Below the pieces are notes generated by a model. It was not told the origin of the DNA and ran no database searches. It saw only the letters and a list, made by a program, of their open reading frames with translations. The position numbers were made by a program, and so were the translations under genes. This document shows positions 1-64,000 of a stretch of DNA of 64,000 nucleotides, piece by piece (position 1 is the stretch's first letter; each line of letters begins with the position of its first letter). The DNA comes from Alphaproteobacteria bacterium MarineAlpha5_Bin9 (GTDB lineage Bacteria; Pseudomonadota; Alphaproteobacteria; HIMB59; GCA-002718135), in the NCBI GenBank assembly GCA_002937895.1, contig PTKV01000003.1, positions 43,244 through 107,243 of the forward strand, written 5' to 3'.

Positions 1-1
1 T

Positions 2-55
2 AGGGCATTAAAAGCTGCATATAAAAAATCATTAGAGTTAGGTAAAAATGCTTAA
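2..55 (+). CDS. C-terminal fragment of an unidentified protein truncated by the window edge (…RALKAAYKKSLELGKNA*)
   Basis: Open frame from the window start to TAA at 53-55; the stop overlaps the ATG of the next ORF. Confidence 0.4.
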   Translation, partial: RALKAAYKKSLELGKNA

Positions 56-612
56 TGAAAAGTTTAGAGTTTCAAGTTGCTGAAAAAACTTTGTTCTTAT
101 TGGATAAATATGATTTTAATAAGATAACTGTTTCAATGGTTTTAAAAAGTTTGAAAAAAAAGAAAAATAATAATTTTCAAATTAAAGATAAGATTTATTT
201 ATTAAAATCAATTAATAATTATTTTGATAAAAAACTTATAAAAATAAGTGAATCAATAGAAAAATCTACTACTAAGGATATGATTTTTGAACTTTTAATG
301 GTGAGATTTGACATATTGAATGAACATCGAAGTGCAGTTATAAAGATATATGAATATTTTAAAAAAAATCCAAATTTTTTCGTTTCTCTTCTTCCAGATT
401 TTATAAATTCAATAGATTTAATTACAAGTATTGCTAAAATGAAAAAAAATAAAAAATCTTTAAATTTTATCAAGTTAAATGGATTATTAGTAATTTATTT
501 TGCTGCTTTTTTAACTTGGAAAAATGATAAAAACTCTTCATTAGATAAGACAATGAATACACTTCATAAGTATTTAAATGATTCTGAAAGAGTATTAAAA
601 TTGATTTCATAA
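55..612 (+). CDS. Hypothetical protein, possibly TetR-like/COQ9-like helical fold
   Basis: 185 aa intact ORF; all-helical, N-terminal HTH-like segment; weak resemblance only. Confidence 0.4.
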   Translation: MKSLEFQVAEKTLFLLDKYDFNKITVSMVLKSLKKKKNNNFQIKDKIYLLKSINNYFDKKLIKISESIEKSTTKDMIFELLMVRFDILNEHRSAVIKIYEYFKKNPNFFVSLLPDFINSIDLITSIAKMKKNKKSLNFIKLNGLLVIYFAAFLTWKNDKNSSLDKTMNTLHKYLNDSERVLKLIS

Positions 613-613
613 A

Positions 614-958
614 ATGAGTAATAATATCATAGAATTTAAAGATTTTTTAAAAGTTGATATAAGAGTTGGAACAGTTATTACAGCAAAATTAAGTGAAGGT
701 TTAAAAAAACCTTATATAATTCTACAGATTGATTTTGGAAAAAATATAGGAATTAAAAAAAGTTCTGCACAATTAACCGCTAATTATGTTCCAAAAAAAC
801 TTGTGAATAAACAAGTTGCTGCAGTAGTAAACTTTAAACCCAAACAAATAGGTAATTTAATATCTGAAGTTCTGGTTTTAGGCTTTCCAGATTTGGATAA
901 AGAGCCAATTTTATTTTCACCAGATAAGAAAATAGAAAATGGATCTAAAATTTTTTAA
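614..958 (+). CDS. csaA: CsaA-like tRNA-binding-domain protein
   Basis: 114 aa; 'FLKVDIRVGTVITAKL…KKPYIILQIDFGKNIGIKKSSAQLTANY' is typical of the EMAP/CsaA tRNA-binding domain. Confidence 0.85.
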   Translation: MSNNIIEFKDFLKVDIRVGTVITAKLSEGLKKPYIILQIDFGKNIGIKKSSAQLTANYVPKKLVNKQVAAVVNFKPKQIGNLISEVLVLGFPDLDKEPILFSPDKKIENGSKIF

Positions 959-966
959 CTTTATAT

Positions 967-2262
967 TTAGACAGGCAATGAAATATCAATTTTTAAACCG
1001 TTAAATTTTGATTTTTTAAGAGATATTTCTCCACCATGCGATCTAACTATATCTCTTGAAATCGTCATACCTAAGCCGCTTTCTCCTTTTAATTTATTTC
1101 TAGAAGGATCTAGTGTAAAAAATGGTTTAAAGACATCTTCATAATTCTTTTGAGGTATTCCTGGCCCATCATCTTCTATTGTTATTAAAATATTATTTTC
1201 ATTTCCATCTAGTTTTATTTCAATTTTTTTTGAATAACGAATTGAATTTTCAATCAAATTTATAAAACATCTTCTTAACTGTAAAGGTCTTCCAGAACTT
1301 TTTATCTTTTTAAGAATATTTAATTTTATATCGATTTGATCATCTTTAATATTTTCACATATTTCTTTCAGAAAATCATGGAAAAAAATTATTTCAATTG
1401 GATCTGGTATTTCTCCTTTAACAAAGCTTACATAGCTATCAAGCATGGCAGTCATTTCATTTATATCTGATATAAGATCCGTTTTAGTTTTTTCATTTTT
1501 AATTAATGATAATTGAAGTTTCATTCTAGTCAAAGGAGTTCTAAGATCGTGACTGACTCCAGCTAACATATCAGTTCTTTGTTTTAAAAATCTTTTTATT
1601 CTTGTTCTCATTTGATTAAAAGCATTAGTTGTCTGCCTGATTTCTGAAGATCCAGATTCTTTTAATTCAGGGGCATCTAATCCTCTTCCAAAAGTTTCAG
1701 CTATTATTGATAATTTTTTTAAAGGCCTTATTTGTCCTTTCATAAAAAAATATGCTAATAATAATAAAACTACTGAAGCAAAAAACATCCATAATAAAAA
1801 AACAAAAGCTGAACCACTATAAAGTCTATCTTTGTGAACATTAATTATGAGTAAATCTTTATTATATTGAATTACAATTTTTACTCCCTGATCTAAATTA
1901 TTTAAATCATAAAAAAAAGGTTTTTGAAGATCTTCTAGAGCTTGTTGTAGTCTTTCTGAAAGTATTCCTCTTTGTTTTTTAAAAGATAATAAATTTATAT
2001 TTCTATTTTTTTCTATTTTAATATTCATTCTAAAATCTTCTTTAGCTATTTTGAAAGCAATGGGTTCTAAATTTTGATCAATTAACTTGATTATTACATT
2101 TATGTCTGCAACTACAGATTGTGTTAATCTTTTTGAAATAATGTTCCATGAAGTTTGATAAAAAACTAAAGTTGTAACTAAAACAACAGTTATAGTTGGA
2201 ATAAAAACTATAAATAATGATCTACCCAATAAAGTTTTTGGAATTAATAATTTTTTTTTCAT
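967..2262 (-). CDS. EnvZ-type sensor histidine kinase
   Basis: Two TM segments, HAMP region, H-box 'GVSHDLRTPLTRMKLQLSLI', N box 'NLIENSIRYS', G box 'DDGPGIP…GLGMTISRDI'. Confidence 0.9.
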   Translation of the reverse strand: MKKKLLIPKTLLGRSLFIVFIPTITVVLVTTLVFYQTSWNIISKRLTQSVVADINVIIKLIDQNLEPIAFKIAKEDFRMNIKIEKNRNINLLSFKKQRGILSERLQQALEDLQKPFFYDLNNLDQGVKIVIQYNKDLLIINVHKDRLYSGSAFVFLLWMFFASVVLLLLAYFFMKGQIRPLKKLSIIAETFGRGLDAPELKESGSSEIRQTTNAFNQMRTRIKRFLKQRTDMLAGVSHDLRTPLTRMKLQLSLIKNEKTKTDLISDINEMTAMLDSYVSFVKGEIPDPIEIIFFHDFLKEICENIKDDQIDIKLNILKKIKSSGRPLQLRRCFINLIENSIRYSKKIEIKLDGNENNILITIEDDGPGIPQKNYEDVFKPFFTLDPSRNKLKGESGLGMTISRDIVRSHGGEISLKKSKFNGLKIDISLPV

Positions 2263-2265
2263 AAA

Positions 2266-2940
2266 TTATAATGTAACTAATTTATAACCTTTTCCTCTAA
2301 CAGTTTTAATAAAAACAGGTCTTCTAGGATTTTTTTCAATTTTTTGTCTAAGTCTAGTTATTTGAACATCAATGTTTCTATATTCACTTTCTTCATAATT
2401 ATTTTCGGCAAGTTCCTCTCTTAATACTATATCATTTTTTTTAACTATTAATTGAGATAATAATTTACCCTCCCCCTCTGTTAAATAAACATTAATATTA
2501 TTTTTTTTCAGTTGAAAAGTTTTAAGATTATATGAATATTCACCAAAAAAAATTAACCTGTTAACATCTGCATTTTTGCTGTAAAGTTTTAATAATTTTT
2601 TTATTCTTAGATATAATTCTTCAGGTTCAAAAGGTTTTGATATGTAATCATCTGCGCCAATTTGTAAGCCCTCAATTCTATTATTAGAGTCTCCTAAGGC
2701 TGTAAGCATAATTATTGGAGTAGATGAATTTTTTTTTATAGTTTTAATCAAATTTATACCATCACCTGTGGGCATCATCCTATCAATTATTATTAAATCA
2801 AATATAAAAAATTTAATTAGATTCTCGCCATTTTTGTAATCATCACAATTAAAAACTCTAAATTTTTTATCTATCAAAAAATTTTCTAAAAGATCTCGTA
2901 ATCTTTTATCATCATCTATTATCAGTATAGAATTACTCAT
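2266..2940 (-). CDS. OmpR-family response regulator
   Basis: Receiver domain (IIDDDKRL…IIDRMMPTGDG…MLTALGD…DDYISKPF) plus C-terminal winged helix; upstream of the kinase on the same strand. Confidence 0.9.
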   Translation of the reverse strand: MSNSILIIDDDKRLRDLLENFLIDKKFRVFNCDDYKNGENLIKFFIFDLIIIDRMMPTGDGINLIKTIKKNSSTPIIMLTALGDSNNRIEGLQIGADDYISKPFEPEELYLRIKKLLKLYSKNADVNRLIFFGEYSYNLKTFQLKKNNINVYLTEGEGKLLSQLIVKKNDIVLREELAENNYEESEYRNIDVQITRLRQKIEKNPRRPVFIKTVRGKGYKLVTL

Positions 2941-3074
2941 TAAAATAAACCTATGTATTTAGTTATAATTATAATTTCATATATATATTTTGATTCAAGC
3001 ATATTGACACAATTATGTATCACTGATAGTTCAAAGTCATCAAAAAAATAACTATTGTTTAATTTATTGATCAT

Positions 3075-3959
3075 ATGAATAAATCATTTGCGGACAGAGA
3101 AGGTTGGATTTGGCTAAATGGAGCGATGATTCCATGGAGAGAAGCAAAAACTCATGTTATTAATCAAGGCTTACATTATGCAAGTTCAGTTTTTGAAGGA
3201 GAAAGAGCTTATAATGGTATAATTTTTAAATCAAAAGAACATACTGAGCGTTTATTTAAATCTGCTGAAATTATTGGAATTAAAATTCCTTATTCTCTTG
3301 AAGAAATTATGGATGCTAAAAATCAATTGATAAAAAAAATGAATTACCAAAATTGTTATGTAAGACCAGTTGTTTGGAGAGGATCTAAGCAAATGGGATT
3401 GTCTACTTCTATGGCGGATGTAAATGTATCTATAGCTGTTTGGGATGATTGGTCTAGTTATTTTAAAATTAGTGATAGACTAGAAGGGTTAAAATTAATT
3501 ACATCTCCTTGGAAAAAACCTTCACCAGAAACTTCTCCTCATCAATCAAAATCTTCAGGGCCATATATAATATGTACACTGTCTAAAGAATTCGCTGAGC
3601 AAAAAGGTTATCATGATGCTCTAATGCTAGATTACAGAAACTATGTCGCAGAAGGGACAGGAGCAAATATATTTTTTATCAAAGAAAACAATATTTACAC
3701 ACCTATACCAGATTGTTTTTTGAACGGAATTACAAGACAAACTGTCATTGAAATGGTTAAATCTCAAGGTTTTAATTTAATCGAAAAACATATTTTGCCA
3801 GATGAAATAGAAAAATATGAAGAAGCTTTTTTAACAGGAACCGCAGCTGAAATAACACCAATAAAATCAATAGATAAAATAAATTTTGCTACAGGTAAGA
3901 ATACTATTTCTTTTAAACTTATGAATGACTTTACTAATTTAGTTAATTCATCAAAATAA
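3075..3959 (+). CDS. ilvE: Branched-chain amino acid aminotransferase (PLP fold type IV)
   Basis: 'HYASSVFEGERAY', 'YVRPVVWRGSKQMGLS', 'NYVAEGTGANIFFIKEN', 'FLTGTAAEITPI'. Confidence 0.9.
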   Translation: MNKSFADREGWIWLNGAMIPWREAKTHVINQGLHYASSVFEGERAYNGIIFKSKEHTERLFKSAEIIGIKIPYSLEEIMDAKNQLIKKMNYQNCYVRPVVWRGSKQMGLSTSMADVNVSIAVWDDWSSYFKISDRLEGLKLITSPWKKPSPETSPHQSKSSGPYIICTLSKEFAEQKGYHDALMLDYRNYVAEGTGANIFFIKENNIYTPIPDCFLNGITRQTVIEMVKSQGFNLIEKHILPDEIEKYEEAFLTGTAAEITPIKSIDKINFATGKNTISFKLMNDFTNLVNSSK

Positions 3960-3962
3960 AAT

Positions 3963-4367
3963 TTACAACCATTTATATTTTTTATTGTAATATTCTTTTT
4001 TCCAGAAAGGCGCATCTTTTTTTAAATAATTCATTATATAATTGCATGCTTCAAAACTATCTTTACGATGGGAAGAAAATACAGCGACAAGAACTATTTT
4101 ATCATTTATATTAAGTTTTCCATATCTATGGATGATTAGAGTATCAATTAAATTCCATTTTTTTTTAGCTTTTAAACATATTGTATCTAGAGTTTTAATA
4201 GCCATATCTTTATAAACTTCTAATTCTATAAACTTTACTTTTTGATTTTCATTAACATTTCTTACATTGCCTAAAAAAATTGATGTAGCACCAATATTAG
4301 AGTAATTTAATTTAATTTTTTTTATTTCAATATCAATATTAAAATCTTTTTTTTGTATTTTTATCAT
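3963..4367 (-). CDS. moaE: Molybdopterin synthase catalytic subunit
   Basis: 'IGATSIFLGNVRN', 'HRYGKLNINDKIVLVAVFSSHRKDSFEACNYIMNYLKKDAPFWKKE' MoaE signature. Confidence 0.93.
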   Translation of the reverse strand: MIKIQKKDFNIDIEIKKIKLNYSNIGATSIFLGNVRNVNENQKVKFIELEVYKDMAIKTLDTICLKAKKKWNLIDTLIIHRYGKLNINDKIVLVAVFSSHRKDSFEACNYIMNYLKKDAPFWKKEYYNKKYKWL

Positions 4368-4615
4368 TATCCTCCGCTAACTTGAGGGAAAAAAGCAATT
4401 TCATCATTTTGATTTAACTTAATATTTATATTAGTATATTTAAGATTTATAGCAACTCTGATTAAATTTTTTTCTTCAAAATGAATTTTTAGTTTAGGAT
4501 ATTTCTTAATTATAAATTTTTTTAATGATTTTACATCTTTTAAATTTACATTTTTAATTATTTCTTGATCTTTTCCAGTAATATTTTTAAGCCAAGCAAA
4601 ATAAATTATTTTCAT
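4367..4615 (-). CDS. moaD: Molybdopterin synthase sulfur carrier subunit
   Basis: 82 aa ubiquitin-like protein ending in 'FFPQVSGG' (terminal GG), adjacent to MoaE. Confidence 0.92.
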   Translation of the reverse strand: MKIIYFAWLKNITGKDQEIIKNVNLKDVKSLKKFIIKKYPKLKIHFEEKNLIRVAINLKYTNINIKLNQNDEIAFFPQVSGG

Positions 4616-5163
4616 TCTAAATGTTTAATACCTGATTTTAAATAATCAAACCCTGTATATAAAGTTAAAAGACCTGCGATCCACAGAGCTATTTTACCTA
4701 AAAATAATATAGGAACAAGAGTTATGTCTGCTTCACTTAAGATTAATATTCCAACTGCTATTAATTGTAAGGAGGTTTTAAATTTAGCAATTTTAGAAAC
4801 AGGAACACTTATTTTAATTCCAGCTAGAAATTCTCTTAAACCTGAAACTGCTATTTCTCTTAGCAAAATAATTAAAGCAGGGATTATATCTAAACCATCT
4901 ATTACTCCCTTTGAAGTTAGTATAAGTATTACCGCAGAGACTAATAATTTATCAGCAATTGGATCAAGAAAAGTTCCTAAGTCAGAAATTTCTTTTCTTA
5001 TTCTGGCTATATAACCATCAAAAAAATCTGTAATACCTGCTAAGCAAAACAAAATGAATGCCAACCAACCAGAAAAAGGATCTTTTAAATAAATCAACAA
5101 AACTATTAAAGGAATCACCAATATTCTTAAAATAGTAAGTAAATTTGAAATATTCATTTTCAT
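4612..5163 (-). CDS. pgsA: CDP-diacylglycerol--glycerol-3-phosphate 3-phosphatidyltransferase
   Basis: CDP-alcohol phosphatidyltransferase motif 'DFFDGYIARIRKEISDLGTFLDPIADKLL'. Confidence 0.93.
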   Translation of the reverse strand: MKMNISNLLTILRILVIPLIVLLIYLKDPFSGWLAFILFCLAGITDFFDGYIARIRKEISDLGTFLDPIADKLLVSAVILILTSKGVIDGLDIIPALIILLREIAVSGLREFLAGIKISVPVSKIAKFKTSLQLIAVGILILSEADITLVPILFLGKIALWIAGLLTLYTGFDYLKSGIKHLE

Positions 5164-5190
5164 GATTATATTTTTTATCTGATATAATAT

Positions 5191-7101
5191 TTAATGGCTA
5201 TTAAAAAAACCATATATTTGATTTGCAATTTCATTATTTATTCCTTTAACTTTACTTATTTCAGTAAATGACGCTTCCTTTATTGCCTGAAATGAACCAA
5301 AATGATTTATCAATGCTTTTTTTCTTCTTGGCCCTATCCCTTTTATTTCTTCAAATATGGATTTTTTTATATTTTTATCTCTTCTTTTTCTGTGAGAATT
5401 TATTGCAAATCTATGAGCTTCATCTCTTATTCTTTGAATAAAAAATAAAAGCTCATCATTTGGTTTTAAAATTATTTGATCATTTTTTGTATGGATGATT
5501 TCTCTTCCAGAATTTCTTTTTACACCCTTAGCCACAGCTAATAATGATATAGAATTTAATTTATATCTTTTAATAATTTTGTTAGCAGAATTTAAATGCC
5601 CTTTTCCTCCATCGATTATTATTATATCTGGTAGATTATTGAATCCTTCATCATTAATTTTTTTCAATCTTCTATCCAAAACTTCTTCAATCATATAATA
5701 ATCATTAATTTTAGAGATGTTTTTGCCATTATTTTTGAATTTAATATTAAATTTTCTATAATTTTTATTATTAAAACCTTCTTGATCAACTACTATCATT
5801 ACTCCTACAGGTTGATTGCCAAAAGTATGACTATTATCATAAACTTCTATACGCTTTGGAATAACTTCTAATGATAGAAAATTTTTTATCATATTCATGG
5901 ATTTTATGTGATTATCTAAACTATTCTTTTTAATTTTTAAATTTTCTAGAGCATTTTTTTCTGCAAGTTTAATGTGTTTATTTTTCTCACCAGATTTTGG
6001 ATTAAAAATTGTTAATTTATTTGAATTTTTTTTATTTAATAAATTTTCTACATTCTTAAAATATTTATTATCTAAATTAATTAATATTTTAGGTGGAGGC
6101 TCTTTATCTTCATAGAATTGAAATAAAAAAGATTCTAATATCTCATATTCATTTGCATCTATTTCATGTAATGGAAAAAAACTTTTATTACCATAATTAC
6201 TTCCATTACGATAAAACATTCCATGAACACAACTTTTATTTTCATGAGCTTTTATAGCAAATATATCTATATTTCTCATATCCTTTATATATACGGATTG
6301 ATATTTTTGAATTTGATTAATAGATTTAATTCTATCTCTTAGTTTTGCTGCTTCTTCAAAATTTTTATTTTTACTTGCTTCTTTCATCATAGAGAATAGT
6401 TTTTTTTCAATTTTTTTTGTATTTCCTAATAAAAATTTCTTTGAGTCCTGTAAACTTTCCAAATATTTTTTCTTAGATATATAATTTACACAAGGAGCAC
6501 TGCATCTTTTAATATCATATAATAAACATGGTCTTGATCTATTTTTAAAAATAGAATCTGAACAACTTCTTAATAAAAAAATTTTTTGAAGAGAAACAAT
6601 TGTAAAATCTGCAATTGAAGGAGAAACAAATGGGCCATAATAATCTGCTTTAAGTTTTTTTGGCCCTCTATATTTTTGTACTCTTGGAATTTCATGTTGT
6701 TTATTAATTATAACGTAAGGGAAAGATTTATCATCTCTTAAAATAATGTTAAATCTAGGTTTAAATCTTTTAATTAAATTACATTCTAATAATAAAGCTT
6801 CTATTTCTGTATTTGTAACAAAAACATTTACATTTTTTGTTAGTCCAACCATTCTTTGTAATCTTCTAGTCAAATTATTAATTGAAGAATAATTTTTTAG
6901 TCTATTAGAGAGGTTTTTAGCCTTTCCAATATATAGTATTTCTCCATTTTTTGACTCCATTTGATAAACGCCTGATTTTTTGGGAGCTATTTTTGAAAAA
7001 TGCCTAATTATATCTTGACCTTTATAATTGTGGAATATTATATTTTTATTATGAAGATCCTCTGAATACTTTTGATCCGATATTTTTTTTAATTTAATCA
7101 T
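5191..7101 (-). CDS. uvrC: Excinuclease ABC subunit C
   Basis: N-terminal GIY-YIG ('SGVYQM…ILYIGKAKNL'), UVR motif, RNase H-like domain ('IEVYDNSHTFGNQPVGVMIV'), C-terminal HhH. Confidence 0.96.
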   Translation of the reverse strand: MIKLKKISDQKYSEDLHNKNIIFHNYKGQDIIRHFSKIAPKKSGVYQMESKNGEILYIGKAKNLSNRLKNYSSINNLTRRLQRMVGLTKNVNVFVTNTEIEALLLECNLIKRFKPRFNIILRDDKSFPYVIINKQHEIPRVQKYRGPKKLKADYYGPFVSPSIADFTIVSLQKIFLLRSCSDSIFKNRSRPCLLYDIKRCSAPCVNYISKKKYLESLQDSKKFLLGNTKKIEKKLFSMMKEASKNKNFEEAAKLRDRIKSINQIQKYQSVYIKDMRNIDIFAIKAHENKSCVHGMFYRNGSNYGNKSFFPLHEIDANEYEILESFLFQFYEDKEPPPKILINLDNKYFKNVENLLNKKNSNKLTIFNPKSGEKNKHIKLAEKNALENLKIKKNSLDNHIKSMNMIKNFLSLEVIPKRIEVYDNSHTFGNQPVGVMIVVDQEGFNNKNYRKFNIKFKNNGKNISKINDYYMIEEVLDRRLKKINDEGFNNLPDIIIIDGGKGHLNSANKIIKRYKLNSISLLAVAKGVKRNSGREIIHTKNDQIILKPNDELLFFIQRIRDEAHRFAINSHRKRRDKNIKKSIFEEIKGIGPRRKKALINHFGSFQAIKEASFTEISKVKGINNEIANQIYGFFNSH

Positions 7102-7194
7102 ATCTTTTCAAGTAGATTGTTATTAAATAATAATATAATTCAAATAAATAATAATTCATTTAATATTATTTATTTATTATATAATAGGTTTTTT

Positions 7195-8961
7195 ATGGCT
7201 AAAATGACAACAGAAGAAGCTTTCATAAAAGTTCTTCAAATGCACGGAATAAAGCATGCTTTTGGGATAATTGGTTCAGCTTTTATGCCAATTTCTGATC
7301 TTTTTCCTAGAGCAGGTATTACCTTTTGGGATGTTGCCCATGAATCCAATGGAGGATTAATTTGCGATGGTTATACTAGAGCTACAGGTAAAATAGCCAT
7401 GTGTATTGCTCAAAACGGACCTGGAGTTACTGGATTTGTAACTCCCATAAAAACAGCTTATTGGAATCATACTCCAATGTTGTTAGTAACTCCTCAAGCT
7501 GCAAACAAAACAATTGGACAAGGTGGATTTCAAGAAATGCCACAATTGAATTTATTTAAAGATTGTGTTGTATATCAGGAAGAAGTTAGAGATCCTTCCC
7601 GAATGGCAGAAGTTTTAAATAGAGTTATTGAAAAAGCAATTAGAGGTTCTGCTCCTGCTCAAATTAACATACCTAGAGACATGTGGACACAAGTTATTGA
7701 TATAGAATTACCATCCATTATAAGAATGGAAAGAAGTTCAGGAGGTGCAAATGCTATTTTAGAAGCATCTAAGATTTTGTCTGATTCTAAATTTCCAGTA
7801 ATTTTATCAGGTGCAGGAGTAATTTTAGCAGATGCTATTGAAGACTGTAAAAAATTGGCTGAAAGGCTAGATGCACCTGTTGCTTGCGGATATCAACATA
7901 ATGATAGTTTTCCTGGAAGCCATCCTTTAGCTGTGGGACCACTAGGATATAATGGTTCAAAGGCTGCAATGGAAATTATTTCAAAAGCTGATGTAGTTTT
8001 AGCTTTAGGAACAAGATTAAACCCCTTCTCAACTTTACCTGGATACGGAATTGATTATTGGCCAAAGAAAGCTAAGATAATTCAAGTTGATATTAATTCT
8101 GATAGAATAGGTTTAGCAAAAAAAATTGATGTAGGCATTTGTGGAGATGCAAAATTAGTTGCTCAACAATTATTATTAAAGTTATCTTCAAATGCAGGTA
8201 ATTTTGATAGAGAAAAAAGAAAAGCTTTTATTCATCAAGCTAAATCATCTTGGCTACAAACTTTAACAAGTTTAGATCATGAAGAAGATGATCCAGGTAC
8301 TTCATGGAATAAAGACTCAAGAGAGAAAGATCCCAATTTGATTTCACCAAGAATGGCCTGGAGAGCTATTCAAGCTGGATTGCCTAAGGATGTAATTATT
8401 TCAAGTGATATTGGGAATAACTGTGCTATCGGTAATGCATATCCGACTTTTGAAAAAGGACGAAAATATCTGGCACCAGGACTTTTTGGTCCCTGCGGTT
8501 ATGGTTTTCCAGCTATTACAGGAGCTAAAATAGGGTGTCCAAATACACCAGTAGTTGGGTTCGCCGGGGATGGAGCTTTTGGAATATCAATGTCTGAAAT
8601 GTCATCTATGAATCGAAAAGAATGGCCTAATATTACGATGGTAATTTTTAGAAATTTTCAATGGGGAGCTGAAAAAAGAAATTCTATACTTTGGTATAAT
8701 AATAATTTTGTAGGAACAGAATTGGATACTCAATTAAGTTTTGCTAAAATTGCTGAAGCTTGCGGTTTTAAAGGGGTTATAGTTAAAACTAGTGAGGATT
8801 TAACCGATGCTATTAAAATTTCATGTGCAGAGCAACAAAAAGGTATAACAACTTTTATTGAGGTTATTCTTAATCAGGAGCTTGGTGAACCATTTAGAAG
8901 AGACGCTATGAAAAAACCAGTAACTGTCGCTGGTATAAACTTATCTGATATGAAAAATTAA
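7195..8961 (+). CDS. xsc: Sulfoacetaldehyde acetyltransferase (ThDP-dependent)
   Basis: '[42 protein letters not shown]…DVAHESNGG' is Xsc-like. ATG at 7195 chosen; the longer ORF start at 7117 adds an Asn-rich leader read from AT-rich intergenic DNA. Confidence 0.92.
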
Positions 8962-10559
8962 TTTTTTTGACCAGCTAAAATCATATCTGCTGCTTTTTCC
9001 GCTATCATTATTGTTGGAGCATTTGTATTACCTGATGTTATATGTGGCATTATAGAAGCGTCAACTATTCTTAGATTTTCAATCCCATGAACAAGAAGAC
9101 GATCATTGACAACTGAATAATTGTCTTTGCCCATTTTACAACTACCAACGGGATGAAATACTGTATTTGCGTATTTTCCAAGTTCTTTAAGAGTTTCATC
9201 ATCATTCAAATTAATTCCAGGCCTCATTTCTAAAGGTTCAAATTTTTTAAATGCATTTGAATTCAAAACTATATCCCTAACAATTTTAATTGATTTTAAA
9301 GCTACAATTTTGTCTTGATCTGTAGACAAATAATTCATAGTTATTAGAGGATCTTCTCTTGAATCACTATTTAAAATAGAAATATTTCCTCTACTAGTGG
9401 GTCTTAAATTACATACAGTAGGAGTAAAAGCAGGGAATTTATGAAGAGAAGTGCCGCCTAATTTGTCTGTACTCATGGGAGCAACATGAAATTGTATATT
9501 AGGAGTTTCATATGAAGAATCACTTTTTGTAAAACCACAAAGTTGACTAGCTCCCATTGTCATTGGACCAGATCTAAAAAATAAATATTCTAAACCAACT
9601 AACAATTTTCTAAAATTACTGTGATAAAGTTGATTAAGTGTATAAATATTTTTAATCTTATAAACTGGTCTCAGCATTAAATGATCTTGAAGATTTTTTC
9701 CAACACCAACTAAGTCTTTAACTACTTCAATATTTTTAGATTTAAGAAATTCTCCTGAACCTATTCCTGAAACTTGAAGTATCTGAGGAGAAGATATTGA
9801 GCCAGATGAAAGAATGATTTCTTTGTTACATTTTATTTTTTTTATTTCATTGTTTTGCCAATATTCCACTCCCACGGCTTTCTTTTGGTTAAAAATAATT
9901 TTTTTTGTATGGGCATTAGTGATTATTTTTAAATTCTTTCTTTTTTTTATTGGATTAAGATATCCTACAGCTGTGCTGCAGCGTAATCCATTTTTTTCAG
10001 TAACATGAAAGTATCCACAGCCTTCATTATTGCCTTTATTAAAGTCATTGCTTCGAGGAATTCCTTTTTCTTCTGCTGCATCAATAAAAACATCTAATAA
10101 TTTTAATTTTATCCTTTGTTTACTTACAGAAAGAGGGCCACCAGATCCGTGAAATTCACTTTCACCCAATTCAAAATTCTCTGCTTTTTTAAAATATGGA
10201 AGCACATCATCCCACCCCCATCCTGTATTTCCTAATTGCCTCCAATGATCGTAGTCATTAGATTGACCTCTTATATACAACAATCCATTAATCGAAGAAC
10301 TTCCCCCTAATACTTTACCTCTAGGGTAATTCATTCTTCTTCCATTAAGACCTCGATCACTCTGAATTTTAAAACACCAGTCAACTTTGGGATTGTGCAT
10401 GGTTTTAAGATATCCAACTGGTATGTGAATCCAAGGATATGTATCTTTTCCACCTGCTTCTATAAGTAGAATTTTATTGTTTTTGTTAGTTGATAATCTA
10501 TTAGCTAATACACATCCAGCTGATCCAGCCCCAATTATTATATAGTCAAATTCATCCAT
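8958..10559 (-). CDS. GMC-family oxidoreductase (choline/alcohol dehydrogenase-like)
   Basis: '[19 protein letters not shown]', '[18 protein letters not shown]', C-terminal 'HPVGSCKMG…[19 protein letters not shown]'. Confidence 0.9.
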
Positions 10560-10602
10560 TTTAATTTATAGTTATATAATTAAATAAATTAATTATTTTT
10601 TT

Positions 10603-11583
10603 GTGTATATAATTTTATTTTTTATTGTTGCTGGAATTTTAGGTTTAGGTATTGGGGCTGAGCTAATTGTTAGAAACTCTATTAATTTAGCAAAAAAATA
10701 TAAAATAAGTGGTTATTTTATAGGATTTACTGTGATTGCTCTAGGCACAAGTTTGCCAGAGCTAGCAGCAAGTATTCAAGCTTTAAATATAGCAAACAGT
10801 ATAGGAATTGCATTAGGAAATATTATTGGTTCAAATATAGCTAATATTCTTTTAATCTTAGGAGTAGTTTCAATAATTAGTCCTATATCTTTTTCTCAAG
10901 ATAAAGGACAAAAGAATCAAACTTTAATAGTTCTTATTCTTACAATATTTTCCTCACTAATCTTTTATATAGTTTTAAATAATAATAATTTAAATTCTAA
11001 TTTATTTGCTTTTATTTTAATTTTATTTTTTTTATTTTTTTTATATTTTCAATATATTAATGAAAGATCAAATAATAATGTTATACAAACTAATAAAACA
11101 TATTCACAGTTTATTTCATACTTTTTTTTAATATTAGGTTTTATATCTTTATATTATGGATCAAAGTATTTTATCTTAGGTTCCAAGGAGTTAGCTATTT
11201 CTTTTAATATCTCAGACTCTATTATTGGATTAACATTAGTTGCTTTTGGAACGTCTTTACCTGAATTAGCTACCGGGATAGTCGCAGCAATAAGAAAGCA
11301 ATCAAGTTTAGCAGTTGGTACTATTTTAGGATCTAATATATATAATATAGTAGGAATATTTGCAGTAATACTTTTTTTGAATACAGAACAAATAGGTAAT
11401 TCTATTATTTTGATAACTAATATTTTTATTATGATAGCGGTAACTTTTATTTTTGTATTTAAAGTTAGATTTGGATTAAAAAAATTAAATATTCAGGCTT
11501 TTCATTTAGGAAAAACAAGTGGTTTATTTTTTTTGCTTTTATATGTTCTATATACAATATATAATTATTTTCAAATAAATTAA
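10603..11583 (+). CDS. CaCA-family Na+/Ca2+ antiporter (YrbG-like)
   Basis: Two alpha repeats 'VIALGTSLPELAASI…GNIIGSNIANILLILG' and 'LVAFGTSLPELATGIVAAIRKQSSLAVGTILGSNIYNI'; GTG start. Confidence 0.92.
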   Translation: MYIILFFIVAGILGLGIGAELIVRNSINLAKKYKISGYFIGFTVIALGTSLPELAASIQALNIANSIGIALGNIIGSNIANILLILGVVSIISPISFSQDKGQKNQTLIVLILTIFSSLIFYIVLNNNNLNSNLFAFILILFFLFFLYFQYINERSNNNVIQTNKTYSQFISYFFLILGFISLYYGSKYFILGSKELAISFNISDSIIGLTLVAFGTSLPELATGIVAAIRKQSSLAVGTILGSNIYNIVGIFAVILFLNTEQIGNSIILITNIFIMIAVTFIFVFKVRFGLKKLNIQAFHLGKTSGLFFLLLYVLYTIYNYFQIN

Positions 11584-11615
11584 AAATATTTAAATTAAAA
11601 TAATGATGTTTTATT

Positions 11616-13046
11616 ATGCTGGATAAAAGAAAATTTTTTATTAATGGCGAATGGATAAATCCAATTGAAAAAAATGATTTTGAAGTAATAAATCCATCTA
11701 ATGAAAAATCTTTTGCAATAATTAGTTTAGGAAATAACGAGGATACTAATAATGCTGTTGAAGCAGCTAAAAATTCGTTTTTAAGTTGGAGTAAAACATC
11801 AAAAGAAGAAAAGTTAGATTTATTAGATAAGTTACTTAATATATATGAATCTAGGTGGGATGAAATGTCTGAGACTATTTCACTAGAGATGGGAGCGCCA
11901 ATTGATTGGTCCACTTCTCAACAGACTGACACTGGCTCTGGTCATATAAAAGCTTTTATTAATGCTCTAAAAAGTTTTGAATTTGAAAAAAACTTTAACA
12001 AAGAATCTGATAATATTATTTCTTATGAGCCTATAGGGGTTTGTGCTTTAATAACACCTTGGAATTGGCCAATTAATCAAATTACTTTAAAAGTTATTCC
12101 TGCCCTTGCAGCAGGTTGTACAATGATTTTAAAACCTTCTGAAATTGCTCCTTTATCAGCAATGTTATTTACTGAAATGATTCAACAGGCAGGTTTTCCT
12201 AAAGGGGTATTTAATTTAGTTAATGGAAATGGTGAAGGAGTGGGCACACTTCTTTCAAAACATAAGGATGTTGATATGGTATCATTTACTGGATCTACAA
12301 GAGCCGGTAAATTAATTTTAAAAAATGCAGGTGAAACAATTAAAAGAGTTTGCTTAGAATTAGGAGGAAAGGGAGCTAATATTGTTTTTGAAGATTTTCC
12401 AGAGGACGCAATAAAAAGAAGTGTTCGTAGAGTATTCAGCAATTCAGGACAATCTTGTAATGCTCCAACTAGAATGTTAGTCGAAAAGTCAATTTATGAA
12501 AAAGTCATTAATGAAGCTATAAGTGTAGCTAATAATACAAAAGTGGATATTGCTTCTAAAAAAGGCAATCATATTGGTCCAGTAGTCTCAAAAACTCAGT
12601 ATGAAAAAATTCAAAATTTAATTCAAAGTGGTATTAAAGAGGGGGCTAATCTAGTTGCAGGAGGCTTAGGACGTCCAGAAGGATTTAATAGTGGATATTT
12701 TGTTCGACCAACTGTTTTTTCTAATGTTACGTCTGATATGAAGATAGCAAATGAAGAAATTTTTGGACCTGTTATTTCAATAATGCCTTTTGATAATGAA
12801 GATGAAGCAATATTAATATCAAATAATACTTCATATGGATTAACTAATTATATTCAAACTGAAGATAAAACAAAAGCAAAGAGAATTGCAAAACAACTTC
12901 GTTCTGGTATGGTTGAAATAAATGGAAAAAGTTTTACAAAAGGAACCCCTTTTGGAGGATATAAGCAATCAGGAAATGGACGTGAAGGAGGTTCTTGGGG
13001 CTTGGAAGAATATCTAGAAGTAAAAACTATTGCTGGATGGAAGTAA
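11616..13046 (+). CDS. NAD(P)-dependent aldehyde dehydrogenase
   Basis: 'PWNWPINQITLKVIPALAAGC', 'FTGSTRAGK', 'LELGGKGANIVF', 'FSNSGQSCNAPTR', 'EEIFGPV'. Confidence 0.95.
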   Translation: MLDKRKFFINGEWINPIEKNDFEVINPSNEKSFAIISLGNNEDTNNAVEAAKNSFLSWSKTSKEEKLDLLDKLLNIYESRWDEMSETISLEMGAPIDWSTSQQTDTGSGHIKAFINALKSFEFEKNFNKESDNIISYEPIGVCALITPWNWPINQITLKVIPALAAGCTMILKPSEIAPLSAMLFTEMIQQAGFPKGVFNLVNGNGEGVGTLLSKHKDVDMVSFTGSTRAGKLILKNAGETIKRVCLELGGKGANIVFEDFPEDAIKRSVRRVFSNSGQSCNAPTRMLVEKSIYEKVINEAISVANNTKVDIASKKGNHIGPVVSKTQYEKIQNLIQSGIKEGANLVAGGLGRPEGFNSGYFVRPTVFSNVTSDMKIANEEIFGPVISIMPFDNEDEAILISNNTSYGLTNYIQTEDKTKAKRIAKQLRSGMVEINGKSFTKGTPFGGYKQSGNGREGGSWGLEEYLEVKTIAGWK

Positions 13047-13121
13047 TTTTTTTAATCTAATTTAAATGAATAATTTAAAATTACTTGTTTTTTTCTAAAA
13101 ATATATGCTTAATATTAAAAT

Positions 13122-14162
13122 ATGAATAAAAATTTAATAACTAGATTAGACAATGGACCAGTCTTATGTGCTGAAGGATATCTTTTTGCGATGGAAAGAA
13201 GGGGTTATCTTCAAGCAGGAGCTTTTGTTCCAGAAGTAGTTTTGGATAATCCTGAAGTAGTGACACAATTGCATCGTGAGTTTATACGTTCTGGTTCAGA
13301 TGTAGTTCAGGCATTTACTTATTATGGGCATAGAGAAAAATTAAGAATTATTGGAAAAGAAAATTTATTAGAACCTTTGCAAAAAAATGCATTAAAAATT
13401 GCTAATGATGTTGTATCAGAATTTCCAGACCTAGATCTTATGGTTTGTGGGGATGTAGCAAATACAAATATTTTTGATCCAAAAGATAAAAATTCATTTA
13501 AAGAATGTCAAAAAATGTTTGAAGAACAAATTACTTGGGCTAAGGAAGCAAAAGTTGATTTTATAGTTGCCGAAACCATAAGTTGGTTAGATGAAATGAA
13601 AATTGCTTTAAAAGCCATAAAAGATGAGGGATTTATTGCAGTGGCTAATTTTGCAATACCAAGAGGAGATAAAACTAGAGATGGATTTCTTCCTGAAGAA
13701 GCCTGTAAAATAATTGAAGATTTAGGAGCCGATGTTGTAGGTCTTAATTGTTACCGGGGTCCTAAAACTACAATGTCTTTATTATCCAAAATTAGAAAAA
13801 ATGTATCTTGCCATGTCGCAGGACTTCCTGTCCCGTATAGGACAACAAACAAAGATCCTACTTTTTTAAACTTAAAAGATCCAGGTTGTGAATGCATCCC
13901 AGGAGGTAATGCTTTTCCTGTAGCGTTAGATAATTTTTATTGTAATAGGTTTGAAATGGCAGAATTTGCTAAAGATTGTATAAATAAAAATATAAACTTT
14001 ATAGGTGTTTGTTGTGGAGCTGAACCACATCATGTAAGGGAAATGTCATTAGCTATGGGTAAAAAATGTATTTCTAATCAGTTTTATCCTGATATGAGTA
14101 AACATTTTCATCATGGAACAGATAAAACTTTAAAAGATGTAAATAAAGAGATTAAATATTAA
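13122..14162 (+). CDS. Betaine-homocysteine/homocysteine S-methyltransferase family protein
   Basis: 'SGSDVVQAFTYYG', 'GADVVGLNCYRGPKTT', 'NFIGVCCGAEPHHVREM' (Zn ligands Cys…CysCys). Confidence 0.85.
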   Translation: MNKNLITRLDNGPVLCAEGYLFAMERRGYLQAGAFVPEVVLDNPEVVTQLHREFIRSGSDVVQAFTYYGHREKLRIIGKENLLEPLQKNALKIANDVVSEFPDLDLMVCGDVANTNIFDPKDKNSFKECQKMFEEQITWAKEAKVDFIVAETISWLDEMKIALKAIKDEGFIAVANFAIPRGDKTRDGFLPEEACKIIEDLGADVVGLNCYRGPKTTMSLLSKIRKNVSCHVAGLPVPYRTTNKDPTFLNLKDPGCECIPGGNAFPVALDNFYCNRFEMAEFAKDCINKNINFIGVCCGAEPHHVREMSLAMGKKCISNQFYPDMSKHFHHGTDKTLKDVNKEIKY

Positions 14163-14221
14163 ATATTTATCTTAGAAAAAAATCTTATTAAGTATATTTA
14201 AATGCTATATTATCATTAATT

Positions 14222-16261
14222 ATGAATAATGATCCCTTATTAAAAAGTTTTAAAATAAAAAATTTAGAAATTAAAAATAGATTAATGACATCTGCTCATG
14301 AGCCTTCTTATGCAGAAGATGGAATGCCAAAAGATAGGTATAGACTTTATCATGTTGAAAGAGCTAAAGGTGGTATTGGTTTGACTATGACAGCGGGAAG
14401 CGCAGTTGTTTCTCCTGATTCACCTCCAGCTTATAATAATCTTCATGCATACAAAGATGAAATAATTCCATGGTTAAAAAAATTAACTGATGAATGTCAT
14501 GACTATGATACTAAAGTAATGATTCAAATAACCCACTTAGGAAGAAGAACAAATTGGAATCATTCAGATTGGTTACCTGTTTTATCAGCTTCACCTGTTA
14601 GAGAGCCAGCACATAGATCTTTTCCAAAAGAGGCAGAAGACTGGGATATTGATAGAATAATTAATGATTATGCTATCGCAGCAGAAAGAATTAAGCAAGC
14701 AGGTTTAGATGGTATTGAAATTGAAGCTTATGGGCATTTTTTAGATTCTTTTTGGTCTCCTGCTACAAATAAAAGAAAAGATTTATATGGTGGAAGTTTA
14801 GAAAATAGAGTTAGCTTTTCTTTAAAAGTAATTGATTCTGTAAGAAAAAAGGTAGGAAATGATTTTATTTTAGGAATTAGAATGGTAACTGATGAAGATT
14901 GGAACAAGGGATTATCAAAAGAAGAAGGAATTAAAATAGCACAAAAAATTACTTCAAGTAACAAAATAGATTTTTTAAATGTTATCAAAGGTCATATTGA
15001 TACAGATGCTTCTTTAACAAAAGTTATTCCAATACAAGGTATGCCATCATCTCCCCATTTAGATTTTTCAGGAGAAATAAAAAAATTGACTAATTTTCCA
15101 GTTTTTCATGCTGCAAAAATAAATGATGTTGCTACAGCAAGATATGCAATTTCATCTGGAAAAATTGACATGGTTGGAATGACCAGGGCTCATATTGCTG
15201 ACCCACATATAATAAAAAAAATAATTAACAAAAAAGAAAATTCTATAAGACCTTGTGTTGGAGCTACTTACTGTCTAGACAGAATTTATGAGGGGAATGA
15301 GGCATTGTGTATTCATAATCCCGCAACAGGAAGGGAAAAATTTATGCCTCATGAAATAGATGTAAAATCCAAAAACAAAAGAAAAATTGTTATAGTGGGT
15401 TCAGGACCTGCAGGACTAGAAGCTGCAAGAGTCTGTGCTGAAAAAGGTAATCAAGTAGTTGTTTTTGAAGCTTTAAATGAGCCTGGTGGTCAAATCAATT
15501 TAATTTGCAGATCTGATAGAAGAAAAGATATGAAAGGAATTATTGATTGGAGATTTCAACAATGTCATAAACTAAATGTAAAATTTATTTTTAATACTTA
15601 TGCTAATAAAGAAATTATTATTCAAGAAAAAGCAGATATAATTATAATAGCTACTGGAGGCACTCCTAATATTAATAATATTGACAAAGGTTCTGAGTAT
15701 GCTTGTTCTACATGGGATATAATAAGTGGTAGCAAAGGTATAGAAGAAGATGTGGTGTTATATGATGACAATGGCTCATTCCCTGGTCTTCAAGCTGCAG
15801 AAAAAATTGCAAATCAAGGGTCAAAATTAAAAATTATTTCTCCGGAAAGATTTTTTTCTCCTGAAATTGGAGGAATGAATTATGTTCCATATGCTAGAAA
15901 TTTTATTGAAAAAAACGTTAATATTTTACTTCATAGAAGAATTAGCAAGATTGATAAAAAGGATAATCATCTCTTACTTTCAATTGGCTCTGATTACTCA
16001 GATAAAATTGAAAAAATAGAAACTAGTCAAGTTGTTATTGAACATGGAACTATTCCCTTAGATGATCTTTATTTTGAATTAAAAAAAGACTCCTATAATT
16101 TAGGATCTATAGATTATTATTCTCTAGTTGATGGAAAGTTAAAAGAATCTAAAATTAATTCTCAAGGTAGATATTACTTATATAGGGTTGGAGATGCTAT
16201 TTCTAGCAGAAACATTCATGCCGCAATTTATGATTCTTTAAGAATTTGTAAAGATTTGTAA
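14222..16261 (+). CDS. OYE-like FMN plus NAD(P)-binding demethylase/dehydrogenase, DgcA-like (dimethylglycine or related N-methyl substrate)
   Basis: N-terminal TIM barrel 'NRLMTSAHEPSYAEDGMPKDRY…ITHLGRRTNW', 'DMVGMTRAHIADPHI', 'CVGATYCLD', Rossmann 'IVIVGSGPAGLEAARV', C-terminus 'RVGDAISSRNIHAAIYDSLRICKDL'; resembles Pseudomonas DgcA as remembered. Confidence 0.75.
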   Translation: MNNDPLLKSFKIKNLEIKNRLMTSAHEPSYAEDGMPKDRYRLYHVERAKGGIGLTMTAGSAVVSPDSPPAYNNLHAYKDEIIPWLKKLTDECHDYDTKVMIQITHLGRRTNWNHSDWLPVLSASPVREPAHRSFPKEAEDWDIDRIINDYAIAAERIKQAGLDGIEIEAYGHFLDSFWSPATNKRKDLYGGSLENRVSFSLKVIDSVRKKVGNDFILGIRMVTDEDWNKGLSKEEGIKIAQKITSSNKIDFLNVIKGHIDTDASLTKVIPIQGMPSSPHLDFSGEIKKLTNFPVFHAAKINDVATARYAISSGKIDMVGMTRAHIADPHIIKKIINKKENSIRPCVGATYCLDRIYEGNEALCIHNPATGREKFMPHEIDVKSKNKRKIVIVGSGPAGLEAARVCAEKGNQVVVFEALNEPGGQINLICRSDRRKDMKGIIDWRFQQCHKLNVKFIFNTYANKEIIIQEKADIIIIATGGTPNINNIDKGSEYACSTWDIISGSKGIEEDVVLYDDNGSFPGLQAAEKIANQGSKLKIISPERFFSPEIGGMNYVPYARNFIEKNVNILLHRRISKIDKKDNHLLLSIGSDYSDKIEKIETSQVVIEHGTIPLDDLYFELKKDSYNLGSIDYYSLVDGKLKESKINSQGRYYLYRVGDAISSRNIHAAIYDSLRICKDL

Positions 16262-16264
16262 TTA

Positions 16265-16957
16265 TTAATCATTATCATCTCCACCGCCAGCTCCTTTATC
16301 TCTAGATGATTTTGTAGCAGGTACAAATGTTTCATTAGCTTTTTTAGCAACGATATTCCAATATTTCAAATTAGGTGTTACAGAGTCTTTTATTTCATAA
16401 TTGATATTATTTATTATTTTTTCAGAAGATGGATTTTTTTTGATCTGTTTATAGAATTGAATTGTACAATAATTATTTAAAGTATAAGATTTATTATTTG
16501 ATTCTGAAATTAATATTTTTTTTTTTGATATATAAAATGTTTTTCTATTTATAGATTTTTTAAAAAAATTTATTTTAATTGAATTATGTTTTTTTAAGAA
16601 TTTAGTAATTAGAGGAAGTATAAATTCAGGATCCTTACAGTTTTTTAAATATATTGATGAGGTTTTATTCCTTTTCATTTTTTCGTATAAATAGTCAAAT
16701 AGTCCAGGACCGTTATAAAGTAGGGAAGATTTATTAAGATTAATAGTTTTACTTATCTTTATATTTTCTAAATTAATTTTTCTTTTTATATTACAGGTAT
16801 CTTTAGTAATTTTTGCTAATTTTTCTATTCCATTTAAATTATTAAATTCAAGCCATGTAATAATATTTGCTGCATCTTCATCTAATCCATAGGGAAACCC
16901 CATGGCCGAGCAAGCTCTTAAACTTGTAATATAAATTTCATAATAAGATAATTTCAC
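16265..16957 (-). CDS. Uncharacterised protein (possibly DUF3726 family), Gly/Asp-rich C-terminus 'GAGGGDDND'
   Basis: 230 aa ORF, convergent with the DgcA-like gene; family assignment from memory only. Confidence 0.55.
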   Translation of the reverse strand: MKLSYYEIYITSLRACSAMGFPYGLDEDAANIITWLEFNNLNGIEKLAKITKDTCNIKRKINLENIKISKTINLNKSSLLYNGPGLFDYLYEKMKRNKTSSIYLKNCKDPEFILPLITKFLKKHNSIKINFFKKSINRKTFYISKKKILISESNNKSYTLNNYCTIQFYKQIKKNPSSEKIINNINYEIKDSVTPNLKYWNIVAKKANETFVPATKSSRDKGAGGGDDND

Positions 16958-16963
16958 AAAAAT

Positions 16964-18646
16964 TTAATTGTATGGTTTAATTGAATTAAAGCCCCATTGA
17001 TCCACATTTCTGGTATTTATATCATTGTAAAAAGGTGCTCCATTATAAAAACTTACTCTCAACCATCGATCAGATTTAGGATCAAATCTTGAGGCTCCAA
17101 AAAATGATAGTTTAAATCTCAACATATTAGTAGCTAAAATATTTTTAGCTAATATATTTTCTTTGATTTCAGCATATTGGTAGTCAGATAATGAATGAAT
17201 TCTTCTAACTATTCCTCTAAACTTTGGGTACAAAATTAAAAACTCAGCGATGGTTAAAGATAATTGTTTTTTATTTAATTTACAAAGAAAATTATAAATT
17301 TCATTTACCATTTTCCCAATACCTAAAGGTTGTTCTAATTTCGAACCAGGTTCATTATATCTTTCTCCTAATCTTGGTTCTAATTTTTCTTCTGAAGTAT
17401 ACCAAAAAAGGAAGTTATTATTTTTATTTTTATAATTTATTTGAATTGCCCATTTATAATATTTTTCAATCATTTTTTTAAGATTTCTTACTGTTAAATG
17501 ATTTTTAATTTTTAATTCATCAGAAATAGACATATTTTCAGCTAAATTATCTACTAATTTTGGATAAAGTTCTAACATTTGAACTTTAATAATTTCTTGA
17601 GCATCATAAGAAAATTTATTTTCACAATAATCAATAATATTAGACCAGTTAATTTTATTTAGATTCATTTTTTTTAATTTATTTATAATAATAACTAAGT
17701 CTTTTAGAGCTCTTATATTTTTATTTTGCTGTTGTTTATCAGAGGTTAAAACCTCTTCTAAATATTTTTTTGATTTTTCTAGTAGAAACAAATATTTAAC
17801 AAAAATTTCTTTTTTTATATATCTAATTTTTCTTATCGTCATAATTGCATTTTCATATTGATATACCCATTGGTGAATTAATTTTGGATGCTTGATCAAA
17901 AAAGGGGCCATACCTAAACCTGTAGAATTACCAATTCCCAAATGTTGTTTTATTTCTTTTTGTAATTTTACAGCTTTTTTTGGATTTCGATGGAAAGCAA
18001 TATGTTCTACTAAATCTACACTAAATTCTCTGATAATATATACTGCTAACATTTCTGCTCTAAATGGTTGATTAAAAATTTTGTATTTTTTAGTTTTTGC
18101 AAAGTCAGATAATCCAAATTTTCCACTTCCATAAACTGCGGTCGTTCTAAGTAAATATCCAACTTTATTAATTTCATTTATTTCTGGCTGGATTCCATTT
18201 GATAAAGAATCTACAACTTTTTCAAAAAGTCTAACACTCTTATTAGCCCTACTCAAAACTAATTCTTTAGAAGATGCTCTTCCAGACTCTTGTAAGGGAA
18301 TATTTTGTTTTAATCTTTTAATTGATTTATTGTCAATTTTGCCAACGTGTAAAGTATAAGATGTGTCCCATTTTTCTGCTATTACCCTGTCACTTCTTTC
18401 ACTATCTTTTAAATATTCAGAAAAACATATTAAAGAATATATTTCATTTTTTGCAGTTATTTCATAAATTGCGTAACCATAACCTTTTTTATCTATTCTA
18501 AATTTATTTTTTTTTATTTTCCATTTTTCTTTAATCATTCTTCTTAGCATGCTTCTTGAAAAACTTAATCTTGATGGATATTTTGAACCCATTTTTTCTA
18601 AATTCATAATATTTTTATGTTTTCTTATAGGATTGTTTTGTAGCAT
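16964..18646 (-). CDS. Conserved hypothetical protein, 560 aa, no recognisable domain
   Basis: Long intact ORF, 6 nt upstream of the 230 aa gene on the same strand; conserved-looking motifs 'GSGKFGLSDF', 'FRAEMLAVYIIREFSVDLVEHIA', 'GIGNSTGLGMAPFLIKHP'. Confidence 0.75.
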   Translation of the reverse strand: MLQNNPIRKHKNIMNLEKMGSKYPSRLSFSRSMLRRMIKEKWKIKKNKFRIDKKGYGYAIYEITAKNEIYSLICFSEYLKDSERSDRVIAEKWDTSYTLHVGKIDNKSIKRLKQNIPLQESGRASSKELVLSRANKSVRLFEKVVDSLSNGIQPEINEINKVGYLLRTTAVYGSGKFGLSDFAKTKKYKIFNQPFRAEMLAVYIIREFSVDLVEHIAFHRNPKKAVKLQKEIKQHLGIGNSTGLGMAPFLIKHPKLIHQWVYQYENAIMTIRKIRYIKKEIFVKYLFLLEKSKKYLEEVLTSDKQQQNKNIRALKDLVIIINKLKKMNLNKINWSNIIDYCENKFSYDAQEIIKVQMLELYPKLVDNLAENMSISDELKIKNHLTVRNLKKMIEKYYKWAIQINYKNKNNNFLFWYTSEEKLEPRLGERYNEPGSKLEQPLGIGKMVNEIYNFLCKLNKKQLSLTIAEFLILYPKFRGIVRRIHSLSDYQYAEIKENILAKNILATNMLRFKLSFFGASRFDPKSDRWLRVSFYNGAPFYNDINTRNVDQWGFNSIKPYN

Positions 18647-18692
18647 ATGATTTAATTATATAATAAGCTATTATAATATTATAATAAATTAA

Positions 18693-19682
18693 ATGCAAAA
18701 TCCTTTTAAAAACGAAATTATTATAGACGGTTTACAATATTGTAATTGGAATAGGCATTTATTTGAAGATCTTTTGAATGGAGGTATCACAGCTGTTCAA
18801 GTAACTTTGATTTATTGGGAAAATACCAAAGAAACTTTTGAAAAAATAAATGAGTGGGAAAAAAATTTTATAAAATATAAAGATATAATTAGTTTTGCTC
18901 AAAACTCAAACGATGTTCTTAATTCAAAGAAGAATAATAAATTAGCAATATTATTTGGATTTCAAAATTCTGCGCCTATAGGTAATGATATTTATTTACT
19001 AGAAAAATTTTTTTCTAAAGGTGTAAGATTTATGCAATTAACGTATAATAATCAAACCTTTCTTGGTGGAGGATGTTTTGAATCACATGACTCAGGTTTG
19101 AGTAGATTTGGTCATGCAGTTGTAGAAGAAATGAATCGATTGGGAATGGTTATTGATTTGAGTCATGCAGGAAAAAAAACATGTATTGATGCAATAAATT
19201 ATTCTACTAAACCAGTATCTTTTACACATGCAAATCCATTATTTTTTCATAATTCAAAAAGAAATATAGATGATTTAGTATTAAAAAATTTAGCAACAAA
19301 AGGAGGTGTTATAGGTTTGAGTTTATATCCATTTCATCTAAAAAATAATAGTAAATGTAAATTAGAAGATTTTTGTAATATGATCATTAAATTAGTTAAC
19401 ATGATAGGAATTGATCATGTAGGAATTGGAAGTGATTTATGTAAAAATTGGGATGATGAGGTAGTAATGTGGATGAGAAATGGAAAATGGACAAAAAAAC
19501 TTGATTATGGTGAATCAAAAAACAATAGTATCTCTTGGCCCAAACAACCTAATTGGTTTACTAAAGGAAGTGATTTTATTAACATATATGAAGGATTAAA
19601 AAAAGTAGGTATGAGGGAAAGTGAAATTTTTAAGATACTTGGAAAAAACTGGTTAAGATTTTATAAAGAAATTTTCGGATAG
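18693..19682 (+). CDS. Peptidase M19 (membrane/renal dipeptidase) family protein
   Basis: 'IIDGLQYCNWNRHLFEDLLNGGITAVQVT', 'LFGFQN', 'GMVIDLSHAGKKT', 'DHVGIGSDL'; resembles the M19 gene near Pseudomonas dgcAB. Confidence 0.88.
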   Translation: MQNPFKNEIIIDGLQYCNWNRHLFEDLLNGGITAVQVTLIYWENTKETFEKINEWEKNFIKYKDIISFAQNSNDVLNSKKNNKLAILFGFQNSAPIGNDIYLLEKFFSKGVRFMQLTYNNQTFLGGGCFESHDSGLSRFGHAVVEEMNRLGMVIDLSHAGKKTCIDAINYSTKPVSFTHANPLFFHNSKRNIDDLVLKNLATKGGVIGLSLYPFHLKNNSKCKLEDFCNMIIKLVNMIGIDHVGIGSDLCKNWDDEVVMWMRNGKWTKKLDYGESKNNSISWPKQPNWFTKGSDFINIYEGLKKVGMRESEIFKILGKNWLRFYKEIFG

Positions 19683-19703
19683 AAATTTTATGACTAGATA
19701 ATA

Positions 19704-20516
19704 ATGAAAAAAAAAGATTTAATTTTTTTAATTTGTAATATAGCATTTAAAGCAGGACTTATCATCAATAAGTTTTATTATAAAAAAATAAATGTTGCTT
19801 TTAAGAATGACAAATCTCCTTTAACAGATGCAGATATAGCATCAAATAATTTCATTATTAATTCACTATTAAAATTAAATTTAAAAATACCTATTCTTTC
19901 TGAAGAATCCTATGTTGAATGGAGATCAAGAAAAAGTTGGAATAAATACTGGCTTATAGATCCTCTTGATGGCACAAAAGAATTTTTAAATAAAAATGGC
20001 GAATTTACAGTAAATATTGCTTTAATTGAAAAAAATAAACCAATACTTGGAGTTATTTACGCACCTGCTAAATCACTTTTATATTATGCTTCTAAAAAAT
20101 TCGGATCGTATAAATTAAAAACTAATAAAAGAATAATAAACTTTGATAAATCAATTAAAATAAAAATTCCAAATAAAAAAAAATCTAAAGAGAATATTGC
20201 TATTTTAAGCAAATCTCACAATAATAAACAAACTATTCAATGGTTACACAACAACTTAAATAAATTTAAAACAATCAATAAGGGAAGTTCTTTAAAGTTT
20301 TGTGATGTTGCAGAGGGTATTGCTGATATTTATCCTAGATTTAGCCCAACAAGTGAATGGGATATTGCTGCGGGGCAAATAATTTTAGAGGAAGCAGGAG
20401 GCTATATAAGAAGTATAAATAATTGTAAAATTAATTATAATCTAAAAGAAAGTATTATAAATTCTAGTTTTATTGCTTCAAGTAAGCAATTTTTTAATTA
20501 TAAAGACATTTCATAG
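19704..20516 (+). CDS. cysQ: 3'(2'),5'-bisphosphate nucleotidase / inositol monophosphatase family
   Basis: 'PILSEES', 'WLIDPLDGTKEF', 'SPTSEWDIAAGQIILEEAGG'. Confidence 0.85.
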   Translation: MKKKDLIFLICNIAFKAGLIINKFYYKKINVAFKNDKSPLTDADIASNNFIINSLLKLNLKIPILSEESYVEWRSRKSWNKYWLIDPLDGTKEFLNKNGEFTVNIALIEKNKPILGVIYAPAKSLLYYASKKFGSYKLKTNKRIINFDKSIKIKIPNKKKSKENIAILSKSHNNKQTIQWLHNNLNKFKTINKGSSLKFCDVAEGIADIYPRFSPTSEWDIAAGQIILEEAGGYIRSINNCKINYNLKESIINSSFIASSKQFFNYKDIS

Positions 20517-20527
20517 GAGATCTCAAA

Positions 20528-20923
20528 ATGTTTGATTGGAAAAAACCTACCGTACAAATGTTAGGAAGATGGCAACCATGGCATGATGGTCATACAGAAC
20601 TTTTTAAAAGAGCTTTAAAAATAACTGGTCAAGTTTGTATTATGTATAGAGATGTAGGAGGTGTGGACGCAGGTGTTCAAGGACAGGATGATAACCCTTT
20701 TACATTTGAACAAGTAAAACCAAAAATTATAGAAGGTTTAGCTAAACACGGATATGAAGAAGAAAAAGATTTTGTTGTAATAAAAGTTCCTAATATTATT
20801 GATATTTCATATGGACGCGGTGTAGGGTATTCTTTTACCGAACATGATTTAGGTGAAAAAATTCATCTTATATCTGCAACTAAAATTAGAAAAGAACTTA
20901 GATCAAAAGGAAAGCTTAAATAA
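20528..20923 (+). CDS. Small adenylyl/cytidylyltransferase-family protein
   Basis: HxGH-type motif 'GRWQPWHDGHTELFKRAL' and 'ISATKIRKELRSKG' in a 131 aa protein. Confidence 0.8.
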   Translation: MFDWKKPTVQMLGRWQPWHDGHTELFKRALKITGQVCIMYRDVGGVDAGVQGQDDNPFTFEQVKPKIIEGLAKHGYEEEKDFVVIKVPNIIDISYGRGVGYSFTEHDLGEKIHLISATKIRKELRSKGKLK

Positions 20924-20944
20924 TTATATAGATAGGAGAAATAC

Positions 20945-21325
20945 ATGGATGATGATTTATTTAAAAAAGGATTAAAAATTAGAAAAGAAACATTAGGTGC
21001 TGATTATGTTGAAAAAAATTTAGATAAAGCAGATAATTTCACAAGACCCTTTCAAGAAGCTATGACAGCATGGTGTTGGGGTTTTGGTTGGAGTGATGAA
21101 ATTATTGATTTAAAAACACGATCAATGATGAACTTATCAATGATTGGTGCTTTGGGTAAAATGAGTGAATGGGAAATACATTGCAAAGGTGCTCTTAAAA
21201 ATGGAGTAAGCAAGGAAGAAATAAGATCAATAATCCATGTTATTGCTATCTATTGTGGAATACCTCAATCATTAGAATGCTTTAAAGTTGCTAAAAAAGT
21301 ATTAAAGGACGAGGGGCTGCTTTGA
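20945..21325 (+). CDS. Carboxymuconolactone decarboxylase (PcaC/AhpD-like) family protein
   Basis: 'KTRSMMNLSMIGALGKMSEWEIHCKGALKNGVSKEEIRSIIHVIAIYCGIPQSLECF'. Confidence 0.85.
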   Translation: MDDDLFKKGLKIRKETLGADYVEKNLDKADNFTRPFQEAMTAWCWGFGWSDEIIDLKTRSMMNLSMIGALGKMSEWEIHCKGALKNGVSKEEIRSIIHVIAIYCGIPQSLECFKVAKKVLKDEGLL

Positions 21326-21332
21326 GATAATA

Positions 21333-21464
21333 TCGAGATCATCTGAGTTTATTGTGTGTAGAAGGAACATTGATGATCTCGAAATAAGAATTTGTGGGTA
21401 GAAAAAAGCAATTATGAAACTACCCACAAATTTGATAGAATAAATTGGAAAATTTATTCTATCA
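21333..21464. ncRNA. Candidate structured element: three consecutive perfect-stem hairpins
   Basis: HP1 TCGAGATCATC(21333-21343)/GATGATCTCGA(21372-21382); HP2 AATTTGTGGGTAG(21389-21401)/CTACCCACAAATT(21420-21432); HP3 TGATAGAATAAATT(21433-21446)-GGAA-AATTTATTCTATCA(21451-21464). Confidence 0.55.
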
Positions 21465-21504
21465 CTTGTTACTCCCCAAAAAGACAAGAACAATCAGCTG
21501 ACAA

Positions 21505-21519
21505 TAGAAATATTTTCTA
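21505..21519. promoter_or_regulatory. Lrp-box-like dyad TAGAAATATTTTCTA
   Basis: 13/15 match to the published E. coli Lrp consensus YAGHAWATTWTDCTR, upstream of an Lrp-family gene. Confidence 0.4.
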
Positions 21520-21575
21520 TTTTATCAATATTTTATTTTGATTTTTAGTTTATTTTCTTTTAATTCTAAATTAAT

Positions 21576-21590
21576 TAGAATAATTTTCTA
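21576..21590. promoter_or_regulatory. Lrp-box-like dyad TAGAATAATTTTCTA
   Basis: 14/15 match to YAGHAWATTWTDCTR, just upstream of the Lrp-family start at 21610. Confidence 0.45.
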
Positions 21591-21609
21591 TAATCGTGTA
21601 TAATACCTT

Positions 21610-22080
21610 ATGTTTAAACTAGATGAAATTGATAAAAAAATAATAAACTTACTTCAAAAGAATGCTAACATTCCTCTAACAGAAATTTCTAAAAGAGTTG
21701 GCATCTCATCTACTCCATGTTGGAATAGAATCAGAAAACTTGAAGAAGAAGGTATAATTTTATCAAAATTTACAGAAATTAATCAGGAAAAAATTAATTT
21801 ACCTATATCAATTTTTGTTTCTCTCTCAATCAACAGTCATTCTGATAAATGGTTAACCAATTTTATTAATGTTATCAATAAATATGATCAAATTACTGAA
21901 GTTTATAGATTAACAGGATCAAGTAGTGATTATTTATTAAAAGTTATTGCACCTTCAATTAAACAATATGATGAATTACAGCAAAAATTAATAAATGAAT
22001 TAGAATTTAACAATATTTCTTCTGGCATAGTTTTAAAAGTAATCAAAAAAAATAATTATATCCCTCTTGATTTTGTTTAG
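21610..22080 (+). CDS. Lrp/AsnC family transcriptional regulator
   Basis: 'LDEIDKKIINLLQKNANIPLTEISKRVGISSTPCWNRIRKLEEEGII' HTH plus RAM domain. Confidence 0.95.
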   Translation: MFKLDEIDKKIINLLQKNANIPLTEISKRVGISSTPCWNRIRKLEEEGIILSKFTEINQEKINLPISIFVSLSINSHSDKWLTNFINVINKYDQITEVYRLTGSSSDYLLKVIAPSIKQYDELQQKLINELEFNNISSGIVLKVIKKNNYIPLDFV

Positions 22081-22081
22081 T

Positions 22082-22990
22082 TTATTCAATAATAGCTCTA
22101 TCTATTTGTTTAACTTTTAAGTTATTTTGTTTAACAAAACTTTCTCTATAAGTAATATATATTACTGATGAAAAAATTATTACTGATCCTATCCATGTCC
22201 ACAAATCTGGAACCTCATTAAAAAAGTAGAATCCTATTGAAGAAGCCCAAATTAGTTTTGAAAATTGTAATGGCATAACAAAAGTTGCATCACTTAATTT
22301 TAAAGATTGTGCTAAACACCAATGGGCTATTAATCCTGAAATAGCCATTATAATAAAAATAAATAAGTGATTTAAATTAATATTTTGCCAAAAAAATAAA
22401 GAAATAATAAATAGAATTGGTGTGCAAAAAAATAAATGATAAAAGGTAATAGTAATACTTGATTCTGTAGCAGATAGTTTTTTTACTATTATTAGAACAA
22501 ATGAAAATGTTATTGCTCCAACAAGAATTAAAATTGTGCCATAATCAAAAGATATAATCCCAGGTCTAACTATTATTATTACTCCTATAAACCCTAGTAA
22601 AAGAGCTGCAATTCTATGAATTCTAATGATTTCTCCAAGCAATAAGACTGCAAGTATTGTTGTAAAAAGTGGAGTTGTAAACCCAAGAGCTGTGGCTTTT
22701 TCAAGGAAAAGTAATCCTATAGCTGAAAACCAGGCAATTAAAGAAATAACATTAATTAAACTTCTTAAAAAATGAAGTTTTAAATTTTTAGTTTTAACTG
22801 CTTCAAATTTATTTCTTAATATAAAAGGGATTATGATAATTAATCCGATAAAGCATCTATAAAAGCCAATCATAATTGGATTAAGAAATTCAGAAAGATA
22901 TTTTACTCCTGTTGCCATAATTGCTGCAGAAAAAGTACTAAAAATAGTTAAAAAAACTACATTTAATTTATTTGAATTTTTAAAAAACAC
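22082..22990 (-). CDS. DMT-superfamily (EamA) transporter
   Basis: About 10 TM helices, two EamA repeats. Confidence 0.9.
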   Translation of the reverse strand: MFFKNSNKLNVVFLTIFSTFSAAIMATGVKYLSEFLNPIMIGFYRCFIGLIIIIPFILRNKFEAVKTKNLKLHFLRSLINVISLIAWFSAIGLLFLEKATALGFTTPLFTTILAVLLLGEIIRIHRIAALLLGFIGVIIIVRPGIISFDYGTILILVGAITFSFVLIIVKKLSATESSITITFYHLFFCTPILFIISLFFWQNINLNHLFIFIIMAISGLIAHWCLAQSLKLSDATFVMPLQFSKLIWASSIGFYFFNEVPDLWTWIGSVIIFSSVIYITYRESFVKQNNLKVKQIDRAIIE

Positions 22991-23898
22991 TAAATTGCAA
23001 TAATTCCTGCAGCAATTGAAGCTAGTTTTGACGAAGAATTATCTGCTCTACTTGGAACAACTATTGGAACTTTACCTCCAATAATTACTCCAGCAGCACA
23101 TGCCCCTAAATAATAAACCATTATTTTTGTAATAGAGTTTCCAGTTTCTAAATTTGGAACAAGTAAAATATCAGCTTTGCCTGCTACTTCTCCACTAATC
23201 TTTTTTATGTTTGCTGCTTCTATAGAGATAGCATTATCTAAAGCTAGAGGTCCTTGCACAAAAGCATCAAGTTTTTCTTTTTTTGCCATAATCATTAATT
23301 TTTCTGCTTCTATTGAGCTTGGCATGCTAGAAATAGGATCTTCAGTTCCCGATAAAATAGCCACAGAAGGTTTTTGATTTCCTATTTTATGAGCAAAGTT
23401 AATTGCATTTTTTAAAATATGCATTTTGACTTCGAGTCTTGGCAATACATTTAAAGCTCCATCAGTGATGTATATAGGTTTATCACGATTGTTAATAGTT
23501 ATGTGCCATATATGACTTAATCTTTGGTTTTTTATCAATTTATATTCTTTTTTTAGATAAGTTTTCATTAAGATGTCTGTATGCAAATCTCCTTTTATAA
23601 TGAGTTTTATTTCTTCTTCACTGGCCAACTCAGCTGCTGAAATAGCAGCTTCTTCATCTGTTGTTTTTTCAATAGTTTCAAAATTTTCTATATTCCATTC
23701 TAATTTTTCTAATTGATTAAAAATTATTTCTTTTTTCCCAATAAAAACAGGCTCTATTAAGCCTAAATCATAAGCATTTTTTGCAGAGGTAAGTGTAGAA
23801 TAATCATGAGAAAAAACTATACAAGCTCTAACCCTTCCTTTGTTTTTAGAGATTTTAATTAAATTATCTGGAACACTCGTTTTATTATTGGGAAACAT
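22990..23898 (-). CDS. pta: Phosphate acetyl/butyryltransferase family protein, likely Pta
   Basis: 'DAFVQGPLALDNAISIEAANIKKISGEVAGKADILLVPNLETGNSITKIMVYYLGACAAGVIIGGKVPIVVPSRAD'. Confidence 0.8.
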   Translation of the reverse strand: MFPNNKTSVPDNLIKISKNKGRVRACIVFSHDYSTLTSAKNAYDLGLIEPVFIGKKEIIFNQLEKLEWNIENFETIEKTTDEEAAISAAELASEEEIKLIIKGDLHTDILMKTYLKKEYKLIKNQRLSHIWHITINNRDKPIYITDGALNVLPRLEVKMHILKNAINFAHKIGNQKPSVAILSGTEDPISSMPSSIEAEKLMIMAKKEKLDAFVQGPLALDNAISIEAANIKKISGEVAGKADILLVPNLETGNSITKIMVYYLGACAAGVIIGGKVPIVVPSRADNSSSKLASIAAGIIAI

Positions 23899-24033
23899 AA
23901 TGATTAATATACACTTTTTTTTAATTGGGCTCTATGTTTTCCTATATAATTAATAAATATTGTTATTATTATTCTATTTTACTTTTTGTTACTCTGATAT
24001 AATTATTAAATATTGATAAAAAGGACTTAAAAT

Positions 24034-25374
24034 ATGGACTTAGAAAATTATAAACAAATACCTAACTCTCTTGAAGAGCATTGGATGCCGTTTACAGCAA
24101 ATCGAGATTATAAAGAAAATCCAAGATTAATGGTTAAGGCTGAAGGAGTCTACTATACTGATCATCATGGAACTAAATTAATTGATGCCAGTTCTGGACT
24201 TTTTTGTAGTCCGGCCGGCCATTCAAGACCTGAGATTAGAGAAGCAGTTTCTAATCAACTTGAACAATTGGATTATGTTCAACCATTTCAACAAGGTTAT
24301 GGCGGATCTTTTGAATTAGCAAGACTCGTATCCCAGCATACTCCAGAAGATTTAAACAAAATTTTTTTTACAATATGTGGTTCGTCTGCAGTTGAAACAG
24401 CTATAAAAACTGCGATTGCTTATTTTAAAGCTAAAGGAGAAGGTCATCGTTCGCATATAGTTGGAAGAGAAAGAGGGTATCATGGAATGAATATAGGTGG
24501 AATATCTGTAGGAGGCATGGTTGCAAATAGGAAGACATTTTCAAATATACTTATGCCTAATGTTCACCATCTAAGGCATACTCATCTTTCAGAAAATAAA
24601 TTTGTAAAAGGCCAACCAGAAACAGGATCTGAACTAGCTGATGATCTTGAGAGAATAGCTATGAATATCGGTCCAGAAAACATAGCTGCTTGTATAGTAG
24701 AACCAGTTGCAGGATCTACCGGTACTTTAGTCCCTCCTAAAGGATATTTAAAAAGACTAAGAAAAATATGTGATAAATATGGGATTTTATTAATTTTTGA
24801 TGAAGTTATTACTGGCTGGGGAAGAACAGGTGAACCTTTTGCATCACAAGCTTTCGAAGTTACTCCAGATATTATGACCATGGCAAAAGCTATAACAAAT
24901 GGAGTAGTTCCTTTAGGAGCAGTGGCTTCTAAAGAGAAAATATATGATACAATTATTGAGGCATCTCCAAGTGGAGCAATTGAATTTTTTCATGGTTATA
25001 CTTATTCAGCTATACCAGTCTCAATGGCTGCTGGATTAGCAATGCAAAAAATTATTAAAAATGAAAATCTTTTTCAACGTGCAAAAGATATGTCCCCTTA
25101 TTTTTTAGATAACTTATTTTCTTTAAAGGATTTAGATATTATTACTGATATTAGAGGTTATGGTATGATGGGTGGCATTGATATTAGATTTGATGAAAGA
25201 CCTGGAAAAGCCGGATATGCATGTTTTAAAAAACTTTTTGAAGCTGGTTTGAGCTTAAAAGCGACAGGTGATTGTTTAATAGTTGCGCCTCCTTTTATTT
25301 GTGAAAAACATCATATTGATGAAATTATTGAAAAATTGCGCAAGGGAATAAATCTCTATATGAAAGATCAATAA
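24034..25374 (+). CDS. Class III aminotransferase, taurine/omega-amino acid:pyruvate type
   Basis: 'HWMPFTANRDYKENPRLM', 'GSSAVETAIKTAIAYFKAKGEGHRSHIVGRERGYHG', 'LLIFDEVITGWGRTG'; linked to ald. Confidence 0.85.
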   Translation: MDLENYKQIPNSLEEHWMPFTANRDYKENPRLMVKAEGVYYTDHHGTKLIDASSGLFCSPAGHSRPEIREAVSNQLEQLDYVQPFQQGYGGSFELARLVSQHTPEDLNKIFFTICGSSAVETAIKTAIAYFKAKGEGHRSHIVGRERGYHGMNIGGISVGGMVANRKTFSNILMPNVHHLRHTHLSENKFVKGQPETGSELADDLERIAMNIGPENIAACIVEPVAGSTGTLVPPKGYLKRLRKICDKYGILLIFDEVITGWGRTGEPFASQAFEVTPDIMTMAKAITNGVVPLGAVASKEKIYDTIIEASPSGAIEFFHGYTYSAIPVSMAAGLAMQKIIKNENLFQRAKDMSPYFLDNLFSLKDLDIITDIRGYGMMGGIDIRFDERPGKAGYACFKKLFEAGLSLKATGDCLIVAPPFICEKHHIDEIIEKLRKGINLYMKDQ

Positions 25375-26489
25375 TGATAATTGGAGTTCCTAAAGAAATT
25401 AAAACTGAAGAATATAGAGTTGGATTAACCCCATCAAGTGTGAAGAAACTTACAGACTTGAATCATGAAGTTCTGATTGAACAAAATGCAGGTTTTGGCG
25501 CAGGTTTTACGAATAATGACTACTCAAAAGTTGGTGCTAAAATTATTAAAAATAACTCAGATGTTTTTAGTGATTCAAATATGATTGTAAAAGTTAAAGA
25601 ACCACAGTTAGAAGAGGTCAAAATGTTAAAAGATAATCAAATCCTTTTCACATATTTACATTTATCAGCAGCTCCGAATTTAACTAAAGGATTAGTTGAT
25701 TCTGGATCAATATGCATAGCATATGAAACTGTAACAGATAAAGATAATCGCCTACCTTTGTTGGCTCCTATGAGTGCAGTAGCAGGAAGAATGTCTATAC
25801 AAGCTGGGGCAAATTCTTTAGAAAAAACAAATGGTGGTAGAGGTTTATTAATCGGAGGGGCACCTGGAGTTTTGCCTGGAAATGTCTTGATTTTAGGAGG
25901 AGGAGTTGTTGGAGAAAATGCAGCTATTATTGCCACAGGTATGAAAGCAAAAGTTTTTATAATGGATAAGTCTGAAAAAAGATTAGATGAGCTTAGCTCA
26001 AAATTTGGTGAATCAATTATTCCTATTAATAGTGATAAAGTAAATCTAGAAGATTATTTGAGTGATTGTGATTTATTAATTGGTGGAGTTTTAGTTCCAG
26101 GAGCTAATGCTCCTAAATTAGTATCTAGAGAAATGCTTAAATTAATGAAAAAAGGTTCAGTTATTGTTGATGTTGCTATAGATCAAGGTGGATGTGTAGC
26201 AACAAGTAGACCAACTACTCACTCAAGTCCAACTTATATTGAAGAAAACATTGTTCATTATTGTGTCGCAAATATGCCAGGAGGAGTGCCACGTACATCA
26301 ACTATAGCTTTAAATTCAGCTACAATACCATATATTATTAAATTAGCTCAAAACGGCTATAGATCTGCTTTATTAGATGATGATAATTTTCTTGCTGGTT
26401 TAAATATTTTCAAAGGAGAGGTAACGCATAAAGCTGTTGCTAAAGATTTAAATTATAAATATGTTCCCCCTATAAATGTATTAAATTAA
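25374..26489 (+). CDS. ald: Alanine dehydrogenase
   Basis: 'MIIGVPKEIKTEEYRVGLTPSSV', 'GGAPGVLPGNVLILGGGVVGENAA', 'DVAIDQGGCVATSRPTTHSSPTY'. Confidence 0.96.
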   Translation: MIIGVPKEIKTEEYRVGLTPSSVKKLTDLNHEVLIEQNAGFGAGFTNNDYSKVGAKIIKNNSDVFSDSNMIVKVKEPQLEEVKMLKDNQILFTYLHLSAAPNLTKGLVDSGSICIAYETVTDKDNRLPLLAPMSAVAGRMSIQAGANSLEKTNGGRGLLIGGAPGVLPGNVLILGGGVVGENAAIIATGMKAKVFIMDKSEKRLDELSSKFGESIIPINSDKVNLEDYLSDCDLLIGGVLVPGANAPKLVSREMLKLMKKGSVIVDVAIDQGGCVATSRPTTHSSPTYIEENIVHYCVANMPGGVPRTSTIALNSATIPYIIKLAQNGYRSALLDDDNFLAGLNIFKGEVTHKAVAKDLNYKYVPPINVLN

Positions 26490-26503
26490 ATTATTTTATT
26501 TTT

Positions 26504-27553
26504 TTATATTTCCTTGACAGCCTCAACTAAAACTTTCAATTTTGAAATTGCTAACTGTCTTGGTAGATGTCCTAACCCGCAATCTGGAGCAGCAATTAAT
26601 TGTTCTTTTGATATATATCTTAGAGCTTTATTTATTCTTTGATTGATTTCTTCAAAACTTTCTATTTTAGAACTAGCAATTTTAATTAATCCTATAATAA
26701 TTTTTGTGTTTTTGAATTTCTTTAAAATTTCTAGATTATTATATCTATGAGCATCTTCAATTGATACTGTATCAATAATTGATTTATCTAGAGCTGTTGA
26801 AATTTTGTTATATGATTCAAGAGGTGCTTTGGGATAATTGATTGCGTCTAATTTATCAGGATAGCCACAACATATATGAGTTATTCTTTCTACTTTATTA
26901 CTATCTATTCCATCAAAACATCTTTCTAAATTTCTAATTCCAAATGCTATTGCATTTTCAGGTTTTCTTGCAAAAAGAGGTTCATCTACTTGAATATATT
27001 TACAACCTGCTTTTTCTAATCTTTTTATTTCAATATTTATCGCCTTAGCAAGATCAATTCCCATCTCTTCATCGTTTTTATAAAAGCTATTTCCAATAGT
27101 ATCTGCTATAGTCATAGGTCCAGGAATAGTAACTTTAATTGGTTTTTTAGTTAGCTTTTGATTACTCACCCACTCTTTTGATAGAAAAGGTTCTTTTGCA
27201 GTTATTTTTTTAGTTATTGTTGGCAGCCAACATTTATAATTACCAGTTCTTGCAGATTTTTCAGTTAATTTTTTAAAATCGATTCCGTTTAAATATCTAC
27301 AATGATAATGAATATAATTTTCTCTTCTTATTTCTCCATCTGTTATTATATCTATCCCACATTTTTCTTGATCTTGAATTACCTCTTTTGTGGCTTTTAA
27401 GAAAATAAGTTCAGCATTATTACCTAATTTTTCTAATGCCTCTGTATAATTTTTTGTTGGAAATTGCGTATCAGTTCCTCCTTCCTCATTAAACCAATCT
27501 GGGATTTTAAGGAAATTTGGCTTAGGATAAGCGCCAATTACTGTAGTTAACAT
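26504..27553 (-). CDS. Stand-alone MetE C-terminal-domain-like (cobalamin-independent methionine synthase/UROD superfamily) methyltransferase
   Basis: 'GAYPKPNFLKIPDWF', 'DIITDGEIRRENY', 'IPGPMTIAD', 'IQVDEPLFA', Zn-ligand-like 'THICCGYPD' and 'AAPDCGLGHLPR'; no N-terminal MetE domain. Confidence 0.8.
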   Translation of the reverse strand: MLTTVIGAYPKPNFLKIPDWFNEEGGTDTQFPTKNYTEALEKLGNNAELIFLKATKEVIQDQEKCGIDIITDGEIRRENYIHYHCRYLNGIDFKKLTEKSARTGNYKCWLPTITKKITAKEPFLSKEWVSNQKLTKKPIKVTIPGPMTIADTIGNSFYKNDEEMGIDLAKAINIEIKRLEKAGCKYIQVDEPLFARKPENAIAFGIRNLERCFDGIDSNKVERITHICCGYPDKLDAINYPKAPLESYNKISTALDKSIIDTVSIEDAHRYNNLEILKKFKNTKIIIGLIKIASSKIESFEEINQRINKALRYISKEQLIAAPDCGLGHLPRQLAISKLKVLVEAVKEI

Positions 27554-27705
27554 AATATTTAAGAATATATACTAAATAAAGGTATGAAAAATATAAATTT
27601 TTTATTTTATTGGGATAATTTCATTTAAATTGCATAAATAAGTAAAAAAAATATTGTCATTTGAGCTTTCTTATGTTCAAGTAATTTTAATTAGGAGGGA
27701 TCCAT

Positions 27706-28875
27706 ATGGATAAACTTAAAAAATCAAGCCACAAAACTCTTAAAGAGGCTAGAAAGTTTTCAAGAAGAACTGCCTTGAAAAGAGGTGCTGCTGCAGCGGC
27801 ATTTGTTGGCGCAGCTCCCATGTTTGTAAAAAATGCATTTGCTGCCTCAAGTGGAGAAGTTAATGTAGTAATGTGGGGAGAATATTTACCTGACTCTGTA
27901 GTAGCTGATTTTAAAGCTAAGACAGGAATTACAGTAAACCATACTAAGATTGGTGATAATGGAGAAATTATTGCTAAAATGAAAGCTGGCGGTGGTGCTG
28001 GTTATGATTTAGCAAGTCCAACTAATATGAGAGCACTTCAGTGGGAAAACCTTGGAGTACTTCAGCCGTTTGACATGGGTAGAATTACAAATATAGGTAA
28101 TGTAAATCCAGGAATGGTTGCAGTAGGAGAAAGAGATTGGAATTTTGGTGGAAAAGGTTCCCACTGGGTACCACAACTTTGGGGCACTGAATCAATCTCT
28201 TGGAGAACTGATAAGTGGACACCAGATGGTCTTCCAAGTTTTGGAGATATCTGGGAACCAAATCCAGCAATTAATGGAGCATTTATGATGGGTAGAACTT
28301 ACTCAATGATGACTGGTTGTGGTATTTGGATGCATCATCAAGGCAAGATGGACTTTTGGTCATCTTATAAAGACGAAGATACTATGAGAAAAAATTGGGA
28401 AGTACTTACTGATTATTGTATTTCTAAAAAAAGTAATCTTGTAAAATTTTGGTCTGGTGCAGATCCTCAAAAACAAGGTTTCACATCAGATGGAGTTATT
28501 GTTGGTCAAACTTGGGATGGTCCAATTGCAGCAATGATGAAAGCTGGTGAGCCAGTAGCTTATCAAACAACTGATGAGGGAGCTCTAGCTTGGGTTGATG
28601 GAATAACTCTATCTGCTAAAGCTGAAAATATTGATGAGGCATATGAACTTATTAATTATAGCTTCACACCAGAAGTTGGAGGCCAAACAGTTAATGAAAT
28701 TGGTTATAACTCAGCAGTAATAGGTGCTTCTGATCATTATTCAGATGAGACTAAAGCGTTAGCACAAGCAATTTATCCAGGAGATACAGCTTCTAAGCTG
28801 AATCCATGGCCACCAGAGCCACCTTGGTATGCTGATGCAAGAGCTGAATATGCAAATAAATTTGAAACTGCGTAA
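27706..28875 (+). CDS. PotD/PotF-like ABC transporter substrate-binding protein with Tat signal
   Basis: Twin-arginine 'SRRTALKRGAAAAAFVGAAPMFVKNAFA', 'VVMWGEYLPDSVVADFKAKTGI', followed by PotABC-like genes; AGGAGG RBS. Confidence 0.88.
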   Translation: MDKLKKSSHKTLKEARKFSRRTALKRGAAAAAFVGAAPMFVKNAFAASSGEVNVVMWGEYLPDSVVADFKAKTGITVNHTKIGDNGEIIAKMKAGGGAGYDLASPTNMRALQWENLGVLQPFDMGRITNIGNVNPGMVAVGERDWNFGGKGSHWVPQLWGTESISWRTDKWTPDGLPSFGDIWEPNPAINGAFMMGRTYSMMTGCGIWMHHQGKMDFWSSYKDEDTMRKNWEVLTDYCISKKSNLVKFWSGADPQKQGFTSDGVIVGQTWDGPIAAMMKAGEPVAYQTTDEGALAWVDGITLSAKAENIDEAYELINYSFTPEVGGQTVNEIGYNSAVIGASDHYSDETKALAQAIYPGDTASKLNPWPPEPPWYADARAEYANKFETA

Positions 28876-28896
28876 TTAAATATTTTTATAAAAATG

Positions 28897-28925
28897 AGCG
28901 TCCTGTTTAAACAGGACGCTTTTTT
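28897..28925 (+). terminator. Hairpin + T-run downstream of the substrate-binding-protein gene
   Basis: AGCGTCCTGTTT|AAACAGGACGCT (28897-28920) followed by TTTTT. Confidence 0.8.
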
Positions 28926-28977
28926 AATAGTTTTTAAATTTAAATTTGTTAAAATAATCATTTCAGGGGGAATAATT

Positions 28978-30090
28978 ATGAGTGCTGATGTTGAATTGCA
29001 AAATATCTCTGTTACTTTTGGAAGTTTTTATGCAGCGAAAAATGTTAATGTTAAAATTAAGCAAGGAGAATTTTTTAGTTTTTTAGGTCCTTCAGGTTGT
29101 GGTAAAACAACACTGCTTAGGGCAATATCTGGATTTTTAGATCCTTCAGAGGGAAAAGTTTTAATTGGCGGAGAAGACATGGCTGGCATAGGTCCTAATA
29201 AAAGACCGACTTCACTTATTTTTCAAAATCTAGCATTATTTCCTTTAATGTCAGTTGCTGATAATATTGCTTTTTCTTTAGAGGTAAGAGGTAAATCAAA
29301 AAATGAAAGAAGAAAAAGAGCTGATGAACTTCTTGAGTTAATAGCTTTAAGTGGTCAAGGGGATAAAAAAGTACACGAATTATCCGGAGGTCAAAGACAA
29401 CGTGTTGCAATAGCAAGAGCTTTAGCTATTGAACCTGAGGTTTTATTATTAGATGAACCTTTATCAGCTTTAGATCTTAAATTACGACAAAAAATGAGAA
29501 CTGAATTAAGAGCAATTCAAAAAAGAGTAGGTATTACATTTATTTATATAACGCATGATCAAGGTGAAGCCCTAACAATGTCTGATAGGGTAGCAGTGAT
29601 GAATGAGGGAGAATTAGAACAGGTCGGATTATGTGATGATGTATATGATTATCCAAATACTCCTTTCGTAGCTACATTTGTTGGTGAAAATAATCCATTT
29701 TATGCAAAAGTAGTATCAGTTGATAATAATGAGGTTAAAGTAGAATCCCAAGGTAATACATTTTTAGCAACAGCTGGAAAAATCAATGAAAATCAAAACC
29801 ATTCTTTTTCGCCAGGTGATGAGGTTATAATGTTTATTCGACCTGAGTCAATTTTTATAAAAAATGATAATAATAAATTAGATAATTTTTTTTCTGCTAA
29901 AGTGAATACAATTGAGTTTGAAGGCAATTTAAAAAATATTTATGTGAAAATAAATTCTAATATAGATGTTAGATTTAGTGTTCCAAATGCAGTTGATACA
30001 AGTGAATTATCTAGTAACAAAGATGTTGAGTTAACTTTTTCTTCAAAAAAAGCAGTAGTTCTTCCAAAAGGCCAACTCGCTGTTGATTAA
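28978..30090 (+). CDS. PotA-like ABC transporter ATP-binding protein
   Basis: Walker A 'GPSGCGKTTLL', 'LSGGQRQRVAIARALA', 'LLLDEPLSALD', TOBE-like C-terminus. ATG at 28978 after GGGGG preferred over the ORF start at 28894, which lies in the terminator. Confidence 0.93.
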   Translation: MSADVELQNISVTFGSFYAAKNVNVKIKQGEFFSFLGPSGCGKTTLLRAISGFLDPSEGKVLIGGEDMAGIGPNKRPTSLIFQNLALFPLMSVADNIAFSLEVRGKSKNERRKRADELLELIALSGQGDKKVHELSGGQRQRVAIARALAIEPEVLLLDEPLSALDLKLRQKMRTELRAIQKRVGITFIYITHDQGEALTMSDRVAVMNEGELEQVGLCDDVYDYPNTPFVATFVGENNPFYAKVVSVDNNEVKVESQGNTFLATAGKINENQNHSFSPGDEVIMFIRPESIFIKNDNNKLDNFFSAKVNTIEFEGNLKNIYVKINSNIDVRFSVPNAVDTSELSSNKDVELTFSSKKAVVLPKGQLAVD

Positions 30091-30100
30091 TTTTGTTTAA

Positions 30101-31012
30101 ATGAATTCTTTTTTTAAAAAAAATGGACCATTAATTTCAACTTATTTTATAATAGCTATAGTTTTTTGGTTGATTTTTTTAATTATAATACCTCAACTCT
30201 ATATGTTAGATTTGTCGTTTAGACCAAATTTACCACCTTTATTAAGAGGTGGACCAGATGATGTTCATACTCTTGTTCATTATAAGCATTTTATTTTTGG
30301 TTCTGAAACTAGTAATGATCCATACAATTATGTAGATATTGGTGTTTTTTTAAATACAATTTTTACAGCTATTATGGTTACAATTATAAATTTGTGTTTT
30401 TGTTATCCAATAGCTTTTTATATGGCAAAGGTTGCTAAACCAAATTCAGCAAGACTCTTAATAGTTGCTTTAATTATTCCATTTTGGATAAATGAGTTAC
30501 TACGTTCTTTTGCTTTGAGAATTTTGTTTGCTGGAGAAGGAGTTATAAATAATATTTTATTAGCTACCGGGCTTATAGATACCGGAATTAATTTTATAGC
30601 CTTAGATATAGCTCTCTATACAGGTTTAACTTATGCATATATTCTTCTTATGATTTTTCCTCTCTACAATGCGATTGAAAGTTTAGACACAAATCAACTA
30701 GAAGCTGCGAAAGACTTAGGTTCTTCAACTTTTAGAACACATTGGAGAATAGTTATTCCTCATGCAAAAGCAGGAATAGCTTCTGGATGCACTATGGTGT
30801 TTATGTTAACAGCAGGAGCACTCGCTACACCTGTAGTTTTAAGTAGTCCAAATACTTATTGGTTTACCCAGCTAATTTATCAATGGTTTAATATGAATGA
30901 CAATTGGTCAAGAGGATCTGCATATTCTATTTTACTATTAAGTGTATCTGTAGTTTTTGTTTTATTAATGATGCGCATATTTAAAGTAAAAATCGGCGAG
31001 ATAGTTAGATGA
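30101..31012 (+). CDS. PotB-like ABC permease
   Basis: TM-rich with EAA-like loop 'EAAKDLGSSTFRTHWRIVIPHAKAGI'. Confidence 0.9.
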   Translation: MNSFFKKNGPLISTYFIIAIVFWLIFLIIIPQLYMLDLSFRPNLPPLLRGGPDDVHTLVHYKHFIFGSETSNDPYNYVDIGVFLNTIFTAIMVTIINLCFCYPIAFYMAKVAKPNSARLLIVALIIPFWINELLRSFALRILFAGEGVINNILLATGLIDTGINFIALDIALYTGLTYAYILLMIFPLYNAIESLDTNQLEAAKDLGSSTFRTHWRIVIPHAKAGIASGCTMVFMLTAGALATPVVLSSPNTYWFTQLIYQWFNMNDNWSRGSAYSILLLSVSVVFVLLMMRIFKVKIGEIVR

Positions 31013-32223
31013 AATCACAACATTTTCTAAATATTTTGCTAGGAATATATATTTTTATTTTTTTAACTTATTTATTTGGCCCATTATTAATAATGAGTGT
31101 AACAGCATTTAATTCAGCTGAATTCCCATCAATTACTCCGTGGGAATGTTTTAGTTGGAGATGGTTTCAAGAAGGTAAAATTGCTTATGATGGGCAACAT
31201 TTAGCAGGCTTATCAACTGATTGGAGACTTCATGATGGGCTGATTAAAAGTTTAATTATTGGCTTAGGCGTTGTGTGTTTATCTGTTCCTATTGGAATGG
31301 CTGCATCAATTGTTCTGACACAAGTCCATAGTAGACTAAGAACCATTTTTTATTCAGTTTCTATTATGCCAGTTTTATTTCCTGGAGTGATTATTGGTAT
31401 TTCTACTGTTGTTTTGTGGGACAGAATTGCTACTATTGGAGGAGAAGGTTTTTTATCAGATATAGGTCGTAATGGTATTTTTTTAACTATCCTTGGTCAA
31501 ACATGTTTTATATCCACTTATTGTTTTCTTATTTTTGTTGCTCGTCTTCAAAGATTTGATCAAACACAAGAAGAAGCAGCACTTGATCTAGGAGCAAGTC
31601 AAACTCAAGTATTTTTTAAAATTTTAATTCCATATTTAATGCCTGCTATAGCATCAGCTGCAGTAATAGCTTTTTTAGCATCATTTGAAAATTATAATAC
31701 AACGGTTTTTAGTATTTTATCTGATCAAACTCTTACAACTGTAATTGCTTCAAAAGTGCGTCTTGGAATTAGTCCTGCTATAAGTGCCCTTGCATTAGTT
31801 ATTATAGCTTTAACACTTATGGCTGCAATAATATATGAAATTTTAAGAAGAAGGGAAGATAAAAAAAAGAAAGAAAGACAAGATCAGCTAATATATGAAC
31901 AAACTAAAGATAGTAGACTTAAAAAAGAAAAAACAGGCTCATTTAAGATTCCTAAATTTATATTTGTAATAATTTTATTAATCATAATGGGCACTTTTGG
32001 ATTTAATCAACTCATAAAAAATGATTTATACGGAAACAAATGTGTTTCAGCAGCAGAATCTGCAAAAAAATCTAATTTTGCAGAACAACTAAAATTATTG
32101 CAACAAAATGCAGATACAGTTGATGAAAAATCTTTAGAGGGCGGAAATTTAGGGGGAAATCAGGATTATGGTGATATTTTTGGAGATGAGAATTTGTTTA
32201 AAGATTTTGGAGGGTTTGAATAA
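31009..32223 (+). CDS. PotC-like ABC permease with an atypical C-terminal extension
   Basis: EAA-like 'EEAALDLGASQTQVFFKILIPYLMPAI'; core ends near residue 280, then a basic linker, an extra TM and an acidic Gly/Asn-rich tail. Confidence 0.9.
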   Translation: MKSQHFLNILLGIYIFIFLTYLFGPLLIMSVTAFNSAEFPSITPWECFSWRWFQEGKIAYDGQHLAGLSTDWRLHDGLIKSLIIGLGVVCLSVPIGMAASIVLTQVHSRLRTIFYSVSIMPVLFPGVIIGISTVVLWDRIATIGGEGFLSDIGRNGIFLTILGQTCFISTYCFLIFVARLQRFDQTQEEAALDLGASQTQVFFKILIPYLMPAIASAAVIAFLASFENYNTTVFSILSDQTLTTVIASKVRLGISPAISALALVIIALTLMAAIIYEILRRREDKKKKERQDQLIYEQTKDSRLKKEKTGSFKIPKFIFVIILLIIMGTFGFNQLIKNDLYGNKCVSAAESAKKSNFAEQLKLLQQNADTVDEKSLEGGNLGGNQDYGDIFGDENLFKDFGGFE

Positions 32224-32351
32224 TTTAACTTATTATTTTTTTTATAAAATTACTTACATTAGTAGTAAAATTAAATTGATTATTTGATTTTTTTTTCTTT
32301 TTAAGGATCGATTTTTTTTTATTTATTTTTTTATTTCTTCTCATAATTTTT

Positions 32352-33293
32352 TTATTTTTTATTTTCTATGATATTACAGAGTATTTCAAATGCAATATTT
32401 GCACCAACAAGAGAGGTCATATTGTTTACATCAAAGGGTGGTGATACTTCAACCACATCAGCCCCAATAAATTGAATATTTTTTAAATTTCTAATTATTT
32501 TTTGAGATTCTCTTACAGAAAAACCACCTACTTCAGGGGTCCCTGTTCCAGGTGCAAAAGTAGGATCAATTCCATCTATGTCAAAAGTTAAATATGATTT
32601 AGTTTTTCCTAATTTGTCATTTATTATTTCCATGCATTTTTTAAATCCTAATTTATAATATTCATCAATAGTTATGATTGTAACACCTTGATCTAAAGCC
32701 CAATTAAAATCTTTAGGATCATATAAAGATCCTCTTAATCCTATCATTACATATTTTTTTGGATCAATTAAATTTTCTTCTATAGCTCTTCTAAAGGGTG
32801 TTCCATGAGTGTATTTATTTCCACCAAAATAACTATCCCAGGTATCTGAATGAGAGTCAAACTGAAACATTCCAATAGGGCCATCTGATGCTAAAGATCT
32901 TAAAATTGGTAAAGATATTAAATGATCTCCTCCAATTGAAATTGGAATTACATTTTCTTTTTTTATTTCATTATAAAAAATCTCTATTTTTTTTAAAGTA
33001 TCATTTAAATCTGCTGGGTTTACTGGACAATCACCTATGTCAGCAACATTATAATTGTCATATGGGCTCTGAAGCGATATTGGATGATAAGGTCTAATAA
33101 GTGATGAAGCATTTCTTACTTCTCTGGGTCCATGTCTAGCTCCTGGTCTATTTGTTGTTCCTCCATCCCAAGGCACACCACAAATGCAGTAATCTAGTTT
33201 TTTTAAATCCTTAATAATTGGTAGTCTAAAAAAAGTAGCTATGTCAGCAAATCTAGGATTGGACATACCTGCTAGCGGTTTAATATTTTTCAT
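32352..33293 (-). CDS. Agmatinase/arginase (ureohydrolase) family protein
   Basis: 'GGDHLISLP', 'FQFDSHSDTWDSY', 'SYLTFDIDGIDPTFAPGTGTPEVGG'. Confidence 0.92.
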   Translation of the reverse strand: MKNIKPLAGMSNPRFADIATFFRLPIIKDLKKLDYCICGVPWDGGTTNRPGARHGPREVRNASSLIRPYHPISLQSPYDNYNVADIGDCPVNPADLNDTLKKIEIFYNEIKKENVIPISIGGDHLISLPILRSLASDGPIGMFQFDSHSDTWDSYFGGNKYTHGTPFRRAIEENLIDPKKYVMIGLRGSLYDPKDFNWALDQGVTIITIDEYYKLGFKKCMEIINDKLGKTKSYLTFDIDGIDPTFAPGTGTPEVGGFSVRESQKIIRNLKNIQFIGADVVEVSPPFDVNNMTSLVGANIAFEILCNIIENKK

Positions 33294-33390
33294 TTCAAAT
33301 CAATTATTAATTTTTTAAATTACCTTGTTTTTAATTTATTACAATATTTAATGATTTTGTATACATTTATGATAAAACTTTATATTTATT

Positions 33391-33945
33391 ATGAATTTTA
33401 ACAATCTCCCAAGAGATTTGCCAATACCTAAAGATGATGGAACTGCAAATCATTTAGAGGGTAGTTTTGTCCCAGATATTGAATTGCCAAATCAAGACGG
33501 AAATTATCTAAAATTAAGTAGAAAAGATTCTTTTCGTTTAGTTCTTTTTTGCTATCCAATGACTGGTATTCCTAACAAACCTTCCCCAGAAAAATGGGAT
33601 CTTATTCCTGGTGCTAGAGGATGCACACCACAAAACTGCAGTTTTCGAGATAATTATGATGATTTAATCATAAATAATTCAATTCCAGTAGGTCTTACTA
33701 CTCAATCTGTTGATGAGATAAAAGAAATGACTTTAAGGTTAAAAATACCTTATGATGTTTTAAGTGATGCAAATTTTAAATTTATAAAAGCTCTAAAAAT
33801 CCCAACTTTTAAAGTTGATAAAACTATATTTGTTAAAAGAATCACATTTATAATTCAAAATTCATACATTGAAAAAGTTTTTTATCCAATTTTTCCTCCA
33901 GATAGAAATGTAAAAGATGTAATTAATTGGCTAAAAGAGAATTAA
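33391..33945 (+). CDS. AhpC/TSA-like peroxiredoxin
   Basis: 'PDIELPNQDGNYLKLS…LVLFCYPMTGIP…GCTPQNCSFRDNY' (Cys-containing thioredoxin-like fold). Confidence 0.8.
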   Translation: MNFNNLPRDLPIPKDDGTANHLEGSFVPDIELPNQDGNYLKLSRKDSFRLVLFCYPMTGIPNKPSPEKWDLIPGARGCTPQNCSFRDNYDDLIINNSIPVGLTTQSVDEIKEMTLRLKIPYDVLSDANFKFIKALKIPTFKVDKTIFVKRITFIIQNSYIEKVFYPIFPPDRNVKDVINWLKEN

Positions 33946-34002
33946 ATAAATTTGTTGAATTTATTTTTATAAGATTTAATAAATGGTATTAAAATAAATA
34001 AT

Positions 34003-34329
34003 ATGTTGAAAAGCTTTATAATTTTTATATTTTTTTTATTTCTATCTAATTTTTTATATTCTAAAGATAATATTGATCAATGGAAAGATTCCGAAAAAAC
34101 TTATTTGGATTTAATAAATGAAGGATTTGAAATTAAAGCATATGATATTAATAATATCAAACATAAGGATGGATTTTTTTTTCTTTTTTTTGTAACAGTT
34201 TTGCAAAAAAATAATCAAGTATATGAATGTCAGGAATATCAAACACTAGATGAGAATTTAATCTCCTTGGATATAACTTTTATATGCAGAGAATTAGTTC
34301 AACCTTATGAAATTGGAATAGGAACATAA
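34003..34329 (+). CDS. Small exported hypothetical protein
   Basis: 108 aa with N-terminal signal peptide 'MLKSFIIFIFFLFLSNFLYS'. Confidence 0.6.
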   Translation: MLKSFIIFIFFLFLSNFLYSKDNIDQWKDSEKTYLDLINEGFEIKAYDINNIKHKDGFFFLFFVTVLQKNNQVYECQEYQTLDENLISLDITFICRELVQPYEIGIGT

Positions 34330-34333
34330 TTAA

Positions 34334-34786
34334 ATGGATATTTCAAAAACTATAATAGGAGCAGGTTGTTTTTGGGGAGTTCAAGAATTTTTTAGAAAAA
34401 TTGATGGTGTAAAGGAAACAACAGTTGGATATTCCGGAGGTCATTCTCTAAATCCATCATATGAGGATGTATGTAGAGGTAATACTGGACATATAGAGGT
34501 TGTTTTAATTAAATTTGATATTAATTTTATTAAATTTTCAGATATATTAAATTATTTTTGGAAATGCCATGATCCTACTCAACTAAATCGTCAAGGATAT
34601 GATATTGGTGAGCAGTATAAATCAATTATATTTTATTTTAATGAAGATCAAAAAAATATTGCTGAAGAATCTAAAATAAATATGCAATCTAAATTTAATA
34701 ATAGTATTGTTACTGAAATTAAAGAAGCTTCTCAATTTTACAAAGCAGAAGAATATCATCAAAATTATTTGTGTAAAAAAACTTAA
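34334..34786 (+). CDS. msrA: Peptide-methionine (S)-S-oxide reductase
   Basis: 'GAGCFWGVQEFFRKIDGVKETTVGYSGG', 'GQYKSIIFY'-like 'IGEQYKSIIFYFNEDQ', 'KAEEYHQNYL'. Confidence 0.96.
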   Translation: MDISKTIIGAGCFWGVQEFFRKIDGVKETTVGYSGGHSLNPSYEDVCRGNTGHIEVVLIKFDINFIKFSDILNYFWKCHDPTQLNRQGYDIGEQYKSIIFYFNEDQKNIAEESKINMQSKFNNSIVTEIKEASQFYKAEEYHQNYLCKKT

Positions 34787-34800
34787 ATTTTTAAAAATTG

Positions 34801-34983
34801 ATGAAAGAATATTTTATAAATGCAATATATGTTGGTTATTATGTTTTATTAATTTTATGGTTATTAATATTAATTTTTATTTATCTTAGAAAGCCCCCAA
34901 ATTCAAAATTGACTTTAAAATACTTAATCTATTCATTATTAGTTTTCTTAATTTTATACGGAATTATTTATTTATTTAGTTAG
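34801..34983 (+). CDS. Small two-TM membrane protein
   Basis: About 60 aa, two hydrophobic helices; ATG at 34801 preferred over the TTG listed. Confidence 0.5.
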   Translation: MKEYFINAIYVGYYVLLILWLLILIFIYLRKPPNSKLTLKYLIYSLLVFLILYGIIYLFS

Positions 34984-35168
34984 GTCGATTCGTTTTTTCT
35001 TATTTCTACGAAAATTAATAACAACTACATATAGTATCTAAGAGGCCTTTTAGTTATTACATATTGATATATAAGGATTTTTTACAATTTTAACTTGATA
35101 CTTTTTATATTAAATTTATAAATTGCATCGGAATTAATAAATAATTTCATTAATTATTAAAAAAAGCT

Positions 35169-35390
35169 ATGTCGATAATAAAAAATTATTTTAAACAGAA
35201 TAAAGTTGTTCACACTTTTGAAACTTGCCAATGGCCTAATGGTGATCCGCAAGACAAAGATTTTCATTTTTGTGGCGATAAAACTCTTATCAACAAACCT
35301 TATTGCAAAAAACATTGTGATGTTGCTTATGTTGATGAAAAAGATTTGAAAAAAGATAAAGAATCTCACAAACATCTTATTGCTGCATAA
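35169..35390 (+). CDS. Stand-alone GcrA C-terminal-domain-like protein
   Basis: 'TCQWPNGDPQDKDFHFCGDKTLINKPYCKKHCDVAYV' matches the C-terminal GcrA Cys/His motif; no N-terminal DNA-binding domain in the ORF. Confidence 0.75.
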   Translation: MSIIKNYFKQNKVVHTFETCQWPNGDPQDKDFHFCGDKTLINKPYCKKHCDVAYVDEKDLKKDKESHKHLIAA

Positions 35391-35446
35391 ATTTTTATTT
35401 GACTTTTCAATTAATATAGTCTGAAAATTATTTATAATAAAATTAG

Positions 35447-36640
35447 ATGTTATATTATCTGCTAACAAAAATTCCTTTTAAGGGAAAACTTACTATAATA
35501 GATAGTATGGGAGTTGAACGTATATTTGGAACAAAAACTTCTAATTTTCCTTCTGTTAAAATAAGATTAAAAAATAAATTAACTGAATTCAAACTATTAT
35601 ATAATCCAAGCTTATATCTAGGTGAGGAATATATGAAAAATAATTTAACTATAGAAAAAGGAACTCTAGAAGATTTTATTAATATTATTACTGAAAGTTA
35701 TTATGATTTTCATAAGGTAAATTTTATAAGATTGTTATTTGATAATTTTTCGACTTTAATTAGATCATTACAACAGTTTAATGATTTAATAGGGTCAAAA
35801 AAAAATGTTGCACATCATTATGATATTGATGAAAAATTATATAATCTTTTTTTAGATAAAGATATGCAGTACTCATGTGGTTATTTCCATAATAACAATA
35901 TTAGTTTAGAAAATTCTCAGCTAGATAAAAAAAATCATATAATAAAAAAACTAAATATTGAAAAGGGAATGAGTGTTTTAGATATTGGATCTGGCTGGGG
36001 AGGGCTTGCTATTCAGATTGCTAAAAATACTGGAGCAAAAGTAACTGGAATTACTTTATCAAAAAATCAATTAGAAACAGCAAAGAAACGTGCTGAAGAA
36101 GAAGGTTTATCGGATCAAGTAAATTTTAAATTTCAAGATTATAGAACTGAAACAAATAAATATGACAGAATTGTATCAGTAGGAATGTTTGAACATGTAG
36201 GTATAAACTATTTTTCCAAATTTTTTTCCAAATGCAATGATTTATTAAAAGACAATGGGGTTATGCTATTACATACTATTGGATACAAGGGAAAGCCAGC
36301 TGCAACAAATCCATGGATTAGAAAATATATTTTTCCAGGTGGATATATACCTTCATTGTCAGAAATATTGCATTCTACTGAAAAGAATAACATGTTGATA
36401 ACTGATATTGAAATCTTAAGATTGCATTATGCAGAAACATTAAAACATTGGCATAGAAATATCCAAAAAAATAAAGAAAAAATTATTAGCATTTTTGATG
36501 AAAAATTTTATAGAATGTGGAAATTTTATTTAGTTTCAAGTGAATATTCATTTAGAAACATGGGTAATGTGAATTTCCAAATACAAATATCTAAAAAAAT
36601 CAATAATTTGCCATTAACTAGAAATTATATTTACAATTAA
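35447..36640 (+). CDS. cfa: Cyclopropane-fatty-acyl-phospholipid synthase family methyltransferase
   Basis: 'HHYDIDEKLYNLFLDKDMQYSCGYF', 'VLDIGSGWGGLAIQIA', 'RIVSVGMFEHVGINYF', 'IFPGGYIPSLSE'. Confidence 0.93.
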   Translation: MLYYLLTKIPFKGKLTIIDSMGVERIFGTKTSNFPSVKIRLKNKLTEFKLLYNPSLYLGEEYMKNNLTIEKGTLEDFINIITESYYDFHKVNFIRLLFDNFSTLIRSLQQFNDLIGSKKNVAHHYDIDEKLYNLFLDKDMQYSCGYFHNNNISLENSQLDKKNHIIKKLNIEKGMSVLDIGSGWGGLAIQIAKNTGAKVTGITLSKNQLETAKKRAEEEGLSDQVNFKFQDYRTETNKYDRIVSVGMFEHVGINYFSKFFSKCNDLLKDNGVMLLHTIGYKGKPAATNPWIRKYIFPGGYIPSLSEILHSTEKNNMLITDIEILRLHYAETLKHWHRNIQKNKEKIISIFDEKFYRMWKFYLVSSEYSFRNMGNVNFQIQISKKINNLPLTRNYIYN

Positions 36641-36715
36641 ATAACATCTTTGTCATATTATTGATTTAATTATGTTGATAATCATGTTTAAAATAATTGT
36701 TTTTTTATAAAATTT

Positions 36716-37756
36716 ATGGGACCGTCTACAAATCAGTATTTATTAAGATCAATAATTTTCTTAGTGCTCATTATAATCTTAGTCATATTTTTATATCCAG
36801 TTTTAATATCTGCATTTTTATCTAATGTTTATATTAATTCAGTCATTGTTCTTACTTTGCTATTTGGAATTGCGTATTCTTTTTATCATTTAAATCAAAT
36901 TAAGGATAACTTTGATATATTGAACAACTTTAATATACACAAATCACCACAAACTCTAAAAAATTTTAAAGGTATTTTTAAAAACCTTATATTAGAAATT
37001 TCTGAAATAGATGGACAATATAAATTTAAATCCTCTAGAATAGACAAAATACTTGAATCAATTGATATAAACTTATCAAGCATAAGAGAAACTTCTAGAT
37101 ATTTAGTTGGCCTTTTAGTTTTTTTAGGATTGTTAGGAACTTTTTGGGGATTGTTGAAAACAATTGGCTCAGTTGGAAATGTTATAGGTGGACTAGGAAT
37201 AGATGATACAAATTTAGCAGGTTTTTTTGACAATCTTAAAAGTGGATTAGCAGCTCCCTTGGATGGAATGAGTATAGCATTTAGTAGTTCTCTTTTGGGT
37301 TTATCAGGTTCGTTGATTTTAGGTTTTATGGATTTACAATTAGGACAATCTCAAAATAAATTGTCAATTTATGTTGAAAAAATTTTAATAGAAAATAGTT
37401 CCCCAGATTTTATAAACGAGGGAAATAACTTATCTAAAACAACACTTTCTTCTATTCAAAAAATTTATGATAATCTTGACTCTTTAGTTTTTTCGATAAA
37501 AGAAAGTTCACGTTATCAAAAAGAACTTTATAATTCTTTAAAATCATTATCGGAACAACTTCATGAAATAACTAAGTATAGTAGAGATCAAGAAAAAAAA
37601 TTATCTAATTTTTTATCGACTCAATTAAACACCGAATCCAGTATACTTCAATTGACATCTCGACTTTCAAAGGACGGTATAATAGATAAAAAAACAAAAT
37701 TAATTTTGAGTAATATAGATAAGAGCATGAAATTCATTATTAATAAAAAAAAATGA
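36716..37756 (+). CDS. MotA/TolQ/ExbB-type proton-channel family protein
   Basis: 'RYLVGLLVFLGLLGTFWGLLKTIGSVG', 'LKSGLAAPLDGMSIAFSSSLLGLSGSLILGF' plus TM helices and helical tail. Confidence 0.8.
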   Translation: MGPSTNQYLLRSIIFLVLIIILVIFLYPVLISAFLSNVYINSVIVLTLLFGIAYSFYHLNQIKDNFDILNNFNIHKSPQTLKNFKGIFKNLILEISEIDGQYKFKSSRIDKILESIDINLSSIRETSRYLVGLLVFLGLLGTFWGLLKTIGSVGNVIGGLGIDDTNLAGFFDNLKSGLAAPLDGMSIAFSSSLLGLSGSLILGFMDLQLGQSQNKLSIYVEKILIENSSPDFINEGNNLSKTTLSSIQKIYDNLDSLVFSIKESSRYQKELYNSLKSLSEQLHEITKYSRDQEKKLSNFLSTQLNTESSILQLTSRLSKDGIIDKKTKLILSNIDKSMKFIINKKK

Positions 37757-37762
37757 TTTTAA

Positions 37763-39361
37763 ATGAATGTTAGATCATATAAATCAAGATTAACTGAAAA
37801 TACTAATATATGGCCTGGTTTTGTTGATATTTTATCAACTCTTTTAATAGTAATAATTTTTATATTAATGGTATTTACTGTTTCTCAAATTTATTTAAGT
37901 GAAGCTATTTCTGGTCGGGATAAAGCCCTTGATGATCTAAGGAAACAGATAAATGAATTATCAAAAATTCTTGTTATAGAATCAACACAAAAACAAGAAG
38001 CTCTTACAAAATTAGAAGATACGCAAGAAAGTTTAGATGAAGAAATTCTTAAATCAGAAGGTTTGACTTTAGATATAGAGACAAAAACTGAGGAATTATC
38101 TATACAGGATTTAAAAATAGATAATCTAGCTTTTCAAATTGCAGAATTATTAAAAGAATTAAGAGTTGTAGCTCAAGCTCTAGAAACATACGAGGGTCAG
38201 GAAATTGTTGGTTTAGAAACTAGTGGATTAGGTGAAAGAATTAATAAAGCTTTGGCATCAAGAATTGATCAATTAAACAACTTAAACAAAGAATTAAAAT
38301 TTTCACAAGAAGAAACCTCTAGACAACTTGTAAAAGTTGAAGAATTAAATACTTTATTGTCAAAAAAAGAAGAAGATCTACAAGAACAAGTATTTGAATA
38401 TCAAAAATTAACTAATGATTTAATTGCAATAAATGAAAGTTTAGGACTAGATGATGCAGATTTGAATGATCAATTAAATGCAATAAAAAAGAAAAATGAA
38501 AAGTTAACTGAATTAAATAAAGATTTAGTTGAAAAGGAAACAGTAATATTTGATTTAACTAATAAAATTTTAGAATTAAATAATATTTTATCAATTTCTG
38601 AAGAAAAACAAATCTTACAAGAAAAAGAAATTTCTAATCTTGGTGAAAGAGTATTATCCTTGGAAGAAGATAAATTAAATCTTGAAACATCTTCTTCAGC
38701 GGAAATTCTTGCTTCAGAAAAAAAAGCTTCAGGAGCTTTAGAACAAGTAGGGACATTAAGCAATGAAATTGATATTTTAAATAAGGAAATAGCAACTTTA
38801 AATTCGGCTTTAGAGGCAAGTGAAATTGCCAATTTGACTAAGGAGCTTAAAATCGAGGTATTAGGAGATAGATTAAATAAAGCCTTAACATCAAAAGTTT
38901 TTGAATTACAAAAATATCGCTCTGAATTTTTTGGCAGACTCCAGGATATTTTAGGCGATAGAGATGATATTAAAGTAGTAGGTGATAGATTTATATTTGA
39001 GTCCGAATTGCTTTTTGATTCTGGTTCTGCTACTCTCCAAAAAGATGGAGAAGAAAAGCTAAAGCAAATCGGTTTGACTCTTAAAGAAACTACATCAAAT
39101 ATACCTAAAGATATTGATTGGATTATTCAAGTTGAGGGTCATACAGATAAAAATCCAATCAACACTCCTAGATTCCCTTCAAATTGGGAACTATCTACTG
39201 CAAGAGCTAATACTGTTCTTAAATTATTATTAGAACTTGGATTTGAACCAAGAAAATTATCAGCAGCAGGTTATGGGGAATTTTATCCTTTATCTGATGA
39301 AGAAAATAATAATGCATACAAACAAAACAGAAGAATAGAACTTAGATTAACTTCTAGATAA
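37763..39361 (+). CDS. Coiled-coil OmpA/MotB-like peptidoglycan-binding protein
   Basis: N-terminal TM 'FVDILSTLLIVIIFILMVFTVSQIYL', long heptad-rich region, C-terminal OmpA domain 'VEGHTDKNPINTPRFPSNWELSTARANTVLKLLLELGFEPRKLSAAGYGE…NRRIELRL'. Confidence 0.9.
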   Translation: MNVRSYKSRLTENTNIWPGFVDILSTLLIVIIFILMVFTVSQIYLSEAISGRDKALDDLRKQINELSKILVIESTQKQEALTKLEDTQESLDEEILKSEGLTLDIETKTEELSIQDLKIDNLAFQIAELLKELRVVAQALETYEGQEIVGLETSGLGERINKALASRIDQLNNLNKELKFSQEETSRQLVKVEELNTLLSKKEEDLQEQVFEYQKLTNDLIAINESLGLDDADLNDQLNAIKKKNEKLTELNKDLVEKETVIFDLTNKILELNNILSISEEKQILQEKEISNLGERVLSLEEDKLNLETSSSAEILASEKKASGALEQVGTLSNEIDILNKEIATLNSALEASEIANLTKELKIEVLGDRLNKALTSKVFELQKYRSEFFGRLQDILGDRDDIKVVGDRFIFESELLFDSGSATLQKDGEEKLKQIGLTLKETTSNIPKDIDWIIQVEGHTDKNPINTPRFPSNWELSTARANTVLKLLLELGFEPRKLSAAGYGEFYPLSDEENNNAYKQNRRIELRLTSR

Positions 39362-39369
39362 AAAAAATA

Positions 39370-39507
39370 ATGCTTAAAATATTAATATGTTCAATATTTT
39401 TTATATTTTTAGGTTGTTCAAGTAGTGATTATACAAATAATAAAAGTAAAAAAACAGAAGCAATTTTTTCGTCTTCTAATAAAATTGGTATAATAATTAA
39501 TAACTAA
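39370..39507 (+). CDS. Predicted micro-lipoprotein, 45 aa
   Basis: MLKILICSIFFIFLGCSSSDYTNNKSKKTEAIFSSSNKIGIIINN; lipobox 'IFLGC' (non-canonical); 8 nt after the OmpA-domain gene; not in the supplied ORF track. Confidence 0.5.
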   Translation: MLKILICSIFFIFLGCSSSDYTNNKSKKTEAIFSSSNKIGIIINN

Positions 39508-40599
39508 TTATATAATAGTTAATTCTTTAGAAAATTTTGTTAAAATTTTAGGTTCTGTTTCAGTAATAAGAACATCATCCTCTATTCTTACTCCTAAAGA
39601 ATCTGGATTATATAAGCCAGGTTCAATTGTTATCACCATTCCTTCAGTAAGAACATTCTTGTTTCCTCTCACGACGTAAGGATCTTCATGGACATCCAAA
39701 CCTAAACCATGACCAGTTTTATGAACTACAAAATCCTTATATTCACTTTCTTCTAAGATTTTTAAAACTGTGTCATCGACTTCATCTAAAGTTATGTTAA
39801 TTCGGGATTTATCTATTCCTGCATTATTTGCTTTTAGAACTGTGTTATAATAATTCCTTTGATAGTCTGAAGCATTATCTATAAAAAAAGTTCTAGTTAT
39901 ATCTGCATTATAACCATTAATTGATGCTCCAAAATCAAATAAAAGTGCATCACCTTTTTCTAAGATATAATCTGTTGAATGACCATGAGGCAAAGCTGAA
40001 TTTTTTGATCCTAATACAATTGGATCAAAAGCAATTCCTTCTGCACCATTTTTATAAAGTTCTTGAATTAAAAAATTTTTAATTTCAAGCTCGCTTTTGC
40101 CATGACTAACATATTTAATTGTATTTGACAGAGCAATTTCAGAAATTGAAATTGCTTTTTCTATATTTTTAATTTCATCACTATCTTTATTTAATCTTAC
40201 TGTAGATATTAGAGAGTGGGCATTAACAATTTTACAATCCTTAAATGACTCTTGCAAAGCTAGTGATTCAAAAAATCTTATTCTTTGTCCCTCAACACCA
40301 ATATTTTTTAATGGTCCTAAAATTTGTGATGCTTTTTTAAAAGCATCTATATAGCCATCTTTATCGTGCCAGGAAATTATTTCAGCATCTAATGATAATG
40401 CATTAAAACTATCAATTTCTAGTGAGGGCAATATCGCAACTGGTTTATGATTTTTTTTAATTATTAAAACAGTAGGTCTTTCCATTAAGTGAAAATTTCC
40501 TCCTGTCAGATATCTAAAATTTGATCCAGGGACAATAGCGAATGCATCAATTGAATTTTTTTCGAATAAATTATCTAGTTTTTTTAATCTATTAGTCAT
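39508..40599 (-). CDS. M24 metallopeptidase (Xaa-Pro aminopeptidase/prolidase-like)
   Basis: 'LLFDFGASINGYNADITRTFFI', 'HKTGHGLGLDVHEDPYV', 'VITIEPGLY', 'VRIEDDVLIT'. Confidence 0.93.
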   Translation of the reverse strand: MTNRLKKLDNLFEKNSIDAFAIVPGSNFRYLTGGNFHLMERPTVLIIKKNHKPVAILPSLEIDSFNALSLDAEIISWHDKDGYIDAFKKASQILGPLKNIGVEGQRIRFFESLALQESFKDCKIVNAHSLISTVRLNKDSDEIKNIEKAISISEIALSNTIKYVSHGKSELEIKNFLIQELYKNGAEGIAFDPIVLGSKNSALPHGHSTDYILEKGDALLFDFGASINGYNADITRTFFIDNASDYQRNYYNTVLKANNAGIDKSRINITLDEVDDTVLKILEESEYKDFVVHKTGHGLGLDVHEDPYVVRGNKNVLTEGMVITIEPGLYNPDSLGVRIEDDVLITETEPKILTKFSKELTII

Positions 40600-41093
40600 T
40601 ATTTCTTTAACATTTTAATTTGATGATTTAAAAAAATAGGAGTTAAAAATTTTGAAATCATATTAGTTAATACTAAATGTTTTTTGTTAAAATAATTTGA
40701 AACATTTAGTAAATTAAGTGTTCCAATGGTCTGTTTGTCAAAAATGATAACCTGATTTAAAATAGCTTCTGCACCTAGATCAGTTATTTTTTTGTGATCA
40801 GAGTGATATTTTCTTATTTCCTTAATATTGTTACCTATAAAAGACTTTTGCATTTCAAAAGTTACTTTAAAAAAATAATTTTTAGGAATTTTTTTCATTC
40901 CACCTGTGGGATAAACTTTATTATTTGAAGAGTAAATTCTTTTAACTATCTTCTTTTTTGGATGTTTGACTGTGAGGGTAAATAAAATAAATCCTATTTC
41001 CCTTCTTATAGTTTGATTTATTTTATCTAAAAAAACTTTTTCATTTTTTATATTCATAAAATCATTTAATATTTTTATATCTAATTTCTTCAT
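40599..41093 (-). CDS. GAF-domain-like protein
   Basis: 164 aa; 'GAEAILNQVIIFDKQTIGTLNLLNVSNYFNKKHLVLTNMISKFLTPIF'; overlaps the M24 peptidase start. Confidence 0.65.
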   Translation of the reverse strand: MKKLDIKILNDFMNIKNEKVFLDKINQTIRREIGFILFTLTVKHPKKKIVKRIYSSNNKVYPTGGMKKIPKNYFFKVTFEMQKSFIGNNIKEIRKYHSDHKKITDLGAEAILNQVIIFDKQTIGTLNLLNVSNYFNKKHLVLTNMISKFLTPIFLNHQIKMLKK

Positions 41094-41869
41094 TATTTTG
41101 GTTTTAACATATCTTCTTTATCTAGAACAGTAGGTATAGCATTTATTAATTCTTTCGTATATATGCTTTGTGGATTGAGAAAAACTTTTTTTGTTTCACC
41201 AAATTCTTCAATTATTCCTTTTTTCATAACCACAACTTTATTAGCTATATTTCTTACAACACTTAAATCATGAGTGATAAATATATAAGTTAAATTAAAT
41301 TCCATTTTGATTTTTAAAAGAAGATTTAATACTTTTGATTGAACTATCACATCAAGAGCTGAAGTAGGCTCATCTAGAATTAAAACTTTTGGTTCAGCCG
41401 CCAAAGCTCTTGCAATTGCAACTCTTTGTTTTTGTCCTCCTGATAAAGTGTCTGGATATCTAACCATAAATTCTGGTTCCATTCCTACATAAGACAATAA
41501 TTGCTTAACTCTTTCTTCAAGTTCATTTTTCTTAACAATTTTATGTATTCTTAAAGGTAATGAGATAGTGCTAAAAATAGTTTTTTTTGGATTTAATGTC
41601 GACATTGGATTTTGTTGAACATATTGAATTAATTTTCTTTGTTGTAAATTTCTTGTTTTATGTAGTTGCTCTTCATTAAACCATAAATCCCCTTTGTCTT
41701 GTTGATAAACTCCTAAAATAATATTTGCCAAAGTAGTTTTTCCAGATCCAGATTCTCCAACTACTGCAAAACAATCTTTTTCTTCTATTATTAAATTTAT
41801 TTTATTTAAAGCTTGAACTTCATTATTTTTAATAAAAAATTTTTTTGAAATATTATTTATCTTAATCAT
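41093..41869 (-). CDS. Dipeptide/oligopeptide-type ABC ATPase (DppF-like)
   Basis: 'GESGSGKTTLAN', 'LSGGQKQRVAIARALAAEPKVLILDEPTSALD'. Confidence 0.93.
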   Translation of the reverse strand: MIKINNISKKFFIKNNEVQALNKINLIIEEKDCFAVVGESGSGKTTLANIILGVYQQDKGDLWFNEEQLHKTRNLQQRKLIQYVQQNPMSTLNPKKTIFSTISLPLRIHKIVKKNELEERVKQLLSYVGMEPEFMVRYPDTLSGGQKQRVAIARALAAEPKVLILDEPTSALDVIVQSKVLNLLLKIKMEFNLTYIFITHDLSVVRNIANKVVVMKKGIIEEFGETKKVFLNPQSIYTKELINAIPTVLDKEDMLKPK

Positions 41870-41871
41870 TT

Positions 41872-42738
41872 TTAATGTGTATATTTTTTAATTAATGCAT
41901 AGTCAGGTGGATTTTCATTATGTTTAGGTAGTCCATCTCCACTTAACTTAGGAATTGATTCTAATAATGCTTTTGTATAAGGGTGTCCTGGATTATTAAA
42001 AAGCTGATTTTTTGTACCCTCTTCAACAATTACTCCTCTATATATAACATAGACTTTTTCAGCAAATTTTCTTACAACACCCATATTATGAGTAATTAGT
42101 AATACAGCTGTATTTGTTGCTTCAGTTAGTTCATTCATTAAATCTAAAGCTTGATTTTGCACTGTAACATCAAGCGCTGTGCTAGGCTCATCAGCTAAAA
42201 GCAATTCGGGCTTATTAATCATTGCCATTGTAATAACAACTCTTTGAGCAAGTCCGCCACTTAATTGAAAAGGATAAGATTCTAAAACTCTTTCTGGGTC
42301 TCTTATAGAAACCTTTTGAAGAGCTTCACAGGCTTTTAAAAAAGAATCTTTTTTTGAAATTTTACCACCATTTAAATTTACTTCATAAAATTGATCTTTA
42401 ATTTTAAAAACTGGATTTAGTGCAGCAATAGGATCCTGAAAAATAATAGAAATATTATTTCCCCTAATTTTTTTAAATTCACTTTGACTAAGATTTAATA
42501 TATCTTTGTTATTAAATATTATTCGCCCCTTTTTTGAGACATTTTTTTGATTTAATAATCCTAAAATAAGTTTTGTTGTGACTGATTTTCCTGATCCAGA
42601 TTCTCCAACCAAGGCGACTTTTTCTCCTCTATCTAATTCTAAACTAATTTTTTTTAAAACATATGAAATTCCTTCGTACATTTTAAATGATAATTCTAAA
42701 TCCTGTATTTTTAAAAGTTTATTAGACATCGACATCAA
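41872..42738 (-). CDS. Dipeptide/oligopeptide-type ABC ATPase (DppD-like)
   Basis: 'GESGSGKSVTTK', 'IFQDPIAALNPVFKI', 'LSGGLAQRVVITMAM', 'GHPYTKALLESIPKL'. Confidence 0.93.
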   Translation of the reverse strand: MMSMSNKLLKIQDLELSFKMYEGISYVLKKISLELDRGEKVALVGESGSGKSVTTKLILGLLNQKNVSKKGRIIFNNKDILNLSQSEFKKIRGNNISIIFQDPIAALNPVFKIKDQFYEVNLNGGKISKKDSFLKACEALQKVSIRDPERVLESYPFQLSGGLAQRVVITMAMINKPELLLADEPSTALDVTVQNQALDLMNELTEATNTAVLLITHNMGVVRKFAEKVYVIYRGVIVEEGTKNQLFNNPGHPYTKALLESIPKLSGDGLPKHNENPPDYALIKKYTH

Positions 42739-43570
42739 ACATATCTTTTAAACCATCTCCAACTAAGTTGAATCCTAGAACAACAATTAATATAGCAAAT
42801 CCAGGAAAAAGTGAAAACCACCAAGTATCCGGAAGCATAGAGGCACCCTTTGCAACCATAGTGCCTAAGTCAGGAGTTGGGGGCTGAGCACCTAAGCCAA
42901 GAAAACTAAGAGAGGAGCCTACTAATATTACAAAACCTAGATCTAGTGTTATTTTTGTTAATAAGGAAGGCAGACAATTTGGCAATATTTCCCAAAACAT
43001 TATATGGAATTTTGATGCCCCCATTACTTCAGAAGCAGTGATGTAACCTTCTGTTTTAATTGATCTTGTTAAATTATAAATTAACCTTGTATACCATGGC
43101 CACCAAGCCATGGAAACTGCAATCATTGTATACACCAAATTAGGTCTATCAAGTAGACCAATAATTGATAAAGCCAAAACTAAAGCAGGTATTGCTAAAA
43201 AAATATCTGTTATTCTCATTAAAATCAATTCAGTTTTTTTTCCTATGTATCCTGCACATAATCCCATTGTAACTCCAATAGGTACTGCAATTGATAAAAC
43301 TACAACACCTAAAATTAAAGAAATACGATAACCATAAATACATCTAGTAAAAATATCTCTTCCAATTTTATCAGTGCCAAAAATATAAGTTGAATCTGGT
43401 GGTTTAGATTTGTTTGCAAAATCTGTAAAAGGTCCTACATGCTCAGGAAATGGAGTAATATATGGAGCAAATATAGCTAATAATAAAACAATGACAACTA
43501 TAATTAATCCAAAAACTGATAAAGGATTTCTACTAAATTTATAGAAAGATTTTGTTTTAAATATATTCAT
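42722..43570 (-). CDS. Dipeptide/oligopeptide-type ABC permease (DppC-like)
   Basis: 'FGTDKIGRDIFTRCIYGYRISLILGV', 'SSLSFLGLGAQPPTPDLGTMVAKG'. Confidence 0.94.
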   Translation of the reverse strand: MNIFKTKSFYKFSRNPLSVFGLIIVVIVLLLAIFAPYITPFPEHVGPFTDFANKSKPPDSTYIFGTDKIGRDIFTRCIYGYRISLILGVVVLSIAVPIGVTMGLCAGYIGKKTELILMRITDIFLAIPALVLALSIIGLLDRPNLVYTMIAVSMAWWPWYTRLIYNLTRSIKTEGYITASEVMGASKFHIMFWEILPNCLPSLLTKITLDLGFVILVGSSLSFLGLGAQPPTPDLGTMVAKGASMLPDTWWFSLFPGFAILIVVLGFNLVGDGLKDMFDVDV

Positions 43571-43572
43571 TT

Positions 43573-44589
43573 TTAATCTTTAAAACTTATTCTAGGGTTT
43601 AATAGTAGAACTACAAAATCCACTACCATATTAATTACTAAATAAAAAGTTGTAATAATTAACGCAGTTGCAACTATGCCATTGAGATCTTTTGCAAGAA
43701 TTACCTCTACCCCATATTTAGCCATTCCTGGCCATACAAAAACTGTTTCAACCAAAAATGCATTTCCCAACATTAAAGCAAAATCTAATCCAATTATTGT
43801 TACAGTTGGTATAGAAGCTGGCTTTAAGGCATATTTAGTTGCTATTTTAAATTCACTAAATGAATATGATTTGGCAAATTCTATATACTGTTTGTCATAA
43901 ATATCGCTAAGATTAGTTCGGGTTAATCTTGCGACATTACCAATAGCAGGCATCGCGATAGCAAGACCAGGTAAAAATAAATGTGCAACAGCATCTTTAA
44001 AAAAATGAAAATTACCTTCAATTAATGAGTCAATAAGCAACAAACCAGTTACTAATTTAGGAGGATCTAGAGTTTCGCTAAATCTTTCAGAAACAGGGAA
44101 TATTGGTAACCAAAAGGCAAATATTAACATTAATATTATAGCCCAAAGAAAGCTTGGTGTAACGACACCTAAAAGGGAAAATACTCTTGATATATGATCA
44201 ACGAAAGTATCTTTAAATTTTCCAGATAAGATGCCTAAAGGCATTCCAATTAATACCATTAAAGTAACAGACATAAGCACTAATTCAAAAGTAGCTGGAA
44301 AATAACTTTTTATATCAATAAGAACAGGTCTTTTCGTATAGGTTGATATACCAAGATCTCCTTGAAATAAATTTGTTATAAAAATCTTATATTGTATAAA
44401 TATCGATTCATTTAAATGAAGTAATTCTCTATATTGTTCTACCATTTCTTTACTAGCAAATGGACCAAGAGCAATTCTAGCTGGATCTCCTGGAATTAAT
44501 CTAGCAAGACAAAAAATTACAATAGAAGCGCCAAAAAAAACAATGATGGATATAAAAGTTCTTCTAAAAAAATATTGAGCAGCAGACAA
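43573..44589 (-). CDS. Dipeptide/oligopeptide-type ABC permease (DppB-like)
   Basis: 'IPGDPARIALGPFASKEMVEQYRE', 'LARLTRTNLSDIYDKQYIEFAKS'-like region, 'NAFLVETVFVWPGMAKYGVEVI'. Confidence 0.94.
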   Translation of the reverse strand: MSAAQYFFRRTFISIIVFFGASIVIFCLARLIPGDPARIALGPFASKEMVEQYRELLHLNESIFIQYKIFITNLFQGDLGISTYTKRPVLIDIKSYFPATFELVLMSVTLMVLIGMPLGILSGKFKDTFVDHISRVFSLLGVVTPSFLWAIILMLIFAFWLPIFPVSERFSETLDPPKLVTGLLLIDSLIEGNFHFFKDAVAHLFLPGLAIAMPAIGNVARLTRTNLSDIYDKQYIEFAKSYSFSEFKIATKYALKPASIPTVTIIGLDFALMLGNAFLVETVFVWPGMAKYGVEVILAKDLNGIVATALIITTFYLVINMVVDFVVLLLNPRISFKD

Positions 44590-44617
44590 AACAATTAAAC
44601 CTAGATGAATAATTAAA

Positions 44618-44642
44618 TAAAGGCCGGCTAATCCGGCCTTTA
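44618..44642 (-). terminator. GC-rich hairpin between the substrate-binding-protein gene and dppB
   Basis: TAAAGGCCGG/CCGGCCTTTA stem pairs 44618-44627 with 44633-44642, loop CTAAT, downstream of the SBP stop on the minus strand. Confidence 0.65.
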
Positions 44643-44659
44643 AATATTAAAATTAATTA

Positions 44660-46258
44660 CTAATTAATTTCAAGTTCTCTAAATGATAAGTTTCTACCCA
44701 TAGTTCCATATCCTGTAAGAGTACCTGCAGTTTGAGCATTTGATACTGCCGTATTTACAGGCTGCATACCAACGAAATCAGTAATGAAAAGAGTAATAGC
44801 ATTATCAATAATCAATTGATTCGCTGCTTGATAAATTTTTATTCTTTCATTCGCATCTGTTTCTGCTCTACCTTTTTCTAATAGAGCATCTAATTCTGGA
44901 TCATTTGCCCATTCAGCTGACATCCATGTACCACCAGTAGATGAGTGCCATTGAGGATATAATAAACCATCAGGATCAGGAAAATTTGCTACAACAGAAA
45001 CTACAGTTGCGTGAGGAGTATTTTCCCAACTTGCAACTTGCTCAGTAAATTTTGCCCATGGAAGGCCTGTAACTGTCGCATCAAATCCTAATTCCATAGC
45101 ATTAGCTTGTAATTGAAGTGCCCAAGGTTCTTCGTATGGAACTTCAGCAATCCAAGCTAAATCAAGAGTATAATCGCTAGGATTATATTTGCACTTAGCA
45201 AGTTCAGCTTTAGCTTTATCAATATCTCTCTCTATAGCAGGCTTATTAGCGTCATAACCTAACAAACCAGGAATTAATGGACCGCTTGATTTTTTACCAG
45301 CTATTAGAGTGTCAGTAACTGCAAATGATTTTTCTAAAGCATCATAATCATATGCTAATTGAATAGCTCTTCTGCAATGAACATCATCAAAAGGCGCTTT
45401 TCTATTATTTAGCTTATTCATCCAAGCACCAGGTCTTGGAATTGGAATAATATCTACGTTAGGCTCTTTTTCTAGAGCAGCTACAACTTCATTAGGTAAC
45501 CACATACTAGAAATTTCATGTTCATTTCTAACTAAAAGAGTTTTGATTGTAGCAGCTTCTACACTATATTTAATAATTACTTCATCAGGAGATTTAGCAC
45601 TATGACCTTGGAAATAATTGTCATTTTTTGCTAAAACTGTTTTTACATTAGGATCATGCTCAACAATTTTATAAGCTCCAGTTCCAGCTGAAGTAGTTAA
45701 AAGATAAGCTTCTCCGTAATCGCCATTATCACCATATTCACCTGCAGCTGTATTAGCTTGTATAGTATCTTTATCTACTACAGCAAGTCTAATTAAACTA
45801 GCTACTAGAGGAGCATAAGGCTCTGCAGTATTTATTTCGACAGTTTTAGAGTCTAAAGCTTTGACATCTGTAACACTTCCAAATAGAAATGAGAAACCTT
45901 GTCCCATATCCATTAAGCGATTATATGAAAAGACTACGTCATCAGCATCCATAGTATTACCACTATGAAATTTAACTCCATCCTTTAATGTTATTTTTAA
46001 AGTAGTTGGACTAGTATACTCCCAACCACTTGCTAAAAGTGGATTTAATCCACCACTGCCACCTCTATCTTCATCAACTAGAGCATCATATACATTGAAC
46101 ATTAAAACAGAATCAACATAGTCAGTTGCTTTTGCTGGATCAGCTTCACCAATTGCTGCCTCATCTGTTCTTAATATTGTTTTTGCAAAGGCAGTGTTAA
46201 TAGAAAATGTAGTAACTAATAAAATCGTTATTAGTTTAAATAAATAACTAATTTTCAT
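44660..46258 (-). CDS. ABC transporter substrate-binding protein family 5 (DppA-like)
   Basis: Signal peptide, 'LKDGVKFHSGNTMDADDVVFSYNRLMD', 'CRRAIQLAYDYDAL', 'ANQLIIDNAITLFI'. Confidence 0.93.
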   Translation of the reverse strand: MKISYLFKLITILLVTTFSINTAFAKTILRTDEAAIGEADPAKATDYVDSVLMFNVYDALVDEDRGGSGGLNPLLASGWEYTSPTTLKITLKDGVKFHSGNTMDADDVVFSYNRLMDMGQGFSFLFGSVTDVKALDSKTVEINTAEPYAPLVASLIRLAVVDKDTIQANTAAGEYGDNGDYGEAYLLTTSAGTGAYKIVEHDPNVKTVLAKNDNYFQGHSAKSPDEVIIKYSVEAATIKTLLVRNEHEISSMWLPNEVVAALEKEPNVDIIPIPRPGAWMNKLNNRKAPFDDVHCRRAIQLAYDYDALEKSFAVTDTLIAGKKSSGPLIPGLLGYDANKPAIERDIDKAKAELAKCKYNPSDYTLDLAWIAEVPYEEPWALQLQANAMELGFDATVTGLPWAKFTEQVASWENTPHATVVSVVANFPDPDGLLYPQWHSSTGGTWMSAEWANDPELDALLEKGRAETDANERIKIYQAANQLIIDNAITLFITDFVGMQPVNTAVSNAQTAGTLTGYGTMGRNLSFRELEIN

Positions 46259-46406
46259 ATTTCCTCCTTATTATTAATATAGATAGTATCTGATATCTTA
46301 AAAAATTAAATAGAAATATTTTATTAACTTTAGACAAAATTAGATATTATAGATTGGTTTAAATTAGACAAATAGTAAAAAACTATAAAAAAATATTAAT
46401 AATAAT

Positions 46407-48116
46407 TTAAGTAAATTGATAGTTTTTATAGTGATTTTTAACATATTTATTAGATAAATATCCTTGTTTTAAGTCATTCTTTATTAGTTCAATATTTCTA
46501 TTTTTTGGATCTCCATATCCTCCTCCTCCACCAGTCATAAAAGTTATTTTATCTCCTTTGTTAAGTTTATGACCAGATTTTTTAGGCATATTAAAAATTT
46601 CACCATTTTCAGTAACAATTTTTACATTGTTTGCTCTAGCTGATTTTCCTCCTTTAATACCCCAAGGAGGAAACTTTGTTCTTTCTACTACTGATGTAAT
46701 AAAAGTTTCTTCTAACATTTGATATTCTATATCTAATCCTAATCCACCTCTATATTCTCCAGCACCACACGAGTCTTGTGCAAGCTCAATTTTTTTAACT
46801 AACCAAGGATTTCTTGATTCCATAATTTCTATTGGTGAAAATCTTGTGCCTGCAGAATTATGATGCATTGCTGTTACACCATCACCTTTAAAAAACCCCC
46901 CTTGCCCAACTGGATGAGGTGCTCCATCTGCCCATGGTTCACCATCCTTTTCTCTTTTTCCCCACCAAACAGCAGCAGCTAAACAACCTCCACTACTTGC
47001 AGGAAATACTTCAGGAAGTTTTTCTGAGAGAATTTTATAAATTAATTCCATAACTTGCAAGCCAGGCCATCCATTTAGAAAACATGGAGCAGGAGAAATA
47101 GGATTAAACATTGATCCTTTTCTAGTTTTAATTATCAAAGGTCTAAAAAAACCTTCATTGGGTTGCTCTCCATTTCCAGCCATCATACTAAAGGCAACCC
47201 TAGCCTTTGAAACAGTTGAAGGCAAAGGACAATTTATAGGTCCATTTTGTTGATTAGGAACTTCTGAAAAATCAATAATTAAATCTGAGTTTTTAACTTC
47301 TATAGAAATGTTAAACTTAACCTCTCCAGGATCTACACCGTTATTATCTAATTGACCATAACCTTTATAGTTACCATCAGGAATTCTATTTAATGTTGTT
47401 CTTACTAACTTTTCACCATGCTCATAAATATCATAAACTGAATTGTAAAAAGTTTCATATCCAAACTTTTTTACAATTCGTATTAATGCATTTGCTCCTG
47501 TAGTTACTCCATTTAATTGAGCATTAAGATCACCAACTATAGCTTTTGGAACTCTTGTATTTGCTATTATTAGTTTATAAATATCTTCTACTAATTTGCC
47601 TTTACTATATAATTTCAAACCTGGGTAAATAGTCCCTTCTTGAAAAACATCAACAGTATTTGTTGAATAAGGTTCTTTGCCCCCTGTGTCTAACCAATGT
47701 GCTTTAATTGCACTGTAGCCAATTAATTTATTATTTAGAAAAACTGGTTTTACTATAGCTGCATCTTGAGAGTGTGAGCCTGAACCATATGGATTATTAT
47801 ATATAATAATATCACCTTCATATAAATTTTTTTCACCTCCAACTTCCTTAACTGCTTCTTCAACACAAAAACTTAACGTTCCCATAAAACCAGGTAAACT
47901 TGGAGATTGGGACAGCATACAATAATTAGTGTCATATAATGCACTAGCAAAATCTAAAACTTCATAAATAATAGGAGAAAAAGAACATCTAATTAAAGTT
48001 TTTTTCATTTGTTCTGCTGCTGAGTTAAGCGAGTTCCTTATTATTTCTGTAGTAATAGGATCTACATTTTTATTAGTAATTTTTTGGTGTTTTTTTGATT
48101 CAAAAATATGTATCAT
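46407..48116 (-). CDS. Hydantoinase/oxoprolinase B-family subunit (HyuB-1)
   Basis: 'DPITTEIIRNSLNSAAEQMKKTLIRCSFSPIIYEVLDFASALYD', 'NNPYGSGSHSQDAAIVKPVF', 'GGGGGYGDPKNR'. Start at MIHIFE preferred over the longer ORF (48188). Confidence 0.92.
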   Translation of the reverse strand: MIHIFESKKHQKITNKNVDPITTEIIRNSLNSAAEQMKKTLIRCSFSPIIYEVLDFASALYDTNYCMLSQSPSLPGFMGTLSFCVEEAVKEVGGEKNLYEGDIIIYNNPYGSGSHSQDAAIVKPVFLNNKLIGYSAIKAHWLDTGGKEPYSTNTVDVFQEGTIYPGLKLYSKGKLVEDIYKLIIANTRVPKAIVGDLNAQLNGVTTGANALIRIVKKFGYETFYNSVYDIYEHGEKLVRTTLNRIPDGNYKGYGQLDNNGVDPGEVKFNISIEVKNSDLIIDFSEVPNQQNGPINCPLPSTVSKARVAFSMMAGNGEQPNEGFFRPLIIKTRKGSMFNPISPAPCFLNGWPGLQVMELIYKILSEKLPEVFPASSGGCLAAAVWWGKREKDGEPWADGAPHPVGQGGFFKGDGVTAMHHNSAGTRFSPIEIMESRNPWLVKKIELAQDSCGAGEYRGGLGLDIEYQMLEETFITSVVERTKFPPWGIKGGKSARANNVKIVTENGEIFNMPKKSGHKLNKGDKITFMTGGGGGYGDPKNRNIELIKNDLKQGYLSNKYVKNHYKNYQFT

Positions 48117-48132
48117 TTTTTTTTTTTTTAAA

Positions 48133-48152
48133 ACAACATTAAAAAATGTTGT
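48133..48152. promoter_or_regulatory. Inverted repeat ACAACATT-AAAA-AATGTTGT between divergent hyuB-1 and hyuA-1
   Basis: 8 bp perfect arms, 4 nt spacer, in the 88 bp divergent gap. Confidence 0.35.
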
Positions 48153-48204
48153 ATTATATATTGCATCTGATAACTTAAATTGAAACAATTAAATTCATTA
48201 TTTT

Positions 48205-50241
48205 ATGTCTTCAAGAATTGGTGTTGATATTGGAGGAACTTTTACAGATTTCATTTTATATGATGAATCTGGAAATACTGTAACAATAGATAAAATACCT
48301 ACGACACCGTCTTCACCAGAAATAGCTGTTGTTGAAGTAATAAAAAGAAATTTAGATGCAGATGCTTTATCAAAAGTTGATTTTTTTCTTCATGGGACTA
48401 CAGTTGGATTAAATGCTTTACTTGAGAGAAAAGGATCAAAGGTTGGTTTAATTTGTACTAAGGGATTTCGAGATACACTTGAAATTAGAAGGGGTGATAG
48501 AGATGAAATGTATAATTTATTTTGGCAACCTTCCCCTCCTTTGGTGCCAAGATATTTAAGGATAGAAATTGAAGAAAGATTGCTTGCAGATGGAAATACC
48601 CATACACCCTTAAATAAAGATCAAATTAAAGAAGCTTGTAAATTTTTTATTAAAGAAGAGGTTACTAGTGTAGCTATTGCATACATTAATTCGTATACAA
48701 ATAAAAAACATGAATTAGATACGGAAAAAATTTTTAGAGATAATGGTTTCAAAGGCCAAATCTCTCTTTCTTCAATGGTGTCTGGAGAATATAGAGAATA
48801 TGAACGGACTACTACAACAGTTATTGATGCTTTTGTAAAAGATAGGATGTCAAATTATCTAAACAGTTTAAAAAAACAATTAAATTCTATTGGTTTCAAA
48901 GGCAGTTTTTTGGTTACCAGATCAGGAAGTGGTTCGATGACTTTTGATGAGGCTGAAGATAGACCTTTTGAAACTATAATGTCTGGACCTGTTGCAGGAG
49001 CAGAGGGCGCTGGTGAGCTCTCTAGAAAATTAGAAAATATAAATCTAGTTACAGCCGATGTTGGGGGAACAAGTTTTGATACATGTTTAATAATTAACGG
49101 AAGACCTCAAATTCAATTTGAAGGAAAAATAGTAGGATTGCCAGTTCAATCACCTTGGGTTGATGTTAGATCTATTGGTGCTGGAGGAGGATCCATAGCT
49201 TATCTTGATGAAGGTGGTTTAATTCGTTCAGGTCCCCAAAGTTCTGGAGCTGTTCCTGGGCCTGCATGTTATGGCAAGGGAGGGAAGAAACCAACTACTA
49301 CAGACGCAGCATTTTTTTTAGGAATGCTTGGTGAAGGAAAATTAGCTTCAGGTTTAGAATTAAACAAATCTTTTGCTGAAGAAGCTTTAATATCTGTAGG
49401 TGGAAAAATAAATCTTTCTGCTCATGATACTGCTAAAGGAATATTAAAAATAAGTAGTTCCAACATGGCAGATGCAATAAGAGAAATCACAATTGAACAG
49501 GGAATTGATCCTAGAGAATTAAAACTTTTAGCTTTTGGTGGGGCAGGTCCACTTATGTCAAATTTAATTGCAGAAGAATTAGATATTAAAGAAATTATCG
49601 TGCCACCTTTCTCAGGAAATTTTTCAGCATGGGGACTTTTAGGAGCAGATTTATTGCAAATGAATGCTAGAACCAAAATTCTTAGATTATCTGATGAGTC
49701 AATAAATGAATGTAATAATATTCTTAAAGAATTATTTTCTGAATTAGAAAAAAGACAAAAAATAGATTTTAGTGCATCTAATCAAATTAAAGAAGTAGCT
49801 CTAGATATGAGGTGGATGGGGCAAGAACATACAATTACTCTAAAACTCGAAAAAGAAAAAGATGGGAAAATTAGTTTAAACTCAAATCAACTAAAAGATT
49901 TATTTATGAACGAATATTTAAGAACCTTTGGAAGTAAACTTGACACTATTGTAGAAATTGTTTCAACCAGAGCTTCTTTAAGGGTTCCGCTACCAAGAAA
50001 ATCTGAAACTGGAAACATTAAACAAGATGATATTAAAATTACTAATAATAAAATTAAATGTTATTCTTTTAAAAAAGATGAAATTATTGATTTCAATATA
50101 GTTTCTAGATCTGATCTAAAATCAGATTCATCAGGTCCTATAATTATAGTGGAAAGTACTGCTATAACATATGTGGATGCTAATTATGATGTAAAAAAAG
50201 ATAAAGATAATAATTTAATTATAAATAATAGAGAAATGTAA
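48205..50241 (+). CDS. Hydantoinase/oxoprolinase A-family subunit (HyuA-1)
   Basis: 'RIGVDIGGTFTDFILYD', 'FLHGTTVGLNALLERKG', 'VTADVGGTSFDTCLI', 'GAGGGSIAYLDEGG'. Confidence 0.94.
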   Translation: MSSRIGVDIGGTFTDFILYDESGNTVTIDKIPTTPSSPEIAVVEVIKRNLDADALSKVDFFLHGTTVGLNALLERKGSKVGLICTKGFRDTLEIRRGDRDEMYNLFWQPSPPLVPRYLRIEIEERLLADGNTHTPLNKDQIKEACKFFIKEEVTSVAIAYINSYTNKKHELDTEKIFRDNGFKGQISLSSMVSGEYREYERTTTTVIDAFVKDRMSNYLNSLKKQLNSIGFKGSFLVTRSGSGSMTFDEAEDRPFETIMSGPVAGAEGAGELSRKLENINLVTADVGGTSFDTCLIINGRPQIQFEGKIVGLPVQSPWVDVRSIGAGGGSIAYLDEGGLIRSGPQSSGAVPGPACYGKGGKKPTTTDAAFFLGMLGEGKLASGLELNKSFAEEALISVGGKINLSAHDTAKGILKISSSNMADAIREITIEQGIDPRELKLLAFGGAGPLMSNLIAEELDIKEIIVPPFSGNFSAWGLLGADLLQMNARTKILRLSDESINECNNILKELFSELEKRQKIDFSASNQIKEVALDMRWMGQEHTITLKLEKEKDGKISLNSNQLKDLFMNEYLRTFGSKLDTIVEIVSTRASLRVPLPRKSETGNIKQDDIKITNNKIKCYSFKKDEIIDFNIVSRSDLKSDSSGPIIIVESTAITYVDANYDVKKDKDNNLIINNREM

Positions 50242-50247
50242 TGCGTT

Positions 50248-51966
50248 ATGAATGAAGAACTACATCATTATAAATGTGGAATTGATAGAAAAGCTGAAAA
50301 ATTTGAAGTTGATCCAGTTACTACTCAAATAGTAAGAAATTCTTTAAATTCTGCAGCAGAGCAAATGAAAAGAGCTCTTTGTAGGACTGCTATGTCTCCT
50401 GTTATTTACGAAGTTTTAGATTTTGCCGGTGCAATTTATGACAACCATTACAGATTGCTCGCTCAAGCTCCTAGCCTACCTTTGTTTATGGGAACATTAA
50501 ACTTTTGTATTGAAGAAGCTGTAAAAGGAGTAGGTGGAGAGAATAATTTAGAAGATGGTGATATAATTATATATAACTCACCTTATGGAACAGGATCACA
50601 TCCACAGGATGCAGCATTGGTAGCGCCAGTATTTTTTGAAAATGAATTAGTAGCTTATACAGCCATAAAAGCTCATTGGTTAGATATTGCTGGAAAAGAG
50701 CCCTATTCAACAGATACCGTTGATGTTTTTCAGGAGGGCACAGTGTATCCAGGTGTAAAGCTTTTTAGTAAAGGAAAACTAGTTGATGACATATATAAAA
50801 TGTGTATAGCAAATTCTCGAGTTCCAAACTCTGTTGCTGGGGATATAAATGCTCAAGCTATAGGTGTAAAAGCAGGAGCTTCAGCTTTAAAAAGAATTCT
50901 TTCAAAATATGGAATAAAAAAATTCAGAGCATCAGCAGAATCAATATTTGATGCTGGTGAAATGATTGTGAAAAATTATTTAAAAAAAATACCAAATGGA
51001 GAATATACTGGTTTTGGACAAATGGATAGTAATGGAGTTGAACCTGGCAAAGTTCCTTTTGAAATAAAGGTAATCATAGAAGACGAAAAAGTAATTTTAG
51101 ATATGTCTAAAGCCCCTAAGCAGCAAAATGGACCTATTAATTGTCCATTACCTTCAACTGTTTCTACTGCAAGAGTTGCTATGAGTATGCTTGCAGGAAG
51201 TAATGAAGCTCCTAACGAAGGCTTTTTTAGACCCATAGAGGTTATAACTAAACCAGGAACACTTTTTCACCCTATTTCTCCAGCTCCTGTGTTCTTATAT
51301 GGTTGGCCAGCCCTTCAAGCAATGGAAGTGTTTTATAGAGCCTTGGGTTCAAAATTTCCTGAAAAAGTTCCAGCAAGTAGTGGCGGTTGTATAAATGCAA
51401 TAGTATGGTGGGGAATTAGAGAAAAAACAGGAGAACCTTGGGCTGATGGGGCTCCTCATCCAGTAGGACAAGGTGCAAGCATTTTTGGTGATGGAGCAAC
51501 ATGCCTTCATCATGCTGAGTCAGCAACTAGATTTGCACCAGCTGAAGTTTGGGAAAATAGAAATCCTTGGTTAGTAAATAGAGTAGAATTAATTCAAGAT
51601 AGTGGAGGAGCAGGAAAATACAGAGGTGGTCTAGGTGTTAATTTAGAATTTACAATGTTAGAAGATTCTTATGCTACTACTGTTTGTGAAAGAACTCAAT
51701 TAGCCCCATGGGGTCTTAATGGCGGTAAAGAAGGATTAGCAAATAACTGCTATGTAATCAATCAAGATGAAAAGTTCACAGAGGCAGCTAAAGCCACAAG
51801 AGTTTCAATTAAAAAAGGAAATAGAGTTTTAATTCAGTGTGGAGGGGGCGGAGGATATGGCAAGCCAGAAGAAAGAGAGAAAAGTAAAATTATTAATGAT
51901 CTTAAACAAGGATACATATCAACAGAATACCTTAAAAAATATTATCCAAACATTGAGATAAATTAA
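50248..51966 (+). CDS. Hydantoinase/oxoprolinase B-family subunit (HyuB-2)
   Basis: 'DPVTTQIVRNSLNSAAEQMKRALCRTAMSPVIYEVLDFAGAIYD', 'CGGGGGYGKPEER'; close paralog of HyuB-1. Confidence 0.94.
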   Translation: MNEELHHYKCGIDRKAEKFEVDPVTTQIVRNSLNSAAEQMKRALCRTAMSPVIYEVLDFAGAIYDNHYRLLAQAPSLPLFMGTLNFCIEEAVKGVGGENNLEDGDIIIYNSPYGTGSHPQDAALVAPVFFENELVAYTAIKAHWLDIAGKEPYSTDTVDVFQEGTVYPGVKLFSKGKLVDDIYKMCIANSRVPNSVAGDINAQAIGVKAGASALKRILSKYGIKKFRASAESIFDAGEMIVKNYLKKIPNGEYTGFGQMDSNGVEPGKVPFEIKVIIEDEKVILDMSKAPKQQNGPINCPLPSTVSTARVAMSMLAGSNEAPNEGFFRPIEVITKPGTLFHPISPAPVFLYGWPALQAMEVFYRALGSKFPEKVPASSGGCINAIVWWGIREKTGEPWADGAPHPVGQGASIFGDGATCLHHAESATRFAPAEVWENRNPWLVNRVELIQDSGGAGKYRGGLGVNLEFTMLEDSYATTVCERTQLAPWGLNGGKEGLANNCYVINQDEKFTEAAKATRVSIKKGNRVLIQCGGGGGYGKPEEREKSKIINDLKQGYISTEYLKKYYPNIEIN

Positions 51967-54039
51967 ATGTTGAGAATAGCAACAGATGTAGGAGGAACTT
52001 TTACTGATTTAGTTTATTTTGAAATTGATGACAATAACGGAAAAGCTTTAAGTATTAAAACAGCAAAAAGCGACACCACTCCTAGTAGCTATGAAAAAGG
52101 TGTATTTGACGCTATAACTAAAGCTAAGGTAAAAATTTCAGATTCAAATTTTTTTGCTCATGGAACAACTGTTGTTATTAATTCTATTACTGAAAGAAAA
52201 GGAGTACAAACAGGACTTATAACAACTAAAGGATTTAGAGATAGTATAGAAATAGCAAGAGGTGATAGGCCTGATTTCTTTAATATGCAATATCAAAAAC
52301 CAAAGCCTTTTATCCCAAGATATTTAAGAAGTGAAATTGCTGGAAGAATAGATTTTTTAGGCAATGAAATTACTCCATTAGATTTAACCAATTTAAATTC
52401 TATCTTAGATAATTTTAGAAAGCATAAAGTTAAATCAATAGCTGTTTGTCTGATACATTCATATGCAAATTCTTCTCATGAATTAAAAGTAGTTGAACAA
52501 ATCAAAAAAAATTGGCCAGAAATTGATGTAGTGTCTTCTCATCAAATTACTCGTGAATGGAGAGAGTATGAGAGAACAAATACAACAGCTTTATGTGCAT
52601 ATATTAAGCCAATTGCAAGAAATTATCTTGATAAATTAAATACCAAATTAAAAGAATCAAATTTTTCTGGAAATCCTTATGTAATGCAATCTAATGGAGG
52701 AATAGACACTTTTGAATCAACAAAAAACATTCCTCTTACAATGATAGAGTCTGGTCCAACAAGCGGTGTTTTAGGGGCTGCAGAGTTAGGAAATTTAATT
52801 AATGAAAAAAATATAATTACTTTAGATGTTGGAGGAACAACTGCTAAATGTTCTTTAATTGAAAATGGAAATGTCAAAATTAATACTAATTATTGGATAG
52901 AAAAGAATCGTTTATCAGCTGGTTATCCTGTTATGCTCCCTGTAGTAGATATTGTTGAAATAGGAAACGGGGGGGGAAGTATTGCTTGGGTTGATGATTA
53001 CAATAAACTTCATGTAGGCCCTCAAAGTGCTGGAGCAGATCCAGGACCAGTTTCTTACGGAAAAGGTGGAACTTCAATCACAACTACAGATGCAAACTTA
53101 ATTACAAATAGAATTAATCAGAAATATTTTTGTGGAGGAGAAATTGAAGCAGATATGCAATCGGTAGATAAACATATTGAACCCATAACGGAAAAATTAA
53201 ATTTTACAAAAGATGAAGCAGCAAGAGGAATTATTAGAATAGCAAATAATAATATGATCAATGCTTTAAAATTAGTTTCAGTAAATAAAGGTTATGATCC
53301 AAGGGATTTTACTTTAGTTGCTTTTGGGGGTGGAGGTGGAATGCATGCAACATCACTTGCTAAAGATTTAAATATTCCAAAAGTTATCATACCTGTTAAT
53401 TCTTCAGTTTTTTCAGCATGGGGCATGCTCATGAGTGATTTAAGAAGAGATTATATACTAACTAAATTAACTACTATGAATGAAGAAGCCACTAAAGTTT
53501 TAAAGGACACTTTTGATGAAATGGAAAAGGCAGCATACAAAAGTTTCGAAAAAGAAGAGATATCTAAAGATCTAATCAGTTTTAAAAGATTTGGAAGTTT
53601 TAGATATTTAGGTCAGGATCATTCTGTAGAAATACCAATAAAAAATTCTTCATTTAACAAATCATCTATTTTAGAAATCATAAATGATTTCCATAATCAA
53701 TATGAAAAAGAATTTACATATAAACTAGATAGTCAAGTTGACATGATTCAATTTCATTTGGTTGCTTTCGCAAAAATAAATAAGCCTGATTTGCAGGAGA
53801 GAAAAATAACAGGTATGACAATAGAAAAAACTATAAAAGAAAAAAGAAAAGTAGATTTTGATCAAATGGGAATTCATGAGTCAAATATTTATGATTTTAA
53901 TCTTTTAGAACCAAAAATGGAATTTTATGGACCTGCTATTGTTGAAGATCCAAGTACAACAGTAGTTATTTTCCCAAATCAAAAGTGTAATGTAGATAAA
54001 TTTGCTAATCTACATATTTCTATATTAGAAGAGAGTTAA
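51967..54039 (+). CDS. Hydantoinase/oxoprolinase A-family subunit (HyuA-2)
   Basis: 'IATDVGGTFTDLVYFE', 'HGTTVVINSITERKG', 'VMQSNGGIDTFE', 'ITLDVGGTTAKCSL', 'GNGGGSIAWVDD'. Confidence 0.94.
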   Translation: MLRIATDVGGTFTDLVYFEIDDNNGKALSIKTAKSDTTPSSYEKGVFDAITKAKVKISDSNFFAHGTTVVINSITERKGVQTGLITTKGFRDSIEIARGDRPDFFNMQYQKPKPFIPRYLRSEIAGRIDFLGNEITPLDLTNLNSILDNFRKHKVKSIAVCLIHSYANSSHELKVVEQIKKNWPEIDVVSSHQITREWREYERTNTTALCAYIKPIARNYLDKLNTKLKESNFSGNPYVMQSNGGIDTFESTKNIPLTMIESGPTSGVLGAAELGNLINEKNIITLDVGGTTAKCSLIENGNVKINTNYWIEKNRLSAGYPVMLPVVDIVEIGNGGGSIAWVDDYNKLHVGPQSAGADPGPVSYGKGGTSITTTDANLITNRINQKYFCGGEIEADMQSVDKHIEPITEKLNFTKDEAARGIIRIANNNMINALKLVSVNKGYDPRDFTLVAFGGGGGMHATSLAKDLNIPKVIIPVNSSVFSAWGMLMSDLRRDYILTKLTTMNEEATKVLKDTFDEMEKAAYKSFEKEEISKDLISFKRFGSFRYLGQDHSVEIPIKNSSFNKSSILEIINDFHNQYEKEFTYKLDSQVDMIQFHLVAFAKINKPDLQERKITGMTIEKTIKEKRKVDFDQMGIHESNIYDFNLLEPKMEFYGPAIVEDPSTTVVIFPNQKCNVDKFANLHISILEES

Positions 54040-55701
54040 TTGATGAAAAAAGAAATTGATCCAATAACTACAGAAATAATTCAAAGTTCACTTCAAGCAG
54101 CTTGTGATGAAATGTTTATAGCTATGAGAAAAACAGCTATGAGCTCTATAATATATGAAGTTCTAGATTTTGGCACTGCCATAACTGACTCTGATGGTAA
54201 CATTGCTGCATCTGGAGCTGGAATTCCTGCCTTTATTGCTATGTGCGATAAAGCTGTTCAAGCAGTAATTAAAAAATATGATAACTCAGATATTAAAGAA
54301 GGAGATGTTTTTGCTACTAATGATCCATACAATGGGGGTGTGACCCACTTAAATGATGTCATAGTAGTTATGCCAATTTTTTCTTCAGGGGAAAGAATAG
54401 CCTGGAGCGCTAATATTGCTCATTGGCCAGATTTAGGAGGTATGGCTCCTGGCGGTATATCCGCAGATGCTAAAGAAATTTTCCAAGAGGGTCTTCAATT
54501 ACCAGTAATAAAAATGATTGAAAAAGGAAAACCAATACAATCAGTTATAGACATTATAACTGCTAATAGTAGAATTCCTCAATATACTCTTGGAGATATG
54601 TGGGCAGCTATTGCTTCTATAAGAGTTGGTGAAATAAGAATAAAAGAAATAGCAAATAAATATGGAACAGAAACTTTTAAACAATCTGTCCAACTGTTTA
54701 TGGATTATGGAGAGCAAGCCTCATTAGATTCTCTTAAAAAATTACCAAAAGGAACATTTTATGGTGAGGATTTATTAGATGATGGAAAAAAAATTCAAGT
54801 AAAAGTAACTATTACAGATAAAGAATTTTTAGTAGATTTAAGAAACAATCCAAAACAAGATGATGGTCCTAACAATGCTTCTCTAGATGGCACAATAGTA
54901 TCAGCTCAAATGGCTTTTAAATCTATAAGTACTGGGGACTTTGTTTGTAATGCTGGTACTTTTAGACCTTTAAAAGTAATAGCAGATGAAGGATCAATGT
55001 TTAATCCTACTCGACCAGCTGCTCAAGGAATATATTATGAAACCGATATCAGATCTTATGATTTAATTTGGAAAGCAATATCTGGTTTGAATCCAGAAAA
55101 ATCAACAGCAGGAAGTTTTGCATCTATTTGTGGAACTTTTATGGGTGGTCAACATCCAGATACAGGAGCAACTTTTATTATTATTGAACCTCAAGTAGGC
55201 GGGTGGGGAGCTTATAGCAAGGGAGATGGTTGTAATGCAAACTTTTCTGCTTTTCATGGTGATACCTTTAATACACCTGCTGAAATTTCTGAAGCACGTC
55301 ATGGTGTTTATGTAGATCAAATGAGATTAAATGACGAAGATGGTGGAGAAGGAAAGTTCCGTGGCGGAAAAGGTATAATAATGGATTATAGAATAAGATC
55401 AAAAAATGCTTGGGTAACTGTAGCATATACTAGATCAAAAAGTTTGCCTTGGGCTTTGCAAGGCGGAAATGAAGGAGCGCCAAACTATATTGAGCATATT
55501 AAAAAAGATGGAACAATCAATAAATATTCAGTTATTACTGGCTTAACTTTAGAACCTGAAGACATAATAAGAATTCATACTGGAAGTGGGGGAGGTTTTG
55601 GCAAACCAGAAGATAGAGATTCTAAGTTAATCGAAGAAGATTTATTAAATGAATACATTACTTTTGAACAAGCTAAAAAATTTTATAATTATAAAAAATA
55701 A
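54040..55701 (+). CDS. Hydantoinase/oxoprolinase B-family subunit (HyuB-3)
   Basis: 'DPITTEIIQSSLQAACDEMFIAMRKTAMSSIIYEVLDFGTAITD', 'ATNDPYNGGVTHLNDVIV', 'GSGGGFGKPEDR'. Confidence 0.94.
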   Translation: MMKKEIDPITTEIIQSSLQAACDEMFIAMRKTAMSSIIYEVLDFGTAITDSDGNIAASGAGIPAFIAMCDKAVQAVIKKYDNSDIKEGDVFATNDPYNGGVTHLNDVIVVMPIFSSGERIAWSANIAHWPDLGGMAPGGISADAKEIFQEGLQLPVIKMIEKGKPIQSVIDIITANSRIPQYTLGDMWAAIASIRVGEIRIKEIANKYGTETFKQSVQLFMDYGEQASLDSLKKLPKGTFYGEDLLDDGKKIQVKVTITDKEFLVDLRNNPKQDDGPNNASLDGTIVSAQMAFKSISTGDFVCNAGTFRPLKVIADEGSMFNPTRPAAQGIYYETDIRSYDLIWKAISGLNPEKSTAGSFASICGTFMGGQHPDTGATFIIIEPQVGGWGAYSKGDGCNANFSAFHGDTFNTPAEISEARHGVYVDQMRLNDEDGGEGKFRGGKGIIMDYRIRSKNAWVTVAYTRSKSLPWALQGGNEGAPNYIEHIKKDGTINKYSVITGLTLEPEDIIRIHTGSGGGFGKPEDRDSKLIEEDLLNEYITFEQAKKFYNYKK

Positions 55702-55706
55702 TTGCT

Positions 55707-58700
55707 ATGCTTAATTATACTAATGAAATTTCTTTTGATGATATAAATAAAATAGCTTACGCTTCAGAAAACGATGTATCAAAAATTTTACTTAATTATT
55801 TTGAGCCAGAATATTCAAAAAGAATTTCAAATATTAATGATAGAGCAAATGAAATTGTCAAAACTGTTCGTAAGTCAATTAAATCAGATAGTCCAATCGA
55901 AAATTTACTACAAGAATACGAATTAAATACCAAAGAAGGGACCGTTTTACTCTGTTTAGCTGAAGCTCTTTTGAGAATACCTGACAAAAAAACAATGGAT
56001 AGACTTTTAGAAGATAAATTTGCATCAGTTGATTGGAGAACTCATATTGGAGCGGACAAAGGTGTCTTTGTTAATGCTTCTTCTTGGGCCTTTTTTTTAA
56101 CAGGTAGTATTCTTGATAAAAAAGAAACAGATAAAACCAAACTCGAGGAAACATATAAAGGTTTGATTAAAAGAAGTAGTGAACCAGTTATTAGAGTTGC
56201 AGTTAAAAAAGCAGTAACTATTTTAGCAAAGCAATTTGTTTTTAAACCCACCATAGAAGACGGTATGAAATTTACTAAATCTGAGAAATATAAAAAAAAC
56301 ATCTTCTCTTTTGATATGCTTGGAGAAGGAGCAAGAACAATGTTAGATGCAAATAGATATTATGAAGATTATATTAATTCTATACATGAAGTAGGAAAAA
56401 AACTTGAAAATAGTAACGATATTAAATTTTCAAATGGAGTATCTATAAAAATCTCAGCTCTCCATCCAAGATATGAAAGAAACAAAATAAAGGATTTAGA
56501 TTTAGAACTTTTACCAAAATTAATTAAGCTGTGTGAATTATGTAAAGAATATAATATTCAACTTTGCATTGATGCTGAAGAAAATTACAGACTAATATTA
56601 TCATTAAAACTTTTAGAAAAATTATCAGCAACTAAAAGTTTAGAAGGGTGGAATGGTTTAGGTTTAGCGGTTCAAGCATATCAAAAAAGAGCTTTTTTTG
56701 TAATTGATTGGCTAAATAAACTTGCCAAAAGGGATAATAGAATAATTAATGTAAGACTTGTTAAAGGTGCGTATTGGGATACAGAAATAAAACTTGCTCA
56801 GGAACTTGGAGTTCCAAACTATCCGGTATTTACTAGAAAATCTCTCACAGATTTATCTTGGATGGCATGTGCTATGAAATTATTTACTTTACAGGAAAAT
56901 ATATTTCCACAATTTGCTACTCATAATGCATATTCAATTGCATTCATAGAAGAGTTTGGAAAAGATAAAATTTTTGAATTTCAAAGAATTCATGGAATGG
57001 CTGATAAAATTCATGATTATTTCAATAGATTCTCAAGTGATAATTATCAAAAGTGCAGAATATATGCTCCGGTTGGTGAATACGACGATTTACTTCCTTA
57101 CTTAATGAGAAGGTTACTTGAAAATGGAGCCAACACATCTTTTGTTAATAAGATAAATGATCCTAAACTTGATATAAATGAAATTATTAAGGATCCATTG
57201 GAAATTATAAAAAAGTATAAAGAATATTCAAATCCACAGATACCCATACCAAGTAGAATATATTTACCTCTTAGGAAAAATGCTAAAGGTTATGATTTAG
57301 AAAATGAGTTTACTAGAAAAGAAATGGAAAATATTTTTCAGGAAAAAGAATTGAATTTAAAAGCGAGTTCAATAGTAAGTGGAAAAAATATTTTTGAAGA
57401 ATCTTTTAAAGTTTATAATCCTGCTGATTTAGATGAATTATTAGGGGAAGTTTCCTTTGCTTCTGATGAAACTATAAAAAAATCTATAGATGTATCTTCT
57501 AATTTTTTTAACAAATGGAAAAATTATGATTTGTTAGAAAAAGTTAAAATAATAGACAAATTCGCAGATTTAATTGAGGAAAACAAAGATCATTTAATTA
57601 AAATATGCGTTATGGAAGCTGGAAAAACCATTCGAGATTCAATTGATGATTTAAGAGAAGCTGTTGATTTTTGTCATTATTATTCAAGTGAGGCAATTAG
57701 ATTGTTTGAAAAACCAAATGAACTAAAAGGTCCAACAGGTGAAAAAAATAAATTAATTTATGAAGGTAAAGGAGTGATTTTTGCAATTAGTCCTTGGAAT
57801 TTTCCAATAGCAATATTTACAGGGCAAATTGTATCATCTTTAGTTACAGGAAATACTGTTATAGCAAAGCCTGCTGAACAAACATCCTTAATTGCATTTG
57901 AAATAATCAAATTACTTTTTAAAGCAGGTTTACCTTATGAAGCACTTCAGTTAATTTTGGGTAAAGGTGAAGATATAGGTCCCAAAATTTTGCTTGATGA
58001 TAGGATCAAAGGTGTTGTATTTACAGGATCCTGTGAAACTGCAAAAAATATTCAAAACAATTTAAGCAAAAGAGATGGTGAAATTATTCCTTTAACTGCT
58101 GAAACAGGAGGATTAAATTTTATGATTATTGACTCCTCAGCATTAACTGAACAGGTTGTAGATGATGCCATTGAATCAGGTTTTAATGGAGCAGGACAAA
58201 GATGTTCAGCCTTAAGAATATTAGCTATACAAGATGAAGTTTATGATAAAACTTTAGAAATGCTTTCTGGAGCAACAAAAAAAATTAAAGTTGGTCTTCC
58301 AAATTTATTAAATACTGACATTGGCTCTGTAATTGATAATACTGCAAAAAATAAAATTGACAATCATCTTAAAAAATTTAATTCTAATATTATTGCCCAA
58401 GCCCCCTTAGATAATAATTTAAATGGTTTTTTTGTGACACCTACTATTATAGAAATAAATAATATTACTGATATTAAAGAAGAAGTATTTGGGCCAGTGA
58501 TTCATGTATACAAATATCAAGCTAATAAAATTGAGGAATTAGTTCAGGATATTAATTCTTTAAATTATGGTTTAACACTGGGTATTCAAAGTAGAATTGA
58601 AAATACTATTAACTATATTTTTAATAATGCAAACATAGGTAATATCTATATTAATAGAAATATTGTAGGTGCTGTTGTTGGGGTTCAACCTTTTGGCGGA

Positions 58701-58838
58701 AGAGGTCTTTCGGGAACAGGTCCAAAAGCAGGAGGGCCAAATTATTTAATGAAATTTGTAAATGAAAAATCATACTCTTATGACACTACTGCTGCTGGGG
58801 GTAACGCAACTCTATTTATGATGTCTGATAATCAATAA
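55707..58838 (+). CDS. putA: Bifunctional proline dehydrogenase / delta-1-pyrroline-5-carboxylate dehydrogenase
   Basis: PRODH barrel 'ISALHPRYERNK', 'VRLVKGAYWDTEIK', 'ATHNAYSIAF'; ALDH 'SPWNFPIAIFTGQI', 'FTGSCETAK', 'AETGGLNFMIIDSSALTEQVVDDAIESGFNGAGQRCSALR'. Confidence 0.96.
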   Translation: MLNYTNEISFDDINKIAYASENDVSKILLNYFEPEYSKRISNINDRANEIVKTVRKSIKSDSPIENLLQEYELNTKEGTVLLCLAEALLRIPDKKTMDRLLEDKFASVDWRTHIGADKGVFVNASSWAFFLTGSILDKKETDKTKLEETYKGLIKRSSEPVIRVAVKKAVTILAKQFVFKPTIEDGMKFTKSEKYKKNIFSFDMLGEGARTMLDANRYYEDYINSIHEVGKKLENSNDIKFSNGVSIKISALHPRYERNKIKDLDLELLPKLIKLCELCKEYNIQLCIDAEENYRLILSLKLLEKLSATKSLEGWNGLGLAVQAYQKRAFFVIDWLNKLAKRDNRIINVRLVKGAYWDTEIKLAQELGVPNYPVFTRKSLTDLSWMACAMKLFTLQENIFPQFATHNAYSIAFIEEFGKDKIFEFQRIHGMADKIHDYFNRFSSDNYQKCRIYAPVGEYDDLLPYLMRRLLENGANTSFVNKINDPKLDINEIIKDPLEIIKKYKEYSNPQIPIPSRIYLPLRKNAKGYDLENEFTRKEMENIFQEKELNLKASSIVSGKNIFEESFKVYNPADLDELLGEVSFASDETIKKSIDVSSNFFNKWKNYDLLEKVKIIDKFADLIEENKDHLIKICVMEAGKTIRDSIDDLREAVDFCHYYSSEAIRLFEKPNELKGPTGEKNKLIYEGKGVIFAISPWNFPIAIFTGQIVSSLVTGNTVIAKPAEQTSLIAFEIIKLLFKAGLPYEALQLILGKGEDIGPKILLDDRIKGVVFTGSCETAKNIQNNLSKRDGEIIPLTAETGGLNFMIIDSSALTEQVVDDAIESGFNGAGQRCSALRILAIQDEVYDKTLEMLSGATKKIKVGLPNLLNTDIGSVIDNTAKNKIDNHLKKFNSNIIAQAPLDNNLNGFFVTPTIIEINNITDIKEEVFGPVIHVYKYQANKIEELVQDINSLNYGLTLGIQSRIENTINYIFNNANIGNIYINRNIVGAVVGVQPFGGRGLSGTGPKAGGPNYLMKFVNEKSYSYDTTAAGGNATLFMMSDNQ

Positions 58839-58840
58839 AA

Positions 58841-59950
58841 ATGTTAAAAATAAAATCAATAGAAGTATATAAAATTAAACTTCCTCTAAAAGAAGGAAAA
58901 TATAGTTGGTCTCATGGTAATTCGGTTTCAACTTTTGATTCAACAGTTGTTAAAGTAAATACACAATATCCTAATATATATGGATTTGGTGAAGTGTGTA
59001 CTTTAGGTCCAGCTTATCTTCCTGCATATCCTGAAGGAGTTAGAGAAGGGATAAAGAAATTTGGTAAATTATTGATTGGATCAGATCCAACTGAAATAAA
59101 TAAAATAAATGATTTAATGGATTCTGGTTTAAAAGGTCATAATTATACTAAATCACCTATTGATATTGCTTGTTGGGATATATTAGGAAAGTATACTGAA
59201 CAACCATTATGGAAATTGTTAGGTGGAAAATATGGTAATTTTGTAGATCTCTATAGAGCAATTTCTCAAGAAGAACCGAAAACTATGTTAAAAAAAGTCA
59301 AAAAATATAAAAAAGAAGGATATTCAAAATTTCAATTAAAGGTTGGTGGGAATCCCGACGATGATATTGACAGAATAAAACTTATAAGATCTGCTTTGAG
59401 TAAAAAAGATGTTTTAGTAGCTGATGCAAACACAGGATGGTTAATGCATGATGCATTAAGGGTAATAAAAGATACTGAGTATTTAGATGTTTATTATGAA
59501 CAACCTTGTATTACTTATGAAGAATGTTTATCAATAAGGAAAAAAACTACTAATCCTTTTATCCTAGATGAAAGTATCCAATCAATAAATGATTTTTTGA
59601 GAGCTTATAATGATAGAGCAATGGATATAATAAATATTAAAATAAGTAAATTAGGCGGAATAACCAAAAGTAGAGTTTTAAGAGATTTATGTATTGAATT
59701 AGGTATATCAATGACTATCGAAGATTCTTGGGGTGGTGATATAGCAACTTCAGCAATTTCTCATCTTTCACACAGCACTCCAGAAAAATTTCGCTTCTCA
59801 TCTACTGATTTTAATAGTTATAATACTTTATCTTATTCAAAAAATTCTCCAAAAAGAAAAGAAGGAAAATTTTCTGCATCAAATAATCCAGGGTTAGGGT
59901 TAACAGTTGATTTAAAAAAATTAGGAAGGCCTTTATTTAAAATAATATAA
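58841..59950 (+). CDS. Mandelate racemase/muconate lactonizing enzyme family (enolase superfamily), possibly cis-3-hydroxyproline dehydratase/proline-betaine epimerase-like
   Basis: 'LPLKEGKYSWSHGNSVSTFDSTVVKV', 'GHNYTKSPIDIACWDILGK', 'KFQLKVGG', 'VADANTGW', 'YYEQPC', 'LDESI', 'EDSWGGDIATSA'. Confidence 0.85.
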   Translation: MLKIKSIEVYKIKLPLKEGKYSWSHGNSVSTFDSTVVKVNTQYPNIYGFGEVCTLGPAYLPAYPEGVREGIKKFGKLLIGSDPTEINKINDLMDSGLKGHNYTKSPIDIACWDILGKYTEQPLWKLLGGKYGNFVDLYRAISQEEPKTMLKKVKKYKKEGYSKFQLKVGGNPDDDIDRIKLIRSALSKKDVLVADANTGWLMHDALRVIKDTEYLDVYYEQPCITYEECLSIRKKTTNPFILDESIQSINDFLRAYNDRAMDIINIKISKLGGITKSRVLRDLCIELGISMTIEDSWGGDIATSAISHLSHSTPEKFRFSSTDFNSYNTLSYSKNSPKRKEGKFSASNNPGLGLTVDLKKLGRPLFKII

Positions 59951-59953
59951 ATT

Positions 59954-60703
59954 TTAAAAAGAGTTATCAATTGCTCCTGTTATTAAGCCTGTTACTTCTT
60001 CAGGTGATGAATTCTTAATTTCCTTATCAGAAACTTTAACACCCCTTCTTAAGACCATAACTCTGTCACACACTTCAAAAACATCCATCATTCGGTGACT
60101 AATTAAAATAATTCCAATATTTTTTTCTTTTAATTTTAAAATATATTCTAGAACTTCTTTAACTTGTTTTACACTTATTGCAGCAGTTGGTTCATCCATT
60201 ATAACTATCTCAGGATTTGATAATCTTGTTCTTGATAGTGCTACTGCTTGTTTTTGTCCGCCTGATAGTGTTTTAACAAATTGGTTAGATCTTGTATCAG
60301 ATTTTAATTCTTTAAAAAGTTCTTTGGAATTTTCTTTCATAGCTTTAAAATCTACAAACTTAATTGGTCCAAATTTAAATTTTGTTAACCATCTTCCTAA
60401 ATAGACATTTTCGTAAGCTCGTAAATTATCACATAAAGCTAAGTCTTGATATACAACTTCAATACCTTTTTCTTGAGCGTCTAATGGTTTATGAAAAGTT
60501 ACTTCTTGATTATGTAAAAAAATTTTTCCATATGTAGGGAGATAGTTACCCGCTATAATTTTAATAAGTGTAGATTTTCCAGCTCCATTATCACCCATTA
60601 AACCTAAACATTGACCTTTTGATAAAGATAAATTTATATTAGATAAAGCTTCAACCCCACCAAAGTTTTTTGAAATATTTTCTAGTTTTAGCACTTTTTC
60701 CAT
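59954..60703 (-). CDS. Sugar-type ABC ATPase, single nucleotide-binding domain (Rbs/Xyl/Frc-like)
   Basis: 'ENISKNFGGVEALSNINLSLSKGQCLGLMGDNGAGKSTLIKIIAG', 'LSGGQKQAVALSR', 'IVIMDEPTAAISV'; 249 aa only. Confidence 0.92.
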   Translation of the reverse strand: MEKVLKLENISKNFGGVEALSNINLSLSKGQCLGLMGDNGAGKSTLIKIIAGNYLPTYGKIFLHNQEVTFHKPLDAQEKGIEVVYQDLALCDNLRAYENVYLGRWLTKFKFGPIKFVDFKAMKENSKELFKELKSDTRSNQFVKTLSGGQKQAVALSRTRLSNPEIVIMDEPTAAISVKQVKEVLEYILKLKEKNIGIILISHRMMDVFEVCDRVMVLRRGVKVSDKEIKNSSPEEVTGLITGAIDNSF

Positions 60704-60741
60704 AATAATTTTCTTAGTTTTTTATATATATATTATATTTA

Positions 60742-60760
60742 AAGTATAAAAATTATACTT
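60742..60760. promoter_or_regulatory. Inverted repeat AAGTATAA-AAA-TTATACTT in a divergent intergenic region
   Basis: 8 bp perfect arms, between divergent ABC ATPase and SBP genes. Confidence 0.35.
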
Positions 60761-60851
60761 AAATAAAAATAATTAAAATACTTATATTTAGTATTAAAAA
60801 TTATTATTGTATTAATTTCATGTCTATGCTAGCTTTTTTTTGGAGGTATTT

Positions 60852-61847
60852 ATGAAATTTTTAATATCAATTTTTTCATTATTTTTTACTATTTTAAGCT
60901 TTAATACAGTTTATGCAAAAGGTGAGCACATAGCTTTTTTTGCAGCATCCAGTGAAAATGGCTTTAACCAAGCTGTTTATGAGGGGGTTGCAGCTAAAGC
61001 TAAAGAAATGGGAGCAACAAGTAAAATGTTTAACGGTGAATTCAATGCGGTTGTTCAAGCTCAGCAAATAGAAGATGCAATTGCATCTAAAGAATTTGAT
61101 GGCTTTGTTGTTCTTCCAAATGATTCTGTAGGAATAGCAAATTTTGTTAAAGAAGCTATAGATGCTGGAATTCCAACAGCTACTACTTTGTTTCCTATTG
61201 GCCCTGATTTAACTACTATGAAAGATCAAATTGGTGGTATTACAGCAACTGTTATCCATCCTGTTATTGAAGGTGCAACTTGGCAAGCTGAAGCAGTCGT
61301 AAATGAAGGTTGTAAAGGTATTAACCCATGTAATGTTATAATAATAATAGGGCAAAAAATTTATCCATTTGATAACTTACGTTTGGAAACTTTTAATAAA
61401 ATTTTAAGTGCTCACAGCAATATTAAAGTTGTTGCTGAAGTTATGGGTAATTATGATCCAGATACATCTTTGACTGGTGTCCAAGATGCATTACAGGCTA
61501 ATGCTGGAACAGAAATACACGTTATACTTTCCAATGCTGACCAACATTTAGTAGGCGCTGACATTGCGCTTGAAGATGCTGGATATAAAGTAGAAGATCT
61601 TTTTCTCATGGGTGGAGGTGCATCCGCGATAGGATTAGATATGGTAAGACAAGGAAGATGGGATTATACTAAAGGAGACTTTCCTTTTAGTTTAGGATTG
61701 TACGGAACTGAAGCTGTTATTAAACAACTTCGAGGAGAATCTTTTGAATCAGAAATTAATATGGATGAAAGAGGTCCTGTTCCTGGTTTAATTAATAAAG
61801 CTATATTAGATCAATATCCTGATTTTAAAGGTGAATGGAAAGGTTAA
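60852..61847 (+). CDS. Periplasmic-binding protein family (RbsB-like)
   Basis: Signal peptide 'MKFLISIFSLFFTILSFNTVYA', type I periplasmic-binding fold. ATG at 60852 with GGAGG upstream preferred over TTG at 60840. Confidence 0.88.
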   Translation: MKFLISIFSLFFTILSFNTVYAKGEHIAFFAASSENGFNQAVYEGVAAKAKEMGATSKMFNGEFNAVVQAQQIEDAIASKEFDGFVVLPNDSVGIANFVKEAIDAGIPTATTLFPIGPDLTTMKDQIGGITATVIHPVIEGATWQAEAVVNEGCKGINPCNVIIIIGQKIYPFDNLRLETFNKILSAHSNIKVVAEVMGNYDPDTSLTGVQDALQANAGTEIHVILSNADQHLVGADIALEDAGYKVEDLFLMGGGASAIGLDMVRQGRWDYTKGDFPFSLGLYGTEAVIKQLRGESFESEINMDERGPVPGLINKAILDQYPDFKGEWKG

Positions 61848-61882
61848 TAAATAATTTCTTATTTATTAATATTTGATTTTTG

Positions 61883-61911
61883 CTGGGCTAAACTTGATTA
61901 AGTTAGCCCAG
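61883..61911 (+). terminator. Hairpin between the substrate-binding-protein gene and permease
   Basis: CTGGGCTAAACTT-GATT-AAGTTAGCCCAG, 12 bp stem with one bulged A. Confidence 0.6.
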
Positions 61912-61936
61912 TAAATTTAATTAATAATAAAAAAAT

Positions 61937-62869
61937 ATGCAATTTTATCAATTAATAAATTTTCTTAGAGAATATGCAGTTTTAATTTTAATTGTTTTGT
62001 TAATGATAATTTTATCACTTGCGAGTGATGCTTTTTTATCTCCAAGAAATTTATTAAATATATTAAATCAAAATGCACCTTTAGCTATAATTGCAGCAGC
62101 TTTAACACTTTGCATTATAGCTGGGGGCTTTGATCTTTCTACAGCCTCTGTTTTTGGAGTTGCAAGTTGTGCTGCTGCATGGATTGCTGTAAATGTTGAT
62201 CCTTTACTTGGGCTAGCTTTAGCACCATTATTAGGAGTTATTCTAGGATATATAAATGGAGTTTTAATAACTTCCTTAGGAGTCCATTCTTTTTTAGCAA
62301 CAATAGCCACGAGCTTAATTTATAGAGGTATAGCAATTTTGATAACTGGTGGCTTTCTAATACCTGTTAGAATGCAAGAATTTGTTTGGCTTGGAAGAGG
62401 AAAGATTTATGGCATACATTATACAGTATTTATTCTAATAATATTCACTATTTTAATGACAATAATTTTAAACAGAACAACATTTGGTAGAAATGTTTTT
62501 GCTGTAGGTGGGAATGAAGAAGCTGCTAAATTGTCTGGAATCAGAGTTAATTTAATAACAATTTATACTTTTGCTCTAACAGGTTTAGCTGCAGGTTTAG
62601 CAGGTGCAATTCAAGTATCAAGAATTTCTTTAGGCCAACCTCAGGCTGGATTGGGAATGGAGTTACAAGCAATTGCAGCTGTAATATTGGGTGGAACAAG
62701 TATTTATGGGGGACATGGCGCAGTTTGGAGATCAGTAGCAGGAGTAATGGTTTTAGCTTTAATTAATAATGGATTTAATATTTTAAACGCTGATCCATTT
62801 TGGAAAGATGTAACTACAGGTGTAATAATTTTTGGAGCTGTTGCTTTAACCGCTGGGAGAAAAAGATAA
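61937..62869 (+). CDS. RbsC-like ABC permease
   Basis: 'FLSPRNLLNILNQNAPLAIIAAALTLCIIAGGFDLS', 'GRNVFAVGGNEEAAKLSGIRV', 'GAIQVSRISLGQPQAGLGMELQAIAAVILGGTSIYGG'. Confidence 0.95.
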   Translation: MQFYQLINFLREYAVLILIVLLMIILSLASDAFLSPRNLLNILNQNAPLAIIAAALTLCIIAGGFDLSTASVFGVASCAAAWIAVNVDPLLGLALAPLLGVILGYINGVLITSLGVHSFLATIATSLIYRGIAILITGGFLIPVRMQEFVWLGRGKIYGIHYTVFILIIFTILMTIILNRTTFGRNVFAVGGNEEAAKLSGIRVNLITIYTFALTGLAAGLAGAIQVSRISLGQPQAGLGMELQAIAAVILGGTSIYGGHGAVWRSVAGVMVLALINNGFNILNADPFWKDVTTGVIIFGAVALTAGRKR

Positions 62870-62874
62870 ATTAA

Positions 62875-64000
62875 ATGAGCTATAGAATTTCTGCCGACAT
62901 AGGAGGGACCTTTACTGATATCGTAATAGAAGATAAAAAAAATAAAAAAACATCAACTTTGAAAGTTTTATCTACACCTTCGAATCCTGCTATAGCTGTA
63001 TTAGAAGGTTTACAAAAAATAAAATTTAACTTTAAGGATATAAGTTTTCTTGTTCATGGAACAACAGTTGGTTTGAATGCATTTTTAGAAAGAAAAGGTT
63101 CACGTGTTCTTTTAATTATGACTTCTGGTATTAGTGATACTTATACAATTGCAAGAGGAGATAGGAAAACTCTTTATGATGTTCAATATAGAAAACCAAA
63201 ACAACTTGTTTCAAGAAAAGATGTTCATGAAGTCAAAGAAAGAATGTCTTGGGAAGGAAAAATAATTGAAAAAATAGATAAAAAAAGTTTTGTATCTATA
63301 ATAAAGAAAATAAAATATGAAAATATAAAGGCTGTTGCAATTTGTTTTCTCCATTCTTATCTTAATCCATCACATGAAATTCAAGCAAAAAGAATATTAA
63401 AAAAAGAATTAAAAAAAGATATTATAATTTCTTTGTCTCACGAAATTGCAAGAGAATGGAGGGAATATGAAAGATCATCAACAGCAGTTATGAATGCATA
63501 CATTGGACCTATTGTTAATAATTATTTAATTCGCCTTGAAAATGAATTGTTAAAAAAAGGTTATTCTAAGACTTTATATGTAATGCAATCAAATGGAGGT
63601 GTAATCAGAGCAAAAACAGCTATTGAAAATCCAGTTCATACTCTTTTATCAGGTCCTGTAGGAGGCACCATTGGTGGAGCTGCTTTATCTAAAATAATAA
63701 ACAAACCTAATCTAATTTGCGTAGATATGGGGGGCACTTCTTTTGATATGAGCCTTATAATAAATGGAAGACCTAAAATTACTAATGAAACTGAACAAGA
63801 ATCTCTCCCATTACTTATTCCTTTTGTAGATATTCATACAATTGGTGCTGGAGGAGGATCTATTGCTTGGTTGGAAGCAGGAGCTCTAAGAGTCGGTCCT
63901 CAAAGTGCTGGCGCAGATCCGGGTCCCGCTTGTTATGGTAAAGGTGGTTTAGAACCAACTGTTACAGATGCAAATTTATTTTTAGGAAGAATAGGATCAG
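62875..64000 (+). CDS. Hydantoinase/oxoprolinase A-family subunit (HyuA-3), truncated by window end
   Basis: From ATG at 62875: 'MSYRISADIGGTFTDIVIEDKKNKK…HGTTVGLNAFLERKG…VMQSNGGVIRAKTA…GAGGGSIAWLEAG'; runs off the window. Confidence 0.93.
   Translation, partial: MSYRISADIGGTFTDIVIEDKKNKKTSTLKVLSTPSNPAIAVLEGLQKIKFNFKDISFLVHGTTVGLNAFLERKGSRVLLIMTSGISDTYTIARGDRKTLYDVQYRKPKQLVSRKDVHEVKERMSWEGKIIEKIDKKSFVSIIKKIKYENIKAVAICFLHSYLNPSHEIQAKRILKKELKKDIIISLSHEIAREWREYERSSTAVMNAYIGPIVNNYLIRLENELLKKGYSKTLYVMQSNGGVIRAKTAIENPVHTLLSGPVGGTIGGAALSKIINKPNLICVDMGGTSFDMSLIINGRPKITNETEQESLPLLIPFVDIHTIGAGGGSIAWLEAGALRVGPQSAGADPGPACYGKGGLEPTVTDANLFLGRIGS

Follow-up and report, generated by a model that had tools for sequence, protein, structure and literature searches.

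The window (the whole 64-kb stretch of DNA that was analysed) contains a gene of the carboxymuconolactone decarboxylase family (CMD; 20945..21325, + strand; Pfam PF02627, E 1e-17), followed by a gene for an Lrp/AsnC-family regulator (lrp; 21610..22080, + strand; Pfam PF13412/PF13404/PF01037). CMD is the final gene of an M19-CysQ-NT-CMD unit, in which it is preceded by an M19 dipeptidase gene, an inositol-monophosphatase/CysQ-type gene, and a small nucleotidyltransferase-like gene (20528-20923). For the last one, Pfam gave no match at E<=0.001, and its naming as a nucleotidyltransferase is based on a motif. Thus, the gene context of the original prediction, with CysQ, nucleotidyltransferase, and CMD before the hairpins and Lrp after them, agrees with our annotation. 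In addition, the region adjoining the M19 gene (16964-18646, - strand) encodes a 560-aa protein with no Pfam match at E<=0.001, and a homolog of this protein (45% identity) was found near M19 and CMD in L056.

Three perfect stems, to which no strand is assigned, lie together within 132 nt of the CMD-lrp gap, and the first of them begins 8 nt past the stop codon of CMD. HP1 (21333..21382; arms 21333-21343/21372-21382) has an 11-bp stem, TCGAGATCATC/GATGATCTCGA, and a 28-nt loop. HP2 (21389..21432; arms 21389-21401/21420-21432) has a 13-bp stem, AATTTGTGGGTAG/CTACCCACAAATT, and an 18-nt loop. HP3 (21433..21464; arms 21433-21446/21451-21464) directly abuts HP2 without a spacer and has a 14-bp stem, TGATAGAATAAATT/AATTTATTCTATCA, closed by a GGAA loop. 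These stems and loops are exactly those originally predicted. The three hairpins are unrelated to each other in sequence. The G+C contents of the arms are 5/11 for HP1, 5/13 for HP2, and 2/14 for HP3, and the median non-tRNA intergenic region has 19.5% G+C.

On the + strand, positions 21320-21480 (161 nt) fold with -53.5 kcal/mol, compared with -25.7 +/- 3.3 for shuffled sequences (z -8.5). The - strand folds nearly as strongly (-51.3 kcal/mol, z -8.0). Both strands are therefore highly structured and the strand is not readable from the folding, which is in line with the caution of the original prediction. It had also stated that there is no clear T-run on the + strand, and the counts confirm this: the 8 nt on the 3′ side of the stem contain 1, 2, and 4 T for HP1, HP2, and HP3, respectively. 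Of the two features of an intrinsic terminator, the 11-, 13-, and 14-bp stems provide one, a stable stem with G+C downstream of a transcription unit, but the other, a U-run directly 3′ of the stem, is missing from all three on the + strand. The cluster was not among the terminators reported by a terminator scan.

Clustering and folding strength

To judge the stems against the rest of the genome, we used stretches totalling 807 kb of its 1,231 kb, together with 20 Mb of random sequence from an order-3 Markov model of the window, and a cluster was defined as perfect stems of >=10 bp within 170 nt. The HP1-HP3 locus is the sole cluster of at least two such stems in the 807 kb. The simulated sequence contained no triple cluster, and its double clusters numbered 8 at 10 bp and 0 at 11 bp. 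Furthermore, five other family genomes (1.1 Mb sampled) had one double cluster and no triple one, so that no other triple was found in 1.9 Mb of family sequence. The density of single hairpins at 10 bp is only slightly higher in the genome (89 per Mb) than in the random sequence (74 per Mb). The exceptional feature is thus the clustering of the stems, not the overall hairpin density.

The 807-kb sample has 89 intergenic regions of >=100 nt. Of these, the region of the locus ranks first in folding (z -7.4), above those bearing tRNAs. These results support HP1-HP3 as a real, non-random structured element. The second most structured region of the sample is L136:15047-15526 on contig C5 of the same assembly (G000). 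It is 480 nt long (z -6.6), lies between uvrB and a dehydrogenase-like gene, has a 10-bp long-loop hairpin in an arrangement different from the HP1-HP3 array, and gave no Rfam match at the gathering threshold.

Searches for homologs

No Rfam covariance model matched the window at the gathering threshold, and lax thresholds gave nothing credible at the locus (best E 0.38, far below threshold). A separate Rfam match was seen at L132:17178-17300 (-), to Rickettsia sRNA47 (RF02800; 66 bits, cut-off 60), and this match may be a conserved coding sequence instead of an sRNA. DNA searches, in which the genus was represented by this one genome, found no homolog of the cluster in 110 family genomes, 162 order genomes, or 385 genomes across the class. 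The family genomes gave short AT-rich partial matches to HP3 (E 1e-4 to 0.1), and the loci inspected had no array. The best order match was one partial HP3-like match inside a long coding ORF. A covariance model, whose reach is limited because it was built from one sequence, matched only itself and its palindromic reverse in the 162 order genomes and the 807-kb sample. The Rfam and BLASTN searches suggested with the original prediction thus returned neither a known family nor a homolog. There is no homolog by sequence or structure and no conserved synteny, and so there is no covariation to evaluate. A new conserved structured RNA family is therefore not supported. The original prediction of a novel structured RNA holds for the non-random structure (z -8.5; rank 1/89; 0 triples in 20 Mb) and is not supported for the novel family; it had named a lack of homologs with compensatory changes, together with a lack of a transcript, as evidence against itself, and the homologs are indeed lacking.

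We then have to consider whether the array could be an undescribed structured non-coding RNA, such as a trans-acting sRNA, an RNA transcribed from a promoter of its own, or an lrp leader. The strongest folding of all intergenic regions sampled and the lack of an Rfam match are consistent with this, and in the small AT-rich genome of Ca. Pelagibacter ubique, long GC-enriched intergenic regions mostly encode non-coding RNAs (PMC2704228). However, the region of the locus, with 24.6% G+C, is just 19th among 80 non-tRNA intergenic regions, promoter-like sites are no commoner there than by chance, and no homolog was found in the order by sequence or covariance model. Furthermore, if the array were an lrp leader, its start would have to precede the conserved operators and promoter-like boxes (see below). 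We consider a non-coding RNA of this kind quite unlikely. A functional RNA of undescribed kind that is specific to the genus (an sRNA or a processed 3′ UTR RNA from the CMD operon) is similarly improbable, if anything a little more so; its homologs would be hidden only by the absence of sequenced close relatives.

Searches for further copies bear on a mobile origin. The hairpins stand in series at a lineage-specific gene junction, and AATA is found on either side of HP1, as might be expected of a palindromic mobile element, REP/MITE-like or a transposon end, that is present as a remnant or a lone copy. However, a DNA search of the 1.23-Mb assembly (G000) found no second copy, the only other match being HP3 against its own palindrome, phage records gave no match to the cluster, and the three hairpins have no sequence in common. 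Such an origin is very unlikely, and a dispersed REP/MITE repeat was rejected since only the locus itself was found in the genome. Viral contigs contained HP2-type arms in three cases and HP1-type arms in one, and the array in none. Two of the three contigs with HP2-type arms are the same phage, where the match adjoins a long capsid-like ORF, and in the third a T-run follows the match. One control with scrambled arms gave 0 matches. We treated these matches, which are single terminator- or hairpin-like stems without the array, as chance or convergent, a reading that a single control does not prove.

The gene junction

CMD homologs are present in 24 other family genomes, and the HP1-HP3 array is behind CMD in none of them. 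In 22 of the 24, what comes after CMD is apparently either a gene on the opposite strand or a short AT-rich gap; the exceptions are L098 and L102, where a same-strand gene begins directly after it. The lrp orthologs of the relatives are located elsewhere, and lrp was divergent from metY in all three cases checked. The CMD-lrp neighbourhood was not found in the fetched relatives; thus, the junction is specific to this lineage, with no counterpart of positions 21326-21500.

The result could also be caused by DNA template switching, a quasipalindrome-type copying of a nearby strand, which would have left inverted repeats without selected function in a gap that is free of constraint and was recently rearranged. 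Perfect hairpins are documented to arise by template switching in one step (PMC8794818), and the stems here are perfect, confined to this lineage, and placed at a junction that the relatives do not share. However, three independent events within 132 nt would be required, and no other triple is present in the family sequence sampled. In addition, the position right behind a stop codon is that of functional 3′-end hairpins. We regard template-switch hairpins without function as the main rival explanation, although an unlikely one.

Operators before lrp

Two Lrp-type operators, given without strand, lie between the hairpins and lrp: a distal site, TAGAAATATTTTCTA (21505..21519), and a proximal site, TAGAATAATTTTCTA (21576..21590), with the second-best and the best PWM score in the window, respectively. 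They are 71 bp apart and have 0-1 mismatch to YAGHAWATTWTDCTR, the Lrp consensus of E. coli. The proximal site fully matches YAGHAWATTWTDCTR on the - strand, overlaps TATAAT-like -10 boxes, and is the sole zero-mismatch site in the 64 kb. An equivalent pair, with <=2 mismatches in both sites, precedes lrp in 12 of the 14 family orthologs (L110-L123), and the spacing is 71 bp in 7/14 and 72 bp in 5/14. Furthermore, a matrix trained on relatives only, which included one poorly assigned pair (L117), ranks the two sites of the window first and second. Conservation of sites and spacing is strong evidence for a predicted autoregulatory operator pair of lrp, and lrp is likely to be autoregulated with looping or wrapping. 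In the CMD-lrp gap, the operator pair is a better supported element than the hairpin cluster.

The arms of HP3 (TAGAATA...TATTCTA) share the half-site TAGAA/TTCTA with these two operators, so HP3 might be an extra Lrp operator and the array a set of protein-binding DNA palindromes. However, with the relatives-only matrix, the 15-mers of HP3 score 6.3 (62nd in the window) and 1.8 (227th), whereas the real sites reach 19.7 and 17.7. The half-site spacing is wrong, the relatives have no third site there, and HP1 and HP2 would be left unexplained. A third operator at HP3 is thus probably not present, and the palindrome explanation as a whole is highly improbable.

In the relatives, the gap between lrp and metY (L110:1317-1396 (-) and equivalents in L111-L123) contains a conserved leader, CGGTATTTGATTTTCAGATTGTACRCCGTT...GTACTAAAGAGAAAGG. 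Against SAM-II (SAM_alpha) and SAM-V it reaches 20-21 bits, which is short of the Rfam cut-offs, and there is apparent covariation in its stem (ACGGT/ACCGT vs ACAGT/GCTGT). This leader is possibly a candidate divergent SAM-II/V-type riboswitch of metY.

Discussion

Three perfect stems form a non-random cluster directly downstream of the CMD stop codon and upstream of the conserved lrp operators. Tentatively, we propose that HP1-HP3 is a lineage-specific 3′-end structure of the M19-CysQ-NT-CMD transcription unit. With + strand transcription of the unit, the hairpins would fold successively just past the CMD stop codon, and once folded they could stop or pause the polymerase and/or block 3′-to-5′ exonucleases. 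The mRNA would thereby end in stable hairpins, and there would be less read-through into the autoregulated lrp promoter ~110 nt downstream. Transcription of the + strand, termination or RNA protection by the cluster, and insulation of lrp are our inferences from this arrangement.

The genome places compact long hairpins behind stop codons as a habit. Compact hairpins were defined as intergenic, with a stem of >=10 bp, >=3 G+C, and a loop of up to 9 nt; in the 807-kb sample, 9 of the 11 outside this locus follow a stop codon at a distance of 11-32 nt. In about half of these nine (4/9), the 8 nt behind the stem include <=4 T, and a clear T-run is thus lacking. The missing T-run is therefore no argument against a 3′-end role here, and the original restriction of a possible terminator to HP3 is weakened. 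Among side observations, a gene for a lysine/alanine-rich small basic protein with histone-like repeats (L280:13900-14290) is followed by a strong terminator-like hairpin.

Since the hairpins are followed by operators and promoter-like sequence belonging to lrp itself, the cluster is at a transcription-unit boundary. An insulating 3′-end structure needs no sequence conservation, and the absence of homologs fits with this. The top rank of the region in folding also counts in favour of such a structure. Against it, no hairpin is followed by a U-run on the + strand, the folding does not tell the strands apart, and the loops of HP1 and HP2 (28 and 18 nt) exceed the 3-9 nt of the other 3′-end hairpins of the genome. 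Furthermore, a single hairpin would be enough, and the triple is unique in the sample. Because this proposal does not account for the long loops, the lack of U-runs, or the triplication, our confidence in a 3′-end structure stays just short of an even chance. Nevertheless, it is the most economical explanation, and the array is most likely ordinary in kind and unusual in form.

If HP1-HP3 is a 3′-end structure, it shows how a streamlined, very AT-rich marine bacterium can fence a transcription unit by stacked hairpins without U-run terminators. If template switching is the cause, the locus is a clean case of new perfect RNA stems arising at a rearranged gene junction. In either case, an extreme folding score in one genome alone does not amount to a conserved RNA family.

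The structured intergenic regions of Ca. P. ubique also belong to a small AT-rich marine alphaproteobacterium, but its RNAs are backed by homologs and covariation, and HP1-HP3 is backed by neither (PMC2704228). The template-switch hairpins already described are likewise perfect stems in one lineage, whereas here three are found in 132 nt (PMC8794818). As in intrinsic (Rho-independent) terminators, the hairpins come directly after a stop codon and ahead of the promoter of the next gene; the cluster differs in having no U-run on the + strand, three hairpins in tandem, and long loops in HP1 (28 nt) and HP2 (18 nt). The REP/BIME elements of E. coli are stabilising hairpins of 3′ UTRs. Unlike these, the cluster is not repeated in the genome and consists of three hairpins unrelated in sequence, but in both cases a series of stable hairpins in a 3′ region could block exonucleases.
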